Shown piece by piece: positions 1 to 63,964 of a DNA stretch of 63,964 nucleotides. This DNA comes from Saprospiraceae bacterium (GTDB taxonomy: Bacteria > Bacteroidota > Bacteroidia > Chitinophagales > Saprospiraceae). The first letter of the stretch is position 1. Every line of letters begins with the position of its first letter. The stretch lies in assembly GCA_013001975.1 (NCBI GenBank), contig JABDKX010000111.1, forward strand, positions 1-63,964, read 5' to 3'. Below the pieces are notes generated by a model. It saw nothing but the letters and a program-made list of their open reading frames with translations, had not been told where the DNA came from and ran no database searches. Position numbers and translations under genes: made by a program.

Positions 1-20
1 TAAACATTGTTAAATAAATC

Positions 21-3000
21 TTACTTAAGTAACGTAATATTTCCTGTTAAAACATGACTATCTCCTTTCATGTCTTCTAATAAAATATAATAAACATAAA
101 CACCTTGTTCGGCATAATCACCATTAACAGTGCCATCCCATCCTGATTCTATATTATTTGTCAAAATTGATGTGTCATCAAATACCAATTGACCCCATCT
201 GGAGTATATTTTAAATTCTGAAAGAATGATATCTTCTGAATGAAAAATATTAAAATATTGATTTGTATTGTGCAATGGAGATAACGAGTTAGGAACAAAG
301 AATTTGACTGGATGGATGACGTTAATTGATATCTCATCTTGAGACTCACATCCATTTTCAAATATTACAACTACACTAATTGACGCATCATCAAATATTT
401 GAATGTCTTGATTTGAACAATCCTGACATAATTCAAAATGACCATCTCCAAACCATGAATATTCTACAATATTTAAACTGCTTGTTGGTTCCAAAAAAAT
501 AAATTCACCTTCGTTAATTGTTAAGTCAATACCAAGATCAATTATCAAATCAGGATTATTTGGGATCATAAAATATTCAGTCTTATTACATCCGTTTTCA
601 TCAGTTATTACAACTGAATAATTACCTGGTAATGTAGGTTCATTTATGATTACGTGATTCGGTTCTTGATAGATGGATACATTTATATTTCCAAAACCGC
701 CTTCGGCATAAGTGTCAAAATTAAATTGACTAAAATCACAAGGATCGAAGAAGTCAAGATCAACTATCAGACTTAAAGAATCCGGTTCAACTAATTCTAT
801 GTCTCCTTCAAACATACATCCATTAACATCTTGAAAGGAATAATTAAATGTTCCAGAAAATAATTCTTCTCTTATATTACTGATCACGCCATCATTCCAA
901 ATGACTTCAGAATATGGAGCTGTTCCTCCACTTGGGATGATGTTAATACTTCCACTGTTATCGCCGAAACATTGGATATTAAAAAGATTGTAGTTTGACA
1001 ATACTTCATCAGCTTGCAAAATAGCAGGTTCTTGAATATCAAAATTAAGATTTGTAGAATTACCCAACCTATCGGTTATTTGAATATTATAAGTTGTACT
1101 TGAAAGCCCTGAAAGAATCAAATTATCATCTCCTTCATTGAGTGTTAAAAATTCACTAGAACCTAAATCTTGATACCATTCAACATTTAGAGGAAATGCA
1201 CCATTTTCTATGTTTATTTCAATAATACCTTTGGCATCTCCAAAACATTGATTATCGGTGATTTCAACGGAATAATAAAGATTACAATCTTCAAAAAAAG
1301 CATCGAGGTAGACGATACTGTCACATCCAGAACTACTTGGCAAGTGTTCTGAATACTGACCGGCTTCAGTAATTTCTTCACCAAAAAAATCAAAGGTTTC
1401 ACCTATGCATAAATATGTTTCCATATTTGAAGACACAATTTCTTCAAATGACAAATTTAAAAGTATGGTACTGTCACATCCCATAGAACTGGCATCTGTA
1501 CCGCTGTACAATCCTGATTGAATCAATTCTAATCCGTAAAAGAAAACCGTATCTCCAATACATTGAACTAAGTCAATCTGAGTTATAGGGTTTGCATGGA
1601 AAGTGATGTCTAGATAGACGGTACTATCACAATTTAAATGATTGGTAAGGACATTAGAATACAAGCCAGAGGAATCAATATTTGTATTATAAAAAGTGTA
1701 AATATCGCCTTCACATCGTTCCTCAGAAATTATTGATTCAGTGTGGTTATTGACTGCAATAGACAACATAATAATACTGTCACAATTGTTTTGACTGAGT
1801 AATGGAACTTCGTAATTTCCATTTGAAGCATAAAAAATGCCTTCATAAAATATTGAGTCGTTTTCACAAATGCTAAAATGTTCATTGTTTGAAAAAGTCT
1901 CTAAAACAGTTAAATTCAAAATAGTTGTCGAGTCACAACCATCAAAACTCTGACTCTCTAAAACGTATGTATCTTCTTCAGTGTATTCTATACCACCAAG
2001 GGTTATCATCTCGCCGGTGCATACTGCAAAATTGTATTCTTCAACAATATCCGATGTAACTTCAAGTTCTAATATTATAGTACTGTCGCATTGTTCGGAA
2101 TTTAGAATATGAAATTCATAAAGATTACTGTCGAAGACTGTTTGGGAAGCTATAGAAAAACTATCTCCTTCACAAATGGAAATCGATAAATAATAATCTG
2201 AATTCTCTCTAATGCTTAGTTGGAGCACTTCAAGGCTGTCGCATTCTCCAGGGGAAGAAATTATATTTTCGTATCTACCTTCTGTTGTTAATGTCGTATC
2301 TCCAAAAATTAAAACTTCGCCACTACAGATGCTCTCAACGCGATCTATGATTATTGTATCTGAATTGGTTAAATTCAACTGAAATATTGAATCACACCCA
2401 AATGGTGATTTAAGATTGAAAATATAAGAACCACTTTCTGTTAAGGTGGTATCTCTAAATAGGATGCTGTCTTGATTACAGATTGTTTGTTCAATAATGG
2501 TATCAAAATTTGATGATATTATTAAATTGATAATTGTGAGACTATCGCAATTATTAGAGCTCTGATTTATTGCGCAATATTCACCTCCAACCTCCAATGT
2601 ATCATTTCCAAAAACATAAAATTCATTTTCACAAATTGATATTTCATATTGAGCTGTATCAATATCTAAAACATTCAATTCAAATTCAGTATAATATAAG
2701 CAGCCATTTTCATCAAAAGCATCAACGAAATGAATGCCGGGATCTTCAAAAGTTTCATCCTCTACGCTTAAGTCGTTGTCATCGTAATAATCAATATCAT
2801 CAACTTCTAATTCTTCACCTTGACAGATGAAGAACGCGCCTAAATCAATTTCATTTTCTGGATTGTAAAGGGTAAGCTCTAAATTGATAATGCTGTCACA
2901 TCCATAAAATGATTCATATTCAAATTCTTCATACTCTTCATCGCAAAACATTTCTCCTTCAAACAGAATACAATCGCCTTGACATATTTGCTCATAATAT

Positions 3001-3764
3001 GTTGTATCATAACTTGAGCCAACTGAGATTTCTGTGCAAGATTGAAGACCAGTTGTACAGTAGTTAAGAGGCGTAGCACATATTGTATATGTTCCTTGCT
3101 CTGTCTGATCAAATATAAAATCTTCTGATTCCCCTTCATCCTCTCCATCAAGCTCCCATTCATATGATGTTGCACCTGCTATTGGGTCAGGAATAAATGT
3201 AAATGATTCGCCGTCACAAATTGCATCTGGACCTTCAAGGACTGGCGGATCTATTAAATCAGGTGCTCCAGTTTCACCACTTACTACATTTAAAGTAAAA
3301 TCACAATTAGCAGGTGGGCCAGAAGTCATATCAAAAACTAAAAAATAATATTGACCAATCACCAAATCTTGATTAGCTGTAATTGTTCCCGTTTCACCTG
3401 AAGAAAGGGCAGTACCTGTGGAACCACCATAACAATTACTTATTAAAGTAGAACCGTTACAATCTATAGCTTCAAAAAGACCTACTTCTAAGTTACCAGA
3501 AGCGCAACCACCAACAACCACATCGACGGAAAAATCTTCGCTTGAAGCAATAAACCCTAGCCAAGTCATCTGATGTTGATTAATTGTACAAAATGATGGG
3601 GGACCAGATCCCATCTCATCAGATCCATTATTTCCTTCGAAGCCGTCAATATCAGTACATATGATGCAATCCAAATCGCATTCGGTGCATAATTGAGCAT
3701 TGCTTACTTTTATATGCACAAAAAAGAAGATAAAAATCAGGTGATATTTTAAAATTATTCTCAA
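21..3764 (-). CDS. Large secreted adhesin-like protein, gliding motility-associated C-terminal (T9SS type B) domain
   Basis: A 1247-aa exported protein. Residues 1-23 form a signal peptide ending SNAQ, and the start codon is TTG. After it come a PPC-like beta domain (about 60-165), a PKD/Ig-like segment, and about ten Cys-containing modules of roughly 55 residues. Each module carries a (G/N)CDSxxxLxL signature preceded by an ICxGexxxF-type segment. Two SprB-like repeats follow (QCFGD...SGG), and the last ~90 residues (FVPNSLSP, IYSRWGQLVF, W-DG, GVYVYYI) match the gliding motility-associated C-terminal domain that targets proteins to the type IX system. Inference: surface adhesin or structural protein exported through SprA, which is encoded in the same window. 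The ligand is unknown. The stop lies 21 bp from the window edge, so the gene is complete. Confidence 0.85.
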   Translation of the reverse strand: MRIILKYHLIFIFFFVHIKVSNAQLCTECDLDCIICTDIDGFEGNNGSDEMGSGPPSFCTINQHQMTWLGFIASSEDFSVDVVVGGCASGNLEVGLFEAIDCNGSTLISNCYGGSTGTALSSGETGTITANQDLVIGQYYFLVFDMTSGPPANCDFTLNVVSGETGAPDLIDPPVLEGPDAICDGESFTFIPDPIAGATSYEWELDGEDEGESEDFIFDQTEQGTYTICATPLNYCTTGLQSCTEISVGSSYDTTYYEQICQGDCILFEGEMFCDEEYEEFEYESFYGCDSIINLELTLYNPENEIDLGAFFICQGEELEVDDIDYYDDNDLSVEDETFEDPGIHFVDAFDENGCLYYTEFELNVLDIDTAQYEISICENEFYVFGNDTLEVGGEYCAINQSSNNCDSLTIINLIISSNFDTIIEQTICNQDSILFRDTTLTESGSYIFNLKSPFGCDSIFQLNLTNSDTIIIDRVESICSGEVLIFGDTTLTTEGRYENIISSPGECDSLEVLQLSIRENSDYYLSISICEGDSFSIASQTVFDSNLYEFHILNSEQCDSTIILELEVTSDIVEEYNFAVCTGEMITLGGIEYTEEDTYVLESQSFDGCDSTTILNLTVLETFSNNEHFSICENDSIFYEGIFYASNGNYEVPLLSQNNCDSIIMLSIAVNNHTESIISEERCEGDIYTFYNTNIDSSGLYSNVLTNHLNCDSTVYLDITFHANPITQIDLVQCIGDTVFFYGLELIQSGLYSGTDASSMGCDSTILLNLSFEEIVSSNMETYLCIGETFDFFGEEITEAGQYSEHLPSSSGCDSIVYLDAFFEDCNLYYSVEITDNQCFGDAKGIIEINIENGAFPLNVEWYQDLGSSEFLTLNEGDDNLILSGLSSTTYNIQITDRLGNSTNLNFDIQEPAILQADEVLSNYNLFNIQCFGDNSGSINIIPSGGTAPYSEVIWNDGVISNIREELFSGTFNYSFQDVNGCMFEGDIELVEPDSLSLIVDLDFFDPCDFSQFNFDTYAEGGFGNINVSIYQEPNHVIINEPTLPGNYSVVITDENGCNKTEYFMIPNNPDLIIDLGIDLTINEGEFIFLEPTSSLNIVEYSWFGDGHFELCQDCSNQDIQIFDDASISVVVIFENGCESQDEISINVIHPVKFFVPNSLSPLHNTNQYFNIFHSEDIILSEFKIYSRWGQLVFDDTSILTNNIESGWDGTVNGDYAEQGVYVYYILLEDMKGDSHVLTGNITLLK

Positions 3765-3957
3765 GGGTTGATTTAAAGAGTATGTTAATCTAGATAAAAA
3801 TATACATTCTAAGGAGTAATTAAGCTATATATTTAATTGTTAGTTTAAAGGAAGATTCATATCACATAGTATTAATACCGATTGATATCTAAAAGAACAA
3901 CATTAATTTTTGTACAAGAAATTCGAAACAGTTTCTTGTATATTTTGTTTTTTAATT

Positions 3958-4875
3958 ATGGATAAAGTTAAAATTTTAATTGCTGGAGGAACGGGCCTTA
4001 TTGGCGGAAGATTGGTTGAGTTACTCAATAAATCGAAATATCATATTTGTATTTTATCGCGCAGAGATTTGACATCTACCGATAATGTGACTTATTATAA
4101 ATGGAACCCAGATCAATTAGAAATGGATGAAGATGCATTGAAAGGTACATCAGTTATCGTCAATCTGGCTGGAGCAGGAATTGCTGATAAAAAATGGTCT
4201 GCTGAACGAAAAAAATTGATTTTATCCAGTAGAGTAAATTCTTGTAAGACGATTAATAAATATGTCGCTATGTTAGCGCAAACGCCTAAACTTTATTTTG
4301 GTGCTTCAGCTGTTGGAATTTATGGACATCGAGGAAATGAAATATTAGAAACCACAAGTGCAATCGGATCTGGATTTTTAGCAGATGTCACAGAAGCATG
4401 GGAGAAAGAACATGCGTCATTAGCAAATCTAGTTGAAAGAAATATTATTCTAAGAATAGGCATTGTCCTCTCAAAAAAGGGTGGCGCACTAAAAGAGATA
4501 TTAAAAACAGCACCACTTGGTGTCTATGGGTATTTCGGAAATGGGAAAGCGTATTATCCGTGGATACACATTGATGACATCTGTAAAATAATTATTGACA
4601 GCTTTAATGACACAAACTTATCAGGCGTCTATAACGGTACTGCGCCTAACCCAGTAACGATAAAAGAATTAGTTACTGCGGCGAAAAATGCAAATAGCGG
4701 TATGGGTGTTTTAATGCCAGTACCTAAATTTGGATTGAAAATAGCTATGGGTGAAATGGCAGACATGTTATTTAACAGCACACGAGCCATTCCTTCTCGA
4801 TTACAAAAAGCAGGTTTCAAGTTTTTATTTGAAGATATAGACTTAGCGATGAAATCTTTACTTGGAAAGACTTAG
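3958..4875 (+). CDS. TIGR01777-family NAD(P)-dependent epimerase (SDR39U1/YfcH-like)
   Basis: About 305 aa. An N-terminal Rossmann nucleotide-binding motif AGGTGLIGGR lies at residues 9-18. SDR39U1/YfcH hallmarks follow: NLAGAGIADKKW, SSRVNSC, SAVGIYG, YPWIHIDD and VYNGTAPNPV. These proteins are atypical short-chain dehydrogenases of unsettled substrate, so only the family is assigned. The reading frame extends upstream to a TTG at 3910, but the ATG at 3958 sits directly before the canonical N-terminus (MDKVKILIAGGTG), so I use it. The gene converges with the HAD gene on the other strand and the stop codons overlap by a few bases, leaving no intergenic terminator. Confidence 0.88.
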   Translation: MDKVKILIAGGTGLIGGRLVELLNKSKYHICILSRRDLTSTDNVTYYKWNPDQLEMDEDALKGTSVIVNLAGAGIADKKWSAERKKLILSSRVNSCKTINKYVAMLAQTPKLYFGASAVGIYGHRGNEILETTSAIGSGFLADVTEAWEKEHASLANLVERNIILRIGIVLSKKGGALKEILKTAPLGVYGYFGNGKAYYPWIHIDDICKIIIDSFNDTNLSGVYNGTAPNPVTIKELVTAAKNANSGMGVLMPVPKFGLKIAMGEMADMLFNSTRAIPSRLQKAGFKFLFEDIDLAMKSLLGKT

Positions 4876-5294
4876 TCTTCAAACACTTCAATATTTTTCT
4901 TAGCTACAATAAGGTCGGTAAACTTGCCTTTAAAACGAGTAGCTTTTACCAAATGATTATCAATCCAATGGTAATTGCCACCTCTTGGTTTACCCATTAA
5001 TAATCCTTGGTATTTAAAACCATGTTTGTTGAGCCAAGCTTCGGTTATTTCGCGATGCTCTTCAGTTCGAGATGTGAAGAATGTGATTATATGACCCTCA
5101 TCGTACCATTTGTTGAGTGTTTCTAAAGCATCAGGATACAGCTGAGCTGTTACCATTCGATGAGGTTCTTCATTTGGAATATCATCGCAAACGGTTCCAT
5201 CAATATCAATCAAATAGTTCTTTACTTCCGTCGGAAGCATAGGACTTAATAGATTGCCTTCGCTGTCTTTTAATTCGTTCAAATTATCTTTCAT
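4872..5294 (-). CDS. Small HAD-superfamily phosphatase-like protein
   Basis: A 140-aa protein with HAD motif I, DIDGT at residues 30-34, supplying the nucleophile and acid/base aspartates. Motif II is FFTSRTEEHRE. A late acidic or amide motif is replaced by HWIDNHLVKA, resembling the LNS2/polynucleotide-phosphatase-like HAD subgroup without a cap domain. Substrate unknown; a role in dephosphorylating a small molecule is an inference. It ends head-to-head with the epimerase gene and lies 12 bp downstream of the M23 peptidase gene on the same strand, so it is probably co-transcribed with it. ATG start at 5294. Confidence 0.75.
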   Translation of the reverse strand: MKDNLNELKDSEGNLLSPMLPTEVKNYLIDIDGTVCDDIPNEEPHRMVTAQLYPDALETLNKWYDEGHIITFFTSRTEEHREITEAWLNKHGFKYQGLLMGKPRGGNYHWIDNHLVKATRFKGKFTDLIVAKKNIEVFED

Positions 5295-5306
5295 TACACT
5301 CCTTTT

Positions 5307-6119
5307 TTAATCAAAGTTTATATAATCTGTAGGGTTAATGGCTATACCGTCTTTCCAAAGTTCAATATGAACATGTGGACCTGAAGTTAATTCTCCAGTA
5401 TTACCTATAATGGCAATAGCTTCCCCTTTTTTAACATAGTCACCAGTTTTCTTAAGCAATACAGAATTATGCTTAAATATCGAAATTATGTTATTACTAT
5501 GTTGTACACTAATTGTATTTCCTGTTTTATCAGACCAATCTGAATTTATAACCACACCATCTAACATATTTAGAATAGGTGTATTTTCAGGTGCGACGAT
5601 ATCTACGCCATAATGGCTTCTACCTACATCAAATCCAGAACTGACCTCTCCTTTAAGTGGACTGCAAAAATAGTAATGTTCTAATGATAAATGATTAGAA
5701 ATTGTATAATTATTTAGCGATTTATTAGACAGATTGCCAAGTTTTGCCTTAGTTGAGTCGATATTATTCAAATCAACTCCACTTGGATTTAGAAATTTTT
5801 TAAAGCCATCGGTATAAACCTTCTGAGCGTTAAGGTCTTTTTCAAGCGTTTCGATTTTTTCAGTTAATTCTACGTATACCTTATTATTATTGATATCTGC
5901 ATATCCCGGAACAATATGCCTCATTGGTGTAAATGAAATCAATGAAAAAGTAAGACCAGAAATCAACAAAACAGCAGTAATTAGGGATGCTATCAAGCCA
6001 AAAAGCGTAAATTTTGTGCTTTTTACTTCCTTTAAAGTATCGTCCTCAATGACGACTAATCTGTATTTTTCCTTTAATTTTTGCCGCTTCTTTCCTGACT
6101 TATCTTGTGATTGTGCCAT
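5307..6119 (-). CDS. M23-family (LytM) membrane-anchored murein endopeptidase-like protein
   Basis: A 270-aa protein with a basic cytoplasmic N-terminus (1-33), one transmembrane segment (about 35-60), a short coiled-coil-like region (about 80-105) and a C-terminal LytM domain. The zinc ligands are visible: HYGVD (His and Asp, about 168-172) and the HVH motif in GPHVHIELW (about 250), together with the GNTGELTSGPH loop. All catalytic residues appear present, so it may be an active cell-wall DD-endopeptidase rather than a NlpD/EnvC-like activator (inference). It is the first gene of a likely two-gene operon with the HAD gene and is divergent from porW. Confidence 0.88.
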   Translation of the reverse strand: MAQSQDKSGKKRQKLKEKYRLVVIEDDTLKEVKSTKFTLFGLIASLITAVLLISGLTFSLISFTPMRHIVPGYADINNNKVYVELTEKIETLEKDLNAQKVYTDGFKKFLNPSGVDLNNIDSTKAKLGNLSNKSLNNYTISNHLSLEHYYFCSPLKGEVSSGFDVGRSHYGVDIVAPENTPILNMLDGVVINSDWSDKTGNTISVQHSNNIISIFKHNSVLLKKTGDYVKKGEAIAIIGNTGELTSGPHVHIELWKDGIAINPTDYINFD

Positions 6120-6383
6120 TCTTAATTTTATTTATAGCATTTAGGCATTCTTTTTGACAAAATGTTTATATAGTTTTGCCCTTATTTTATAATATTTTAA
6201 AGGTATTTCGGGTTATTATTTAGATTATCAATGATTAAACTGATATCACATTAAATAAATATGTTGTTGATTGCCATTTATTCAAACATTCAATCTCATT
6301 TACAACATAATGCAAAGCTAGTTTAAATTATTTTTAAAAAATTATTCTGGATAACTATCCGGCCACATAACATAAATATTCCA
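6120..6383. other. Divergent intergenic region between the M23 peptidase and porW
   Basis: 264 bp, very AT-rich, between two divergently transcribed envelope genes. It must contain both promoters, but I see no convincing TTTG/TAnnTTTG pair, no strong hairpin and no small ORF. Confidence 0.5.
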
Positions 6384-9300
6384 TTGAAAAAGGTACATAA
6401 TCTATTATATATTTTAGTTGCAGTAGTTTTATTTTCTGCTTGCTCTACGACGCGTTCTAAAAAGGAAGTCAAAGGGTTTAAGAAGTTCTACCATAACACC
6501 ACTGCAAAATTTAATGGCTACTTCAATGCTGAAGAGTTGATGAAGGAAAGTATGGCCAGCCTTCAAGAAATGAATGTTGACAATTACAACAATATCCTAA
6601 GTGTCTATGACTACGTCGACATTGATAATCCTCAGACAGTCAAAGAAGATATGGATAAGGCTATTGAAAAGTTATCTACAGTAGCTACAATCCATGATGT
6701 CAGTAATTATGTTGACGATTGTTATATGTTAATTGGTAAAGCGCAATACCTTAAACAAGATTATATCGCAGCAGAAGAAACGTTTTTGTATTTCGAAGAA
6801 GTTTTTGATCCGCGAAACCCATATGGGAAAGCTTATGACAGTCGTTCTAAGAAAAAGTCAAAAGGAAGAAAATCTAAGAAGGAAATAAAAGATGAACGAA
6901 AGGAGAAAGAGGCGGAAAGAAAAATAAAACAAGAAGAAAAAGAAAAAGAGAGAAAAGCAAAAGAAGACCTTAGAAAGGAAAAGGAAAAAGAAAGAAAAGA
7001 AGAAGCCAAACAAAGAAAAAAGGATTCTAAAAAACGTAAAAAAGGAAAGTCTAGAAAAAAGAGAAGTGATCGCGATAAAGATAAATCGGCAACAACTGCA
7101 AAAAAGACAGAAAAGAAAGTTGAAACAAAACCAGTTGAGCTGACACCAGAACAAAAAGCACTGCAAGCGAAAAAGGAAGCGGAAGCAAAACTTTCTGAAG
7201 AAGAAGCTAAGCGAAGAAAAAAATTAGAAGAAGAAAAGAAAAAGAAAAGAGACAAAGAAGAAGAGAAATATAAAAACCAAGGTGAAGGTGCCATCTTTAA
7301 AAATAAAACAGCCTACACAGAAGGCTTGTATTGGTTGGCAAGAACATATATAGAAACGAGATCTTATACAGCAGCAGATTTTGCATTTAAAAGATTGGAA
7401 AACACACCTGGACTGAGCAAAGAAATAGAAAATAGAATTCCCGCCGCCAAAGCCCATCTTTATCTGAGAACGAAAGAACTTGATCGTGCTTTATTGGAAT
7501 TAGAAAGTGCTATTGAATTAGAAGGCAATAGAAATAAAAGAGCTCGATACGCATTTATAAGAGCACAAATATATGAGGAGAAAGATGATGCTGATCAAGC
7601 GTATGAAGAATACAGAAGAGCAAGAAAGTTTAGTACCAGTTACGAATTAGATTTTAATGCTAACCTTAATGAATTGAAGTTGTCGTACAGGAAAGGAAAA
7701 ACATCTCAGAAAAAGGCCTTAGCAAAACTTCAAAACTATTTAGATGATCATAAAAATCAAGACTATAATGATCAAATCTATTTTACAAGAGCTCAAGTAA
7801 AATTAGATGGTGGCGATTTAATAGGAGCTAAAGATGATTTTGAACAAGCCATCTCCAGTTCAGGCGGAAATAAAAATGTAAAACTGGAAGCATATTATAA
7901 ACTTGCTGATTTACTTTTTGATGGCGGATATTATTCTGAAGCAAAAGACAATTATGATAATGCACTCAAATTGATGAATAAGAGTGACGCCAGATACAAG
8001 CAACTAGAAAGACTGTCTAACAGTCTGACCGATATTGCATTGCATATCAACACGGTTGTATTGCAAGACAGTTTATTGAGACTCAGTAAGCTGACAGAAA
8101 TGGAATTGCGAGAAATGGCTGTTGAGATGATTGAAGAAAGAAGAGCGAATCAACCCGATGAACCAAAAACAAATAATCCAAATCAAAGAAAAAGTAACAT
8201 TATCACTTCCAATAGGCAGTTAGGCGCAGGAAGAAGTAGTTTCTTCGCCTATAACCCAGTAGCTTTAAACCAAGGAAAAGTTGAATTTAAAAGAATATAT
8301 GGTGATAGAATTTTAGAAGATAATTGGCGACGCTCATTGAGGCCAGATGCAATTTTAAGTCCTTTAGATATTGTTACCGAAGAAGAGGAAGACGTTGTTG
8401 AAGAAGTCAGTGAAACTGAAATCAGAGAATTATTGCGCGATGTTCCAAGAAATGAATCTCAATTAGCTGCGTCTAATTTAAGAATTCAAAAAGCACTTTT
8501 TCAATTGGGTGTTCTATTTAGAGAAAGATTGCGTAACTACAAAAAGGCAATCGAAGTGTTGGATCGATTAGTCGTTGAATATCCTCAATATGAAAGAAGA
8601 GATGAAGCACTGTTTTACTTGTATCTTTCTTACTTAGATGTTGAAAAAGGCAAAGAAGCATTGGCTGCTAAAAATCAATTGGTAAAAGATTATCCAGATT
8701 CTAAGTTCACCAAATTGGCAACGGATCCAAGTTATGCCGAGTCGTTAAAAAATAATGAGGACAGCATAGAAAAATACTATGAAACTACGTTTGCATTATT
8801 CGAAAAAGGAGAGTATGATGAGGTTATGACAAGGATTTCAAAGAAAGATGAAATCTATAAAAAGAATAAAACGTATGCCGCTAAATTCAGTTTGTTAAAT
8901 GCGATGTCACTGGGAAGTGTAAAAGGCAAAACAGATTACATTCAAGCATTAGAACAACTTATAAGATCTCATCCTAAATCTCCAGAAGAGGCACGTGCTA
9001 AAGAAATTTTGCGCTTTTTGAAAGGAGACCAAGATGCCTTCAATGATATATTATTTGATGAAGCAACACAAACTTTTGAGTCTGAACCGGACAAGTTACA
9101 TTACGTTTTTATAGTGACTTATGGATTGAATCAAAAAGCGTTTGATAAGGCAAAATTAGATGTGCTTAATTATAATAAGAAGTTTCACAGATTTGATAAT
9201 TTGAAACTGAGTAATATCTATTTAAGCGAAAAGAATGAAGCCAGAATTATCCTTATCAGATCTTTTGATAATAAGGAGAAATCGATGAAATATTATGAAG

Positions 9301-9455
9301 GCGTAGAAAAGAATAAAAACCTATTTATTCAAGGAGATAATATTGGATATGATATTTTCCCAGCAACACAAAAGAACTATAGGGAAGTTATAAAGCAAAG
9401 ATCGGTTTCTAATTATAGAGCCTTTTTTGAACAGAGTTATAAAACACAAAATTAA
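6384..9455 (+). CDS. porW: Type IX secretion / gliding motility TPR lipoprotein PorW/SprE
   Basis: A 1023-aa lipoprotein with TTG start. The signal peptide ends in LFSAC, so Cys20 would be lipidated. The segment FKKFYHNTTAKFNGYFNAEELMKE directly after the lipobox is characteristic of PorW/SprE, an outer-membrane-associated periplasmic T9SS component that links to the PorK/N ring. Many TPR helices follow (about 95-140 and 310-560, then 690-1000). Odd feature: residues about 150-302 are an extremely Lys/Glu/Arg-rich low-complexity block that splits the TPR region and produces Ser/Phe-rich antisense ORFs. No other T9SS core gene is adjacent, consistent with the usual scattering of these genes. 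Confidence in family is high; the symbol could equally be sprE. Confidence 0.88.
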   Translation: MKKVHNLLYILVAVVLFSACSTTRSKKEVKGFKKFYHNTTAKFNGYFNAEELMKESMASLQEMNVDNYNNILSVYDYVDIDNPQTVKEDMDKAIEKLSTVATIHDVSNYVDDCYMLIGKAQYLKQDYIAAEETFLYFEEVFDPRNPYGKAYDSRSKKKSKGRKSKKEIKDERKEKEAERKIKQEEKEKERKAKEDLRKEKEKERKEEAKQRKKDSKKRKKGKSRKKRSDRDKDKSATTAKKTEKKVETKPVELTPEQKALQAKKEAEAKLSEEEAKRRKKLEEEKKKKRDKEEEKYKNQGEGAIFKNKTAYTEGLYWLARTYIETRSYTAADFAFKRLENTPGLSKEIENRIPAAKAHLYLRTKELDRALLELESAIELEGNRNKRARYAFIRAQIYEEKDDADQAYEEYRRARKFSTSYELDFNANLNELKLSYRKGKTSQKKALAKLQNYLDDHKNQDYNDQIYFTRAQVKLDGGDLIGAKDDFEQAISSSGGNKNVKLEAYYKLADLLFDGGYYSEAKDNYDNALKLMNKSDARYKQLERLSNSLTDIALHINTVVLQDSLLRLSKLTEMELREMAVEMIEERRANQPDEPKTNNPNQRKSNIITSNRQLGAGRSSFFAYNPVALNQGKVEFKRIYGDRILEDNWRRSLRPDAILSPLDIVTEEEEDVVEEVSETEIRELLRDVPRNESQLAASNLRIQKALFQLGVLFRERLRNYKKAIEVLDRLVVEYPQYERRDEALFYLYLSYLDVEKGKEALAAKNQLVKDYPDSKFTKLATDPSYAESLKNNEDSIEKYYETTFALFEKGEYDEVMTRISKKDEIYKKNKTYAAKFSLLNAMSLGSVKGKTDYIQALEQLIRSHPKSPEEARAKEILRFLKGDQDAFNDILFDEATQTFESEPDKLHYVFIVTYGLNQKAFDKAKLDVLNYNKKFHRFDNLKLSNIYLSEKNEARIILIRSFDNKEKSMKYYEGVEKNKNLFIQGDNIGYDIFPATQKNYREVIKQRSVSNYRAFFEQSYKTQN

Positions 9456-9462
9456 TAAGCCA

Positions 9463-10656
9463 TTAGTTGCTGACTAGCTTATTGACATCATAGCTTTGAA
9501 ACATCTTACCTGATGCCTTAAGGTAGTCGATATAGTTTTTCAGAATATCTTCTTGAAGCGATTTTAACTTTTTATTGATAAGCAGCTTACTTTCTTCCAA
9601 CTTGATTAATTTTAAAGGATCTACATCTTCTCTCTTAATGATGAGATTCAGAACTTCTTGAGCCTTATCTATTTCCTGGGATTTTATACTTTCGAATTCT
9701 TTATAGTATAAGATTTGGTTTCGAATTTTATCCTTTAATAATTTTGTGTTTTGTTCAGCTTCAATTTTTTCTAATCTGTTTTCCCATTCCAGTTCATCAA
9801 TTTCCATTTTTAACTTCTGAATTTTTAATTTTCTAGAAGAAGAAGTGTTTAGTTGAAGGCCAACACCAATCTGAATTCTTTCTTCTAATAAATCTGAATG
9901 AGGACCCTGATATCGGATTTGTCCAAAATCTATAAGTTGATTTGATTCTTGGTTTTCTAATGCAATTTCTTTTTCGATGCCTTCCTTTTCAAAATCAAAT
10001 TCGTATTGAGAATTTAAAACGACGACCTCGTCTAAGTTGATTAATATTTCATCAATGGAAATAATGCTTATCCAGTTAATATTTTCTTCGATATCATAAA
10101 TTGCTGTCAATTCTTCTCGCATTTTTAAAGATTCGAATCGTTCTAATTTCAAGTCATTTAAATCAGAGACAGTATTCAAATAGTTGTCGAAATCAGCATC
10201 TCCATATTCAATTTTTTTAACCAATATTTTTTCTTTATCACTGAGGATTGTTTCATATTGATTTATAAAAATTAAAGTGTTGTCAATGCGATATAGCCTA
10301 TAGAGATTGTCGTAGAGATCTTCAAGTTGATCTTGAAGGTATTTTGTTTCTAAATTGGATTGGTTAGCTGAATAGTGATTATACAATCCTTTTATTGCTT
10401 TCTTTATTTTAGGAGTTACTGGATTAATTCTCAGTAAATATTCTTGATTTTCAAAATCAAAGTCATCAGTTTCAGTTCTTAATTCATAAGAATCGAAAAG
10501 CGGCAATTTAAACTTTTCAGTAGCTGATGGATTGAGGTTTAAAGATTTTTTAGCAATGACAGCATTAAATATGTTTTCAAAGCTAGAATCATTTTGAGGA
10601 TAAGCGCTATTTGCTATTGTTAAAATAAAAAATGATATGACCAAGAATTTATTCAA
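9463..10656 (-). CDS. TolC-like outer-membrane/periplasmic coiled-coil protein
   Basis: A 397-aa protein with TTG start and a signal peptide (about 1-20, ending YPQ). The rest is mostly long amphipathic helices; the stretch GVGLQLNTSSSRKLKIQKLK looks like a membrane strand followed by a helix, as in TolC-family proteins (inference). Similarity to TolC is weak and I see only one clear half. It is the last gene of a three-gene operon after an HlyD-like adaptor (7 bp gap) and a DUF4956 membrane protein, which supports an outer-membrane conduit role. An alternative is a periplasmic scaffold with no channel. It converges with porW, with 7 bp between the stops. Confidence 0.55.
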   Translation of the reverse strand: MNKFLVISFFILTIANSAYPQNDSSFENIFNAVIAKKSLNLNPSATEKFKLPLFDSYELRTETDDFDFENQEYLLRINPVTPKIKKAIKGLYNHYSANQSNLETKYLQDQLEDLYDNLYRLYRIDNTLIFINQYETILSDKEKILVKKIEYGDADFDNYLNTVSDLNDLKLERFESLKMREELTAIYDIEENINWISIISIDEILINLDEVVVLNSQYEFDFEKEGIEKEIALENQESNQLIDFGQIRYQGPHSDLLEERIQIGVGLQLNTSSSRKLKIQKLKMEIDELEWENRLEKIEAEQNTKLLKDKIRNQILYYKEFESIKSQEIDKAQEVLNLIIKREDVDPLKLIKLEESKLLINKKLKSLQEDILKNYIDYLKASGKMFQSYDVNKLVSN

Positions 10657-10662
10657 GTTGAA

Positions 10663-11700
10663 TTATTTTGAGACGGATAAATTTGAGGATTTATCATTCT
10701 TTTCTTGTAATTCAAGAATGACTTTTTCTTTTTGAAGAAAGTTATTATCACTAGAAATTTCTATGGTGACTTCTCTGCCGTAGGTTTTGTAATCAGGAAC
10801 TTTTCTTAAGCGTTCTGGAATTTCTACAATTCGAGAACCCAACCCAATAACCTTTCCATTTATAGAATAAGACGCATTTTTAATGGAATTTACATTAAAG
10901 TTATCATTCGGATTCACTTCCAATATCAAATCCTCATGAACGAAAGCTTTGATGTAACTTGGGTTTGGTTCATAAAAACTTAGGAGTGTTTTAAAAGCAG
11001 GAATATGTTCTGCTTCCTTGCATTGAATATTTCCTATCAGGCCATTAGAGGGTGCCAATACATCAAAGGTTTGAACTTGTTGAGAGACTTCAAACTCTTT
11101 GCTTGCATTTAAACGGTCAATTTCTTTATAATAAGGATTCAACCCTTTAGTCTTTTCAAGTTCCAAGGCTTTCTTTTCAGTTTCGGTTTTATTTTTTAGA
11201 TATTTTTTTTCGTCCTGAAGTGCCTTTATTTTATTTCTTAGATTTATAAATCCAGAATTAGAATTTTTATTAATTGATGTTATTTCTTCAGTTAGAGATT
11301 GCTTGTATTTTAATTCATCTTGTAAGACTTTAATTTCAGCATCTAGTTTCTTATTATTTATATCAAAATTCGAATTGAGGATCTCAATTTTATTATTCAT
11401 TTGAGTTGTCCACTTTTCAGCTTTTGACAATAATTCTGAAACAATAAAATCTTGGTCTTGTAACGATTCTTTAGACTTAATTCTAGAGACCTCTAATAAT
11501 TTTTCACCTTCAACAACACTTTGTCCTGGTCCAACATAAATGGTATTAATTCGAACGGGATGATTATAGTTGATTTCAGTCTCTCTGGTTTCAGCAAAAC
11601 CATAAAAAGATATTTGTTCATGTTTTTGTGAGACAAAAATATTCCATAAGAACAAACCCAATAGAAAAATCACAAAATAATATATATTAATCCTCTTCAT
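10663..11700 (-). CDS. HlyD-like periplasmic adaptor (membrane fusion) protein
   Basis: 345 aa. An N-terminal membrane anchor (about 4-22) is followed by a biotinyl-lipoyl-like half (INTIYVGPGQSVVEGEKLLEV, about 50-70) and a long coiled-coil hairpin (about 85-190). The second lipoyl half and beta-barrel come next (FDVLAPSNGLIGNIQC; ILEVNPNDNF; INGKVIGLGSRI). This is the standard adaptor architecture that bridges an inner-membrane protein to an outer-membrane TolC-type protein. The start codon abuts the stop of the DUF4956 gene, and the TolC-like gene follows 6-7 bp later, so the three are almost certainly one transcript. No ABC, RND or MFS pump partner is encoded nearby; DUF4956 occupies that place. 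Confidence 0.78.
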   Translation of the reverse strand: MKRINIYYFVIFLLGLFLWNIFVSQKHEQISFYGFAETRETEINYNHPVRINTIYVGPGQSVVEGEKLLEVSRIKSKESLQDQDFIVSELLSKAEKWTTQMNNKIEILNSNFDINNKKLDAEIKVLQDELKYKQSLTEEITSINKNSNSGFINLRNKIKALQDEKKYLKNKTETEKKALELEKTKGLNPYYKEIDRLNASKEFEVSQQVQTFDVLAPSNGLIGNIQCKEAEHIPAFKTLLSFYEPNPSYIKAFVHEDLILEVNPNDNFNVNSIKNASYSINGKVIGLGSRIVEIPERLRKVPDYKTYGREVTIEISSDNNFLQKEKVILELQEKNDKSSNLSVSK

Positions 11701-11701
11701 G

Positions 11702-12439
11702 CTATAAGTTGGTTGGCTGCTTCTTAAAGTTTAATCGTAATCCGACTAAGCCGTCAATTTCTTTTAAACTTTTGGTTAATTCTGTAATAGTATATTTCGG
11801 ATTTAATCTCACTAAGTATGTAAATTCCTGAAGATTATCTCTTATCAACTCTGTTTCTTTAGTGCCATCTTCATTTATAGTTTCAACTGTTTTGGGATTT
11901 AAATATTGTAATTGGTTTAATTCAAAGTTTTTGCTAAACTTTTTAAGAATGCCTTCTATTATTCCTTTTTGCTCTTCGTCTTTCGGAACACGTAATTTGA
12001 TATTACCAATAAGTTCGTTTGAATTACTCAAAGGAGAAAAGCTGAGAAGAATAGCTGCCAAACAAAAAATCAAAGTTCCTGTTAATGCGATTGAAAATCC
12101 GAGTACACCGCATGCAATACCGGCTGCCAATGAGGCAAACATAAACGCAATGTTTCTTGGGTCATTCAAGACAGTTCTGAATCTGATGATTGCTAATGCA
12201 CCTAACATGCCAAGACCTCTTGCCAAGCTGTCTCCAATGGCTTGCATTACCATTGCTGATACAATGGAAATTAAAGCAAGTCCTTGTAAGTAGTGCGCGT
12301 TTCTATAAATACTTTTCGTGGTAAACTGATAGGTGATCGTTATCAAAGACGAAAGAAAAAATGCAAATAGAACGGTTATGAGCGTTGCATAAAAACTTGG
12401 TAAATCTGGATTGTTTTCTAGTAGAGATATATCAAACAT
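11702..12439 (-). CDS. DUF4956 integral membrane protein
   Basis: 245 aa. Hydrophobic segments at about 17-40, 48-70 and 95-135 are followed by a cytoplasmic domain (about 145-245). Family signature: the conserved stretch GDSLARGLGMLGALAIIRFRT then LNDPRNIAFMFASLAAGIACG, typical of DUF4956. In other bacteria DUF4956 genes sit with VTC-type polyphosphate polymerases or CotH kinases; here the partners are an HlyD-like adaptor and a TolC-like protein. The biochemical function is unknown. As first gene of the operon it probably supplies the inner-membrane component (inference). Confidence 0.85.
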   Translation of the reverse strand: MFDISLLENNPDLPSFYATLITVLFAFFLSSLITITYQFTTKSIYRNAHYLQGLALISIVSAMVMQAIGDSLARGLGMLGALAIIRFRTVLNDPRNIAFMFASLAAGIACGVLGFSIALTGTLIFCLAAILLSFSPLSNSNELIGNIKLRVPKDEEQKGIIEGILKKFSKNFELNQLQYLNPKTVETINEDGTKETELIRDNLQEFTYLVRLNPKYTITELTKSLKEIDGLVGLRLNFKKQPTNL

Positions 12440-12617
12440 TTATGCATAAAATTTGTAGTTCCTTATATCTTGAATGAAGCGTAAAAGGTAGCTTTTATTA
12501 ATATAATATTAAACGTATGTAAATCTAATATTAAATTTTAATAAAAATAAGGCCTAGGCTCTGGGAGTGTTGGTTATGACAAATTACTATCTTTCTATTT
12601 GTAGCAATGAGATTTAA
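12440..12617. other. Intergenic region upstream of the DUF4956 operon
   Basis: 178 bp between the DUF4956 start and the end of the SurA-like gene (both on the minus strand). Contains the DUF4956 operon promoter by position and a short GCCTAGGC palindrome near 12552. No convincing terminator or ORF. Confidence 0.4.
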
Positions 12618-13994
12618 TTAAATCCGATCACCAGAGATCAATTCTTCAAGATTGGGACAATTAAAATAGTCTTTGTCAACTTCGATAAATGTTTCACTAA
12701 TTTTCTCAGCCAACCAACTTGAAAAATATGCGCTCTTTTTACTTTCTTTAGCAAACTGCTGTATTTTAGCATAATCTTGTTCCAAACTTGCTTTATGAGG
12801 CTTGATTTTGTGGTCTAGTCTAATCAGCCTATAATATGTTTCACCAGTAGGTAGAGGATAAGCCAATGGTTCAGATAAATCGCCTACTTCCATTTCTTCA
12901 ATAGCGAAATATATTTCAGACGGAAGTTCACCAGTTTCAAATAATGGTTTATTGGTATTAGGGTTCATTATTTTTCCATTGTTATGATAACTTGGGACAT
13001 CTTCCAATGAGAATTTTTTAACAGCTTCAGAGAAAGTATATTTTCCTTCCATAATTTCTACACGCAAAGAATCTAATTTTTCTTTTGCAAGCATTCTATC
13101 GCTTTCATTGATGTTGGGCTTAACCAAAATGTGTTTGACATTTATTTGATTACCTCTTCTTTCTATCATCTTAATGATGTGATAGCCATGGACAGATTCA
13201 ATAGGCTCTGAAATTTCATTTTCTTCTAAGCTAAAAGCAGCAGCTTCAAATTCTGGAACATAAATACCACGTTCTGCAAAACCAAGATCACCACCTTTTG
13301 AACCAGAGCCTGGATCATCTGAATATTTTTTTGCGAGTTCGCCAAATGATTCTCCTTCTTCAACAATTCTCTTTCTTATATCTACTATTTGCTTAAGAGC
13401 CTTAATTCTTTCTTCTTCACTTACTTCCGGCTTCGCAACAATTTCTGAAATTTCAACTGAGGCACTTAAATAAGGAATACTATCTGAAGGAATAGCATTA
13501 AAAAATTCTTTGATTTCTTTTGGTGTTATGTTTACGGTATTAAGTATTTCTGCTTGCATTCTCTCGGCTAACATTTGTTGCTCTAAGTCATCTCGCAAGT
13601 TGTCTCTCATTTCATTCACAGTCATATTGTAAAACTCTTCGAACAAGGCTTCATCGCCATTCATTTGTCTTAAAACACTATTTATTCTAAAGTCCAAACT
13701 TGTTTCAATTTGTTCTTGAGGAATTTCAATACTGTCAAGTTTGGCTTGATGAACAACGATTTTTTGACCGACAAGTGATTCTAGAATGCCACATTTCGCT
13801 TCAGGAGAAGGACTTGCTCCTTGTTCTAAAGCATAAGCATATTGACTTTCAATATCTGATAACAAAATATTTTGTGTTCCCACTTTTGCGATGACCTTAT
13901 CTATCATGAGGTTTTCTTGAGCGCTTAAAGCACCTAAGTTTAACACTGAAATTATCAGTGATAAGGCGATAGAATATTGTAGTTTATTTCTCAT
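12618..13994 (-). CDS. surA: SurA-like periplasmic peptidylprolyl isomerase/chaperone
   Basis: About 458 aa. I start at the ATG at 13994 (MRNKLQYSIALSL), because it opens a proper signal peptide ending LSAQ; the frame continues 26 codons further upstream without a signal. An N-terminal SurA chaperone domain starts IDKVIAKVGTQNILLSDIE. Two parvulin domains follow: the first (about 181-285) has the typical FGELAKKYSDDPGS-KGGDLGF and GYHIIKM motifs; the second (about 285-388) is degenerate (KKFSLEDVPSYHNNGKI). Family role: holds unfolded outer-membrane proteins in the periplasm. Third of three clustered chaperone-like genes; its ATG lies 1 bp after the stop of the preceding gene. Confidence 0.85.
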   Translation of the reverse strand: MRNKLQYSIALSLIISVLNLGALSAQENLMIDKVIAKVGTQNILLSDIESQYAYALEQGASPSPEAKCGILESLVGQKIVVHQAKLDSIEIPQEQIETSLDFRINSVLRQMNGDEALFEEFYNMTVNEMRDNLRDDLEQQMLAERMQAEILNTVNITPKEIKEFFNAIPSDSIPYLSASVEISEIVAKPEVSEEERIKALKQIVDIRKRIVEEGESFGELAKKYSDDPGSGSKGGDLGFAERGIYVPEFEAAAFSLEENEISEPIESVHGYHIIKMIERRGNQINVKHILVKPNINESDRMLAKEKLDSLRVEIMEGKYTFSEAVKKFSLEDVPSYHNNGKIMNPNTNKPLFETGELPSEIYFAIEEMEVGDLSEPLAYPLPTGETYYRLIRLDHKIKPHKASLEQDYAKIQQFAKESKKSAYFSSWLAEKISETFIEVDKDYFNCPNLEELISGDRI

Positions 13995-13995
13995 T

Positions 13996-14838
13996 TTAAT
14001 TTTCAAAATTAGTGTGAATTTTAATCTGCTTGCTTTGTATTTTATCGTTATACAACGCAGATTTTTTATCAATAAGCAAAGACTTTATTCTTTGTTGCAA
14101 GATACGATGTCTTACTCTCTCTTTCAGGAAAGAGATGGGTGCATTGTCAATATCTTTTATTATTTCTAATACTTTAACATAAAATTTTGATTTGTCATCT
14201 TCACCAGAGTAAGCATTGGGTTTGTTTAACCTAATCTTTTTAAATAAAGATTCTGGCGCAATATTTTTTAATTCTGACAAATAATACCATTTGTTCATAT
14301 TCAACATAGAAAGACCTTCTATTTGTGAAACATGAAAGTTAATGGCTGGAATATCTTCATTTTTCCAATAGTCTTTAATAGTGTCTGAATCATTTTCTTT
14401 TGGAAATTTGATTAAGATAAACCTGACTATTGTTTCGGGTAAGGTAAATTCTGATTTGTGTAATTGAATAAAACTATCAACTTCAATATCACTAATCGTA
14501 GAATCCAAAGATTCTGATAAGTAGTAATTATTCAGAGCGTTGATATAAAGTGAATTAGAATATTTCTCTATCAGACGTTCAATTTCATCTTTATTTGTAA
14601 CATGTTTCTTTGCTTCTTGGATAAGAATTTTTTCCATGATCCAATTTTCAGACAACCTCTTTTTCACTTCAAATGAATCTGATTTATTATTTGAAATTGA
14701 AAGGGCATCACTCAAATCAGATTGAAACAATTTTGACCCAAAAGCTTCTGCAATCAGTTTGTCATTAGGATTACGAGGATTCGAATCGTTACAGCTTAAA
14801 AACAAAGAAAGACATGCTATATACCAAATGTATTTCAA
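13996..14838 (-). CDS. SurA-N-like periplasmic lipoprotein lacking a parvulin domain
   Basis: A 280-aa protein with TTG start. The lipoprotein signal ends LFLSC, with Cys at residue 16. The helical N-terminal part (LFQSDLSDALS..., SENWIMEKILIQEAKKHV) resembles SurA/PpiD chaperone domains, and the middle (FTLPETIVRFILIKFP) has the edge of a rotamase-like fold. No intact parvulin signature (GGDLG, GYH) is visible, so catalytic activity is unlikely. It sits between two parvulin proteins, 4 bp after the first and 1 bp before SurA, suggesting a joint role in outer-membrane protein folding (inference). Confidence 0.65.
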   Translation of the reverse strand: MKYIWYIACLSLFLSCNDSNPRNPNDKLIAEAFGSKLFQSDLSDALSISNNKSDSFEVKKRLSENWIMEKILIQEAKKHVTNKDEIERLIEKYSNSLYINALNNYYLSESLDSTISDIEVDSFIQLHKSEFTLPETIVRFILIKFPKENDSDTIKDYWKNEDIPAINFHVSQIEGLSMLNMNKWYYLSELKNIAPESLFKKIRLNKPNAYSGEDDKSKFYVKVLEIIKDIDNAPISFLKERVRHRILQQRIKSLLIDKKSALYNDKIQSKQIKIHTNFEN

Positions 14839-14842
14839 TAGG

Positions 14843-16792
14843 TTATTTTATCAATGAAGTTAAGACTTCAGTTTTTATTTTAATTGGGTATTGCTGTTTT
14901 AAATCTTCAATCCATTCTTTTTCCAAATAATCTTGGTAATCAGCTATTACATATCCTTTGGCCTCATTTAGTGTTTTATTTACAGGGGGGACTATGGATT
15001 GAAATGCATAAAAAGTACCAGGCTTTGGTTTAACAGATAATTTGCTCACTTTTTTGTCTTCAAAGGCCATGCCTTCGATAAGTTCAGAATCTTTTTCAAG
15101 AATTAATTCTTCAAATGATACTTTAACAGCTGAATCGTCTTCATATTTTTTAATAAACTTATCATGACCTTTTCGTTGGTAATAAGTATAAGCTGCATAA
15201 ACACCTTTATCTTCAGATTCAATTGTATATTTATTTACTTTCACCCTTTCTGGCCACTTATAATCATCGCTATTTGATGCATAAAATGATTTTAATCCAG
15301 TTGTATCAATAGAGGCTTTATCCCATACTTCTTGCTTTGTTATTTCAAACAGCAATATACCTTCTCTGTATTCTCTCATCAAAGATCTGAAGTCTTCGTG
15401 CTTTCTTTCTAAGTTAGCTTCTTCATAATCCATGACTTTTTCTTTGACAAATTTTTCATATAATTCCTCAGCGGCTTCAGTCAGATTTTTAGTTTTATTA
15501 AATTTCAATCTTTCTCTGACATTCGATTTTATGTATTGTGAAAAATCTTTAAGGCTGTATTTTTTGTCAGCTAATTCAAAAAGCATAATCGAACCATCGT
15601 AATCTGGAGCTTTCCATTTATAACTGTAAAAAGATTCGTCCAGAGCAGTTGAAAAGCGCTTAAGAGATAACTTATCCTCTTTAAAGTTGGCTTCTTGTTT
15701 TACATTTTCAATCATCTTTAATTCAGCAATTTGAAAACGATCATTATTATTGATTCTGGCTTGTATTCTTTTCTTTAGTCTATCTAAATCAGAATTGTCA
15801 CGTTTAGAAATTCTTTTGATTATATGATAACCAATATTTGTTGCAACGGGTTGCGTATATCCGCCATCCTCAGGAATTTCAAATGCTGCCTTTTCAAATG
15901 TTTCTTCGTACTGATTAATACCAAAGAATCCTAAATAACCTCCGTTGTGTTTAGATTTTGTGTCGGCAGAAAACTTTGCTGCCATATTTTCAAAATTTCT
16001 TCCTTCACCCAATAAATTGTAAATGGAATCAATTAAAATCTTAGCACCAGCTTTGCTTAATTCTTTGTTTCTAACTAAAATATGAGCGATTTCCATTTCT
16101 CCTCTTGCTGGTCTTTTACTTATTGGTTTTATAATGTGAAATCCCATTCGAGATCTGACTGGTTTTGAAAATTCACCGATTGGTGTACTGTACATAGCAT
16201 TTTCAAATTCATAAAAACCATCCGGTAGGGGAGAAGTATAAAAGCCTAACTTACCACCTCTACCTGCAGAAATTTTATCTTCTGATAAAGTCTTAGCCAT
16301 TTCATCAAAACTTTTTCCTTTATTGGCAACCAGTTTATCATAGATGTTATTAATCTTTTGTTGAGCACCAATAATCTTTTCTTGTGATGTTTTAAGAGAT
16401 GCCGCAACAAAAATATGTTGAACTTCAATATCTTCTTGCATTCGCTCTGCAACTTCATTGATTAGTTTCTTTGATATTTCCTTATCTTTTAAATATGATT
16501 TTGCCAATTGCTTGCGATATCCAGCCAACTCATCTTGCAAACTTTTTACAGTATCCAGTCCGATGTCCTTTGCTCGTCTTACTTTAAGTTTAAATTTTTT
16601 ATACAATTCTAAGTATTCATCCAAACTCTCTTCCGAGTAATCAGCATTGTCAGCATTGTTTTTCTCATAGATGTACTTGAATTCTGAAACATAAACATCA
16701 TCTCCTCCTACAGTAAATAACACCTGATCCGTTTCTTGTCCAAAAAGAACCTGGGAGGTTATAAAAATTAAGCTGAATAATAAGATTCTCAT
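14843..16792 (-). CDS. Periplasmic peptidylprolyl isomerase with two parvulin domains
   Basis: About 649 aa from the ATG at 16792. This start gives a signal peptide (MRILLFSLIFITSQVLFGQ); the frame runs 42 codons further upstream but with no signal-like sequence. After a SurA-type N-terminal domain (VGGDDVYVSEFKYIYEKNN), two parvulin domains are clear: about 130-230 (HIFVAA, FDEMAKTLSEDKIS-GRGGKLGF, GFHIIKP) and about 230-335 (AHILV, AAKFSADTKSKHNGGYLGFF, GYHIIKR). A long C-terminal helical and beta region of about 300 residues lacks further motifs. It is the first of three co-directional chaperone genes and likely transcribed from the 16793-17031 gap. Confidence 0.85.
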   Translation of the reverse strand: MRILLFSLIFITSQVLFGQETDQVLFTVGGDDVYVSEFKYIYEKNNADNADYSEESLDEYLELYKKFKLKVRRAKDIGLDTVKSLQDELAGYRKQLAKSYLKDKEISKKLINEVAERMQEDIEVQHIFVAASLKTSQEKIIGAQQKINNIYDKLVANKGKSFDEMAKTLSEDKISAGRGGKLGFYTSPLPDGFYEFENAMYSTPIGEFSKPVRSRMGFHIIKPISKRPARGEMEIAHILVRNKELSKAGAKILIDSIYNLLGEGRNFENMAAKFSADTKSKHNGGYLGFFGINQYEETFEKAAFEIPEDGGYTQPVATNIGYHIIKRISKRDNSDLDRLKKRIQARINNNDRFQIAELKMIENVKQEANFKEDKLSLKRFSTALDESFYSYKWKAPDYDGSIMLFELADKKYSLKDFSQYIKSNVRERLKFNKTKNLTEAAEELYEKFVKEKVMDYEEANLERKHEDFRSLMREYREGILLFEITKQEVWDKASIDTTGLKSFYASNSDDYKWPERVKVNKYTIESEDKGVYAAYTYYQRKGHDKFIKKYEDDSAVKVSFEELILEKDSELIEGMAFEDKKVSKLSVKPKPGTFYAFQSIVPPVNKTLNEAKGYVIADYQDYLEKEWIEDLKQQYPIKIKTEVLTSLIK

Positions 16793-17031
16793 ATGATTAG
16801 TAAATTTTTGCAAAAATAATAATTCGTTAATGAAGTTGTCAAGAAACAAACAATTCTTATTTTGTTTTAAGTTATTGAAAATCAATGCTTTAGGTTTGGT
16901 GACGTAGATATAGGCCATATAAAGAACGAAAGTTGGGTGTTTCAGTTGTCTTTATTAAGCAATTCAAACTGCTTTTTGGTTCAATTAATTGGTTGAATAC
17001 TGATCTGATTGGTATTAAATTTTAGTTAAAT

Positions 17032-19488
17032 CTAACCGTATGTGTAAATCTTTTTGACCCTAGGTGCTATTCTACTGATGACCTCATAACTTATCGTTTG
17101 GCAACTTTTGGCCAGATCTTCGATTGGAAGATTTTTACCAAAAATTTCTACTTCGCTACCAGCAGTTATATTAGGAACATGGGTAACGTCAACCATCATA
17201 ACGTCCATACAGATATTGCCGAAGGTTGAACAAAGGCTACCGTTTATTAAAACCGAATATTTTCCATTACCACAAATTCTTAAAAGACCATCGGCATATC
17301 CAATGCTGACAATTGCGATAACCATATCTTTTTGGGCAAGTCCACTTCTGCTATAACCTGTAGACTCTCCTTTCTTTAATTTTTTTATCTGAAGAATTCT
17401 AGCCTTTAGACTATGTACCTTTTCAAGATTCTGACCAATGTTTTTCGTTTCATCGATGCCATACAAACCCAAGCCAATTCTAACCATATCATATTGATGG
17501 TTTGGAAATCTGATGATTCCACCTGTATTTAAAATATGCTGTAAGGGTTTTATGCCAAGTTGGCGACTTATTTTTTTATAAATAGCGTTGAATGTCTCTA
17601 TTTGTTTATGTGTAAAATCATCATGAATCGTATTTTCAGAAGCAGAAAGATGTGAAAAAATTGATTTAACAACTAAATTGTTCTGTCCTTTTAGAAGCTG
17701 ACAAACACTTTCAATTTCATTTTCTTCAAAACCTAAGCGATGCATACCAGAATCAATTTTTAAATGGATATTTAAAGGTTGATTTTCTGATTTGGAATAA
17801 TTCAAAAGTTCTTTTAAAAGTTGTTGACTATAGACTTCAGGTTCTAAGTTATATTGCCACAGATTTTTAAAATTTGTGTGCTGAACATTGAATATTAAAA
17901 TAGGAAGTTGGCATCCTGAGTTTCTAATTTTAATAGCTTCGTCTATTATGGCAACACTTAAATAATCAACGCCTTTTTTTTCTAAAAAATCTGCTATTTG
18001 AATACTTCCACTGCCATAGGCATCTGCTTTGATGACCGCCATCATTTTTGTTGATGGATTTAAATATGACTTGTAAATATTTAAGTTATTTTCAAGAGAA
18101 GTAAAATCAGTTTCCAGTGTTGTTAAATGAACATACGCTGATAAGTCTTCAAAGATTTGTTCTAATTTATGTTTCCTAGCGCCTTTGATTAAAACACATT
18201 GATTTTGGAATTCATCGCTCTTGATTTCATTTTTAAATGCGGCTGTATTTTCAAAAAATATTTGATTTTTACTTTTAAAAAGATGATGATACTTCTTGTC
18301 AATTCCAATTAAGTAAACATGTTTTATTTGCTTGTCTTCGATCAATTTGTTGACCTTGACATATGTTTCATTTTTGTCAATTTGTTGATCAAAATCTGAG
18401 ATTATAAGTGCTGTTGAAAGTTGCTTTTTATGTTGTTGCTGATACTCTAATGCCAATTGTAAAGAAGCGACATCTGTACTGTAAGAATCGTTGATTAAAA
18501 GGCAACCATTTAAGCCCTCTCTAATTTGAAGACGATTGGGAAGTAAGTCAATATTTTGAAGCGCATTATTTATTTCATCCGGCGTCCATTCGAAGTGAAA
18601 AAGAATGGAGACCAAAAGCATCGATAAGTCAATGAATTCAGGGCTATTAAACGGAATAATAAGCGTTGTTTGCTCATTTTTAAATTCAATAGTTACGCTT
18701 GACTTGTGTTTGTTTTTATCGATTTTTAAGATCGAAATATCATTATTTTTATCCTTTCCCCAACTGAATAATTTTATATTTTCTAGCGAATTTAAATGGT
18801 CAGAAATATCCCGTGAATTTCCGTTAAAAAATACAGTTTTGCAGTGCTTAAAAAGTTTAATTTTTTCTGATAATTTATGACTTAGATCACTGAAGCCTTC
18901 ACTATGGGCATCACCTATATTTGTTATGACACCAACAGTTGGCATAATCATTTTTTCTAAGGTTTCCATTTCGTTGGTTTCAGAAATACCGGCTTCAATT
19001 ATGGCAAGCTTATGATTACTGTTAATTTTAAGTATTGAAAGAGCTACACCTATTTGCGAATTATAACTATTAGGGCTTTGAATAACTGTTATTTTATTCG
19101 CTAAACTTTTGCTAAGCCATTCTTTGAGAATGGTTTTTCCATTACTTCCTGTTATGGCTATCACAGGTATTTCAAATTGTTTTCTGTGGTGCTTTGCTAA
19201 GGTTTGTAATGCACTTAATGCGTTGGCTACATAAACAAAGTTAGCATCTTTAAAAAGAGAGAAATCCACCTTTTTAGAAACTATAAAATTTCTAACGCCA
19301 TGATCGTATGCGTCTTGAATATAGTTATGTCCATCATTATTTTTGGTTATAAAAGCAATAAATATTGAATTTTTCGAGAAACTAATTTTTCTTGAATCAA
19401 TTATTATATTTTGCATTCGGTTTTCTTCTCCTTGAAGTATCAAGGAACCTGAAACGATTTTTGCAATATCTTTTAAATAATAATTCAT
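17032..19488 (-). CDS. murF-alr: Bifunctional UDP-MurNAc-tripeptide:D-Ala-D-Ala ligase / alanine racemase
   Basis: 818 aa. Residues 1 to about 435 are MurF: a UDP-binding N-terminal domain, the P-loop ITGSNGKT (about 112-119), SYNSQIG and the ligase C-domain (LLINDSYSTD). Residues from about 440 are alanine racemase: MAVIKADAYGSG with the PLP lysine (about 487), a second-half ILNTGGI motif, and the tyrosine-base motif GYADG preceded by STGYSRSG. One polypeptide thus both makes D-Ala and ligates D-Ala-D-Ala to the muropeptide precursor. This fusion is known in Bacteroidota. I use the ATG at 19488 in place of a TTG immediately upstream. It begins about 10 bp after purD, probably in one transcript. 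Confidence 0.93.
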   Translation of the reverse strand: MNYYLKDIAKIVSGSLILQGEENRMQNIIIDSRKISFSKNSIFIAFITKNNDGHNYIQDAYDHGVRNFIVSKKVDFSLFKDANFVYVANALSALQTLAKHHRKQFEIPVIAITGSNGKTILKEWLSKSLANKITVIQSPNSYNSQIGVALSILKINSNHKLAIIEAGISETNEMETLEKMIMPTVGVITNIGDAHSEGFSDLSHKLSEKIKLFKHCKTVFFNGNSRDISDHLNSLENIKLFSWGKDKNNDISILKIDKNKHKSSVTIEFKNEQTTLIIPFNSPEFIDLSMLLVSILFHFEWTPDEINNALQNIDLLPNRLQIREGLNGCLLINDSYSTDVASLQLALEYQQQHKKQLSTALIISDFDQQIDKNETYVKVNKLIEDKQIKHVYLIGIDKKYHHLFKSKNQIFFENTAAFKNEIKSDEFQNQCVLIKGARKHKLEQIFEDLSAYVHLTTLETDFTSLENNLNIYKSYLNPSTKMMAVIKADAYGSGSIQIADFLEKKGVDYLSVAIIDEAIKIRNSGCQLPILIFNVQHTNFKNLWQYNLEPEVYSQQLLKELLNYSKSENQPLNIHLKIDSGMHRLGFEENEIESVCQLLKGQNNLVVKSIFSHLSASENTIHDDFTHKQIETFNAIYKKISRQLGIKPLQHILNTGGIIRFPNHQYDMVRIGLGLYGIDETKNIGQNLEKVHSLKARILQIKKLKKGESTGYSRSGLAQKDMVIAIVSIGYADGLLRICGNGKYSVLINGSLCSTFGNICMDVMMVDVTHVPNITAGSEVEIFGKNLPIEDLAKSCQTISYEVISRIAPRVKKIYTYG

Positions 19489-19497
19489 CAAAAAATT

Positions 19498-20757
19498 TTA
19501 TAAGTCGAACCCGATATCTTTTCTATAGTTCATTTTTTCGAATGAAATCTTTCCAATATTTTTTACTGAATTAGCCACTGCAGCTTTAAAATCTTTACCA
19601 TAAGAAGTGACAGCTATCACTCTTCCTCCGTTAGTTACCAATTGATCGCCATCTTGTTTGGTGCCTGCATGAAATACAATAGCGTCATCGATGGGTGCAC
19701 TGAAAGTTATTGCTTTTCCTTTTTCATATTTTTCTGGATAACCTCCTGAAACCAACATGACAGTGGCGGCGCTTTTATCTTCTTTGTCTATCGGGAAGCT
19801 AGAAAGGTTGTGATCAAAAACACTCTTAATAAGAGCTACTAAATCATTTTTTATTCTTGGTATAACAACTTCGGTTTCTGGATCTCCCATTCTGCAATTA
19901 TATTCGATCACGTAGGGATTGTTATTTACCTTTATTAATCCAAGAAATATAAATCCATAATACTCATAGTTGCGTTTCTTCAGCCCTTCTAATGTTGGTT
20001 TGATAATTTGATTCGTTACTTTTTGACCCATTTCATCATCTACAAATGGAACTGGCGAGATGGCGCCCATTCCGCCTGTATTAAGTCCGGTGTCGCCTTC
20101 ACCTATTCTTTTATAATCTTTAGCAATTGGTAAAATTTGGAATTCTTCTCCATTGGTCAGTACAAAAACTGAAAATTCAATACCATCTAAAAACTCTTCA
20201 ATAACTACGGTTGAAGAAGCAGCACCAAATTTCCCCTCAAGCATTTCTTTCAAAGATGTTTTTGCTTCTTCCTTATCATCAATAATGAGAACACCTTTCC
20301 CAGCTGCTAAGCCATCGGCTTTAAGCACAATTTTGGAATCCTGCTTATCGATATAATCTATGCCTTCTTGAATGTTATCTGAGGTAACAGATAAATAACC
20401 TGCTGTAGGAATACCAAATTCTGCCATAAAATCATTAGCGAATGCTTTTGAGCCTTCTAGTTGAGAGGCTAATTTTGATGGTCCTAAAACTTTCACCTTA
20501 TGATCCTTAAAATAGTCATAAATACCTTCTACCAAAGGAGCTTCCGGGCCAACTATAATACAGTCAATATTATGCTCATCTACAGCTTTTTTAATGCTAT
20601 CAAAATCTAAAACATCAATATTTAGATTGGTTCCACAAGTTGCTGTTCCAGCATTTCCAGGTGCAATAAATAGCGATTGACACTGAGAACTTTGTTTGAT
20701 TTTCCAAGATAAGGCATGTTCTCTTCCGCCGCCGCCTAGAATTAGTATGTTTTGCAT
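19498..20757 (-). CDS. purD: Phosphoribosylamine-glycine ligase
   Basis: A 419-aa GAR synthetase of normal length, the second step of de novo purine synthesis. Visible hallmarks are ILGGGGREHALSWK at the N-terminus, the ATP-grasp LKADGLAAGKGV, VIEEFLDGIEFS, the NTGGMGAISPVP loop, YNCRMGDPETEV and VMLVSGGYPEKYEKG. ATG start at 20757. It is followed after about 10 bp by murF-alr on the same strand; the functional link is only transcriptional. Its promoter lies in the AT-rich 20758-21082 gap shared with ruvA. Confidence 0.97.
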   Translation of the reverse strand: MQNILILGGGGREHALSWKIKQSSQCQSLFIAPGNAGTATCGTNLNIDVLDFDSIKKAVDEHNIDCIIVGPEAPLVEGIYDYFKDHKVKVLGPSKLASQLEGSKAFANDFMAEFGIPTAGYLSVTSDNIQEGIDYIDKQDSKIVLKADGLAAGKGVLIIDDKEEAKTSLKEMLEGKFGAASSTVVIEEFLDGIEFSVFVLTNGEEFQILPIAKDYKRIGEGDTGLNTGGMGAISPVPFVDDEMGQKVTNQIIKPTLEGLKKRNYEYYGFIFLGLIKVNNNPYVIEYNCRMGDPETEVVIPRIKNDLVALIKSVFDHNLSSFPIDKEDKSAATVMLVSGGYPEKYEKGKAITFSAPIDDAIVFHAGTKQDGDQLVTNGGRVIAVTSYGKDFKAAVANSVKNIGKISFEKMNYRKDIGFDL

Positions 20758-21082
20758 TAAATTGAAGCTTTATTTGAAGCAAAAATATAATTATTGAATC
20801 GATATTGTATTTAACGTTAGATCAAGTTAATTTAAAAATTTCCGCTAACTTTAAATTACTATTTTCAATAAAGCACATCTACCTGATTTAAAATTAATTA
20901 TATATTACTGTTTTTGTTAATATGATTTGACTTTAATTTTATATCTTCGCGCCTATTTTATTATGAATAATAATAGAAATTAAAGCAATAATTGACCTTA
21001 AATATTGGTTATTTATGGTTTACAGACGTTTAGAGTCTGAATAAGGTATCAAAATCAGAAAAAACATCAATTTTAGAGTAAA
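20758..21082. other. Divergent intergenic region between purD and ruvA
   Basis: 325 bp, AT-rich. It must hold the purD (-) and ruvA-sprA (+) promoters. On the plus strand TTTGAC at 20926-20931 is followed by TATCTTCG at 20942-20949, a near match to the Bacteroidota -7 box TAnnTTTG but with a shorter-than-usual spacer. A weak 5-bp stem CAGAC/GTCTG (21023-21039) lies in the presumed ruvA leader. No ORF or terminator is evident. Confidence 0.4.
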
Positions 21083-21676
21083 GTGATAGCATACGTTGAA
21101 GGAAATATTAGTTATAAAGCGCCAAATCATATCTTTTTAGATATCGGCGGTTTGGCTTATGATGTTCAAATCAGTCTGAACACGTATGCAGAAGTGGAGT
21201 CTTTAGAAAAGGTAAAACTGTTTACACATTTGATAGTAAGGGAAGATTCACATTCTTTATATGGTTTTTATACCATGGAGGAAAAGGATCTTTTTACAAA
21301 ATTAATTTCAGTTTCTGGTATTGGTCCAAATACAGCTAGAGTAATATTGTCATATATGACTCCAAAAGAGGCAAAATCTGCAATATTAACAGACAATGTT
21401 GCTGCATTTAAAAAAGTAAAAGGTGTCGGGCCAAAAACAGCTCAACGACTTATTTTGGATTTAAAGGATAAAGTAGCAAAAGATGGCATTGAAGTTGAAC
21501 TTCCTAAGTCTGACCTGGCTTCTTCTTCAATAAGAGAAGAGGCAATATCAGCTATGTTGGCATTAGGTTTCAATAAAAATGCAGTTTCAAAACAAATAGA
21601 GAAAGCTTTAAATGAAAATCCTTCAATCAATCAGGTTGAAAATTTAATCAAGGCAGTTCTAAGACAGTTATCATAA
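21083..21676 (+). CDS. ruvA: Holliday junction branch migration protein RuvA
   Basis: A 197-aa protein of family-typical length. It has an N-terminal OB domain (MIAYVEGNI, HLIVREDSHSLYGF), two helix-hairpin-helix motifs (SVSGIGPNTARVIL and FKKVKGVGPKTAQRLIL) and the C-terminal three-helix domain (EEAISAMLALGFNKNAVSKQIEKA) that contacts RuvB. GTG start; the M-I-A-Y-V-x-G N-terminus confirms it. Cytoplasmic tetramer that binds four-way junctions. Directly upstream of sprA, an arrangement also known in gliding Bacteroidota, so the two are probably transcribed together. Confidence 0.96.
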   Translation: MIAYVEGNISYKAPNHIFLDIGGLAYDVQISLNTYAEVESLEKVKLFTHLIVREDSHSLYGFYTMEEKDLFTKLISVSGIGPNTARVILSYMTPKEAKSAILTDNVAAFKKVKGVGPKTAQRLILDLKDKVAKDGIEVELPKSDLASSSIREEAISAMLALGFNKNAVSKQIEKALNENPSINQVENLIKAVLRQLS

Positions 21677-21772
21677 GAAGTGGGCAACATTAACATAAAT
21701 TCGAGTTTTTTACGTTTAATGAAAAGTGATTCAGAAAACACAGGGCAAGTCACTAGATTTTATATAGAAGAG

Positions 21773-24700
21773 ATGGCTATTAACAGCAAGATTAGATTGA
21801 GCCTTATAGTATTTGGGCTGTGTTTCTATTTTTCAGGTACCTATGCAAATGGCATTACATTGCCAGATCCATTAGAACAACTTACCACGAAAAGTGATAC
21901 AATTCCATTAAAAGACAGACAAGGGGACTTTATTACAGATAAAACCTACAACCCTTTTGATATTTATCCTTCGGATATTAAACAATCTGTTGAATACGAT
22001 CCAGAAACGAATACCTACATTGTCTATGAAAGAATAGGCGATGAATTTTTTCGAATGCCAACCTATATGACATTTGAAGAATATATCCAATGGCGTAATG
22101 AACAACAACAAAAAGAATACTTCGAAAAACTGGCGGGATTTGAAGACGAATACGACGATAACGGAACAGCTTTAATAGATCCCCTTTCTAAAATTAACAT
22201 TGAAAAAAATCTTACTGACCGCCTTTTTGGTGGCAACGATATTACAATAGAGCCTCAAGGAAATATTGATTTGACTTTTGGTCTTGATTATCGAGAAGAT
22301 AAAAATCCAAATATCGATCCGTTCAGACAGAAGCAAGGTCCTTTTATGGACTTTGATATGGATATTAAAATGAATGTTGAAGGGAACATTGGGGACAAAA
22401 TGGATTTGGGTTTCAATTATGATACAAACGCAAGTTTTGACTTTGATAGAAAAATTAAATTAGCATATGATTCTGAACAATTTTCCGAAGATGATATCAT
22501 TAAGAAAATTGAAGCAGGAAATGTTTCTCTTCCATTAAGAGGAACCTTGATTCAAGGCGCACAAAGTTTATTTGGTCTTAAAACAGAATTGCAATTTGGA
22601 AATTTAAGATTGACAGGTATTGCATCGCAGCAAAGATCTAAGCAAGAAACACAAACCATTCAAAACGGAGCAACCGTTCAAGAGTTTGAGCTGAGACCAG
22701 ATGACTACGATGAAAACCGTCACTTCTTTATTTCACATTACCACAGAAATAATTTTGAAACAGCACTAGAAGATCTGCCTTACATTAGAAATAATTTAAG
22801 AGTTACCAATCTTGAAGTTTGGATTTCTGATGACAGATTAGATTACCAACAGAATCAAACGATGATTGCGGCAATTGCGGATCTGGGAGAACCAAATCCT
22901 GAATTGTTTTCTAACCCAGATGCGAATTATGCGATCGATGAAGCCATGCTTCCGAACATTTATAAAGATGAAAATGGAAACCTACTTCCTGAAAACAACA
23001 CCAATGAATTATTTCAGAGACTGATTGATGATGAACAAACAAAAAGGATCGAAAGAACACAATCGAACTTAAACAATGTTTACAAATTAACTGATCCCAG
23101 AGATTTTACAGTTTATCAAGGAAGAAAATTATCACCTTCAGAATATACATTTAATGAAGAGTTAGGATTTGTTTCTTTAAATGTAAGACTGAGACAAAAT
23201 CAAAACCTCTCAGTTTCTTACGAATATTTTTATACACTAGCGTGTGATGATATTTATAAAGTAGGAAGTACGACAGATGAAAGTATAGTACCTAATACAA
23301 ACAGATCAGGTGAAGTCGAATCGCCTGGTGTTGTTTATACAAAAATGTTGAAAAACTCTGTGCCAACGGTGAAACATCCGACGTGGGATTTAATGATGAA
23401 AAATGTCTATCCTTTACGCACCAGTAATTTGAGTGCAGTTGATTTTCAATTTGATATTTATTATGAAGATGATAGAGACGGATCATTGAAGAAATTTTTA
23501 CCTGAACCTGATTATAGAAATTTACCTCTCCTTAATATTTTTGGATTAGATAAATTAAACAGCAGAAACGATCCTCAACCAGATGGTATTTTTGACTTTG
23601 TTCCAGGTGTAACCGTTGTCCCTCAAAGCAGCAGTATCGTATTTCCAGTATTAGAACCTTTTGGAAGGTCATTGGAACAATTAATCCAAGATCCAGAAAT
23701 TGCAGCAAGATATAGTTTCCCTGAATTATACGATACAACTGTAACGGGCGCAAGGGAAATGCTGGTGAAAAATAAATTCGTCATGGCTGGTCGAGTTAAA
23801 TCAGATATTTCATCTGAATACTCATTGGGTGCATGGAACATTCCGCAAGGATCTGTTCGAGTGACTGCAGGTGGACAAGACTTATTAGAAGGACAAGATT
23901 TTGAAGTTGATTATGCCATTGGGCGTGTAAGAATAATAAACGAATCTTTACTTCAATCAGGCGTTCCGATTAACGTTTCTTATGAAGATAATTCTGTATT
24001 CTCCCTTCAACAAAAAACAATGCTTGGTTTGCGAGCAGAATATGAAGTCAATGAAAACTTTTATATCGGAGGTACCTTAATGAGATTATTCGAACGCCCA
24101 TTTACAGAAAAAGTAAATATTGGTGATGATCCAATCAATAACCATGTTTATGGTTTGGATATGGACTTCAGTTCTGAATTACCCTGGTTAACAAGGGCTG
24201 TAGATAAGCTTCCATTCTTAAGTACAAATACACCTTCCAATATTAGTTTTTCAGCTGAAGTAGCAGCCTTAGATCCTGGTCACTCAGGGGCCATTAATTT
24301 GAATAATGATGATGGTGGTGTTGTAAGTATTGATGACTTTGAAGGAGCTGTTAGTGGATTTCCTCTTAACTCACAAATTCAAGGAGGGTGGGTGTTGGCA
24401 AGTACACCACAAACGCCAGATTTTCCAGAAGCTAAAGAAGTGAATAGTTTAGTTTCTGGCGCCAACAGAGCGAGGTTAGCTTGGTATGTTTTTGATCAAA
24501 CAATTTTATTTGGAGGTAATGGAAGTATAAATTCTGGAAACTCTTACACAAGAAATATCAGACAACAAGAATTATTCAGAAGAGATATTCCAAATGGATT
24601 AACGGGTAACCTTTTAACTTTTGACTTGACTTATAATCCTACACAAAGGGGACCGTACAACTTTGATGACGCAGATGGCTTTCCGGGTTATACAGCAGGA

Positions 24701-27700
24701 GCTGATGTTGATGATCAAGGTAATGTCATTCTTAGAAATCCAGAAGACAGATGGGCTGGGATCATGAGATATATGTCTAATAGTGATTTTGAAGCCAGTA
24801 ATTATCAGTTTATTGAATTTTGGATGTTGAATCCATATTTACAAAAACCTGATAATTCTGGGCATAACCCCGAGGATGATGGATTCTTAACTTTCCACTT
24901 GGGAAATGTTTCTGAAGACATCCTAAGAGATAACCTTCAGTTTTATGAAAACACATTACCTGTTGGTGATGAACCAGTACCTACAAGAGACAAAGCTTTT
25001 GGACGAGTCTCCCTTGGTATACCAAAAAATGATGGTTTTGATAATGAAGGACAACAAGAGCAAGATTTAGGGTTGGATGGATTAGATGATACAGCAGAAA
25101 GAATAAAGTTTCAAGAATACATTGAAAGTTTTGGAACGGATCCTCAAGCACTTAAAAATGATCCATCTGGAGATAATTATGTATATTTTAACGACTTTGA
25201 ATTGCCTGATGGATTTAATCAAGATGATGATATCTTAACGAGGTATTCAAAGTTTAACAACCCTCAAGGAAACTCTCCTGACTTAAGTGATGCAACAGCA
25301 TTTGTTAGAGGTAATTCTAAGCCAGATAAAGAAGATTTAAATAACAATAGGTCTTTGGATCAAGGAGAAAGTTTTTATGAATATAAGGTTCCAATTAATC
25401 AAGTAGTTGGAATGGATGGTCCTGAAATTAATGTAGAGACCAATCCATTTATCAGAGATGTAAGAGAAGTCGTAAACCCTCAAAATGCGGTTGTAGAAAA
25501 GTGGTACAGATTCAGAATTCCAATCAGAGAAGGAGTGCCGTATAATGGCATTGAAGGATTCAGATCTATTCAATTCATGAGAATGATCATCAATGGATTT
25601 ACATCTCAAAAAACTTTCAGGTTAGCTGAATTTGAATTGGTAAGAAACCAATGGAGAAAGCTGCCTGGAAAATGTAATTCCCCAGATGGTGTTTTTGATG
25701 CACAATTAAATGTAGATGCAGTTGGTATAGAAGAAAATGATGCAAAACTCCCGTTTAATTATGTATTGCCAAGAGGAATTAAACAAGAGCGGGTTTTTAA
25801 TACATTCTCCAATGTATTGCAAAATGAAAAATCACTCAGTTTAATTTATGATGGCATTCAACAAGATTGTGAAAGTTCGATTTATAAATTGAATGAATTA
25901 GATCTGCGGCTTTATAAGAAATTACAAATGTTCGTGCATGCAGAGAAAAGAGACGATGACACAGAACAAGAGTCTGGTGACATGGCATTATTTTTAAGAT
26001 TGGGTAAAGATTTTGACAGACATTATTATGAATACCAAATTCCTTTGACAATATCTTCAGATAGCAGCTTAGTGGACTTAAGAGAAGCGGAAAGAGTTTG
26101 GCCAATCCAAAACTTTTTAAATTTTAAATTAGATTGGTTAATACAAGCAAAGAAACTGAGGAATGTTGTTGGCGCAAGCTATGTTGATACCTTTACGGTA
26201 ACCAACAATCTGATAGAAAATGATTATCAAGCCCTTATAGATGAATATGAAAGCATCAATTTTGAGATGTTTGAAGACACAGTAACCAGAGAGCAAGTTT
26301 TTATGCCAAAAGGCCACAAGATTTCTGTTGTTGGTAATCCAAATCTTGGAAGGATAAAAGGAATTCAAATTGGAATTAGAAATATCGCTGATGATTCGCC
26401 ACCAGCGGGTTACTCAGGTGAAGTTTGGGTTAATGAATTAAGATTAACTGGACTTCAAGAAAGAGGTGGTGTAGCTGGGTTAGCGCGGGTAGATGTTCAG
26501 TTAGCAGACTTTGGAAATGTGGCGGCATCTGGAAATTTCTCAACTATTGGCTGGGGTGCTTTAGATCAAAAAGTTCAAGACAGATCAATTGAAACAGTCA
26601 AGGAATTTGATGTGTCTACTAATCTTGAATTGGGTAAAATTCTTCCCAATGGTTGGAACTTAAGTGTACCTTTTTATGCGCAATATGCCAAGTCGGTAAG
26701 AACACCAGAATTTGATGTTTATGATTTGGATATTAAAGTTAAAGATGAGTATAATTTATATAAGGACAGCCAAGCCAAACAGGATTCCATTAGACAACGA
26801 AACCAAATAATGAATACGGTGAAGTCTTTTAATTTCACCAACGTTAGAAAACAAAGAGGCAGCAGTAATCCAAGACAAAAAGATACCAGTAAAGCCAGTA
26901 ATAAAAGCGGAAAAAATAATCAATCTCAGCAACAGACTTCCAAACCTAATAAACCACGAAAACCAATGCCATGGGATATAGAAAACTTTAGTGCATCCTA
27001 TGCTTTTACTCAAATAGAATATAGTGATGCAATCATTTCTTCTGAAATTTCAAAAGATTATAGGTTTGGTTTGGATTATAAGTTTTCAACACGAGCAGGA
27101 TATATTCAGCCCTTTAAGAATATCAAAAACAAATCCCTCGCATTTATAAAAGAAATAAATTTCAATCCGATTCCTAATTCATTTTCTGTAAGTTCAGAAA
27201 TAAACAGATTTGTTTCGGAAAGAACATTTAGAATTCCCGATACACCAATATTTAAGTTTGATGACAGAAGGTTTGAATGGGAACGGAGATATGACCTAAC
27301 TTGGAATTTCTGGAAAGGTCTAAAGATGACCTATTCTGCACTGAATGAATCCTATATTGACGAGATACGTCAGAGAGGTATAGCTGATGATCCAGAAGCC
27401 AGAGATTTCTACAACGAAAGAGGAGATAATATTGGACAAAGAAGTAGGGCAGAAGTAAAAGATTATTGGCAAGACAATTTGAAGGAAGGCGGACGAAATA
27501 CAAATTTCAGCCATTCAGCAAATGTAAATTATACCTTACCATTGAAGTTTATTCCTTACATGGATTGGGTTGATGTGAAAGGAACTTATCGTACATCCTA
27601 CAGTTGGGCAGCGGGTCCTCTTATCGATATTCAAGATGGTGAAAACGTAGGAAACATCATTCAAAATAGCCAAAATCGAAGTATCAATGCAAACTTCAAT

Positions 27701-29350
27701 TTAGAAAAGCTTTACAACAAATCTAAGTATATCAAAAACCTAGATAGAATTGGAAAGCCTAAAAGTAAATCGCGAACTAGAACCACAAGATCAGGACCTG
27801 GAGCGACAAGAAACGATGATAACAAAGTAGATGCTAAATCGAAATCAAAAAAGAAGGACAGACAACCAGGTGCTCTGGAAAAGCTTTTAGTCAGACCTTT
27901 ATTTATGTTCAGATCGTTTCAGATTAATTATAAAGAAGACTTTTCGACTGTAATTCCTGGATTTACACCAGCACCAAAATATATTGGACTATCCGAAGGA
28001 TTTGATGCACCCGGAACAGGCTTTGTTTTTGGATTGCAACCAAACATTACTTTCGGTGATCAAAACAACTGGTTATTTGAAGCCGCAAATAAAGGATGGA
28101 TTACAAACAGTACAGCATTAAACCAAGAAGTGATTCAAACTGAATCTCAAAGTATCGATGCTAAGTTGAAGTTGGAACCATGGAATGACTTTAAGATTAA
28201 TGTCGATTTTAAAAAGTCATTTAGAAATACTCAGCAGCAAGATTTTAAATTTATTGATAAAGATGGTTTTTCAGATTTCACTCAATTGGCCAATCGAAAT
28301 GTTGGTTCTTTTGAAATGTCCTATTCTGCATTAAACACATTATTTAATCCTGACATTGAAGCATTATTTGACAAGTTTGAATTTAACCGTTCGGTGGTTT
28401 CATATAGAATAGATAATGTTAAGCCAAGTGGTTCTCATGTTGTAGATGGTGTTGAATATGCAGCAGGATATGGTAAGCAAGCCTCACAAGTTTTAGTACC
28501 AGCATTTATTTCCGCATATACTAATGCGGATCCTAATACAGTTGATTTGGATTTACATGGATCAGTGAAAAAGCTGAGTTATATTCCACGACCAAACTGG
28601 GATATCAGATATGATGGGTTGAACAAGTTGCCTTGGTTTAAAGATATATTCTCAAGTTTCTCATTAACGCATGGCTATACGTCCATGCTTAGAGTTAATA
28701 GTTTTAATAGTGATGTAGAGTTTGATCCTTTAGCACCATATAGAGATATTAAACCAAATGGTAATTACTATTCTAGAATTGAAATTCCTTCTATTCAAAT
28801 TACGGAACAATTTAATCCTATAATTGGCGTCAAGTTTAAAACTAAGCAAGATTTAAATATTGATTTTGAATATAAAAAATCAAGAACATTAGACTTATCT
28901 AGTATTGCTGCTGAATTATTAGAAACTAAGAAAACGGAATACGTATTTGGATTCGGATACACTATAAAAGATTCTAAATTTTTGAAAAAGAAAAAGAAAC
29001 CTGGAAGGGGTAGAGCAAGAGATAAATCTAATGATCCAGATCCGAATGCTGATCCACGGAGAAGGGGTGGAAGTAATGTCAATTCAAGTAGAGGAAGTGA
29101 TATGACTTTTACTTTAAGCTTTTCAATTCTAGATGATATAGCAGTCGTTCACGAGCTAGATTTTGGAGTCAGTGAGGCAACGAGGGGAGGGAAAACAATT
29201 TCCTTTAGTCCTTCCGTTGATTATGTTTTAAATGAAAACTTGACTTTAAGAGCCTTTTTAGAATATGCAGGATCAAGTCCTTACGTTACCAACAACTATG
29301 GTTTTACGAGTATAAATGGTGGCGTAACAATGCGGATGACTCTAAACTAA
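21773..29350 (+). CDS. sprA: T9SS outer-membrane translocon SprA/Sov
   Basis: About 2525 aa, the giant 36-strand barrel that forms the type IX translocon. I start at the ATG at 21773 (preceded by AGAAGAG), which opens a signal peptide MAINSKIRLSLIVFGLC...; the frame continues upstream to a GTG at 21680. SprA features: NPFDIYPSDIKQSVEYDPETN near the N-terminus, ITIEPQGNIDLTFGLDYREDKNP, repeated GNVSLPLRGTLIQGAQSLFGLKTELQFG, SIDDFEGAV and the barrel end. Lys/Arg/Gly-rich insertions, probably periplasmic turns or plug segments, occur at about 1690-1730, 1996-2035 and 2400-2440. Complete, with an intrinsic terminator after it. No PorV or plug gene is adjacent. Confidence 0.95.
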   Translation: MAINSKIRLSLIVFGLCFYFSGTYANGITLPDPLEQLTTKSDTIPLKDRQGDFITDKTYNPFDIYPSDIKQSVEYDPETNTYIVYERIGDEFFRMPTYMTFEEYIQWRNEQQQKEYFEKLAGFEDEYDDNGTALIDPLSKINIEKNLTDRLFGGNDITIEPQGNIDLTFGLDYREDKNPNIDPFRQKQGPFMDFDMDIKMNVEGNIGDKMDLGFNYDTNASFDFDRKIKLAYDSEQFSEDDIIKKIEAGNVSLPLRGTLIQGAQSLFGLKTELQFGNLRLTGIASQQRSKQETQTIQNGATVQEFELRPDDYDENRHFFISHYHRNNFETALEDLPYIRNNLRVTNLEVWISDDRLDYQQNQTMIAAIADLGEPNPELFSNPDANYAIDEAMLPNIYKDENGNLLPENNTNELFQRLIDDEQTKRIERTQSNLNNVYKLTDPRDFTVYQGRKLSPSEYTFNEELGFVSLNVRLRQNQNLSVSYEYFYTLACDDIYKVGSTTDESIVPNTNRSGEVESPGVVYTKMLKNSVPTVKHPTWDLMMKNVYPLRTSNLSAVDFQFDIYYEDDRDGSLKKFLPEPDYRNLPLLNIFGLDKLNSRNDPQPDGIFDFVPGVTVVPQSSSIVFPVLEPFGRSLEQLIQDPEIAARYSFPELYDTTVTGAREMLVKNKFVMAGRVKSDISSEYSLGAWNIPQGSVRVTAGGQDLLEGQDFEVDYAIGRVRIINESLLQSGVPINVSYEDNSVFSLQQKTMLGLRAEYEVNENFYIGGTLMRLFERPFTEKVNIGDDPINNHVYGLDMDFSSELPWLTRAVDKLPFLSTNTPSNISFSAEVAALDPGHSGAINLNNDDGGVVSIDDFEGAVSGFPLNSQIQGGWVLASTPQTPDFPEAKEVNSLVSGANRARLAWYVFDQTILFGGNGSINSGNSYTRNIRQQELFRRDIPNGLTGNLLTFDLTYNPTQRGPYNFDDADGFPGYTAGADVDDQGNVILRNPEDRWAGIMRYMSNSDFEASNYQFIEFWMLNPYLQKPDNSGHNPEDDGFLTFHLGNVSEDILRDNLQFYENTLPVGDEPVPTRDKAFGRVSLGIPKNDGFDNEGQQEQDLGLDGLDDTAERIKFQEYIESFGTDPQALKNDPSGDNYVYFNDFELPDGFNQDDDILTRYSKFNNPQGNSPDLSDATAFVRGNSKPDKEDLNNNRSLDQGESFYEYKVPINQVVGMDGPEINVETNPFIRDVREVVNPQNAVVEKWYRFRIPIREGVPYNGIEGFRSIQFMRMIINGFTSQKTFRLAEFELVRNQWRKLPGKCNSPDGVFDAQLNVDAVGIEENDAKLPFNYVLPRGIKQERVFNTFSNVLQNEKSLSLIYDGIQQDCESSIYKLNELDLRLYKKLQMFVHAEKRDDDTEQESGDMALFLRLGKDFDRHYYEYQIPLTISSDSSLVDLREAERVWPIQNFLNFKLDWLIQAKKLRNVVGASYVDTFTVTNNLIENDYQALIDEYESINFEMFEDTVTREQVFMPKGHKISVVGNPNLGRIKGIQIGIRNIADDSPPAGYSGEVWVNELRLTGLQERGGVAGLARVDVQLADFGNVAASGNFSTIGWGALDQKVQDRSIETVKEFDVSTNLELGKILPNGWNLSVPFYAQYAKSVRTPEFDVYDLDIKVKDEYNLYKDSQAKQDSIRQRNQIMNTVKSFNFTNVRKQRGSSNPRQKDTSKASNKSGKNNQSQQQTSKPNKPRKPMPWDIENFSASYAFTQIEYSDAIISSEISKDYRFGLDYKFSTRAGYIQPFKNIKNKSLAFIKEINFNPIPNSFSVSSEINRFVSERTFRIPDTPIFKFDDRRFEWERRYDLTWNFWKGLKMTYSALNESYIDEIRQRGIADDPEARDFYNERGDNIGQRSRAEVKDYWQDNLKEGGRNTNFSHSANVNYTLPLKFIPYMDWVDVKGTYRTSYSWAAGPLIDIQDGENVGNIIQNSQNRSINANFNLEKLYNKSKYIKNLDRIGKPKSKSRTRTTRSGPGATRNDDNKVDAKSKSKKKDRQPGALEKLLVRPLFMFRSFQINYKEDFSTVIPGFTPAPKYIGLSEGFDAPGTGFVFGLQPNITFGDQNNWLFEAANKGWITNSTALNQEVIQTESQSIDAKLKLEPWNDFKINVDFKKSFRNTQQQDFKFIDKDGFSDFTQLANRNVGSFEMSYSALNTLFNPDIEALFDKFEFNRSVVSYRIDNVKPSGSHVVDGVEYAAGYGKQASQVLVPAFISAYTNADPNTVDLDLHGSVKKLSYIPRPNWDIRYDGLNKLPWFKDIFSSFSLTHGYTSMLRVNSFNSDVEFDPLAPYRDIKPNGNYYSRIEIPSIQITEQFNPIIGVKFKTKQDLNIDFEYKKSRTLDLSSIAAELLETKKTEYVFGFGYTIKDSKFLKKKKKPGRGRARDKSNDPDPNADPRRRGGSNVNSSRGSDMTFTLSFSILDDIAVVHELDFGVSEATRGGKTISFSPSVDYVLNENLTLRAFLEYAGSSPYVTNNYGFTSINGGVTMRMTLN

Positions 29351-29371
29351 AGAGAAATACAATTACAAAAT

Positions 29372-29424
29372 AAAAGAACTCCTAAAGCAAGTTTCTGATT
29401 TGGTACTTTAGGAGTTCTTTTTTT
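29372..29424. terminator. Bidirectional intrinsic terminator after sprA
   Basis: A perfect 16-bp inverted repeat (arms 29372-29387 and 29406-29421, core AGAACTCCTAAAG/CTTTAGGAGTTCT, loop 18 nt) with A-tract before and T-tract after. It lies between sprA (+) and the amidohydrolase operon (-) and can serve both. Confidence 0.85.
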
Positions 29425-30691
29425 ACCTTTCTAAAAACTCATCATACAAATAGGTATGCCTGCTTTCTAAAGGAACATTGTATCCATTTATAAATAAAAA
29501 TTTGATCTTTGTTTTTGTCTCAAATGGATCTCCGTCTGCAACAAAAATATTAGCAACTTTTCCTCGCTCAATAGATCCATATTTGTCACTTATGCCAAAT
29601 ATTTTAGCAGGGTTTATAGTAACAGCTTTGAACGCTTCCTCAGTACCCATTCCATACGCTGCCGCAAAGCCTGCATTGTAAGGAAGGTTCCTTACGTTTT
29701 CAGTTTCATTAGTTCTGATGGCTACAATTAATCCTGCTTTTTGCATTTTACCTGCATTTGAATAAGCAGTATTATAGTGATCAGATGCTCGCGAAGGGTT
29801 ATTTAATATAGGGCCCGTAATTATTGGAATATTATATTTTACAAGACTGTCGGTTACTAAGTAACCTTCCGAAACGCCAGTAAAAATGGCTTTGATGTCA
29901 TTTTTATTTACCCATTTTATTGCAGAAAGGATATCTGATTTTTTGTTTACTTCAATTAATAAAGGTGCTGTTTTATTTACGGCAGGCATTAAAGCATGAA
30001 GTTGAGGATTGTAATCTAAATCTGAACGCTTAGCAGAAGAGTGAATCTTTGCATACAATTTTGCTTTTTCCCAAAAGTCATTTATTTTTTTTCTAGCCTT
30101 TTCTTCATCTTTTTTAATTTTTTCATCTGATCGCCTGTCCCAACGTCCTCGTTTTCCTGATGAAGGAAAATTAAAAACAACACCTTTAAAATTGGCGTAC
30201 ATTTCTTCTGGTGTATATCCATTGAGATTGATAAGTGCTGCTGTGCCAGGAAATCTTCCACCTGAAGGTACCGTCAAAGCCGTTGTAATACCATTAACTC
30301 TATTAACTGGAATGTTAACAGAGTTTGGATTAACAGCTGTCAAGGCTTCCATGTGTGGAGTAAATTCGCCAATCTCATTATGATCTTGAGTTAAGGAAAC
30401 GGCGCCCACTTCTCCTAATCCAATTTTTGTTCCACTATCAATCATCCCAGGATAAATTGTCATCCCTTTACAATCAAACTTTTTAGCTCCTGGATGTTCG
30501 ATCATCTCTGCAACTTCTTTTATTTCACCATCTTGTAAGAGAACATCAGCTTTTATTACACCATTGTCATGGGTGTAGACTTTTCCGTTTTTTAAAAGAA
30601 AAATTCCAGTAGTTGCTTTAGTTATTTGTTGTGCATTTGAAATTGAAAAAAATGCGAAACAAAGAATAAAATTTATAGTAAGTAATTTCAT
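29423..30691 (-). CDS. Exported amidohydrolase-family protein with degenerate metal site (third of three)
   Basis: About 422 aa from the ATG at 30691, which starts a signal peptide (MKLLTINFILCFAFFSISNAQ); the frame also continues 54 codons upstream inside the preceding gene. The overall fold is amidohydrolase (MTIYPGMIDSG, NPAKIFGISDKYGSIERGKVANIFVADGDPF), but the usual HxH after PGxID is replaced by S-G-T-K. Later metal-ligand histidines also appear lost (LLIEVNKKSD, VAIRTNETENVRNLPYNAG). It is therefore likely non-catalytic or catalytically altered. Its start lies about 5 bp after the stop of the intact paralogue, in one operon. Confidence 0.85.
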   Translation of the reverse strand: MKLLTINFILCFAFFSISNAQQITKATTGIFLLKNGKVYTHDNGVIKADVLLQDGEIKEVAEMIEHPGAKKFDCKGMTIYPGMIDSGTKIGLGEVGAVSLTQDHNEIGEFTPHMEALTAVNPNSVNIPVNRVNGITTALTVPSGGRFPGTAALINLNGYTPEEMYANFKGVVFNFPSSGKRGRWDRRSDEKIKKDEEKARKKINDFWEKAKLYAKIHSSAKRSDLDYNPQLHALMPAVNKTAPLLIEVNKKSDILSAIKWVNKNDIKAIFTGVSEGYLVTDSLVKYNIPIITGPILNNPSRASDHYNTAYSNAGKMQKAGLIVAIRTNETENVRNLPYNAGFAAAYGMGTEEAFKAVTINPAKIFGISDKYGSIERGKVANIFVADGDPFETKTKIKFLFINGYNVPLESRHTYLYDEFLER

Positions 30692-30695
30692 TTTT

Positions 30696-32045
30696 TTAGT
30701 GCTTGTGTTCAAATAAAAATTCACTAACGCCTTCCATACAATTGTCATGATTGTGAGTTGATGATTCAAAAAAGGAAGGAATAATTTCTTCTGGGTCAAT
30801 ATCGATGCGCATATCCGCATTATCATTATTAATATCAAATCTGATGATACCATCTACTATAGTATATTGAGGGATAGCATAAATGGATAAAGGATGATTT
30901 TTGAAAATAGCTACATCTCCTTCTTTATTTTTCTCTAGTGACCCTACTCTGTCATCAATCCCCAATTGTATCGCGGGGTTAAATGTGATTAATTTTAAGG
31001 CATCATTATCAGACAGGTTGCCATATTTTTGAGTCTTAGCTGCTTCATGAAAAAGGTGTCTGATAAGTTCTCTTGAATCTGAATTGATTGAAGTAACCAC
31101 ACCGTTTTTTGATAAGATAGCCGCATTATAAGCAGTGGAATAATAAACTTCAAATTTATATGCCCACCAATCTGAAAATACAGAAGCATAAGCACCAAAC
31201 TTCGCTAGTTCAGGTGCCACCTTAAAGCCTTCATTGACATGCTGAAAACAAATCTTGTTTACACCGTAGTCTTCTAAAACATTCATCAACATAAGTATTT
31301 CATCTGCTCTGTATGAATGACAATGAATCATAATCTCTCCCGATAAAATACCAGCTAAAGTTTCTTTTCTGATATTATATTCAGGTGCCATCTTAGATAA
31401 GCCCTTGCTATACTGATCCCATTCTGCTGCATATTTTTTACCATCTTCAAATGCATTTCTAAAGACTTGCTCCATTCCCATTCTGGTATTAGGTACAATA
31501 CGACTGCCTTCTCCGTGAACGCGAATTGGGTTTTCACCCAAAGCAAACTTTATTGTTTTAGGAGCGTCTTTCATTCTCATTTGCTCGGGATCTTCAACAC
31601 CCCATCTGTGTTTGATGGTTTCACATTGTCCACCTATGGCATTAGCGGATCCATGCATGGCATGAGAAATAGTAACACCACCAGCTAAAGCTCTGTAAAT
31701 ATTAATATCATATGGATCAAGCGCATCGCCAACCCAAACTTCTGCTGTAACAGGATTGGTGGCTTCATTTACAGCATCTATCCCAATATGAGAATGTGCA
31801 TCAATAATTCCAGGCATGACAAACATACCTGTAGCATCAATAACTTTTATATCGTTTGTTGGTTGGATATCTTTCTGGATACGGGCTATTTTCCCATTTC
31901 TAATAAGGATATCTGTGTTTTCTTTGTCTCCCTGAGTAATCGTCAGAAGTGTGCCATTCTTAATGAGGACATCTCCAGTTTCCGATTGTCCAAACAGACA
32001 AGTAGAAAATAAAATGCTAAGTGCAATTTTTGTAATTTTTAACAT
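30696..32045 (-). CDS. Exported metal-dependent amidohydrolase (intact member of triad)
   Basis: A 449-aa protein with signal peptide (MLKITKIALSILFSTCLFGQ). A complete amidohydrolase metal site is visible: GIIDAHSHIG (HxH), IMIHCHSYRADE, ICFQHVNEGFK and the final Asp in SINSDSRELIRH. These are the ligands seen in the dipeptidase/imidazolonepropionase-like subgroup. The substrate is not determined; secretion suggests hydrolysis of a cyclic amide or peptide in the periplasm (inference). It is flanked on the same strand by two paralogues that lack the HxH motif, with 4-6 bp gaps, implying co-expression and perhaps a mixed complex. Confidence 0.88.
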   Translation of the reverse strand: MLKITKIALSILFSTCLFGQSETGDVLIKNGTLLTITQGDKENTDILIRNGKIARIQKDIQPTNDIKVIDATGMFVMPGIIDAHSHIGIDAVNEATNPVTAEVWVGDALDPYDINIYRALAGGVTISHAMHGSANAIGGQCETIKHRWGVEDPEQMRMKDAPKTIKFALGENPIRVHGEGSRIVPNTRMGMEQVFRNAFEDGKKYAAEWDQYSKGLSKMAPEYNIRKETLAGILSGEIMIHCHSYRADEILMLMNVLEDYGVNKICFQHVNEGFKVAPELAKFGAYASVFSDWWAYKFEVYYSTAYNAAILSKNGVVTSINSDSRELIRHLFHEAAKTQKYGNLSDNDALKLITFNPAIQLGIDDRVGSLEKNKEGDVAIFKNHPLSIYAIPQYTIVDGIIRFDINNDNADMRIDIDPEEIIPSFFESSTHNHDNCMEGVSEFLFEHKH

Positions 32046-32050
32046 GTGTT

Positions 32051-33727
32051 TTATTTTTCTGGTGATGAAATTTTGTTTCCTTCCATTGGCAGAGATTCCA
32101 TGCCTTCCATAGAAGCTGTTCCCGTAAATTGATCTCCTTCAAAATCTAAACTAATCTCGATATCCATTTCTTGACCACCACCATCTACAGTGACAACATA
32201 GGTTAAATTGCCATCTTCATAAGTGATATCTCTTCCTTCACTAATTTCATCTGGATTACTATCAGCTATAAATTCAATTTTTAAATCATCGCCGTCTTCA
32301 GAGATGGTTAAGTTTCCAGTTTGTTGCGTGCCAAAAACATCTACACTATAAGTCCATTTTCCAATTAAATTTTCTTTTCCTTTTCCTCTTGCGCCTCCTT
32401 TCTTTTTCTTTTTGACTTCTTTGATCTCTGTCATCTGACCTTCCACAAAAACATATTTTATGCGTGATTTCTTTTCAAAGTATGGATTATCAGTAAGAAT
32501 GATATTAGCTAATTTTCCTTTATCGATTGTTCCAGCAATCTTATCTATACCTAAGATTTTTGCAGGATTCGTCGTTAATGCTGCTAAACTTGCTTCAGTT
32601 GACAAACCATGTTTTATGAGTTTTTGAATATTGGTTTTTAAGTCTTTCGGTTTGCTTGATAAAAATGAAAAAGCAAAAGGAATCCCTGCCTTTTCCAATT
32701 GAGCAGCTTGAGATAAATAAGCAGTATAACTTTCCTTTTTTCTTTTCATCAAAGCCTTTTTTGATTCATCAGTAATAGTTGAATCTTTCTTTTCTTCCTT
32801 TTCGGCTTTTGGCAATCCTACTGAAAGTAAAACGGTCAGATTTTTTTCTTTTAGTTTATTTTCTGCCCCACCAATTTGTTTTACATCTCCTAGGACAAGA
32901 GGATAACCCGTGCTTTCTTGAAGGGCAATAGCTCTGAATATATCTTTTGCCTTATTCGTTTTCATAAACACAGGCATTGATTTTTCAGTTACTGGTATCA
33001 GCGCATTCAAAACTTTATCTTCTTTTGGTCTTTTAATACCTGAACTATTGATCTTATAGCTTTGAAGATTTTTATTGTGATAATGCGCTTTGTAGTAAAG
33101 ATCTTTCCACTTGGCCATAACGCCAATAATGGTATTGGGATAAACTCCAGAAGCGCCAGTAAATTGTAAGAACATTGAATAATTATCCTTGATAATCATG
33201 TCTTGGCTTGAACTCCCTGAAAGAGATATTACAGAACCCTGACCTGGAAGCATTTTTCCTCTTGGTACTACATGCGCTATTGCAAATCCTGATTCTCGTA
33301 GAGATTTTATTGAAGCGTCATCATGTTCAATAAAACTACTCGCTTTTAATTGTGGCGTAATGCCAGCAACTTTATTTGGAGGGAATCCTTTAAACTTTAC
33401 ATCTGGCCTTTTTCTCTTTTCATCACTTTTTGGAATTCCAATGTGAGACATGGCATCTATAAAAGCAGCGTAAGCATAAGCTGAATCAGCTTCTATGATT
33501 TTGGCATCAATTGGTGGCGTTAATTGAACACCAACTTGTTTTATCAATCCATCCTCAATTAAGATATCACCTATACCAAGATTTGTACTGGGATTCTTTT
33601 GAATGTTGGCATCATTAATAAATATTTTCTGCGTGACTTCTGGGACATTATTGTAATCAATTTGGGCCTGGGATTTATTCATTATAAGCAGCATAAAAAC
33701 TGCAATAGGGAAGAATTTTATTTTCAT
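32051..33727 (-). CDS. Exported amidohydrolase-family protein with degenerate metal site and C-terminal beta domain
   Basis: 558 aa with signal peptide (ending KSQA). The amidohydrolase fold is clear (FIDAMSHIG, NPAKILGIDKIAGTIDKGKLANIILTDNPYF), but the first His of HxH is Met (D-A-M-S-H) and the other ligand positions read VFMKTNKAKD, so the metal site is incomplete. A basic linker of repeated Lys/Gly (about 440-450) leads to an extra C-terminal beta domain of about 105 residues (GKWTYSVDVFGTQQTGNLTISEDGDD...), a lipocalin-like or carbohydrate-binding-like fold of unknown role. First gene of the three-gene operon; the gap upstream (33728-33905) separates it from a divergent gene. Confidence 0.85.
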   Translation of the reverse strand: MKIKFFPIAVFMLLIMNKSQAQIDYNNVPEVTQKIFINDANIQKNPSTNLGIGDILIEDGLIKQVGVQLTPPIDAKIIEADSAYAYAAFIDAMSHIGIPKSDEKRKRPDVKFKGFPPNKVAGITPQLKASSFIEHDDASIKSLRESGFAIAHVVPRGKMLPGQGSVISLSGSSSQDMIIKDNYSMFLQFTGASGVYPNTIIGVMAKWKDLYYKAHYHNKNLQSYKINSSGIKRPKEDKVLNALIPVTEKSMPVFMKTNKAKDIFRAIALQESTGYPLVLGDVKQIGGAENKLKEKNLTVLLSVGLPKAEKEEKKDSTITDESKKALMKRKKESYTAYLSQAAQLEKAGIPFAFSFLSSKPKDLKTNIQKLIKHGLSTEASLAALTTNPAKILGIDKIAGTIDKGKLANIILTDNPYFEKKSRIKYVFVEGQMTEIKEVKKKKKGGARGKGKENLIGKWTYSVDVFGTQQTGNLTISEDGDDLKIEFIADSNPDEISEGRDITYEDGNLTYVVTVDGGGQEMDIEISLDFEGDQFTGTASMEGMESLPMEGNKISSPEK

Positions 33728-33889
33728 ATGGCTTTAATTAAAGGGCTAAATATAGTAAAAGTAGCGAGGTTGCTTAGTCACAGCTTTAAATGGAGACAAA
33801 GATAAATGCATATTCTTATTGCTTATTCCAATCTAAATCGATGATTATAAAAAAAATGACATTTATATATTATGATTTTTCGTAATTTG

Positions 33890-33897
33890 TAACTTTG
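33890..33897 (+). promoter_or_regulatory. Candidate -7 box (TAnnTTTG) upstream of the TMTC-like gene
   Basis: TAACTTTG at 33890-33897 is an exact match to the Bacteroidota -7 consensus but lies only 8 bp before the chosen ATG at 33906 and lacks an obvious TTTG partner. If real, transcripts would be nearly leaderless. Low confidence. Confidence 0.25.
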
Positions 33898-33905
33898 TGA
33901 TAATT

Positions 33906-35876
33906 ATGGCTAAAAAGAAAAATAAAACAGCAAAAAAGCTAAAAAACGTAGTTGAAAAGCCCATTTTGGAGAAACCATCATTTTTGATGATTCCGAAGTG
34001 GCATTTAATAATGATTTTCGGATTGGCGACAATATTATATGCCAATACGCTTGGTCATGATTACACTCAAGATGATGCGATAGTTATTTATGACAATATG
34101 TTTACCCAACAAGGTTTGAGTGGTATTCCTGGAATTTTAAAATATGATACATTCTATGGCTTTTTTAAAGAAGAGGGTAAAGCCAAATTGGTGGCAGGAG
34201 GAAGATACCGACCATTTACACTAATTATGTTTGCTATTGAATGGCAACTTTTTGGAAGGTCGCCCTTAGTAGGTCATCTGATTAATATATTATTATATGG
34301 ATTATTAGGTCTTTTCATTTATAAACTGTTGGATATTATGTTGGTTTATAAAAAGAAAAATCCTGAACTGAGTTTGGTAATCTTTTTTGCAGCAATATTT
34401 TTTATCGCGCATCCGATACATACAGAAGCCGTTGCAAATATTAAGGGAAGAGATGAGATAATGACATTTCTTGGTGCTGTCATTGCGCTATGGGCATCCT
34501 TTAAATATTATTATAAGCCAGAAAGCAAGTGGATGGCTGTTACAATAATCAGCTTTTTCATAGCGCTGATGAGTAAAGAAAATGCCATTACATTTTTAGC
34601 AATTGTACCACTAAGTTTTTATTTTTTTACGAAAAGTTCTTTTATAGAATCTTTGAAAAGAACGTGGCCATTTTTATTGAGTAGTACGGTCTTTATAGCT
34701 ATCCGCTTTTCGATATTAGGAATGGATTTTGGTGACAAGCCACAAGAGTTAATGAATAATCCATTTTTAAAAATTGTGAACAATACTTATGTTGATTTTA
34801 GTTTTACAGAATGGTTAGCCACTATTATGTTTACGTTAGGCAAATATATTCAATTGCTTATTGTACCTCATCCCTTGTCTCATGATTACTACCCTCGCGC
34901 CATTGACGTTATGACCTTCTCCAATTGGCAATCGCTTTTGAGTACAGCACTTTATATTGGACTTGTATATGTAGCTTTTAAAACTTGGAAAAAGAATAAA
35001 ATCATTTCATACTGTGTTTTATTTTATTTAATTACTTTATCCATTGTTTCAAATATCGTTTTTCCTATTGGTACAAATATGAGTGAGCGGTTTATTTTTA
35101 TTCCATCTTTGGGCTTCACATTGTTGCTATCTTATTTGCTATATAAATATCTTCCGTCCAAAAAGATGTTTATTGGCGTTGGATTATTATTAACCATTGC
35201 TTATAGTTTTAAAACAATTACAAGAAATACAGTATGGAAAAATGATTTTACTTTGTTTACAACCGATGTAAAAACAAATGGGAAAAGTGCGAAATTGCTA
35301 AATGCTGCAGCTGGGGCTTTAACAACGACAGCTGCCACAATGAAGGATGGTCAACAGAGGACAGAGTACTTAACCCAAGCAGTTGCTTATCTCGAAGACG
35401 CTATTAAAATTCATCCCACTTATAGAAATGCATATTTATTACTTGGGAATGCAAATTATTATTTAAAAGATTTCGAAAAATCAATAAAATATTTCGATCA
35501 TTCGTTGGTATTAGATCCTGACTTTAAAGATGCACTAAAGAATTTGCCAATCGTTTTAAGAGATGGTGGTCGATACATGGGACAACAAAAGAAAAACTTT
35601 CCCAAGGCGCAACAATGGTTGGAAAGATCTTATGCTTATAACGCACAAGATTATGAAACATGTCGTTTATTAGGAATAACATATGGCATTCAAAACATAC
35701 ATGGAAAAGCTATTGAATTTTTTAATAAAGCCATAGCAATAAGACCAGATATAGCAGCCAATTATACCAGCTTAGGGACTGCTTATATGAATAATGGTCA
35801 AGAAGATAAAGCAAGAGAAGCATTTAACAAAGCTGTGGAGTTAGATCCAAAAGCACTGAATCACATGAAAAAGTGA
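33906..35876 (+). CDS. TMTC-like multi-pass membrane protein with C-terminal TPR repeats
   Basis: 656 aa from the ATG at 33906. A short Lys-rich cytoplasmic N-terminus is followed by about ten transmembrane helices (35-480), including an early luminal/periplasmic DDA motif (DYTQDDAIVIYDN) and the AHPIHTEAVANIKGRDE signature. From about residue 488 a TPR array follows (YLEDAIKIHPTYRNAYLLLGNANY, YFDHSLVLDPDFKDA, FFNKAIAIRPDIAANYTSLG). This matches the TMTC/DUF1736-like family, GT-C-fold proteins that act as O-mannosyltransferases in animals. Inference: glycosylation of exported proteins with the TPRs binding the acceptor. The next gene starts about 20 bp later on the same strand. Confidence 0.72.
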   Translation: MAKKKNKTAKKLKNVVEKPILEKPSFLMIPKWHLIMIFGLATILYANTLGHDYTQDDAIVIYDNMFTQQGLSGIPGILKYDTFYGFFKEEGKAKLVAGGRYRPFTLIMFAIEWQLFGRSPLVGHLINILLYGLLGLFIYKLLDIMLVYKKKNPELSLVIFFAAIFFIAHPIHTEAVANIKGRDEIMTFLGAVIALWASFKYYYKPESKWMAVTIISFFIALMSKENAITFLAIVPLSFYFFTKSSFIESLKRTWPFLLSSTVFIAIRFSILGMDFGDKPQELMNNPFLKIVNNTYVDFSFTEWLATIMFTLGKYIQLLIVPHPLSHDYYPRAIDVMTFSNWQSLLSTALYIGLVYVAFKTWKKNKIISYCVLFYLITLSIVSNIVFPIGTNMSERFIFIPSLGFTLLLSYLLYKYLPSKKMFIGVGLLLTIAYSFKTITRNTVWKNDFTLFTTDVKTNGKSAKLLNAAAGALTTTAATMKDGQQRTEYLTQAVAYLEDAIKIHPTYRNAYLLLGNANYYLKDFEKSIKYFDHSLVLDPDFKDALKNLPIVLRDGGRYMGQQKKNFPKAQQWLERSYAYNAQDYETCRLLGITYGIQNIHGKAIEFFNKAIAIRPDIAANYTSLGTAYMNNGQEDKAREAFNKAVELDPKALNHMKK

Positions 35877-35897
35877 TTATAATTAAGAAATAAGAAA

Positions 35898-38828
35898 ATG
35901 AAAAAATATATAACCAAAGTAATCACACTCATATTAGTTTTTCATATTGTGGTGCTTCAAGTACACGCACAAGACTCTGCAGAATCTTGGGCAAGTGGAA
36001 CGCTCAAAAATATGTCTCTAGATGAAAAAATAGGGCAATTATTTATGATAAGAGCCCATTCAAACCTAGGCAAGGATCATGTTTCACAAATAGAGAAAGC
36101 CATTAAAAAAAATAAAGTTGGCGGTCTTTGCTTTTTTCAAGGAACACCTCAAAAGCAAGTGGAATTGATAAACAAATACCAGAAACTGACCAAAATTCCT
36201 TTGATGATATCGATGGATGCCGAATGGGGACTGGGAATGAGACACAAAAACTCTGCTATAAGTTTTCCTAAACAATTAACATTGGGTGCTATTCAAGACA
36301 ACACCATGATTTATGAAATGGGTAGAATGATTGCTTCTCAACTGAAAGACGTAGGTGTTCAAGTTAATTTTGCTCCTGTTGTTGATGTAAATAACAATCC
36401 TAATAATCCAGTCATTCATAATCGTTCGTTTGGAGAGGACATGTTTAATGTTGCCACCAAGTCATATGCATATATGAAAGGTATGCAAGATGAAAAAGTC
36501 ATGGCGTGTGCAAAACATTTTCCTGGTCATGGAGATACAGATGTAGATTCTCATAAAGATCTTCCTATTTTAAATCACGATAGAGAAAGACTTGATAGTC
36601 TTGAGTTAATGCCATTTAGAGTGATGTCGCAGTTGGGCATTATGAGCATGATGTCTGCACATCTTTCTGTTCCTGCAATTGATGATGAAGAAAACAGACC
36701 AACCTCATTATCAAGTAAGGCGATCAATGGTATACTTAGAGAAGAACTAAATTTTGATGGCTTAGTATTTACTGATGCATTAGAAATGCAAGGCGTGGCC
36801 AAACATTTTGAAACAGGCGCAATGGAAGTTGAAGCCTTGAAAGCAGGTAATGACATTTTGTTGCTTCCTATAAATCTAAAAAAGGCCATAGATAAAATTA
36901 AGGAAGCAGTAAGTTCTGGTGAATTATCTGAAAATGAAATTGACAAGAAAGTTTTAAAAATTCTATTGGCAAAACACAAGTTGAATCTAACGCGAAGACA
37001 GCATGTGTCAGGAGGAACAGCCTTAGATAAAAAATTAAACAGCAATGTCGTAAAAGCTTTTAAAGAGAAGTTGTATGAAAAAGCAGTTACGCTCGTTAAA
37101 GATGATGCTGACTTAGTTCCAATAAAGCAACCAGATAATCAAAAACTAGCATGTATCAGTATCGGAAATAATAAAGCAGGATCTTTCCAAAATACTATTG
37201 CAAAATTTGGAATTACGAAACTAATTGATCTGGAGAAAGATTTTTCAATAGATGTTGCAAAATCAACAGAAAAAAAGTTGACAGATTATGAAACCGTAAT
37301 TATTGGTATTCATGATATGTCGATCTATAAAAGCAGAGACTTTGGCATTTCCAAAGCAGCCTTTGATTTAATATATAAATTGAACAGTACTAAAAAAGTG
37401 ATTCTTGTATTGTTTGGCAGTCCATATGCTTTGCAATACTTTACGGATGTGCCTACCATTTTAATGGGATATGAGAATGACGACGCTATGCAGAAAGTCA
37501 TGGCTCAATCATTAATGGGTGTTACAAAAATTGAAGGTGTTTTACCAGTTTCGCCACATGTAGCGTTTCCAGTAAAATCTGGATTGACAAGAAGTGGATT
37601 CTTCCGACTAGGTTATGCTACGCCTGAAACTGTAAACATAAATCCCGACACGCTGCTCCTCATTGACACCTTAGTCCAAGAAATGTTTGATGAAGAGGCT
37701 GCACCTGGTTGTCAGATTTTAGCAGCAAAAGATGGAAAAATATTTTTCCATAAATCTTATGGGTACCATACGCCAGACAAGAAAAAGAAAGTTAAAAATG
37801 ATGATGTCTATGACGTGGCATCAGTCACAAAAATATTAGCGACCACTATCAGCTTGATGAAGCTTTATGATGAGGATAAACTGAATCTTTATGAACCTAT
37901 AAAAAAATATATCCCCCATCTTGATACGACAAATAAAGGCGGATTAATTATTGAGGACATCTTAGCACACCAATCAGGATTACCAGGATGGATTGCATTT
38001 TATGAAAATACAATAGACCAAGAAAGCAAATCAGTTAAAAGGTTAGAGGAGTATTTTAGTGACACACCATCAGACTCTTTTCCTATGCAAATATGTGATA
38101 AACTTTACCTTAGAGCAGATTGGCAGGATAGTATTTACAATATGATTTATAATTGTGATTTAAGAGACAGACGTGATTATAAATATAGCGACTTGGGATT
38201 TTATTTATTTCACCAATTAATTGAGGAAGTAACACAAATGCCGCTTGAAAAATATGTGGAAGAGACTTTTTACCGACCGATGGGTCTTCAAAGTACCTTG
38301 TATAATCCTTTAGATAAAATTGATGCCAATAGAATATTACCATCTGAAGATGATGAATATTTTAGAGATAGAGTTGTTCATGGTTATGTGCACGATATGG
38401 GCGCAGCAATGTTGGGTGGCGTCAGTGGGCATGCAGGATTATTTTCGAGTGCAAGAGATTTGGCTGAGTTATTACAAATGTTATTGAATGGTGGCAGTTA
38501 TGCTGGGAAGAATTATTTGAAACCTTCGACTGTGAATAAGTTTGCACGCCGTTATTATAAGTCAACGCGTAGAGGATTGGGATTTGATATGAAGGAATTG
38601 GATGAAGATAAAAAATTGAATATGGCAGAGGAGGCTTCATCAAATGCTTTTGGTCATCTGGGTTTTACAGGCATTTCTGTTTTTGCAGATCCAAAACATG
38701 ATCTGATTTATGTATTTTTATCAAACAGAACTTTCCCGAGTATGAAGAATTATAAATTTGCTAAAAATAGTTACCGCTCAAGAATCCAATCAGTATTTTA
38801 TAGAGCCATGATTAATACGCGAGCCTAA
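35898..38828 (+). CDS. GH3 beta-N-acetylglucosaminidase / serine beta-lactamase-fold fusion protein
   Basis: A 976-aa exported protein (signal peptide ending VHAQ). Residues about 30-370 are a NagZ-like GH3 domain with KHFPGHGDTDVDSHKDLP (His/Asp dyad, about 205-220) and FTDALEM (catalytic Asp, about 291). A GH3 C-domain-like region follows. Residues about 590-970 are a class C beta-lactamase/DD-peptidase fold with the SVTK motif (about 642-645), Y-S-D in place of YxN (about 762), and a terminal HLGFTG segment. The combination is known in Bacteroidota and is consistent with cleavage of GlcNAc-anhMurNAc or muropeptides in the periplasm (inference). Followed by the permease gene after a 1-bp gap. 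Confidence 0.88.
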   Translation: MKKYITKVITLILVFHIVVLQVHAQDSAESWASGTLKNMSLDEKIGQLFMIRAHSNLGKDHVSQIEKAIKKNKVGGLCFFQGTPQKQVELINKYQKLTKIPLMISMDAEWGLGMRHKNSAISFPKQLTLGAIQDNTMIYEMGRMIASQLKDVGVQVNFAPVVDVNNNPNNPVIHNRSFGEDMFNVATKSYAYMKGMQDEKVMACAKHFPGHGDTDVDSHKDLPILNHDRERLDSLELMPFRVMSQLGIMSMMSAHLSVPAIDDEENRPTSLSSKAINGILREELNFDGLVFTDALEMQGVAKHFETGAMEVEALKAGNDILLLPINLKKAIDKIKEAVSSGELSENEIDKKVLKILLAKHKLNLTRRQHVSGGTALDKKLNSNVVKAFKEKLYEKAVTLVKDDADLVPIKQPDNQKLACISIGNNKAGSFQNTIAKFGITKLIDLEKDFSIDVAKSTEKKLTDYETVIIGIHDMSIYKSRDFGISKAAFDLIYKLNSTKKVILVLFGSPYALQYFTDVPTILMGYENDDAMQKVMAQSLMGVTKIEGVLPVSPHVAFPVKSGLTRSGFFRLGYATPETVNINPDTLLLIDTLVQEMFDEEAAPGCQILAAKDGKIFFHKSYGYHTPDKKKKVKNDDVYDVASVTKILATTISLMKLYDEDKLNLYEPIKKYIPHLDTTNKGGLIIEDILAHQSGLPGWIAFYENTIDQESKSVKRLEEYFSDTPSDSFPMQICDKLYLRADWQDSIYNMIYNCDLRDRRDYKYSDLGFYLFHQLIEEVTQMPLEKYVEETFYRPMGLQSTLYNPLDKIDANRILPSEDDEYFRDRVVHGYVHDMGAAMLGGVSGHAGLFSSARDLAELLQMLLNGGSYAGKNYLKPSTVNKFARRYYKSTRRGLGFDMKELDEDKKLNMAEEASSNAFGHLGFTGISVFADPKHDLIYVFLSNRTFPSMKNYKFAKNSYRSRIQSVFYRAMINTRA

Positions 38829-38829
38829 T

Positions 38830-40050
38830 ATGTCAGGATTATCATTCAACATTGCTCAGCGATATTTATATGGAAAAAAGTCTGCAAATTCTATAAATAT
38901 AATTACAGGAATTTCTGTTTTTGGTATCTCAATTGGTACCGCAGCACTCATATTGATTCTTAGTGTTTTTAACGGATTAGAAGGTCTTCTTTCCGGTCTT
39001 TTTAATGCATTTAATCCGGATTTAAAAGTATTGCCATATGAAGGCAAGTTCTTTGAAGTTGATGACGAAACATACGATCTCATAAAACAAATTCCTAATG
39101 TTGAAGCTGTTTCAAAAACTATTGAAGAAGTCGCTTTAATCGAATATAAAGGAAGCAAAGAGATTGGTGTTTTAAAGGGCGTTGATGAGCAATACGTTAA
39201 TGTAACCGGTCTTGACTCATTAATGGTAAGTGGAGATTTTTTTATGAAGAAAAATCAAATCAATTATGCCATTGTCGGTTCAGGTTTAAGAAACAAATTG
39301 TCATTAAGTATTGAAGATAGGTTAAGTCCAATGACGATATACATGCCCCAAAAAAAGAAAAAAATAATAGGTGCAAAAGAATTTAAATCAAAAGATATTT
39401 ATCTAGCTGGTGTTTTTTCCGTAAAAAGTGATACAGACTATAAGTATTTGATTTCAAACATGACAGTTGTTTCCTCTCTACTGGATCAAAAGAAAAAAAT
39501 AAGCTCGCTAGAAATCAAAGTTAAAGACAAAGCCGAAGAGGAAGCAGTGCGTGAAAAAATAATCGAAATATTAGGCGAAGGCTTTGTACTAAATAACAGA
39601 TATGAACAAGATGAAGCTTATTTAAAAGTGATGGCCATTGAACGTTTGTTTAGTTTTCTTATAACTGGTCTTACTATCGTCCTTATAGCTTTTAATCTTG
39701 TGGGTGCTTTGTGGATGATTGTCCTAGAAAAGCAAAAGGATATCGCAGTACTAAAAGCGATGGGTTACACCAAGTCAGATATTAAAGCTGTCTTTATAAA
39801 ATTAGGCTTGCTTATCACGTCTATAGGCATAATCTTAGGATTCATTATCGCACTGATTATTTATTACATCCAAAAGGAATACGGCATACTTGGTTTTTCA
39901 GATGGTTTTCTCATCGATGCTTATCCAGTTAAGATAAAAGTTCAAGATTTTATCCTTTCAACAATAACCGTTTTGTTTATTGGGTGGTTGGCTTCTTTAT
40001 TACCAGCATTTAAAGCTGCAGATACCGAAATGGTATTAAAAGGGCAGTAA
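38830..40050 (+). CDS. LolC/E-type ABC transporter permease
   Basis: A 406-aa protein with one N-terminal and three C-terminal membrane helices around a periplasmic MacB-like domain (about 50-260). The N-terminus (FNIAQRYLYGKKSANSINIITGISVFGISIGTAALI) and the FtsX-like C-terminal region (VLEKQKDIAVLKAMGYTKSDI, LPAFKAADTEMVLKG) are typical of LolC/LolE permeases that extract lipoproteins from the inner membrane. No LolD ATPase is nearby. The ATG follows the GH3 fusion stop by 1 bp, so it is the last gene of a three-gene run. Confidence 0.85.
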   Translation: MSGLSFNIAQRYLYGKKSANSINIITGISVFGISIGTAALILILSVFNGLEGLLSGLFNAFNPDLKVLPYEGKFFEVDDETYDLIKQIPNVEAVSKTIEEVALIEYKGSKEIGVLKGVDEQYVNVTGLDSLMVSGDFFMKKNQINYAIVGSGLRNKLSLSIEDRLSPMTIYMPQKKKKIIGAKEFKSKDIYLAGVFSVKSDTDYKYLISNMTVVSSLLDQKKKISSLEIKVKDKAEEEAVREKIIEILGEGFVLNNRYEQDEAYLKVMAIERLFSFLITGLTIVLIAFNLVGALWMIVLEKQKDIAVLKAMGYTKSDIKAVFIKLGLLITSIGIILGFIIALIIYYIQKEYGILGFSDGFLIDAYPVKIKVQDFILSTITVLFIGWLASLLPAFKAADTEMVLKGQ

Positions 40051-40100
40051 TAGTTCCTTTTTCATTTCGGGTGATAAATCTCTAAAAATGTAGTATTACT

Positions 40101-40269
40101 GGTCTTTTTAACGGTTTTCGCAATTTATTTATATAAAAAAGACCTCATATGAGAGTTTGGCAAGATATGTGCTTGTATAGAATTGTTCAGATTATTGGAG
40201 AGGTAGTCTTATGTGATAAGATCTTCTTCAGGCCGGTTCGTAGGGGGAAAACTAGAGCCGGCTTTTTTT
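40101..40269 (+). ncRNA. Candidate structured small RNA ending in an intrinsic terminator
   Basis: The stretch holds three nested or consecutive stems: GGTCTTTTT...AAAAAGACC, TCTTAT-GTG-ATAAGA and GCCGGTTC...GAGCCGGC, the last with a T7 tail. The final stem lies 180-220 bp beyond the permease stop, further than expected for a simple terminator, so an independent transcript is possible. No family is recognised and the 5' boundary is not defined; it could also be a long 3' UTR. Confidence 0.3.
40232..40269 (+). terminator. Intrinsic terminator
   Basis: 8-bp stem GCCGGTTC (40232-40239) / GAGCCGGC (40255-40262) with one G-T pair, 15-nt loop, then seven Ts (40263-40269). It ends either the permease transcript or a small RNA. 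Confidence 0.75.
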
Positions 40270-40318
40270 ATGCCCTAAATTAAGGAATAAGGCTTATAAT
40301 TGACACTTTTGGGTGAGT

Positions 40319-40356
40319 TTTGGCGCAAAAAAACTGATTACATTAGTATATATTTG
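40319..40356 (+). promoter_or_regulatory. Candidate promoter of the secreted beta-propeller gene
   Basis: TATATTTG at 40349-40356 matches the TAnnTTTG -7 box exactly; TTTG at 40319-40322 could be the upstream element, although the 26-bp spacer is longer than usual. Predicted leader about 40 nt before the ATG at 40400. Confidence 0.4.
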
Positions 40357-40399
40357 TTGGAATAATCCCCATTATTAAAACTAAACATCAGTAATAGAA

Positions 40400-43300
40400 A
40401 TGAATTACTTGACGAAATTGCTATTGATTTCCACTTTTTTATTTTTCATTCCCTCTCAAATTGATGCTCAAATTTATATTGAACTAGCTCAAAATAAGGA
40501 TTTAACTTTCGATGAAATTGTTGAACAAACAGAACTTTATTTCGCGGACAGAGATAAAGGAAGAGGTTCGGGCTATAAGCAATTCAAAAGATGGGAATAT
40601 TTTACAAGAAGATCATTAGACAGTGATGGTAAAATAATTGACAACTTTGAAGCACTTCAACGCTATAATAAGTTTGTAAAGAAAAATACATCTTCAGAAA
40701 AAACAATCGGACAAACATGGTTGGAAATGGGTCCAGAATCCGCGACCAATACATCAACTTGGTCTTCTCATATTGGAAGAGTTTCCGCTTTAGGCGTTGA
40801 TCCCAATGATGCTGATCACCTTGTGATCGGTTCTCCTGGAGGAGGAATTTGGAAAACAACAAATCAGGGCACAACTTGGACGCCAATTTTTGATGACGGT
40901 GTTGTCTTATCAGTTTGGTCAATCGCCATAAGTCATGATAATAATCAACATTACTATGCTGGCGTTAGTGGTAATGGTGTTTGGCGATCACTAGATGGTG
41001 GCAGTACTTGGATTTCAACAACGGGAACAGGAGGAACTATAACCACACTATTGATGAATCCGAATGACCATAATATATTATTAGCGCTAAGAAATAATGG
41101 CAGAATATATCGTTCAACGAATGGAGGTCAGAACTGGACAGAAACAGATGTTGCCAATGTGATTACTGGGAATACTTATGATATGGAATTCAAAACCAAT
41201 AATCCAAATATAGTTTATGTGTCCGGATCAAATGGTGTTTTTAAATCGACTGATAACGGCGTTTCTTTTACAGAATTAAGTGGACCTTGGCAATCTTTAC
41301 CAGCAGCTTATGACAATCAACCTAAGATGATGGCAGTGACGCCACATGATCCCAATTATCTTTATGTTTTAGGGTCTAATTCAGGAGGGTTTGGTGCTGT
41401 GTACTTGTCAACGAATTCTGGAAACGCTTGGACAACACAAAAAGATGAATATTGTGATTGTGCTGCCAATTCAAGTTGTCCTACTCAAAATATTATGGGT
41501 TATAACCAAGGAAACTGTGGAGGTCAAGCACCTAGAGATATGGATATTATTGTTTCTGACACCGACAAAACTGAAGTTCATGTTGCTGGTGTTGAAACCT
41601 GGAAATCCACAGATTCAGGATTGACATTTACACAAACGACCGATTGGAATTTAGGAAATGTTTCATTGCCTTTCGTACATGCAGATATTGATCTTATGTA
41701 CTATTTAGATGGTACCATTTATTTTGGAACTGATGGTGGATTATTTATTTCTGATGATGAGGCCGTAACTGTTACTGACTTAACAACAGGACTAGGAATC
41801 AGACAATTTTATAGAATTGGAGTTTCAAAAACAGAATTAGATAGAGTATCAGGAGGATCACAAGATAATGGAACAGGTGTTTTAAGAACGGGGACATGGT
41901 ATGACTTTGTAGGGGCTGATGGTATGGAAACGTTTATTGACAAAGACAACGAGGATATCATTTATGCTTCTATTCAGTACGGTGGACTTTATAAATCGTC
42001 AAATGGTGGAAACTCCCTTACAGGAATAACTAATCCACCAGGGAATGGAGATTGGGTGACGCCTCTTGAACAAGATCCTATTCTAGCCAATACATTATAT
42101 CAAGGGCGACAACAAGTTCATAAAAGTACAAACGGAGGAGGAGCTTGGGATGAAATTTCTTCGCTGCCTACACCAACCGCAGGATCTAATAGGCTGGTAG
42201 AAATAACCGTAGCTCCAAATAACAGCAATGTGATTGTAGCTGCATTTCAAAGATTTGTTTACAGAACAACAGATGGAGGCGCAACACTCAATTGGACAGA
42301 CATATCTCCAAGTACAGGGTTTACAAATGTTAATTATATTTCTATTCATCCAACCGATAGCAATAGAATCTTATTGTCTTTGTCAGGAGGATCAAGTAAA
42401 TTATTAGAGAGTACTGATGGTGGTTCAAGTTGGACAGATATTTCATCAGGACTACCAAATATTGGGTTGGAATGTGCAATATATGAAAATGGTCCTGGAG
42501 GTGATGATGGCATTTATGTAGCCATGAACCCAGGTGTTTGGTATAAAAGCCTTTCACAACCAACTTGGGACATTCTCGATGTTGGTATTCCAAAAGTAAG
42601 AGTTACGGAACTAGAAATTCAACATAATTTATTATATGCCGCTACTTATGGCAGAGGATTATGGAAAACGGATCTTATTGATGGGTTAGCATGTATTGTG
42701 AATGGTATTACAGACATGGGTGTTCAAGAATGTGATCAAACAAACGGGGTATATGTCAGAGCTGTAGAGGTTGATTATGACTATGCGCCATCAGGTGGGT
42801 TTTTAAATGTTAATGGAACAGATTTTACTATTACTGGAGGCCCACAAATTGTTTATCTGGATGAGACACTTGATGGAATGTCTGTAGATGTGGTTGCTTA
42901 TTTTACCGATGAACCTTCATGTACATTAACTGAAAACGGATTATTTAATAATCCAACTTCTTGTCCATGTTTACTTAATGTAGATAACACAATGGTCGAT
43001 AATTGTGACACAAATGGTACAAGCGATCCTGCTGATGATACGTATACGATTAGTATAAATCCCGAAGGGGATTATGTAAGTGCTACTTATTCAGTAGTTG
43101 GAGACTTGTCAGCAAGTAATATTGCTTATGGCACACCTTATATATTTGATAATGGTGGCAATGGTTATCCTGTTTCCAATGGCGAAATTTCTTTTGATAT
43201 TATTGATGATGTTGACCCAACATGTTCAATAACTGGTGTTTCATTTATTACGCCTGACAACTGTTCATCTAATTACTTTTGTCAAGATGCATTTGAATTA

Positions 43301-44326
43301 ACTACAAATGGAACATATACGGCCATTGGTCCAAGTCAAGGGGGTGGTGGTAGTGTGCCAGGAAGAGATGCCAACTGGTTTGTTTTTTATCCACCTTCCG
43401 ATGGATTACTTACGGTAAGAAGTTGTCTTGAAGGTGTTGATACAAGATTGCATTTACATGAAAACAATTGTTCTAATTATGCTACACTGGTAACAATTGA
43501 TGACAATTGTGAAATGACACCTGGAGGGAATACCTATGCTTCAGAAATTGTTGATTACTGTTTAGATGGCACAAAAGTTTACCTTATTGAATGGGATGAC
43601 AGATGGAGTACTGCTTCTTTTGATTTTGAATTTACATTTACAACAAGTACATATTATGCAGATTTGGATGGCGATACATTTGGTGATCCTAACAACAGTG
43701 TAATGGCTTGTAGCCAACCAGCTGGGTATGTTATGGATAATACAGATTGTGACGATAACGATGCAAATAACTTTCCTGGAAACACTGAAGTTTGTGGTGA
43801 CGGTACAGATAACAACTGCGATGGAAACATCGATGAAGGTTGTTCAACAGAACCTTGTGATGGAGAATTTTTAGTTATAAATACAATTACACAAAATACT
43901 TATAGAGCAGAAGCCACAATAACGTCTGATGCGGTATTAACGAATACGCAAGATATCTTATTTGCAGCTCAGGATGAAATAGAATTAACAAGTGGATTTA
44001 CAGTTCCTGCTGGCGCAGAGTTTGAAGCTGTAATTGATTACTGTGTGCCAACGACATCAACAAATTCAAATGTTACCATCTCGAATGAATCATATGAAGT
44101 ATTGAATGAAGTTGTTAAAAACGCTTTACTCAATTTTGATCTGTCAAAGGAAATTAAAATGACAATTAAAGATAAAGAAGGAACCCGAATTTCATTTGTC
44201 AATATTGAAAATAACCATAAAAAGACGATAGTCGAAGTTTTATTACTGCTCGATCAAGGCATTTATTTTTTAAATTTAGCAGACGAGAAAAACAGCTATG
44301 ATCAGAAAGTTTTACTTTTAAAATAA
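40400..44326 (+). CDS. Large secreted sortilin/BNR-repeat beta-propeller protein with C-terminal stack domain
   Basis: A 1308-aa protein with signal peptide (ending IDAQ). Residues about 110-770 form a VPS10/sortilin-type propeller with repeated Asp-box-like motifs (STNGGQNW, STDGGSSWTD, TTDGGATLNW, SLDGGSTW). After Cys-rich linkers comes a PPC-like domain (about 960-1085), then a MopE-like Ca/metal-binding Cys/Asp motif (YYADLDGDTFGD, DCDDNDANNFPG, DGTDNNCDGNIDEGC, about 1090-1150). The segment ITSDAVLTNTQDILFAAQ then DEIELTSGFTVPAGAEFEA is a stack domain of the type seen in many secreted Bacteroidota proteins. The extreme C-terminus (GIYFLNLADEKNSYDQKVLLLK) resembles a type A T9SS sorting domain without the usual YPNP motif. 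Inference: surface-exposed T9SS cargo. Confidence 0.82.
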   Translation: MNYLTKLLLISTFLFFIPSQIDAQIYIELAQNKDLTFDEIVEQTELYFADRDKGRGSGYKQFKRWEYFTRRSLDSDGKIIDNFEALQRYNKFVKKNTSSEKTIGQTWLEMGPESATNTSTWSSHIGRVSALGVDPNDADHLVIGSPGGGIWKTTNQGTTWTPIFDDGVVLSVWSIAISHDNNQHYYAGVSGNGVWRSLDGGSTWISTTGTGGTITTLLMNPNDHNILLALRNNGRIYRSTNGGQNWTETDVANVITGNTYDMEFKTNNPNIVYVSGSNGVFKSTDNGVSFTELSGPWQSLPAAYDNQPKMMAVTPHDPNYLYVLGSNSGGFGAVYLSTNSGNAWTTQKDEYCDCAANSSCPTQNIMGYNQGNCGGQAPRDMDIIVSDTDKTEVHVAGVETWKSTDSGLTFTQTTDWNLGNVSLPFVHADIDLMYYLDGTIYFGTDGGLFISDDEAVTVTDLTTGLGIRQFYRIGVSKTELDRVSGGSQDNGTGVLRTGTWYDFVGADGMETFIDKDNEDIIYASIQYGGLYKSSNGGNSLTGITNPPGNGDWVTPLEQDPILANTLYQGRQQVHKSTNGGGAWDEISSLPTPTAGSNRLVEITVAPNNSNVIVAAFQRFVYRTTDGGATLNWTDISPSTGFTNVNYISIHPTDSNRILLSLSGGSSKLLESTDGGSSWTDISSGLPNIGLECAIYENGPGGDDGIYVAMNPGVWYKSLSQPTWDILDVGIPKVRVTELEIQHNLLYAATYGRGLWKTDLIDGLACIVNGITDMGVQECDQTNGVYVRAVEVDYDYAPSGGFLNVNGTDFTITGGPQIVYLDETLDGMSVDVVAYFTDEPSCTLTENGLFNNPTSCPCLLNVDNTMVDNCDTNGTSDPADDTYTISINPEGDYVSATYSVVGDLSASNIAYGTPYIFDNGGNGYPVSNGEISFDIIDDVDPTCSITGVSFITPDNCSSNYFCQDAFELTTNGTYTAIGPSQGGGGSVPGRDANWFVFYPPSDGLLTVRSCLEGVDTRLHLHENNCSNYATLVTIDDNCEMTPGGNTYASEIVDYCLDGTKVYLIEWDDRWSTASFDFEFTFTTSTYYADLDGDTFGDPNNSVMACSQPAGYVMDNTDCDDNDANNFPGNTEVCGDGTDNNCDGNIDEGCSTEPCDGEFLVINTITQNTYRAEATITSDAVLTNTQDILFAAQDEIELTSGFTVPAGAEFEAVIDYCVPTTSTNSNVTISNESYEVLNEVVKNALLNFDLSKEIKMTIKDKEGTRISFVNIENNHKKTIVEVLLLLDQGIYFLNLADEKNSYDQKVLLLK

Positions 44327-44345
44327 CCGATACAAAATAAATATG

Positions 44346-44382
44346 AAGAGCACATTTGGTTATTCTATTGTGCTCTTTTTTT
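44346..44382. terminator. Bidirectional intrinsic terminator
   Basis: Inverted repeat AAGAGCACA (44346-44354) / TGTGCTCTT (44369-44377), T-run to 44382. Lies between the convergent propeller (+) and M50 (-) genes and overlaps the 3' end of the M50 coding region. Confidence 0.75.
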
Positions 44383-45087
44383 ATGGATAAACCCTTCCCT
44401 TGCTGCCATAATATAAATGAGCCCACTTAAAAAAATCAAGATATAAAATCTGTTTATAGCACCTATTATAAAAAATCCCAGAGCTATAAATCTGCCAATT
44501 GTAGAAGCTAAAACTGTTGCTTTTTTATAACCAAATTTTAGAGAAAACAAACCACGTAAGATTCGTCCACCATCCATTGGAAAAGCAGGAACTAAGTTAA
44601 ATAAAAATAGTATCAGATTAATAGCAGCAATCTTGAAGGGAATTCCAAAGTAATCTGTAAAAAGGAACGTATCTAAGGAGCTGATCTGAAAATATTGATC
44701 TGTAAAAATGATCACATATAAGAAAGCGATAATAGCGATAACGAGGTTTAAAAAAGGACCCGCAAAAGCAATTATAATTTCCTTTCTAGGATGTTCCTTC
44801 ATTGTATTCAGACGTGACAAACCACCTAAGGCACTGATAATAATATCTTTGGGAATAATGCCCAACTTTTTAGCAACTATAGCATGTCCAAATTCATGCA
44901 ATAATACTGACAAAAAGAGTAATATAAATAAGACTGTAAATTGAAAAGTATAAAATGGTTTTACATTTTGATCAAAAAAAAGATAGATGAAAAATAATAT
45001 GAGAATAAAAAAACTCCAATGCACTTTAATGTCGATGCCTTTGACCTCACCAATGTTAAATGATTTGTATATAAAATTATAATTCAA
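44365..45087 (-). CDS. Site-2-type M50 zinc metalloprotease
   Basis: A 240-aa, six-helix membrane protease with TTG start. HEFGH at residues 64-68 supplies two zinc ligands and the catalytic Glu; the second motif reads NLVPAFPMDGGRILRG (about 165-180), with the Asp ligand. The short length and absence of PDZ or CBS domains place it with the minimal SREBP-protease-like M50B proteins. No anti-sigma factor or obvious substrate is encoded beside it. It lies about 8 bp downstream of the MFS transporter on the same strand, within a DUF4286-MFS-M50 run. Confidence 0.87.
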   Translation of the reverse strand: MNYNFIYKSFNIGEVKGIDIKVHWSFFILILFFIYLFFDQNVKPFYTFQFTVLFILLFLSVLLHEFGHAIVAKKLGIIPKDIIISALGGLSRLNTMKEHPRKEIIIAFAGPFLNLVIAIIAFLYVIIFTDQYFQISSLDTFLFTDYFGIPFKIAAINLILFLFNLVPAFPMDGGRILRGLFSLKFGYKKATVLASTIGRFIALGFFIIGAINRFYILIFLSGLIYIMAAREGFIHKKRAQ

Positions 45088-45094
45088 GATTTAT

Positions 45095-46366
45095 TTACGA
45101 TTTCGTCAATCTAAGATCAAAAGACTTTAAGTGTTTTAACATAAGTAAAGCTGCTAAAAATAAAATGATACCAACAATCATGTAAGCATAAATAATATTA
45201 TTGCCTGTTTGAAAGAATGTCATAGTAAAGATAAGCATCAATACAATTCTGAATAACACATTTACAAAAAAGAAAACACTGCCTGACCTACCAAAATATT
45301 GATTGGGTACATTTTTAAAAAGATAAGTCATCCTGGCAATTCTTACGCCTGCATTCATAATGCCAATAAAGAACATCATTATAAAAAACAAGACAATGGA
45401 GTTGGAAAAACTTAATGTTAAAAAGATAGCAGATGTCAGAAAAGTCATTATTATAATAACAATTGGTATGTTGAAAACCCTAAGGAGAAATCGAATGGTT
45501 AGACCAACAAATATGGCGCCCATAGCATATGCCATTTTTGAATTTGAGTAAACATCACCACTTTCATTTAAATGGTTATTAACATAGGAAACGCCGAGAT
45601 AGAAAGCTTCTAATAATACCGCTAAAAAAATACTATAAGAAAGAACGCCAAACCAGAAAATAGGTCTGTTATTCCATAAGTATTCTAATCCTATTTTTAG
45701 ACGCTTGATAATCGATCCTGTTTCTGGTTTCCTTTCAATCAAAGGGGTGTACTTGATCATGAGAATGATTATAAAAGCAACGAAATACGTCGCGCTATCT
45801 ATAAGAAATATTTCATGAATTTTCCATGCGCTGATATTAAAACCGACATTGATATTAAGTCCAAAAACTTTAAATATGCCGCCTTCTGTTCCTTCTAATA
45901 AAATAGTTGCAAAGGCCCCTGAAACTATAGTTGTGCATTGTCCAATAATCTCCAATATAGAAGAAATTCTTGAGTAATATTTTTGCTCTATGATTTCTTG
46001 AACGAAAGCATAAAGACAAGGATAGTGTATATTATAATTTAAAAAAGTCAATGTGAAAACGGAGGCGACTATTAATGGAGGAAGATCTCCAAGATGAAAC
46101 CCTAAATAAGTGATAATGCCTATTAAAGAACCAACTATCGCAGTAATAAAAAGAAAAACAACTTTTCTATCATACTTGTCTACGATTGATCCACTGATTG
46201 GCATCCAAAACATAGATATGATTGTGGTTGCCATATAAACAATCCCAAAATATGCCAACATATCTTTTTGGGCAAAATACCAAGGTATCGCAATCATACT
46301 TATGCCTTGCGCAACGCCAGAAATAGCATTGGCAATAAAAATTAGGATGAGGGCTAACTTATTCAG
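45095..46366 (-). CDS. MFS transporter, probable CTG start
   Basis: About 423 aa with 12 predicted helices, MFS_3/enterobactin-exporter-like. The motif after helix 2 reads GSIVDKYDRKVV. The first ATG (46297) would cut off most of helix 1. The open frame upstream encodes NKLALILIFIANAISGVAQ, an ideal first helix, and the only plausible initiator is CTG at 46366 giving M-N-K-L-A. No ATG, GTG or TTG occurs between the in-frame TAA of the upstream gene (46373-46375) and 46297. Alternatives are a sequencing error at the start codon or readthrough from DUF4286. Substrate unknown. Confidence 0.75.
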   Translation of the reverse strand: MNKLALILIFIANAISGVAQGISMIAIPWYFAQKDMLAYFGIVYMATTIISMFWMPISGSIVDKYDRKVVFLFITAIVGSLIGIITYLGFHLGDLPPLIVASVFTLTFLNYNIHYPCLYAFVQEIIEQKYYSRISSILEIIGQCTTIVSGAFATILLEGTEGGIFKVFGLNINVGFNISAWKIHEIFLIDSATYFVAFIIILMIKYTPLIERKPETGSIIKRLKIGLEYLWNNRPIFWFGVLSYSIFLAVLLEAFYLGVSYVNNHLNESGDVYSNSKMAYAMGAIFVGLTIRFLLRVFNIPIVIIIMTFLTSAIFLTLSFSNSIVLFFIMMFFIGIMNAGVRIARMTYLFKNVPNQYFGRSGSVFFFVNVLFRIVLMLIFTMTFFQTGNNIIYAYMIVGIILFLAALLMLKHLKSFDLRLTKS

Positions 46367-46372
46367 ATTGTT

Positions 46373-46708
46373 TTATTTATTGATCAGTGATGAAGAAAAA
46401 ACACGTTCCATTTTTGTTGTAAAATACACATACTTTCCACGATAATCCTGATCTAGCAAGTTTAGAAATTTTTGCATTGAAGTCAATTTGTAGTGTTCAA
46501 ACTTTTCTCCATTGGCAAAAGTAAACTGTACTGCAAAGGTATCATCGTCATCTTGCTCATTCAAATGAATAAAATTGATTTGAGTGCCCGTAATGATTTG
46601 TCCATCAATACATGGAGGCAGATAATCATTTTGCATCTTCGTCAACCAATCTTTCGAGAGAGTTTTTTCAATTTTTATGGTGATGTTAAAAACTATTGGA
46701 TTTTGCAT
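46373..46708 (-). CDS. DUF4286 family protein
   Basis: 111 aa, cytoplasmic, no signal peptide. It fits the DUF4286 pattern: an N-terminal FNITIKIEKTLSKDWLTKMQ strand-helix, TFAVQFTFANGEKFEHY, and the C-terminal KFLNLLDQDYRGKYVYFTTKMERV. The ferredoxin-like fold and function are unknown. It shares a reading frame with the MFS transporter downstream: the TAA of this gene is followed after two codons by the likely CTG of the MFS gene, so translation is probably coupled. Confidence 0.85.
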   Translation of the reverse strand: MQNPIVFNITIKIEKTLSKDWLTKMQNDYLPPCIDGQIITGTQINFIHLNEQDDDDTFAVQFTFANGEKFEHYKLTSMQKFLNLLDQDYRGKYVYFTTKMERVFSSSLINK

Positions 46709-47274
46709 TTATTTTTTCACTTATAAATTAGGAATGAATCTGGTTGAGTCAAAGATGATTATAATATTTAAAAGATATTAACAATCTTTCTTGTTTCCAG
46801 TTTTTATTGTCGTCAGATACTCTTTTGGACTCATTACAGGAATGGATGAGTTTTTATAATCTTTTAAATTTCTAGTTACGATGATTTCAGATTGAGATTC
46901 TAAAGCAGTATAAAATTGGATGCCATCTTTGAAATCTTTAAATTGGTTGACATTTAAAGCTTATTCAATAATCTTATCATTAAGATCAAAAGTCTGAACT
47001 AATACTTTAAATTTTCCAATTATTGATCTGGCGCGTTTATTCTTTAAATTATCATTTAATATATAGTGGGTATTTACAATACTTATACTTGAAACAATCA
47101 CTTCTGAAAAATGATTACAGCCCAGCTCTCAAGTGGATGATTTGCTATCCTTTGTTTGCGTATTGTTATTTTGAGTTTTTTGATTTAACTTTACTCATAA
47201 GGTTTAAACACAAGTAGAGCGGAAGTAATTATTCCATATTTACGCTCACTTTATCTCCTCATTACCCACTAAAG
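46709..47274. other. 566-bp region without an intact gene
   Basis: Holds a decayed PIN-domain gene on the minus strand (46778 to about 47160) and, beyond it, about 110 bp of AT-rich sequence with no intact antitoxin gene. The promoter of the downstream lipoprotein gene must lie near 47200-47274, but I see no clear box. Confidence 0.6.
46778..47160 (-). pseudogene. Degraded PIN-domain (VapC-like) toxin
   Basis: Reading the minus strand, one frame gives VSSISIVNTHYILND, RARSIIGKFKVLVQTFD, LNDKIIE, then an in-frame TAA (46961-46963), then VNQFKDFKDGIQFYTAL, SEIIVTRNLKDYKNS and a natural stop (46778-46780). This is the central and C-terminal part of a PIN nuclease of the FKDFEDAIQYY...TRNxKDF type. 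Upstream another frame reads ANHPLESWAVIIFQK, the helix normally preceding it, so a frameshift lies near 47095-47125. The N-terminal LDTNI-type catalytic Asp region is not recognisable. One nonsense codon plus one frameshift make it non-functional. No antitoxin is visible. Confidence 0.75.
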
Positions 47275-48078
47275 ATGTTTATTATGAAATCATTCCGTTT
47301 ATTACTGCCGATTATAGCCATTTTATTGCTTACGGCTTGTAGTAATGAAGATGTGCAAACACCACCACCTCCTCCAACACAGCCGCCAGAGTATGAACCT
47401 ATATATGATTTTACAACTTTTACATTTTCGTCAAATGGAATGGATATAAAAGGAAAGATATATTTGCCTCCTTCACATGTAACCAATAGCGATTTACCCG
47501 CTATCTATTTAATAGATTATAAAGAACAGCATTTTCAAATTGCAGAAGATGAATTTGATCAAGTAATTAAGGGTGTCGAACAGATTAATAATTTTGATGC
47601 ATTGGTTATTACTTTAGAGGAACACTCTGATATTGACGCTAATCCAAATGGATTTCTAAGTTACTATCAAACTTTTAAAGACATGACCAAATATGTTGAT
47701 AGTATATACACCAGCAATACAAACAGAACTTTTATTGGTAGGGGAAGTGAAGGAGGGATAGTATTATTGACTTTTCTAAGTGAAGATTCAGCAACCTCAG
47801 TATTTGATAATTTTATTGCTACCGACTCCCCTTCCCAGTTTAATAATGTTTTATCAACTATGATAGAAAATGATGTTGTCCCTGAAAATATATCCAACAA
47901 AAAACTGCATTTTTCTTTTTCATCATCTAATGATGCTGATAACTGCAACCAATTAATAAACTTGATTAATTCAAAACAATATCCATGGTTAACTTTTAAA
48001 TCAAGAGAATATTCAATGGATACCTACGAAAATGTATATACTTACTCCTTTGCTGAAGGTTTAAGTTTTGTTTTTTAA
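47275..48078 (+). CDS. Lipoprotein with esterase/alpha-beta hydrolase-like fold
   Basis: 267 aa. Lipobox LLLTAC (Cys at about 22 from the ATG at 47275; an ATG at 47284 is an alternative start), then a Pro-rich linker (TPPPPPTQPP). The body resembles the putative esterase D family: IYLPPSHVTNSDLPAIYLID, an FDALVITLEE strand, YVDSIY before FIGRGSEGGI as nucleophile elbow, and IATDSPSQFNN. The elbow is R-G-S-E-G where GxSxG is expected, and the usual late Asp-His pair is not obvious, so activity is uncertain. Stand-alone gene between the PIN remnant and the TPR gene on the other strand. Confidence 0.6.
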   Translation: MFIMKSFRLLLPIIAILLLTACSNEDVQTPPPPPTQPPEYEPIYDFTTFTFSSNGMDIKGKIYLPPSHVTNSDLPAIYLIDYKEQHFQIAEDEFDQVIKGVEQINNFDALVITLEEHSDIDANPNGFLSYYQTFKDMTKYVDSIYTSNTNRTFIGRGSEGGIVLLTFLSEDSATSVFDNFIATDSPSQFNNVLSTMIENDVVPENISNKKLHFSFSSSNDADNCNQLINLINSKQYPWLTFKSREYSMDTYENVYTYSFAEGLSFVF

Positions 48079-48251
48079 AGAAAGGATATATTGTTAAATT
48101 TTGGGAATTATAAACTCAGAAAATAACGAGCTCGAAGCACGAATTCTAAAGAAGAACGAAGGGGAGTAAACTAGTTTTACTTTTAACTATCAAACGATAT
48201 TAAAAAATGAAGTCGTGATTTTGGTTTTACTTGAATTTTGCTTTCATTGAA

Positions 48252-50057
48252 CTACTGAATATCATCACCACGCAAGATTCGATATCTTTTTCGGGCTTCG
48301 ATAGCAAACGTACTGTTAGAAAACTCAAGGAAAAGTTTCTCATATAAAGGCTTTGCTTTTTCCAAATCCTTTAATTGGAATTCATAGATTTCGGCTACGT
48401 TGAACAATGCATTATCTGCCCTGATTTCTTCTGGGTATGTTTCATAAACTAATGTAAAAAGTTCGATAGCCTTATCTGTATTCTTTAATTTGTTATGAAG
48501 CAGTGCTTTTTGATAAATGATATCATCTGCGAGGCTGTGCTCAGGAAATAATTCATTTATAGAATCCAATTTTTCAAATGCTTCATCAAACTTATTTTGA
48601 ACAGTCAGCAATTCTGATTCCGAAAACATCTTTAACGGGACGTCAGTAGTGTCTAATCCCATATTGTCCATAATGAAAATGGACATATCGATCGCATCGT
48701 TAGAAATTAATTTAGAAGTTGATGTTTTAAGAATGTCAAATTTTTCTTGTGCCCACTCAAAATTACCAGCGTAATAAGAAAGCATGGCATTTTTGAATCT
48801 GGCTGTTTCTCCTAAGTACTCTTCTTTGTATTTTTTCTCAACTTGTGAATAGAGTAGGGTAGCCTCCCAAATTTCTCCTGACATCAAATAGTAGTCGCCC
48901 AAGGCTATTTTACTGTTTGCCTTAACCGACTTAGTAATGGTACTCATTTTCACCAACTCATTTAAATTTTTAATAGCACCATTGAGATCGTTTTTATAAA
49001 TAGCCAAAAAGTCTGCATATTCTTTAACAACTGTTTCTGTTTGTCTGTTTATTCCAAACTCATCAATAAATCTTTGGTATTCAACATCAATACTGTCTAG
49101 GTCTGATAAAGAATAATTATAGCTATCGGTAATCCTTTTTCTCTTTGCTTTAAGCAATGCTTTTTTAGAAACAATAAACAAATCATTGTTTAATGATTCA
49201 TCCTTCGTCACATAATTATATGCTTTGATGGCAGTTTCAAAGTCACCAGCATAGTAAGCAATGTCACCAATATTTTTTACCCGCATACCCCCTTCATTAA
49301 ATTTTCGATCTAATGAACGTGCTTGGCGCAGTGCTTTACCATATTCTTCTTTTTCAATATAAACCCATTGGAGCAATTCTGGATAAACAATATTTTCAGG
49401 ATCGTTTTGAATATTTGCATAAAGTTGCTTTCTCAACATTTCCAATTCTTCATCGTTGACTAAAGACTTCTGAAGACTTGTTTTGTAATATTCAATGTTT
49501 CTAGGATTCTTATTGACAGCCTTTATGTAATGTTCTACCATTTTTGGCTTATCGCCTTTCTTACTGTAAAGAGAAGCGAGGTAAGAAGAAAATATGCCTT
49601 CATCCTTAAGAATTTTACTTCCTTTCTGATAAACTTCAATTGCCATATCATACTTAGTCAATCGCTGGAATGCGCTGGCTAATCTTTGGATACTTCCTCT
49701 ATTTGCAGGAATATTATTTATAGCTTGCTGATAGACTTTATCAGCTTCTTCTGGCAAGTATTGTCTCTCTTTAATGTTTCCTAAGATCACGTAAAACTGC
49801 ATTTGATCGGGCTTTATTTTAATTTCCTTTTCAACTGCTTCTTCCGCTTTTTTATAATCCTGCAATGCTAATAGACACTCGATGTAGTTTGTGAAGTATC
49901 CTGTTTGATGAGGTTGTTTGTCATATATTTTTTTGTAAATGATAGCGGCTTTTTCATATTCACCAGAACGATAATATTCGTTGGCAAGACTTTGGTTTTG
50001 ACCAATTGCCAATAGCGAAAAACAAACTAATAAAAGTGTAAAAATGGTACGCATCAT
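48252..50057 (-). CDS. Exported TPR-repeat protein
   Basis: About 601 aa from the ATG at 50057; a TTG lies three codons further upstream. The signal peptide (MMRTIFTLLLVCFSLLAIGQ) is followed almost entirely by TPR helices, e.g. ANEYYRSGEYEKAAIIYKKIYDKQP, ASAFQRLTKYDMAIEVYQKG, AIELFTLVYETYPEEIRADNALFNVAEIYE and YEKLFLEFSNSTFAIEARKRYR at the C-terminus. It is periplasmic or outer-membrane associated. Similar proteins are annotated only as TPR proteins, so no specific function is given. Downstream of tonB on the same strand, but a terminator-like hairpin separates them. Confidence 0.8.
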   Translation of the reverse strand: MMRTIFTLLLVCFSLLAIGQNQSLANEYYRSGEYEKAAIIYKKIYDKQPHQTGYFTNYIECLLALQDYKKAEEAVEKEIKIKPDQMQFYVILGNIKERQYLPEEADKVYQQAINNIPANRGSIQRLASAFQRLTKYDMAIEVYQKGSKILKDEGIFSSYLASLYSKKGDKPKMVEHYIKAVNKNPRNIEYYKTSLQKSLVNDEELEMLRKQLYANIQNDPENIVYPELLQWVYIEKEEYGKALRQARSLDRKFNEGGMRVKNIGDIAYYAGDFETAIKAYNYVTKDESLNNDLFIVSKKALLKAKRKRITDSYNYSLSDLDSIDVEYQRFIDEFGINRQTETVVKEYADFLAIYKNDLNGAIKNLNELVKMSTITKSVKANSKIALGDYYLMSGEIWEATLLYSQVEKKYKEEYLGETARFKNAMLSYYAGNFEWAQEKFDILKTSTSKLISNDAIDMSIFIMDNMGLDTTDVPLKMFSESELLTVQNKFDEAFEKLDSINELFPEHSLADDIIYQKALLHNKLKNTDKAIELFTLVYETYPEEIRADNALFNVAEIYEFQLKDLEKAKPLYEKLFLEFSNSTFAIEARKRYRILRGDDIQ

Positions 50058-50139
50058 AATACTCAAAATACTTTAGGTGTAAATATAACGATGATGCAGT
50101 CAAATTGATTCTAAAAATGATGTTAAATGTAAAGAAATA

Positions 50140-50169
50140 GCCCTGTTAGCATGGTTAATCCAACAGGGC
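50140..50169 (-). terminator. Likely terminator of the TonB gene
   Basis: GCCCTGTT (50140-50147) / AACAGGGC (50162-50169), 8-bp perfect stem with a 14-nt loop, followed on the minus strand by TATTTCTTT. T-tract imperfect. Confidence 0.6.
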
Positions 50170-50176
50170 AAAGGAT

Positions 50177-51091
50177 TTATTTTAAATCAAATTTGATCGG
50201 TAAAGTGAATAATACCTTAACTGGACGTCCATTTTGCTTACCTGGTGTCCAATTATCTAATTGATTATTCATGCTTTTGACAGCTTTTACAGCTGCTGGT
50301 CCGCATCCGCCACCGATATCAATTTTTAAATCAACATTTGTGATATTCCCTTTCTTATCTACAACAAACTGGATAACCGTTGTTCCTTCGATGCCATTAT
50401 CAATGGCTATCTGTGGATATTTTAAATTTTTATAAATGTATTTAAGCAATTTCATTTGCGCACATACTTCTTTTTCTTTGTGTGTCCCTACCATATCTTC
50501 ACATCCTGGAAAGCGAGGCATCTGTTCTGCAAACCGAACAATTGGTTCTTCCGGTGGATCAGGTGGGGGAGGCAAAACGGCAGGTGTTGGTGCTGGAGCT
50601 TTAGCCACTTCAATAACGGGATCTTCAATAGCTTCATCAGCATCAATTGTTGTATCAATAAATTTTGGTGTTTCGTCTTCCGGAATTGGTTCTTCTATTA
50701 CGTCAATCTTTGGCGGTGGAGGTGGAGGAGGAGGTGGTTTAGGAGGCGGTGTTCTTGGCGTTTCTATTAACATTATGTCATCAAGATATTCACTGGTATC
50801 AGGAATATAAACTGCTTGTTCGTAAGTTGTCCAACTGAAGGCTAGTAACGTAAAGGTAATAGCTGATGATAAACCAAATAAGAAAATGGGTTTCGACCAA
50901 ATAAACACATTGACATTATTACGTTTTACTCTTGAAGAAATAGATGTTTGATCCAAATCATCTGAATTTCTTTTGTTATTGGATTGTGATTTTAAGTAGC
51001 GACGTAAAAATAAAATTACGCTGAGTATAAAAATGGCAAGGCCTGTTATGGCAAGGAGCGTTTCCATGCCAGATAGTTGAAGATCTGTCAT
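50177..51091 (-). CDS. tonB: TonB-family energy transducer
   Basis: 304 aa. Two hydrophobic segments (about 10-30 and 70-90) precede a periplasmic Pro-rich spacer (TPPPKPPPPPPPPPKID, about 113-185). A C-terminal TonB domain (about 220-304) carries KYPQIAIDNGIEGTTVIQFVV, AVKSMNNQLDNWTPGKQNGRPVKVLFTLPI. It transmits the proton-motive force to TonB-dependent outer-membrane receptors, with ExbB/ExbD normally encoded elsewhere. The two-helix N-terminus is longer than in classical TonB, which has one. An internal ATG at 51067 is an alternative start. No receptor gene lies nearby. Confidence 0.88.
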   Translation of the reverse strand: MTDLQLSGMETLLAITGLAIFILSVILFLRRYLKSQSNNKRNSDDLDQTSISSRVKRNNVNVFIWSKPIFLFGLSSAITFTLLAFSWTTYEQAVYIPDTSEYLDDIMLIETPRTPPPKPPPPPPPPPKIDVIEEPIPEDETPKFIDTTIDADEAIEDPVIEVAKAPAPTPAVLPPPPDPPEEPIVRFAEQMPRFPGCEDMVGTHKEKEVCAQMKLLKYIYKNLKYPQIAIDNGIEGTTVIQFVVDKKGNITNVDLKIDIGGGCGPAAVKAVKSMNNQLDNWTPGKQNGRPVKVLFTLPIKFDLK

Positions 51092-51185
51092 AATAAGTGA
51101 TTTTTTCTAAAAGGAACTTGCATACAAGATGTGCAATAAACCAAGATTGGTGTATCGGTTAGAAAAAATAATTTAATGTAAAGTA

Positions 51186-51656
51186 TTACTTAATGGGAAT
51201 CCAGATCTCCTCTTCTGAATTTGGATCGTTAAGTTTTGTTTTTGGCCCCATGATTTCAAAGTGTGGACGATAATCTAAAGTGTAACCAGATTGGGGTAGC
51301 CACTCAGTAAAAATATATTGGAAGATACTGGGATCAGAGTTTAATCCTTTGTAATGAAAAACCGCATATTGTCCTCCTTGTAGATGAAAGGTTTCCATGT
51401 CAGTTGGAATATCATTATTGTCAGAAACTTCTGCGGCTGCCCATTTGATAAATTGAGCCTGTGGATCAAAAACCTCATAATAGTTTGCAGGATAAATACG
51501 CAGATCATATACATTGTCATCAACAATGTTCATGATTTCTTTTTTACGGGGCATAAAAGTTTTGAAAAGTTTAAATGTTTGATTGTTGACTATTGACATT
51601 TCAGTTTGCATACCTACCAATATTTTGTCAGATATATTTTTTATGATAGGCTCCAT
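51186..51656 (-). CDS. GyrI-like/AraC effector-binding domain protein
   Basis: 156 aa, a stand-alone effector-binding fold. Characteristic parts are LVGMQTEMSIVNNQTFKLFKTFMPRKKEI, an AAAEVSDNNDIPTDMETFHLQGGQYAVFHYKG segment typical of GyrI-like small-molecule-binding domains, and YIFTEWLPQSGYTLDYRPHFEIM. It has no DNA-binding helix-turn-helix, so it is not a regulator by itself; family members bind small molecules or inhibit gyrase. It lies downstream of the htpG terminator and upstream of tonB, so it is probably a monocistronic gene. Confidence 0.75.
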   Translation of the reverse strand: MEPIIKNISDKILVGMQTEMSIVNNQTFKLFKTFMPRKKEIMNIVDDNVYDLRIYPANYYEVFDPQAQFIKWAAAEVSDNNDIPTDMETFHLQGGQYAVFHYKGLNSDPSIFQYIFTEWLPQSGYTLDYRPHFEIMGPKTKLNDPNSEEEIWIPIK

Positions 51657-51680
51657 GCTTAAAGTTTTACCAAATTGAAT

Positions 51681-51712
51681 AAAAAAAAAGAGGAACGCTA
51701 AGTTCCTCTTTT
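51681..51712 (-). terminator. Intrinsic terminator of htpG
   Basis: 11-bp stem AAAAGAGGAAC (51686-51696) / GTTCCTCTTTT (51702-51712), loop 5 nt; read on the minus strand it ends in a long T-tract (51681-51689). Lies just after the htpG stop. Confidence 0.88.
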
Positions 51713-51718
51713 AATTAT

Positions 51719-53587
51719 TTATTTCAAAAATTCGATACTCGATTTTATAAAGTTGTTGAGCTGTTCACCCTTCAACATGTTTTGATTCAACCTGGCCAGA
51801 TCATATAAGTATTTAGCAAAGCGTTCTTTTTTATCTCCACTTTTCATCTTTAATAATTTGCTGGCAATCAACTCATGGTTTGTATTAATCACAACATTAT
51901 GACTGTCAGGCATATCTTCTAGATTCATACCTTGCATTTGCTGCATCTCTTTCATTCTTCTCATAAATTCAGGGCGTGTAATCAATACAGGATGATCAGT
52001 TGTTGATAAAGGACGTAATTCAATTTGACCACCTCTCAATTCACCAAGAGAATCGACAAATAATGTTTTTACCTTTTCTTCTTCCTTTTCAGAAAGAGCA
52101 GAAATGGCTTCTTCATCTTTTTGAACCAATTTGTCAACAGTATCAGAATCGACTCTGACAAAAGTGATTTTATCTTTCTTAGATTCCATTTGCTGCATGA
52201 AGTGATTATCAATGATATTGTTCATTAATAAAACATCATAACCCGTAGCCTTTGCTGATTCAATGTAAGCATGTTGGTCATGTTCATTGTTTGCATATAA
52301 CAAGACAGTTCTTTCGTGTTTGTCTGTTTGGTTTGCTTTTATTTTTTCAATGTAGTCATCATACAAAAACATATCACCATCTGTGTTTTTCAACAAACAA
52401 AAAGCATCGGCTTTTTTATAGAATTTTTCATCTGAAATCATGCCGTATTTTACAAATGTGCCCACATCATCCCACTTAGATTCAAATCCTTCTTTATCTT
52501 TTTTATAAAGCTGCTTTAATTTGTCTGCTACTTTTTTAGTAATGTAAGATGTGATTTTTCTAACGTTACTATCACTTTGTAAATATGAACGTGACACATT
52601 CAAAGGAATGTCTGGCGAATCAATTACACCATGCAGAAGTAATAAAAATTCAGGTACGATTTCTTTTACATCATCAGTAACATATACTTGATTACTGTAA
52701 AGCTGAATCTTGTTTCTCTGAATTTCTAAGTTGTTGTTTAATTTAGGGAAGTAAAGAACGCCTGTTAATTTAAAAGGAAAATCGATATCTAAGTGTATCC
52801 AAAAAAGAGGATCCTGACTCATCGGATATAATTCCTTGTAGAATTTTTGGTAATCTTCTTCTTTTAACTTGGAAGCTTTCTTTTTCCAAAGCGGTGCTGT
52901 GTTATTGATGATGTTATCTTCTTCAACTTCTTTCGATTTTCTATCGTCACCTTCTCCTTCCCATTCTGTTGTTGTCTTTGTTCCAAATCTAATAGGAATT
53001 GGCAAAAACTTAGAGTACTTATCCAGCAAAGATTGAATTCTATTTTTTTCTAAGAATTCAGTGCTGTCATCTGAGATGTGTAAAATGATATCAGTACCTC
53101 TTTCTTTGCGTTCTCCTTTTCCTATTTCATACTCAGGATTACCATCACAAATCCATTTGACTGCTTTAGCTGATTTCTTATAAGACTTTGTGTCTACTTC
53201 AACTTGATCAGCGACCATGAAGGCAGAATAAAAACCAAGACCAAAGTGACCAATGATGTGTGCATCATCTTGATATTTTTTTAAGAATGATTCTGCTGAA
53301 GAAAAGGCAACTTGGTTTAAGTATTTTTTGACTTCTGCTTCTGACATTCCGATTCCTCTATCACGAATCGTAAGCGTCTTAGCTTCTTTATCTAAAATGA
53401 TATCGATGGTTGTATCACCGATTTCACCTTTAAATTCACCTTTTGAAGCCAGTGTTTTGATCTTTGTTGTAGCGTCAACTGCGTTTGAGATTAATTCTCT
53501 CAAAAATATCTCTTGATCTGAATAAAGAAATTTCTTAATAATTGGAAAGATATTTTCCGTTTGTACTGAGATTTGTCCTTTTTCCAT
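51719..53587 (-). CDS. htpG: Molecular chaperone HtpG (Hsp90)
   Basis: 622 aa, normal family length. The N-terminal ATPase domain carries FLRELISNAVDA, RDRGIGMSEAEV and HIIGHFGLGFYSAF; the middle domain has SRSYLQSDSNVRKI; a C-terminal dimerisation domain follows, here somewhat shorter than in E. coli. Cytosolic chaperone for stress and client maturation. Possible regulation: upstream (53588-53816) are TAnnTTTG boxes on the minus strand and an imperfect inverted repeat GTGACA-TAT-TGACAC at 53648-53662. A strong terminator follows the gene. Confidence 0.96.
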   Translation of the reverse strand: MEKGQISVQTENIFPIIKKFLYSDQEIFLRELISNAVDATTKIKTLASKGEFKGEIGDTTIDIILDKEAKTLTIRDRGIGMSEAEVKKYLNQVAFSSAESFLKKYQDDAHIIGHFGLGFYSAFMVADQVEVDTKSYKKSAKAVKWICDGNPEYEIGKGERKERGTDIILHISDDSTEFLEKNRIQSLLDKYSKFLPIPIRFGTKTTTEWEGEGDDRKSKEVEEDNIINNTAPLWKKKASKLKEEDYQKFYKELYPMSQDPLFWIHLDIDFPFKLTGVLYFPKLNNNLEIQRNKIQLYSNQVYVTDDVKEIVPEFLLLLHGVIDSPDIPLNVSRSYLQSDSNVRKITSYITKKVADKLKQLYKKDKEGFESKWDDVGTFVKYGMISDEKFYKKADAFCLLKNTDGDMFLYDDYIEKIKANQTDKHERTVLLYANNEHDQHAYIESAKATGYDVLLMNNIIDNHFMQQMESKKDKITFVRVDSDTVDKLVQKDEEAISALSEKEEEKVKTLFVDSLGELRGGQIELRPLSTTDHPVLITRPEFMRRMKEMQQMQGMNLEDMPDSHNVVINTNHELIASKLLKMKSGDKKERFAKYLYDLARLNQNMLKGEQLNNFIKSSIEFLK

Positions 53588-53715
53588 CGTTTTATTTAAA
53601 TTTTACAATGGTTATACTTAGTCAAATTGAGTGCCACGCCTGTATTCGTGACATATTGACACTATTAAACTCAAAAGCCAGTAAATAAAGGAAGTTTTGT
53701 CACTAATCAACATTA

Positions 53716-53742
53716 CAAAAGTACTGGTCGATAATTGTCAAA
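53716..53742 (-). promoter_or_regulatory. Candidate htpG promoter
   Basis: On the minus strand TTTG (53742-53739) and TACTTTTG (53723-53716) form a TTTG/TAnnTTTG pair with a 15-bp spacer, slightly short. A second exact -7 box, TACCTTTG, lies at 53763-53756. Either could drive htpG. Confidence 0.35.
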
Positions 53743-53816
53743 TTAGTCATAACATCAAAGGTAGCGGACAAACTTTGTTAGTTGAAAACAATTAAAAGTA
53801 AATATTATCTAAAGCA

Positions 53817-55172
53817 TCATAAAGTTTCTGCAAATTCTTCTAAAACTTTAAAGAAATGAATGAGGTCTTCTTTTGTATTATTAGAGTTGACAGTCACCAA
53901 ACGGACAAATGTTTGATCTTTGAATTTACCATAACCTACGACCAGCTTTCCTGCTTCATATAATTTGTTGCATAATTTTTCAGGAGACACTGATTTATAA
54001 TTAAAGCAGATATTAATGCTGTTATCAAAACTGTATAAAGTATAATCTGGATTGCTTCTGACATATTCTCTGGCTACGTCCGCCAAATGAAATTCTTGGT
54101 CTACGATATCTCCCAATCCTTTTGTGCCAACAGATTTCCATAATGTCCAAAATTTTAAGGCATCATTTCTTCTACCACATTGCAAAGATATTTTACCAGG
54201 GTTGATGTCATTATCGTCACTTTGATACAAGTAACTTGCTTCGTTAGAAAATGAATCGTAGAGACAATTTTTGTGGGGTGTTAAAATGATGGAACACGTA
54301 ATAGGAGTGCCAAGCATTTTGTGTGCATTAATTGTAAACGAGTCAGCCAAATGAGCACCCTCAATTAAATGTTTGTATTTATCAGAAAAAATGACTGAAG
54401 CACCATAAGCGCCATCAACATGCATCCACAGATCATATTGTTTGCATATTTCAGAAATTTTGATCAGTGGATCAAAAGCACCCATAACGGTAGTTCCAGC
54501 TGTTGCGTTTACAAAAAACGGTCTATAACCATTTGCTAGATCTTGTTGAATTTGAGACTCTAATTCCTTAACATTCATCTTGCCATGCTCATCACTCTGT
54601 ATATATCTGATGTTATCTCTGCCAACACCTGAAAAGGCTGCATTTTTAGCAATTGAATAATGTGACTCAATCGACGAGTATCCTACAAGGTTGACTTGTC
54701 TGCCTTTGTATCTAAAATCAGGATCATATTTGTCACGTGCCATGACCATTCCCATATAATTAGTCATGGAACCACCTGAAGCAATTGTACCCAACGTTTC
54801 GGATTTAAATCCAACGAGATCGCTTATTTTATTGAGAATGTTTTTTTCTATTGCAATCATTGGTCCACCAACCTTATAGGTGTACATACTATTGTTAAGG
54901 AGGACAGACAATAATTCGCCAAGACTGGCTTTGCTTTTTCTTCCGCCAAAAAGCTGATTGAAAAAAAGTTTTGTAGAGGTGCGTGGGGTATTTAAGACAA
55001 GTTCAGTTAAAGCCTTTTCAAAAGCTTCTTCTTGGGTTGAGTCTTCAGGTAAGTCAAGATCAAATGTTGATTTTAGAGATTCAAATGGAATTTGTTTGAC
55101 AACACCCGTTTCTTTTTCAGCTCTAATTAATTTTTCTGCAATACGATTAAATACTTCTAAATCTCTAGTCAT
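53817..55172 (-). CDS. PLP-dependent group II decarboxylase-like enzyme
   Basis: A 451-aa fold-type I PLP enzyme. The cofactor lysine lies in SFTINAHKMLGTP, preceded by the Asp/His cofactor contacts in LWMHVDGAYGASV, with FVNATAGTTVMGAFDPL and the conserved ISLQCGRRNDALKFWTLWKSVG. These are hallmarks of the aromatic-L-amino-acid/glutamate/cysteine-sulfinate decarboxylase group. The substrate cannot be read from sequence. Cytosolic; apparently monocistronic, transcribed away from the PgsA-like gene. Confidence 0.88.
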   Translation of the reverse strand: MTRDLEVFNRIAEKLIRAEKETGVVKQIPFESLKSTFDLDLPEDSTQEEAFEKALTELVLNTPRTSTKLFFNQLFGGRKSKASLGELLSVLLNNSMYTYKVGGPMIAIEKNILNKISDLVGFKSETLGTIASGGSMTNYMGMVMARDKYDPDFRYKGRQVNLVGYSSIESHYSIAKNAAFSGVGRDNIRYIQSDEHGKMNVKELESQIQQDLANGYRPFFVNATAGTTVMGAFDPLIKISEICKQYDLWMHVDGAYGASVIFSDKYKHLIEGAHLADSFTINAHKMLGTPITCSIILTPHKNCLYDSFSNEASYLYQSDDNDINPGKISLQCGRRNDALKFWTLWKSVGTKGLGDIVDQEFHLADVAREYVRSNPDYTLYSFDNSINICFNYKSVSPEKLCNKLYEAGKLVVGYGKFKDQTFVRLVTVNSNNTKEDLIHFFKVLEEFAETL

Positions 55173-55345
55173 AACTTAGCTTATTAATAAGATTAACAAG
55201 CTAAACACCAAATTGTTAATCGCTCACAAAAATAGATTCTTTTCTTATCTTCCATAATTTAAAGGCGTTAACTCTGATAAAATGCTTATTTAATTTAGAA
55301 AAATCAAAATATTAACGGCACATTTGTATTAGAACAAATATTTAA

Positions 55346-55870
55346 ATGAAGCACCTGCATTTGGCACAATTCATAAGTTTCTTAAGATGGATATTCGCTC
55401 CATTAACGCTGCTGTATTTGTCAGATTGGGACCAAAAGGATATGTTCTTATTAATCATCATCATATTAGCTGGAATTACTGATTTTCTTGATGGTTATAT
55501 TGCAAGAATAAATAAAAAGACAAGTTATTTAGGCGCTATTCATGATTTTACAGCCGACAAATTATTTGTTTTATCCGCATTGCTTGTTTTTAGTGTGGCA
55601 GGAAAAATACCTACTTGGGTAACATTTATTTTTTTATACAGAGAAATTGTAGTGATGGGTATGCGGATTTATACCTCATATAATAAGTATGAAATCAAGG
55701 CCAGTATTTTGGGCAAATTGAAAACAGCAATATTATTTGTAGGCTTGATGGCAATGTTAATTAACTTTGAATATTTTCTTTGGATAATATATGTTGCTTT
55801 AGCTTTAGCAGTCATATCATTTTTTGATTACTTTTGGAAATTTAGAAAAGTCGTTCTTTTAGAAAAATAA
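55346..55870 (+). CDS. CDP-alcohol phosphatidyltransferase (PgsA-like)
   Basis: A 174-aa integral membrane protein with about five helices. The CDP-OH-P signature is complete: D-F-L-D-G-Y-I-A-R, then G-A-I-H-D-F-T-A-D about ten residues on, matching DxxDGxxARx8Gx3Dx3D. Length and motif fit phosphatidylglycerophosphate synthase, but other CDP-alcohol acceptors cannot be excluded. First of a three-gene run with two small proteins (gaps about 25 bp and a 1-bp overlap). Confidence 0.82.
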   Translation: MKHLHLAQFISFLRWIFAPLTLLYLSDWDQKDMFLLIIIILAGITDFLDGYIARINKKTSYLGAIHDFTADKLFVLSALLVFSVAGKIPTWVTFIFLYREIVVMGMRIYTSYNKYEIKASILGKLKTAILFVGLMAMLINFEYFLWIIYVALALAVISFFDYFWKFRKVVLLEK

Positions 55871-55895
55871 TTAACCGTATTAAAACATTAAAATT

Positions 55896-56252
55896 ATGAA
55901 TGCAGGAAATGCAAATTTATTAAACTCGGTAGTTTTGGTTGGAATGGGTCTGTGGGGATATTTAGGATCTGCAACACCTTCAAAAACAGCCTTAATTCCA
56001 GTAGCGTTTGGCGTCTTATTATTCGTTATGACAAACTTCATTCATAATCACCATAAAATCGTTTCGCATATAGCTGTAGTTTTAACTGCTCTAATTTTAA
56101 TCGCTTTGGTTAAACCATTTTCTTCGGCAATGGGTAAATCTGATACCATGGCTATGGTAAGATTAGGTATCATGATGTTGACTTCAGCGGTTGCATTGTT
56201 CTACTTCATTAAAAGTTTCAGAGAAGCTCGTAAGTCAAGCGCTGCTAAATAA
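55896..56252 (+). CDS. Small four-helix membrane protein
   Basis: 118 aa with four predicted transmembrane helices (about 8-25, 32-46, 55-72 and 84-104) and a short Lys/Arg-rich C-terminal tail. The Gly-rich first helix (VLVGMGLWGYLGSATPSKT) and size recall TMEM14-type small proteins, but this is only a structural impression. It lies between a PgsA-like gene and a TerB-like gene whose start overlaps its stop, so the set is co-transcribed and may act on the membrane. Function unknown. Confidence 0.7.
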   Translation: MNAGNANLLNSVVLVGMGLWGYLGSATPSKTALIPVAFGVLLFVMTNFIHNHHKIVSHIAVVLTALILIALVKPFSSAMGKSDTMAMVRLGIMMLTSAVALFYFIKSFREARKSSAAK

Positions 56253-56614
56253 TGGCAAGTTTAGACGATAAGCTATACGATGCTTTTGGAGAGTTGGTCT
56301 ATGCTTTAGCTATCTCAGATGGTGAAGTTCAAGAAGAAGAAATTCAAACTTTAAATGCTTTACTCGAGGATCATCCTTGGGCAAAAGAAATTAAGTGGTC
56401 GTTCAATTATGAAAAAAACAAACATCGTAATATAAATGATGTTTATAACAAAGTAAAGTTTGCATGCTTCGATCTGGGACCACATCCCGAATATGCAAAG
56501 ATGTTAGAAGTCCTTGAAAAAGTAGCAGAATCAAGTTTAGGTGTTGTTGAAGAAGAACAACAAATAATTGATAAGTTTAAAGCAGATCTTATTGAGGAAT
56601 TTATGAAGCGATAA
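56252..56614 (+). CDS. TerB-like helical protein
   Basis: 120 aa, all-helical. The segment LVYALAISDGEVQEEEIQTLNALL matches the acidic metal-binding helix hairpin of TerB/DjlA-N-type domains (D-G-E-V...EE). The C-terminal helix pair (SLGVVEEEQQIIDKFKADLIEEFM) is also typical. TerB-like domains bind metal and are found in membrane-linked stress systems, but no tellurite-resistance genes are nearby. ATG overlaps the stop of the preceding membrane protein by 1 bp, implying coupled translation. Confidence 0.65.
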   Translation: MASLDDKLYDAFGELVYALAISDGEVQEEEIQTLNALLEDHPWAKEIKWSFNYEKNKHRNINDVYNKVKFACFDLGPHPEYAKMLEVLEKVAESSLGVVEEEQQIIDKFKADLIEEFMKR

Positions 56615-56676
56615 TTAAGAAGTTAACGATTGTATTATCAATTCTTAAGTTAGCTTTATTAGCTAATATCAACAAT

Positions 56677-56710
56677 AAAAAAAGGACGTGCTCAGCATGT
56701 CCTTTTTTTA
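56677..56710. terminator. Bidirectional intrinsic terminator
   Basis: Stem GGACGTGC (56684-56691) / GCATGTCC (56695-56702) with one G-T pair and a TCA loop, A-run before and T-run after. Serves the convergent TerB-like (+) and SprB-repeat (-) genes. Confidence 0.88.
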
Positions 56711-56727
56711 TTTACACTTATTTATAA

Positions 56728-57945
56728 TCACATTTTGAAAATTGAATGCACTTCAAAGTGTTGATCTGATTGTATTTTTAAATAATACATACCATCAGGA
56801 ACATCATTCAAATTTATTTGGTTTTCAAAATTATGAATTTTATTCTGCTTCATTAATTGACCACTCTGAGAATACAAACTGTAGGTGGCATTAATTTGAT
56901 TTGTTCCTTTAATATAAATGTTGTCTTCATGAATGGGATTTGGATATATTGCGAATTTCTTAATCGAAACGTCAACTGTAGAAGAAATATCATCTAACAC
57001 AATATCCCCACTTAGAATGCTGCATCCATTTGAATCAGAAACTTGAACTTCATAGATTCCTGCGAATAGAAAATCTATATCTTCTTCTGTTGAAAGATCG
57101 TTTCCGTCAGCATCTCGCCAAAGGTAAACGTAGGGTGGTGTACCACCAGAAACGGTAATATCAATACTGCCATTATCGTCACCTGGATCAGGTTGAAAAA
57201 TAAGAATTTCACTAAAAATCAAAGCATTATCTACTTCAGGATTTTCCACAAAAAGCTCTTCAGTACAGTTATTATCATCAGTAACTGTTATTAACACACC
57301 ATCATTTTGAGGATTTGTATCAATCATATAAGGTGGCGTGCCACCATTAACGACAATATCTAATTGTTCTATTTCTCCAGAGCAACTATCAATGGCTAAT
57401 ATTTCTGCTTCAATAATTATGGCGCTGGGTTGTCCAACAGCGAAATTATCAACATCCATACAATTATCATCTAAGTCAGTTATTGTAATACCATAACTGC
57501 CAGCACCCAGCATTGTAGAAAAAACGCCTGTAGAAACTTCACTAATGGACGGATTTTCATCTATCATGACAATATATGATCCAGATCCACCAGCCACATT
57601 AATAATTATATCAGCAGTTTGATTGCCATCGCAAGTAATTTCATCAAGGACGTCTACAAAATGAGATAGATTATTTATTTCAGAAACAGTCACAGTAGTA
57701 TCATACACGCAACTGCCAGAATCAGTGATGGTTAAGTCATAGTTACCTGCTGAAAGGTTTGTTAAGTTTGAAGGCATTATTGTATATGGAGGTGTTCCTC
57801 CTGTTACAGTTACATCAATTTCTCCTTCACTCGTATCACAATTTGTATCAGTCACTGTGACCTCGACCGTTAATGTGTTGCCAAATGAAAAGATGGATGT
57901 GTAACTAAGAAAAAATAAAAGGAATGAGGGTATAATTTTTTTCAT
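56728..57945 (-). CDS. Secreted SprB-repeat protein with T9SS type A sorting domain
   Basis: A 405-aa exported protein with signal peptide (about 1-22). It has four or five SprB-type beta modules with GGTPPY motifs (VTVTGGTPPYTI, VNGGTPPYMI, VSGGTPPYVYLW) and Cys-Asp start motifs (TNCDTSEGEIDVTV, ITCDGNQTADI). The last ~80 residues are a type A sorting domain: FAIYPNPIHEDNIYIKG, YSLYSQSGQLMK and DVPDGMYYLKI. It is exported by T9SS and anchored or released at the surface. Family repeats are also present in the large adhesin at the left of the window. Confidence 0.87.
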   Translation of the reverse strand: MKKIIPSFLLFFLSYTSIFSFGNTLTVEVTVTDTNCDTSEGEIDVTVTGGTPPYTIMPSNLTNLSAGNYDLTITDSGSCVYDTTVTVSEINNLSHFVDVLDEITCDGNQTADIIINVAGGSGSYIVMIDENPSISEVSTGVFSTMLGAGSYGITITDLDDNCMDVDNFAVGQPSAIIIEAEILAIDSCSGEIEQLDIVVNGGTPPYMIDTNPQNDGVLITVTDDNNCTEELFVENPEVDNALIFSEILIFQPDPGDDNGSIDITVSGGTPPYVYLWRDADGNDLSTEEDIDFLFAGIYEVQVSDSNGCSILSGDIVLDDISSTVDVSIKKFAIYPNPIHEDNIYIKGTNQINATYSLYSQSGQLMKQNKIHNFENQINLNDVPDGMYYLKIQSDQHFEVHSIFKM

Positions 57946-58031
57946 AATGACTACAGGCTTTAGTTAAAAATCAATAGTTAAATTATTGTATAATATAGTC
58001 TTTACAAAATATATCAGGTAAAGTTCGTTTT

Positions 58032-58886
58032 TTATTTATCCAGTCCAATTTTTTTATCCTTGAAAACGATCGTTCGATGAGGAAAAGGTATTTCAATATT
58101 ATGGCTATCAAACTTATCCTTAATTGTTCTTAAGACATCCCAGTGAAGGTCAATGGCTTTTTCAATATTTTCTGACCATACGAATGCTCTAAGTACGATG
58201 CTCGAATCACTCCAGCTTACAAGTTTAATTGGAACTGCAGATACGTTATCTTCTATCTCTTCTGAAGTCCGTTGATCAATGAAATTGGGATGATTAACAA
58301 TTTCATCATAGATTATCTTTTCTGCAAGTTTAATGTCTGCATCATAAGCTATTCCAAATTCTATATGTTTTCTAATTTTCTCATCTGTTATACTGCTATT
58401 TATTATCGTTTCTTCACTTATGGCACTGTTTGGTATGACGATTCTTTTATACTCATAATCTCTAATAACGGTATGTCGAAGGGTGATTTCTTCTACTACG
58501 CCTCTTCTTTGGTTAGATAATTCTATGACATCTCCTATTTTGAATGGCTTAAAAATTAAAATAAATATACCTCCTACGATGTTGGCAAAAGCTTTTTGAG
58601 ATGCAAAACCAATGACAGCTGCCAGTATGCCGGCACTTGCAAACAATGCGGTTCCTAATGATTGGAAGTAAGGAATTTTAGTAAAAATCCAAAATAACCC
58701 TATGCTGTAAAATATAAAGTTTGTAGAATTTTTGAGAAATATAAAGTTTGTAGGATGGGAGAACAATAGAGCACTGTTCTTTTTGATAAAGTAATCAAGC
58801 GTTTTTCTGGTTATAAATGAAAGAATCCATACAACCACGAAAGTTGAGATTATTAAAGTACCATATTCAATAACGATGTTCTTCAT
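58032..58886 (-). CDS. Small-conductance mechanosensitive channel (MscS family)
   Basis: 284 aa. Three N-terminal helices (about 8-25, 48-66 and 75-105) are followed by the pore-lining TM3 (GTALFASAGILAAVIGFASQKAFANIVGGIFIL), the beta domain (FKIGDVIELSNQRRGVVEEITLRHTVIRDYEYKRIVIPNSAI) and a C-terminal alpha/beta domain. The length equals E. coli MscS, with no extra domains. Inner-membrane valve that releases solutes on hypo-osmotic shock. Monocistronic; divergent from the repeat region. Confidence 0.93.
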   Translation of the reverse strand: MKNIVIEYGTLIISTFVVVWILSFITRKTLDYFIKKNSALLFSHPTNFIFLKNSTNFIFYSIGLFWIFTKIPYFQSLGTALFASAGILAAVIGFASQKAFANIVGGIFILIFKPFKIGDVIELSNQRRGVVEEITLRHTVIRDYEYKRIVIPNSAISEETIINSSITDEKIRKHIEFGIAYDADIKLAEKIIYDEIVNHPNFIDQRTSEEIEDNVSAVPIKLVSWSDSSIVLRAFVWSENIEKAIDLHWDVLRTIKDKFDSHNIEIPFPHRTIVFKDKKIGLDK

Positions 58887-58986
58887 TTACTCTTTTCTTA
58901 TTCAAAAAATACTGTGAGGTAAAGTTAATTATTTTATTTCCTAATACTGAACTAAATAAATGATGAACGAAACGAAATCCGAAGGA

Positions 58987-59049
58987 TCAAACCAGAAGGT
59001 TTGGTTTCCGATAGCTATCGGAAGAGAACCGCGAAGCGGGTTGGTTTGA
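58987..59049. repeat. 63-nt palindromic REP-like element
   Basis: Ends in inverted TCAAACCA/TGGTTTGA and contains an 18-bp perfect palindrome TTCCGATAGCTATCGGAA (59006-59023) plus a CCGC-GAA-GCGG hairpin (59029-59039); CAAACC/GGTTTG (58988-59003) offers an alternative first stem. The form suggests a mobile, folded repeat family. Confidence 0.65.
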
Positions 59050-59050
59050 C

Positions 59051-59114
59051 AATGAATTCAATGAATTCAATGATTCAATGAATATAATGAATACAATGAT
59101 TCAATGAATACAAT
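59051..59114. repeat. Short AT-rich tandem repeat
   Basis: About seven imperfect copies of an 8-9-bp unit (AATGAATTC, AATGATTC, AATGAATAC). Directly follows the palindromic element; likely a microsatellite or part of the same repeat. Confidence 0.7.
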
Positions 59115-59127
59115 ATTAACGAAACAA

Positions 59128-59264
59128 TAAAAAGCGCCCTCCTTCGTCGGTCTCTATTTTTTTATGCTTCCAAGCCATCCTCAAAACAAGTTTTGGTCTG
59201 ACTTGTATGCATAAAAAAAGACCACTCTGCGAGCGGCCTTTTTATTTGCTGTGAGAGAAGGATT
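59128..59264. repeat. 137-bp repeat, copy 1
   Basis: Identical by eye to 59296-59432 except one base (A at 59156, G at 59324). It includes the last 15 nt of the tRNA-like gene and two terminator-like hairpins (as in copy 2); beyond it the sequence diverges into GGATTGC-TGC-GCGATCC, a hairpin where the T-arm should be. Confidence 0.85.
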
Positions 59265-59295
59265 GCTGCGCGATCCTTGAGATGGGGGGCTTAAT

Positions 59296-59432
59296 TAAAA
59301 AGCGCCCTCCTTCGTCGGTCTCTGTTTTTTTATGCTTCCAAGCCATCCTCAAAACAAGTTTTGGTCTGACTTGTATGCATAAAAAAAGACCACTCTGCGA
59401 GCGGCCTTTTTATTTGCTGTGAGAGAAGGATT
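59296..59432. repeat. 137-bp repeat, copy 2
   Basis: 168 bp downstream of copy 1. Overlaps the 3' end of the intact tRNA-like gene (minus strand). It contains an inverted repeat TTTTTTTATGC (59325-59335) / GCATAAAAAAA (59377-59387) and the terminator at 59381-59411. Confidence 0.85.
59381..59411. terminator. Intrinsic terminator of the tRNA-like gene
   Basis: 8-bp stem GACCACTC (59388-59395) / GAGCGGCC (59399-59406), TGC loop, two G-T pairs on the minus strand, followed there by seven Ts (59387-59381). A T5 run on the other side makes it bidirectional. An identical copy lies at 59213-59243. Confidence 0.8.
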
Positions 59433-59560
59433 CGAACCTTCATGGGGTGCTTAGCCTTAGGACAAATATCAAGTTTGTGGTCAATCCTTATCCTACGTTT
59501 GTAACATTATCCCCACCCTCGAGACAAGAGGGCATGTCTGCCTAGTTTCATCACCTCACA
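59417..59560 (-). tRNA. Oversized tRNA-like gene, isotype uncertain
   Basis: The minus strand folds as a tRNA: a 7-bp acceptor stem TGTGAGG/TCTCACA with one G-T pair, positions 8-9 TG, a D-arm ATG...CAT with Leu-like loop AAACTAGGCAGA, an anticodon-like stem CCCTC-TTGTCTC-GAGGG, and a perfect T-arm GAAGG-TTCGAAT-CCTTC. The discriminator is G and CCA is not encoded. Between the second stem and the T-arm lie about 70 nt closed by GGGG/CCCC, much longer than a normal variable arm. They include ACAAA-CTTGATA-TTTGT, another possible anticodon arm (UGA, Ser). The first loop would read GUC (Asp), at odds with the Leu-like body. It may be a decayed, intron-bearing or unusual tRNA. A terminator follows. 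Confidence 0.6.
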
Positions 59561-59741
59561 GTATCGTTGTTTATACTTCGTTAAGTACAATACAAATTTA
59601 AGTACATTTCTACTTATGATGCAAATATTCTAATTAAAATTAGTAAAATATAGAAAATATCTAAGTATTAATATAATAATGTTGAAAATATCAAATTAAA
59701 TATATCATAACACTTGTGTTCTTGAAAATATTTTACCTTAG

Positions 59742-59773
59742 GGACCTGACAGGTTGTACAACCTGTCAGGTCC
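59742..59773. repeat. 32-nt perfect palindrome
   Basis: A fully self-complementary sequence (arms GGACCTGACAGGTT and AACCTGTCAGGTCC around GTAC), ending 6 nt before the TTG start of the next gene. It may be a dispersed repeat of Bacteroidota genomes or a leader hairpin covering the ribosome-binding region. Confidence 0.85.
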
Positions 59774-59779
59774 TTAAAT

Positions 59780-60790
59780 TTGCGCATCAAGTATACAGTT
59801 GTCATATCATTATTTTTACTGCTAAACTTTAAAAGTCAAGCACAAAACACTGGTCAACGTATTAAAGGAATCACAGTCAACTGCCCACAAGACTCATTTA
59901 TACAAAATCCATACCTAGAAATATCAAAATTGGGCGCCAATTGGACTTGTATAACGCCTTATAGATATTGTAACCCTAATTCGTTTGATATTGCGGATCA
60001 TGATGTCTTTAATTGGTGGGGTTTAAATATGTCAGGCATTGTACACAGTATTAAAGTTGCCAAGGCTGCAGATCTGAAAATAATGATTAAACCGCAACTG
60101 TTCCTTGAAAAGGCTTGGCCAGGTATTATAGATTTTGATAATGAAAGCCAATGGCTAGCATGGGAAAAACAATACACAAAATTTATAATGCAGTTTGTTG
60201 ATCTTGCAATAAAGTACAATGTCGAATTATTTTGTGTTGGTACAGAGCTTAAAAACAGTGTTCAAAAAAGAAATGACTTTTGGGAAAATTTAATCGTAAA
60301 AATTCGAAGTCAATATGATGGAAAAATTATATACTCTGCTAATTGGGATAATTATAAAGAAGTGAAGTTTTGGACTAGCTTAGACTATATTGGAATCAGT
60401 TCTTATTTTCCACTTTCAGAATCTAAAAATGCAGTTCCTAAGAAACTTAAAAATTCTTGGAAACCAATAAAAAGAAAACTAATAAACTTCGCGTATAAAA
60501 AAGGGAAAAAAATTGTCTTTACAGAATATGGATATTTGTCTGTTGATGGTTGTGCAAACAAACATTGGGAAAATGAAGATAATATTAAATACCTTAGCGT
60601 AAATGAAACCGCCCAAGCCAATGCGTTAGTTTCTTTATACCAATCTTTTTGGCATGAGAAAATTTGGGTTGGGGGATTTTTATGGAAATGGTATCCAGAT
60701 AGAAAAGGACATAATGATTATTTTGAAAAAGATTATACTCTGCAAGGCAAGAAAGCAGAAGAGGTTATAAAAAATTGGTTTAGTAAATGA
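59780..60790 (+). CDS. Exported glycoside hydrolase (GH113-like TIM barrel)
   Basis: 336 aa with TTG start and signal peptide (VVISLFLLLNFKSQAQ). The TIM-barrel body matches the GH113/GH53-like group: an ANWTCITPYRYCN strand, KIMIKPQLFLEKAWPG, a putative acid/base Glu in FCVGTELKN (about 155), LDYIGISSYFPLS, and a nucleophile Glu in FTEYGY (about 249). Family members include beta-mannanases and related enzymes; the substrate here is unknown. Its stop overlaps the panC start (ATGA), so it is translationally coupled to a vitamin-biosynthesis gene with no obvious functional link. A perfect palindrome sits just before the start. Confidence 0.75.
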   Translation: MRIKYTVVISLFLLLNFKSQAQNTGQRIKGITVNCPQDSFIQNPYLEISKLGANWTCITPYRYCNPNSFDIADHDVFNWWGLNMSGIVHSIKVAKAADLKIMIKPQLFLEKAWPGIIDFDNESQWLAWEKQYTKFIMQFVDLAIKYNVELFCVGTELKNSVQKRNDFWENLIVKIRSQYDGKIIYSANWDNYKEVKFWTSLDYIGISSYFPLSESKNAVPKKLKNSWKPIKRKLINFAYKKGKKIVFTEYGYLSVDGCANKHWENEDNIKYLSVNETAQANALVSLYQSFWHEKIWVGGFLWKWYPDRKGHNDYFEKDYTLQGKKAEEVIKNWFSK

Positions 60791-61641
60791 AAGTATTAAA
60801 AAGAGTTTCCAGTATTCAAAAAGTATTACAACAAGAAGCAGCGAAAGGTAAAACGATAGGCTTTATTCCTACAATGGGCGCACTGCACATGGGACACATG
60901 TCTTTGATAGAAAAGTCGGTAAAGGAAAATGACATTACTGTAACCAGCGTATTTGTTAATCCAACCCAATTTAATCAAAAGGAAGATCTGGAAAAATATC
61001 CTAGAAACTTAAAAGCTGATGCCAAACTCTTAAAAGCACATGGCTGCGATTATGTCTTTGCTCCTCAAGTCTCTCAAATTTATCCGAAAAATATTGATAC
61101 CTCAGTTAAACTTGATATCTCTCATTTAACTGAGAGCATGGAAGGTCCCAATCGACCCGGTCATTTTGATGGCGTCGTACAAGTGGTAAAACGATTGCTC
61201 GATATTGTTAATCCTGATCGTATTTATATGGGACAAAAAGATTTTCAACAGTTTAGCATAATAGGATACATGTTGAGAAAATTGAAGATGAAAACCAAAT
61301 TGCGCGTTTGTCCAATTATTCGTGAGAAAGATGGCCTGGCAATGAGTTCGCGAAACGTTCGCCTTAAAAAAAGTCATAGACCAAAATGCTCTATTATCTT
61401 TGAAACACTAAAATATGCCAAGAACAATTTAGATAAGCGAAAGTGTACAACGATTTGTAAAAATGCTATGAAACGATTATCAGCGAAGCCATTTAAACCA
61501 GAATATTTTGAAATCGTCGATGGTCGAACGATGGAAAAAGTTAAGAATCCTGATGATCATAAGTTAATTGTTGCTTGTACGGCAGTTTGGGCAGGAAAAG
61601 TCAGACTCATTGACAATATGATCTTGAAAGGAAAAGTATAG
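60787..61641 (+). CDS. panC: Pantothenate synthetase
   Basis: 284 aa, normal length. PTMGALHMGHMSLI includes the nucleotide-binding HxGH (residues 34-37); FVNPTQFNQKEDLEKYPR, YMGQKDFQQF and the KMSKS-like DGLAMSSRNVRL are all present. It condenses pantoate and beta-alanine with ATP, the last step of pantothenate synthesis. The ATG overlaps the stop of the upstream glycoside hydrolase. In many Bacteroidota panD follows panC; here there is none before the flippase-like gene. Confidence 0.95.
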   Translation: MKVLKRVSSIQKVLQQEAAKGKTIGFIPTMGALHMGHMSLIEKSVKENDITVTSVFVNPTQFNQKEDLEKYPRNLKADAKLLKAHGCDYVFAPQVSQIYPKNIDTSVKLDISHLTESMEGPNRPGHFDGVVQVVKRLLDIVNPDRIYMGQKDFQQFSIIGYMLRKLKMKTKLRVCPIIREKDGLAMSSRNVRLKKSHRPKCSIIFETLKYAKNNLDKRKCTTICKNAMKRLSAKPFKPEYFEIVDGRTMEKVKNPDDHKLIVACTAVWAGKVRLIDNMILKGKV

Positions 61642-61753
61642 AAATAAATTGAATATGTTATTTCACTTGGCTACATTTGTCACGAAGCATGAATGCCAAT
61701 AAAAATAATCGGCTAACAAACCCACTTCTTTACAACCAGAACAAGTAAATATA

Positions 61754-62818
61754 TTGTCTACTAAACTCAAAGATTTTCTCAAATTTCTAATTTTCCTTTC
61801 AATAGGTTTATTGATTTTATATTTATTGTATTCCAAACAAAATGCAGCTCATCTGGCAGAATGTGCTGAATTGGGAATACCAGAAAACGAGTGTTCATTA
61901 ATTGATAAAATTGTTTCAGATTTTAAATCTGTAAACGTACTTTGGATAGGATTGATTTGTATAATATTTATGTTGAGCAACTTGTTGCGAGCTTGGAGAT
62001 GGAATCAATTACTCGATCCATTAGGATACAAACCTAAAATAATAAATAGCCTAGGTGCTATAATGTTAGGGTATTTTACAAATTTAGCGGTACCTAGAAT
62101 TGGAGAAGTTGTCAGAGCAGCGAGTTTGGCTAAGTATGAAAATATTCCAGCAGAAAAAATATTTGGCACTATAGTCGTCGATAGAATACTAGATGTAATA
62201 TCCCTTCTAATTGTTATAGGGATCGCCTTCATTTTTTCTTTTGAAACAGTTGGCAACTATATTGCTGAAAAGTCTAACATCTCCATTCAAGCACTTATCT
62301 ACTTTTTTATTATTGCTTCTATTTTAGGTCTCGTTGGATTGTGGATTTTAAAAAAATTTATAATTGACAGTGAATCTACGCAGCCATTTTTTCTAAAAAT
62401 TCGCAAACTCATCTTAGGCTTTAAAGATGGCTTGTTGTCAGTTTTAAAGGTTAAAAACTTGCCTTTTCTTATTTTCAATTCAATAGGAATTTGGTTGATG
62501 TATTATTTAATGACTTACTTATGCTTTTTTGCATTTGAACCGACGAGCGAATTAGGTCCAGTTGCAGGATTGGTAACATTCGTCTTTGGAAGTTTAGGTA
62601 TGGTCATTCCATCACCTGGAGGTATTGGTACTTATCAATGGTTGGTAACAGAAGCTTTATTAATTTATAATGTAGAATATAGTGATGCCTTCTCGTTTTC
62701 GAATATTATGTTTTTTACCATCCAGATATTTTGCAACATCGCAATTGGCGTTTTCTTTTATTTGTTTTTACCATTTTATAACCGTAAAAGCGATGAGAAA
62801 AATTTATCAACAGAATAA
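61754..62818 (+). CDS. Flippase-like integral membrane protein (UPF0104/lysylphosphatidylglycerol synthase TM family)
   Basis: A 354-aa protein with about eight helices and TTG start. Family signatures include NLLRAWRWNQLL, AIMLGYFTNLAVPRIGEVVRAASLAKYE, TIVVDRILDVISLL and the late SLGMVIPSPGGIGTYQWLV. It corresponds to the transmembrane part of MprF-type proteins without the synthase domain. Family members are proposed to flip or bind lipids; the substrate is unknown. It follows panC by about 110 bp of non-coding sequence. Confidence 0.85.
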   Translation: MSTKLKDFLKFLIFLSIGLLILYLLYSKQNAAHLAECAELGIPENECSLIDKIVSDFKSVNVLWIGLICIIFMLSNLLRAWRWNQLLDPLGYKPKIINSLGAIMLGYFTNLAVPRIGEVVRAASLAKYENIPAEKIFGTIVVDRILDVISLLIVIGIAFIFSFETVGNYIAEKSNISIQALIYFFIIASILGLVGLWILKKFIIDSESTQPFFLKIRKLILGFKDGLLSVLKVKNLPFLIFNSIGIWLMYYLMTYLCFFAFEPTSELGPVAGLVTFVFGSLGMVIPSPGGIGTYQWLVTEALLIYNVEYSDAFSFSNIMFFTIQIFCNIAIGVFFYLFLPFYNRKSDEKNLSTE

Positions 62819-62890
62819 GAGCATAATCCACTTCTATCCTTCTGCACTTTTTTAGTATCTTGGTTTTTTTTCAAACTGAACAAAGATTAG

Positions 62891-63943
62891 ATGAAAACGA
62901 TTAAGGGTCCTGCGATTTTTCTTGCTCAATTTATGGGAGATGAAGCGCCATTCAATAGCTTGGATAGTATTTGTAAATGGGCATCTGACTTAGGATATAA
63001 AGGCATTCAAATTCCAACTTGGGAAACCAGATTGATTGATCTTAATTTGGCAGCAGAAAGTAAAACATATTGTGATGAATTGTTGGGAAAGATAAGATCT
63101 CATAATCTGGAAATCACAGAACTCTCGACGCATCTTCAAGGACAATTGGTTGCAGTACATCCGGCTTATAATGAAATGTTTGATGCCTTTGCTCCTGATG
63201 AAGTCAAAGGAAAACCAAACCAAAGAAAAATATGGGCAATCAACCAATTAACCCTAGCAGCGCAAGCTTCTAAAAATCTTGGACTCAAAGCGCACGCTAC
63301 TTTTTCTGGCGCTCTGGCATGGCCTTTTGTTTATCCATGGCCACAACGTCCTGATGGCTTAGTAGAAACAGCGTTTCAGGAATTAGCCAATCGATGGACA
63401 CCCATCCTAGATACTTTTGATGAAAATGGCGTAGATATTTGTTATGAAGTTCATCCAGGTGAAGATCTTCATGATGGTGTGAGCTATGAAATGTTTTTGG
63501 ATAAAGTCAATAATCATACGCGAGCAAACTTGCTGTACGATCCAAGTCATTTGGTATTGCAACAATTGGATTACATTCAATTTATAGATCATTATCATGA
63601 AAGAATAAAAGCGTTTCATGTTAAAGATGCGGAGTTTAATCCATCAGGCAAACAAGGTGTTTATGGTGGTTATCAATCATGGGCAAACCGTTCAGGAAGA
63701 TTCAGATCGTTAGGTGACGGTGAAATTGACTTCCAAACAATCTTTAGTAAGTTGTCACAGTATGATTTCGATGGTTGGGCAGTGATGGAATGGGAATGTT
63801 GCATCAAATCGCCTCAACAAGGAGCAGAAGAAGGTGCACCTTTTATCGAAGAACATATTATTCAAGTCACAGATAAGGCATTTGATGACTTTGCAGGTGG
63901 TGAAGTAGATAGGTCATTAATCAACAGGTCGCTAGGTCTGTAA
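62891..63943 (+). CDS. Sugar phosphate isomerase/epimerase (xylose isomerase-like TIM barrel)
   Basis: A 350-aa TIM-barrel protein, no signal peptide. Metal-site residues sit in DICYEVHPGEDLHDG (Glu, about 195), ANLLYDPSHL (Asp/His), IKAFHVKDAEF (His) and the final Glu in WAVMEWEC. These match the AP-endonuclease-2/xylose-isomerase-like sugar isomerase family. Substrate unknown; members act on inositol-derived or sugar-phosphate substrates. The gene ends 21 bp before the window edge and is complete. Confidence 0.87.
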   Translation: MKTIKGPAIFLAQFMGDEAPFNSLDSICKWASDLGYKGIQIPTWETRLIDLNLAAESKTYCDELLGKIRSHNLEITELSTHLQGQLVAVHPAYNEMFDAFAPDEVKGKPNQRKIWAINQLTLAAQASKNLGLKAHATFSGALAWPFVYPWPQRPDGLVETAFQELANRWTPILDTFDENGVDICYEVHPGEDLHDGVSYEMFLDKVNNHTRANLLYDPSHLVLQQLDYIQFIDHYHERIKAFHVKDAEFNPSGKQGVYGGYQSWANRSGRFRSLGDGEIDFQTIFSKLSQYDFDGWAVMEWECCIKSPQQGAEEGAPFIEEHIIQVTDKAFDDFAGGEVDRSLINRSLGL

Positions 63944-63964
63944 AATAATTTTAATTTGAGAAGG

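Follow-up and report, generated by a model that had tools for sequence, protein, structure and literature searches.

A tRNA-like RNA family with a giant variable arm in Bacteroidota and in phages

Introduction

Transfer RNAs share the consensus features U8, A14, G18 G19 and a T-loop of the form UUCRANY, and decoding tRNAs carry U33 together with a purine at position 37. Bacterial Y RNA (YrlA) also contains a tRNA-like module, accompanied by an extra stem and UUGACC-like letters.

The identity set for aspartate comprises G73, G34, U35, C36 and C38, to which G1-C72 and G2-C71 are added in bacteria, and the amidation of Asp-tRNA depends on U1-A72, with G1-C72 and U20a as antideterminants, according to excerpts of PMC9976931. 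Bacterial GatCAB recognises U1-A72, as stated in excerpts of PMC4206432, and SerRS uses the long variable arm and G73, as stated in excerpts of PMC7609411. In the open-access PMC literature, no paper describing an RNA like the one reported here was found by title or abstract start, and in the excerpts of the non-canonical tRNA review PMC7609411, Bacteroidetes are not mentioned and no arm of comparable size appears. Therefore, we call this RNA new within the tRNA family. Here we describe a giant-armed tRNA-like family, the existence of which is near certain.

Results

An oversized tRNA-like gene in the window

A sequence-only reading of the window, i.e., the whole stretch of 63,964 nucleotides analysed here (contig JABDKX010000111.1 of a Saprospiraceae bacterium), had proposed an oversized tRNA-like gene at 59417-59560. 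This proposal was borne out. The region from U1 to G73 corresponds exactly to these positions on the minus strand, and all of the named elements were read in the sequence: the perfect acceptor and T-arm, the Leu-like D-loop, a 5-bp/7-nt arm with GUC, and an insert of ~70 nt closed by GGGG/CCCC. U8 and G9 are present between the acceptor and the D-arm. The gene and its parts are as follows.

59416..59561, minus strand: giant tRNA-like gene; position -1 is 59561, U1 is 59560, G73 is 59417 and the encoded C74 is 59416
59554..59560, minus strand: 5' strand of the acceptor stem, UGUGAGG (U1 G2 U3)
59534..59551, minus strand: D-arm, with the stem ATG/CAT and a Leu-like loop
59516..59532, minus strand: anticodon arm CCCUC-UUGUCUC-GAGGG, with GUC at 59523-59525
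59443..59515, minus strand: giant variable arm of 73 nt, with helices P1-P3, internal loop and apical hairpin, closed by UGGGG/CCCCA
59511-59515 with 59443-59447, minus strand: arm helix P1, with covariation
59504-59506 with 59448-59450, minus strand: arm helix P2, with covariation
59497-59503 and 59451-59456, minus strand: conserved internal loop of the arm
59477..59484, minus strand: UUGACCAC, a conserved motif in the arm of long-arm copies (alignment A2)
59463-59477, minus strand: apical hairpin of the arm, ACAAA-CTTGATA-TTTGT
59425..59441, minus strand: T-arm GAAGG-UUCGAAU-CCUUC
59418..59424, minus strand: 3' strand of the acceptor stem, UCUCACA (A70 C71 A72)

The D-arm is nearly identical to the 20-base D-arm of tRNA-Leu(tag) from the same genome. 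No open reading frame of at least 80 amino acids covers the gene. ARAGORN called no tRNA on the window; a confident standard-length tRNA at the same coordinates, which the sequence-only reading had named as a refutation of its proposal, was thus not found. Rfam gave nothing at gathering scores on the window. The best tRNA-type Rfam match under relaxed limits was tRNA-Sec, which scored 20 bits where gathering requires 47, and the plastid and leader matches from the relaxed scan were rejected as chance level. Both programs miss the gene because the long arm breaks the tRNA model. The fold of the single sequence is no evidence here. It was no better than that of shuffled sequences (z -1.4; 16 of 200 shuffles were at least as stable), and the cloverleaf with the arm has -28.8 kcal/mol, as compared with -43.8 kcal/mol for the predicted minimum fold, which is a different one. 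It is the comparison of homologues that lifts the structure above chance.

Structure and covariation across the family

Alignment A2 consists of 34 of the 46 copies from L005-L034, namely all 33 long-arm copies and L007, with 12 short or odd copies omitted. Using the cloverleaf with the arm, 96.8% of the cells in A2 pair, versus 44-57% when the partners are slid by 1-3 columns. Twelve pairs change on both sides, versus 2-6 after sliding by 1-3 columns, and this number was reached by 5 of 500 shuffles. The covariation score was 0.301 against 0.147 in the shuffles, none of which (0/500) reached 0.301. Double changes are present in all of the arm helices P1, P2 and P3. With 99 model-fitted copies, an alignment biased towards the model, 24 double-changed pairs were counted versus 9-13 after sliding. 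The acceptor, anticodon and T-arm helices pair in 99.7-100% of the cells and the D-stem in 97.2-100%.

As in the tRNA family of Rfam (RF00005), a 7-bp acceptor is combined with D-, anticodon and T-arms in cloverleaf order, and U8, A14, G18 G19 and the UUCRANY T-loop are found in alignments A2 and A3; the giant RNA reaches neither the RF00005 gathering score nor an ARAGORN call. The arm contains two internal loops, and its length in alignment A4 is 34-131 nt, where 34 nt belongs to a cut copy and 39 nt to the shortest full one.

The arm is a single structured unit with three covarying helices and conserved internal loops, and the earlier suggestion of a tRNA with a giant variable region was right, as were the words 'non-canonical' and 'tRNA-like RNA'. 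A second 5-bp/7-nt stem-loop (UGA) had been noted as a possible second anticodon arm. The hairpin does exist and forms the apex of the variable arm. However, its UGA loop letters are not conserved in the alignment, and it is therefore not a second anticodon. Since ARAGORN and Rfam miss the gene and its predicted minimum fold is different, one might suspect tRNA decay, a joining of two tRNA halves, an intron or a misreading of the sequence. These options are refuted by the conservation across families and phages, and the covariation and the flanking signals also speak against them. The fusion and the small intron, both considered in the sequence-only reading, are not supported because the arm is one structured, covarying unit and the whole gene is conserved, and decay is not supported in view of the conservation, the promoter-like and terminator-like flanks and the carriage by phages.

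Loci with several tandem copies are frequent, and the arms differ among the copies. In L022, L023, L028, L031, L033 and L034, long-arm copies stand in tandem with short-arm copies lacking the UUGACC motif. The short arms of Cyclobacteriaceae (L113, L118, L123, L131, L138, L145) have the hairpin-loop palindromes CGAGCUCG or AGAGCUCU, and the long arms of Chitinophagaceae have the hairpin-loop palindrome GGUCGACC. Judging from their letters, these palindromic loops could form loop-loop dimers; a strict palindrome is disfavoured, because the variants GGUGGACC and GGUAGACC occur. The GUC loop might also form a kissing interaction with the GAC of the arm motif; this motif is missing from the short-arm copies.

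Distribution in Bacteroidota

BLAST analysis with the 145-base gene matched 3 of the 14 genomes of the same genus, the genome of the window included, and found no copy in the other 11. Within the family, matches at E <=0.01 came from 203 of 398 genomes, representing 71 of 112 genera; two candidates were scored per genome, and the count of 203 includes partial and weak matches. The covariance model R1, which gives the window gene 157.7 bits, was applied to 395 genomes of the phylum, with eight candidates scored per genome. Giant copies were found in 40 genomes and all scored at least 81.7 bits, clearly separated from the next score of 61.5 bits. Absences are less certain than presences, because only eight candidates were scored per genome. 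Seven lower matches were inspected, and six were canonical tRNA-Leu and one was a tRNA-Asp-type gene. By family, the giant RNA was found in all genomes of f1 (6/6), f8 (8/8) and f10 (3/3), in 11/13 of f2, 7/10 of f3 and 2/3 of f9, and in three genomes of f48. The covariance-model scan and the alignment of homologues, both proposed earlier as checks, thus confirmed a family with the giant form in 40/395 genomes of the phylum, and the lack of conservation that had been named as a possible objection is refuted by the family-wide and phylum-wide matches.

The core pattern was found in at least 119 stretches from named genomes, and among the matches listed, 80 of 80 loci were titled Bacteroidota (Saprospiraceae, Chitinophagaceae, Cyclobacteriaceae, Dyadobacter, Spirosoma and others). 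A plasmid-borne mobile element was rejected, as a 221-base query had no match in PLSDB. At positions 138-214 of L229 (genome G467), ARAGORN reads a tRNA-Asp with the anticodon ATC and an unusual A34.

Flanking signals and neighbouring genes

The motif TAnnTTTG, which we take to be the Bacteroidota -7 promoter element, occurred in 84 of 130 upstream stretches of 100 nt, mostly 30-40 nt ahead of the RNA, while 50 shuffles gave a mean of 12.9 and a maximum of 22. A terminator-like hairpin was found by a purpose-made detector in 100 of 131 downstream stretches, versus a mean of 33.2 and a maximum of 43 in 20 shuffles. Both counts leave out the window locus itself (L037), which has the following flanking features.

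59593..59600, minus strand: promoter-like TAAATTTG, matching TAnnTTTG, 31 nt before position -1
59622-59625, minus strand: TTTG, at a spacing of 21 to TAAATTTG
59381..59411, minus strand: intrinsic-terminator-like hairpin followed by a T run, directly downstream of the giant gene
59248..59264, minus strand: what is left of a second, lost giant gene, namely part of its 3' end, which terminates the 137-nt block 59128-59264

This 137-nt block is 99% identical to 59296-59432, and the duplication looks as if a tandem array of giant genes had decayed. Elsewhere in the window, a nearly perfect 20+20 nt palindrome, GACCTGACAGGTTGT/ACAACCTGTCAGGTC, lies at 59738-59777 just ahead of the start of a GH113 gene, and degenerate direct repeats of ~9 nt based on ATTCAATGA occupy 59047-59114. 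An LPG_synthase_TM protein (lysylphosphatidylglycerol synthase TM region) is encoded at 61754-62818, three genes from the giant gene, with no evidence of a link.

Outside the family of the window genome, an AsnC-type regulator gene lies divergent and directly upstream in 21 of 24 loci, with a gap of 121-369 nt (1.5 kb flanks). Among the matches listed, 55 of 80 named loci have this neighbour, always divergent and with a gap of 124-252 nt; the named loci without it include many of Saprospiraceae and Cyclobacteriaceae. Within the family of the window genome, this position is often taken by a GH113 gene. Three AsnC-type neighbour proteins have HTH_AsnC-type and AsnC_trans_reg domains, and the best PDB match of one neighbour regulator was E. 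coli AsnC (4e-33), as compared with 3e-10 for Lrp. The idea that asnA was replaced at the asnC locus is not supported, since none of the six asnA loci read has an AsnC-type gene.

One alternative is that the giant RNA is a regulatory tRNA mimic, which would bind AspRS, GatCAB or another tRNA-binding partner and would act with the AsnC-type regulator to sense or tune the Asp/Asn supply, amino-acid delivery not being its main job. The divergent neighbour and the several copies per locus with differing arms are in line with such a role, and the GatB co-occurrence described below fits it equally well. However, the G73-C74 and acceptor letters, invariant in host and phage, and the phage tRNA arrays free of the regulator suggest that the 3' end is in use, and we consider a mimic rather unlikely.

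Copies in phages

The core pattern was found in 102 stretches of IMG/VR. Among the matches listed (80 of 102), all 80 contained a copy, with scores of 64-152 bits and 60 distinct sequences. Within the stretch analysed, 47 of these 80 listed loci had one or more canonical tRNA or tmRNA genes and 21 had five or more, and the nearest one was at most 20 nt away in 23, often at 4 nt. An AsnC-type gene was found beside none of the 80 copies among the matches listed. The phage tRNA sets around the giant gene have up to 26 tRNA and tmRNA genes, and a record of a 636-kb uncultured phage has a 73.6% copy amid nine tRNA genes within 10 kb. Of ten phage flank proteins, eight match PHROGs to which a function in replication or packaging is assigned, and three of these eight are terminase or portal. 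The hosts of the large viruses with the giant RNA are probably Bacteroidota.

The phage copies L282, L328, L347 and L295 have an additional hairpin-like insertion in the D-loop. Phage tRNA arrays with tmRNA lie near the giant gene in L308, L325, L337 and L347, and L337 also has genes for an RNA ligase and for a protein of the S-adenosylmethionine lyase family.

Conserved letters of the acceptor and the anticodon loop

The letters of the acceptor and the 3' end were counted in 159 distinct host copies of more than 105 nt. U1-A72 was found in 157, G2-C71 in 159, U3-A70 in 158, G73 in 159 and C74 in 159. The corresponding numbers for 59 phage copies, with one cut copy omitted, were 57, 59, 57, 59 and 59. 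C74 is also present in 15/15 canonical tRNAs examined from the window's own genome, and the 3' end of the giant RNA therefore looks normally matured. We infer that the RNA truly belongs to the tRNA family, being derived from a tRNA and matured like one, and that it is probably not a decoding tRNA.

The conservation of the anticodon loop was read from alignment A3, which consists of 38 copies found by the model and not selected on their anticodon-loop letters. Alignment A4 and the viral set are uninformative on this point, because the search pattern fixes the loop. In A3, G34 is present in 37 of 38 copies, and U35, C36 and C38 in each of the 38. In all but one of the copies, position 37 is U, the exception being C; no copy has a purine there, and U33 is found in 30. 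The giant RNA thus lacks the combination of U33 and purine 37, and its pyrimidine 37 and unfixed U33 appear poorly suited to decoding. The anticodon stem takes the forms CCCUC/GAGGG, CCUCC/GGUGG, CCGCC/GGCGG and CCCGC/GCGGG, and UCUCC/GGAGA in a phage.

A specialised decoding tRNA would deliver Asp (or Asn) to GAC/GAU codons under some condition. The GUC anticodon, the U33 in most A3 copies (30/38) and the position of the phage copies in tRNA sets could be taken in this sense. However, the pyrimidine 37 in 38/38 copies, the variation of U33 and the arm of 34-131 nt do not fit, and a canonical tRNA-Asp(gtc) coexists in G074, G137, G641 and several phage loci carrying the giant RNA, which makes the decoding function improbable. 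The canonical genes in these three genomes also rule against the giant RNA as the only Asp tRNA of the cell, a candidate that was rejected for them.

From the set read by AspRS, the giant RNA has G73, G34, U35, C36, C38 and G2-C71, with U1-A72 in place of G1-C72. From the set relevant to GatCAB, it has U1-A72 and no U20a; the D-loop GGCAGA reads as A20a in our own numbering of A2. Taken together, the letters suggest loading with aspartate. Charging by SerRS would instead give a serylated class II tRNA-like RNA for a non-decoding use, and the long arm and G73 are indeed present. SerRS, however, explains neither why the GUCUC loop is kept while the anticodon stem changes nor the GatB co-occurrence, and we regard this charging as improbable, on a par with decoding.

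Comparison with known systems

The class II tRNAs (tRNA-Leu, tRNA-Ser and tRNA-Sec) have in common with the giant RNA the cloverleaf, 7-bp acceptor, 5-bp T-stem, Leu-like D-arm and long variable arm, and R1 scores canonical tRNA-Leu up to about 61 bits. The giant RNA differs from them in the size of the arm (34-131 nt in A4) with its two internal loops, in the Asp-type anticodon loop and in the pyrimidine 37. Furthermore, tRNA-Leu has A73 whereas the giant RNA has G73, and in place of the UCA anticodon and 8-bp acceptor of tRNA-Sec it has GUC and 7 bp. It shares G34 U35 C36 C38, G73 and G2-C71 with tRNA-Asp (GUC), but its anticodon loop is YUGUCUC and not CUGUCAC, and it has U1-A72 and not G1-C72, a class II arm, a Leu-like D-arm and U37. 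The tRNA-Asn of the AspRS-GatCAB transamidosome has the same U1-A72, G73 and presence with GatCAB (excerpts of PMC4206432 and PMC9976931). In contrast, the giant RNA has GUC and not GUU, has the giant arm, is found alongside AsnRS and GlnRS, and is probably non-decoding.

Like the giant RNA, tmRNA is a tRNA-like RNA sometimes missed by tRNA finders, and some phages carry both. However, the giant RNA has an anticodon arm and a D-stem, no tag reading frame was seen in it, and the Rfam tmRNA models gave no match. The tRNA-like module, the extra stem and the UUGACC-like letters are shared with bacterial Y RNA (YrlA). Identification as Y RNA was rejected, as TROVE/Ro is absent from the window's own genome (G000) and was found in 1 of 15 genomes tested, 8 of which carry the RNA.

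Co-occurrence with GatB

From the U1-A72 of the giant RNA, co-occurrence with GatCAB was predicted before testing. The presence of GatCAB was scored by GatB (PF02934) in 36 genomes with the RNA and 37 genomes without it, chosen by family ahead of the test. The RNA-positive set consisted of 33 of the 40 R1-positive genomes plus G007, G074 and G137 from the family-wide BLAST analysis, and the RNA-negative set of 37 of 355. GatB was found in 36/36 RNA-positive genomes and in 2/29 RNA-negative genomes of the same class; it was present in 8/8 RNA-negative genomes outside the class. AsnRS was over the cut-off in 72 of the 73 genomes, and GlnRS in 30/36 RNA-positive and 28/37 RNA-negative genomes. 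Among the genomes with both AsnRS and GlnRS, GatB was present in 30/30 with the RNA versus 1/28 without it (G428, from another class), with a Fisher value of 1e-15 for species that are not independent; the same contrast counted by genus was 22/22 versus 1/18 (2e-10). Since AsnRS and GlnRS are both present, GatCAB is not needed there for ordinary Asn-tRNA or Gln-tRNA. The two GatB-positive members of the class without the RNA, G467 and G437, have no GlnRS.

This pattern might also have arisen if an ancestor had both GatB and the giant RNA and the two disappeared together without any functional tie, with the RNA having another role. Their distribution in the class is patchy, and related genomes do not count as independent. 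However, the contrast is also seen inside f2 (RNA-positive 11/11 versus RNA-negative 0/2), inside f3 (5/5 versus 0/3) and at the genus level, and the prediction preceded the test. We therefore give little credence to joint loss.

AsnA was found in 2/36 RNA-positive versus 8/37 RNA-negative genomes, which is only a trend (p 0.085); with AsnRS and GlnRS both present, the numbers were 0/30 versus 7/28 (p 0.004), in a subset picked after seeing the data. Canonical tRNA-Asn with U1-A72 was found in 14 of 17 RNA-positive and 8 of 9 RNA-negative genomes read, and the giant RNA is therefore not the sole possible substrate of GatCAB in general. Among the RNA-positive genomes read, tRNA-Asn with G1-C72 was found only in G000, G007 and G559; this is the form of the window's own genus. 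G1-C72 in tRNA-Asn as the reason that GatCAB needs the giant RNA fits this genus, fails generally and was rejected.

Discussion

We see about an even chance that the giant RNA is a dedicated, probably non-decoding tRNA that is charged with Asp and amidated to Asn. AspRS would read G34 U35 C36 C38, G73 and G2-C71 and load aspartate on the RNA, and GatCAB would read U1-A72 and amidate the RNA-bound aspartate to asparagine. With its unfixed U33, its pyrimidine at position 37 and its very large arm, the RNA would take no part in decoding and would serve as a dedicated carrier for tRNA-dependent asparagine synthesis. The neighbouring AsnC-type regulator may control its supply. As a speculation, the arm may bring AspRS and GatCAB together, or may exclude the RNA from EF-Tu and the ribosome. 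Exit of Asn from the RNA is conceivable both by hydrolysis and by transfer to an acceptor.

Several points stand against this Asp-Asn pathway. G1-C72 is missing, SerRS also fits the long arm and G73, and U1-A72 is common in tRNA-Asn. In addition, AsnA gives a trend only, GatB is present in 8/8 RNA-negative genomes outside the class, and the phage copies have no AsnC-type neighbour. With somewhat less than even confidence, we propose more broadly that a tRNA lineage retired from decoding has become a biosynthetic cofactor, for the conversion of Asp to Asn by AspRS and GatCAB under AsnC-type control in several Bacteroidota families, that it is the first such case, and that large phages bring it within their tRNA arrays to maintain the Asn supply during infection.

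The giant RNA would constitute a tRNA class with an architecture beyond the known size range, missed by standard gene finders, and it occurs in well-known genera, i.e., Chitinophaga, Dyadobacter, Spirosoma and Algoriphagus. The question of why bacteria with AsnRS and GlnRS keep GatCAB has been raised for other bacteria, in excerpts of PMC4206432. The giant RNA offers an explanation for the retention of GatCAB in bacteria with both enzymes, and it gives a reason to seek non-decoding tRNAs in other phage tRNA arrays.
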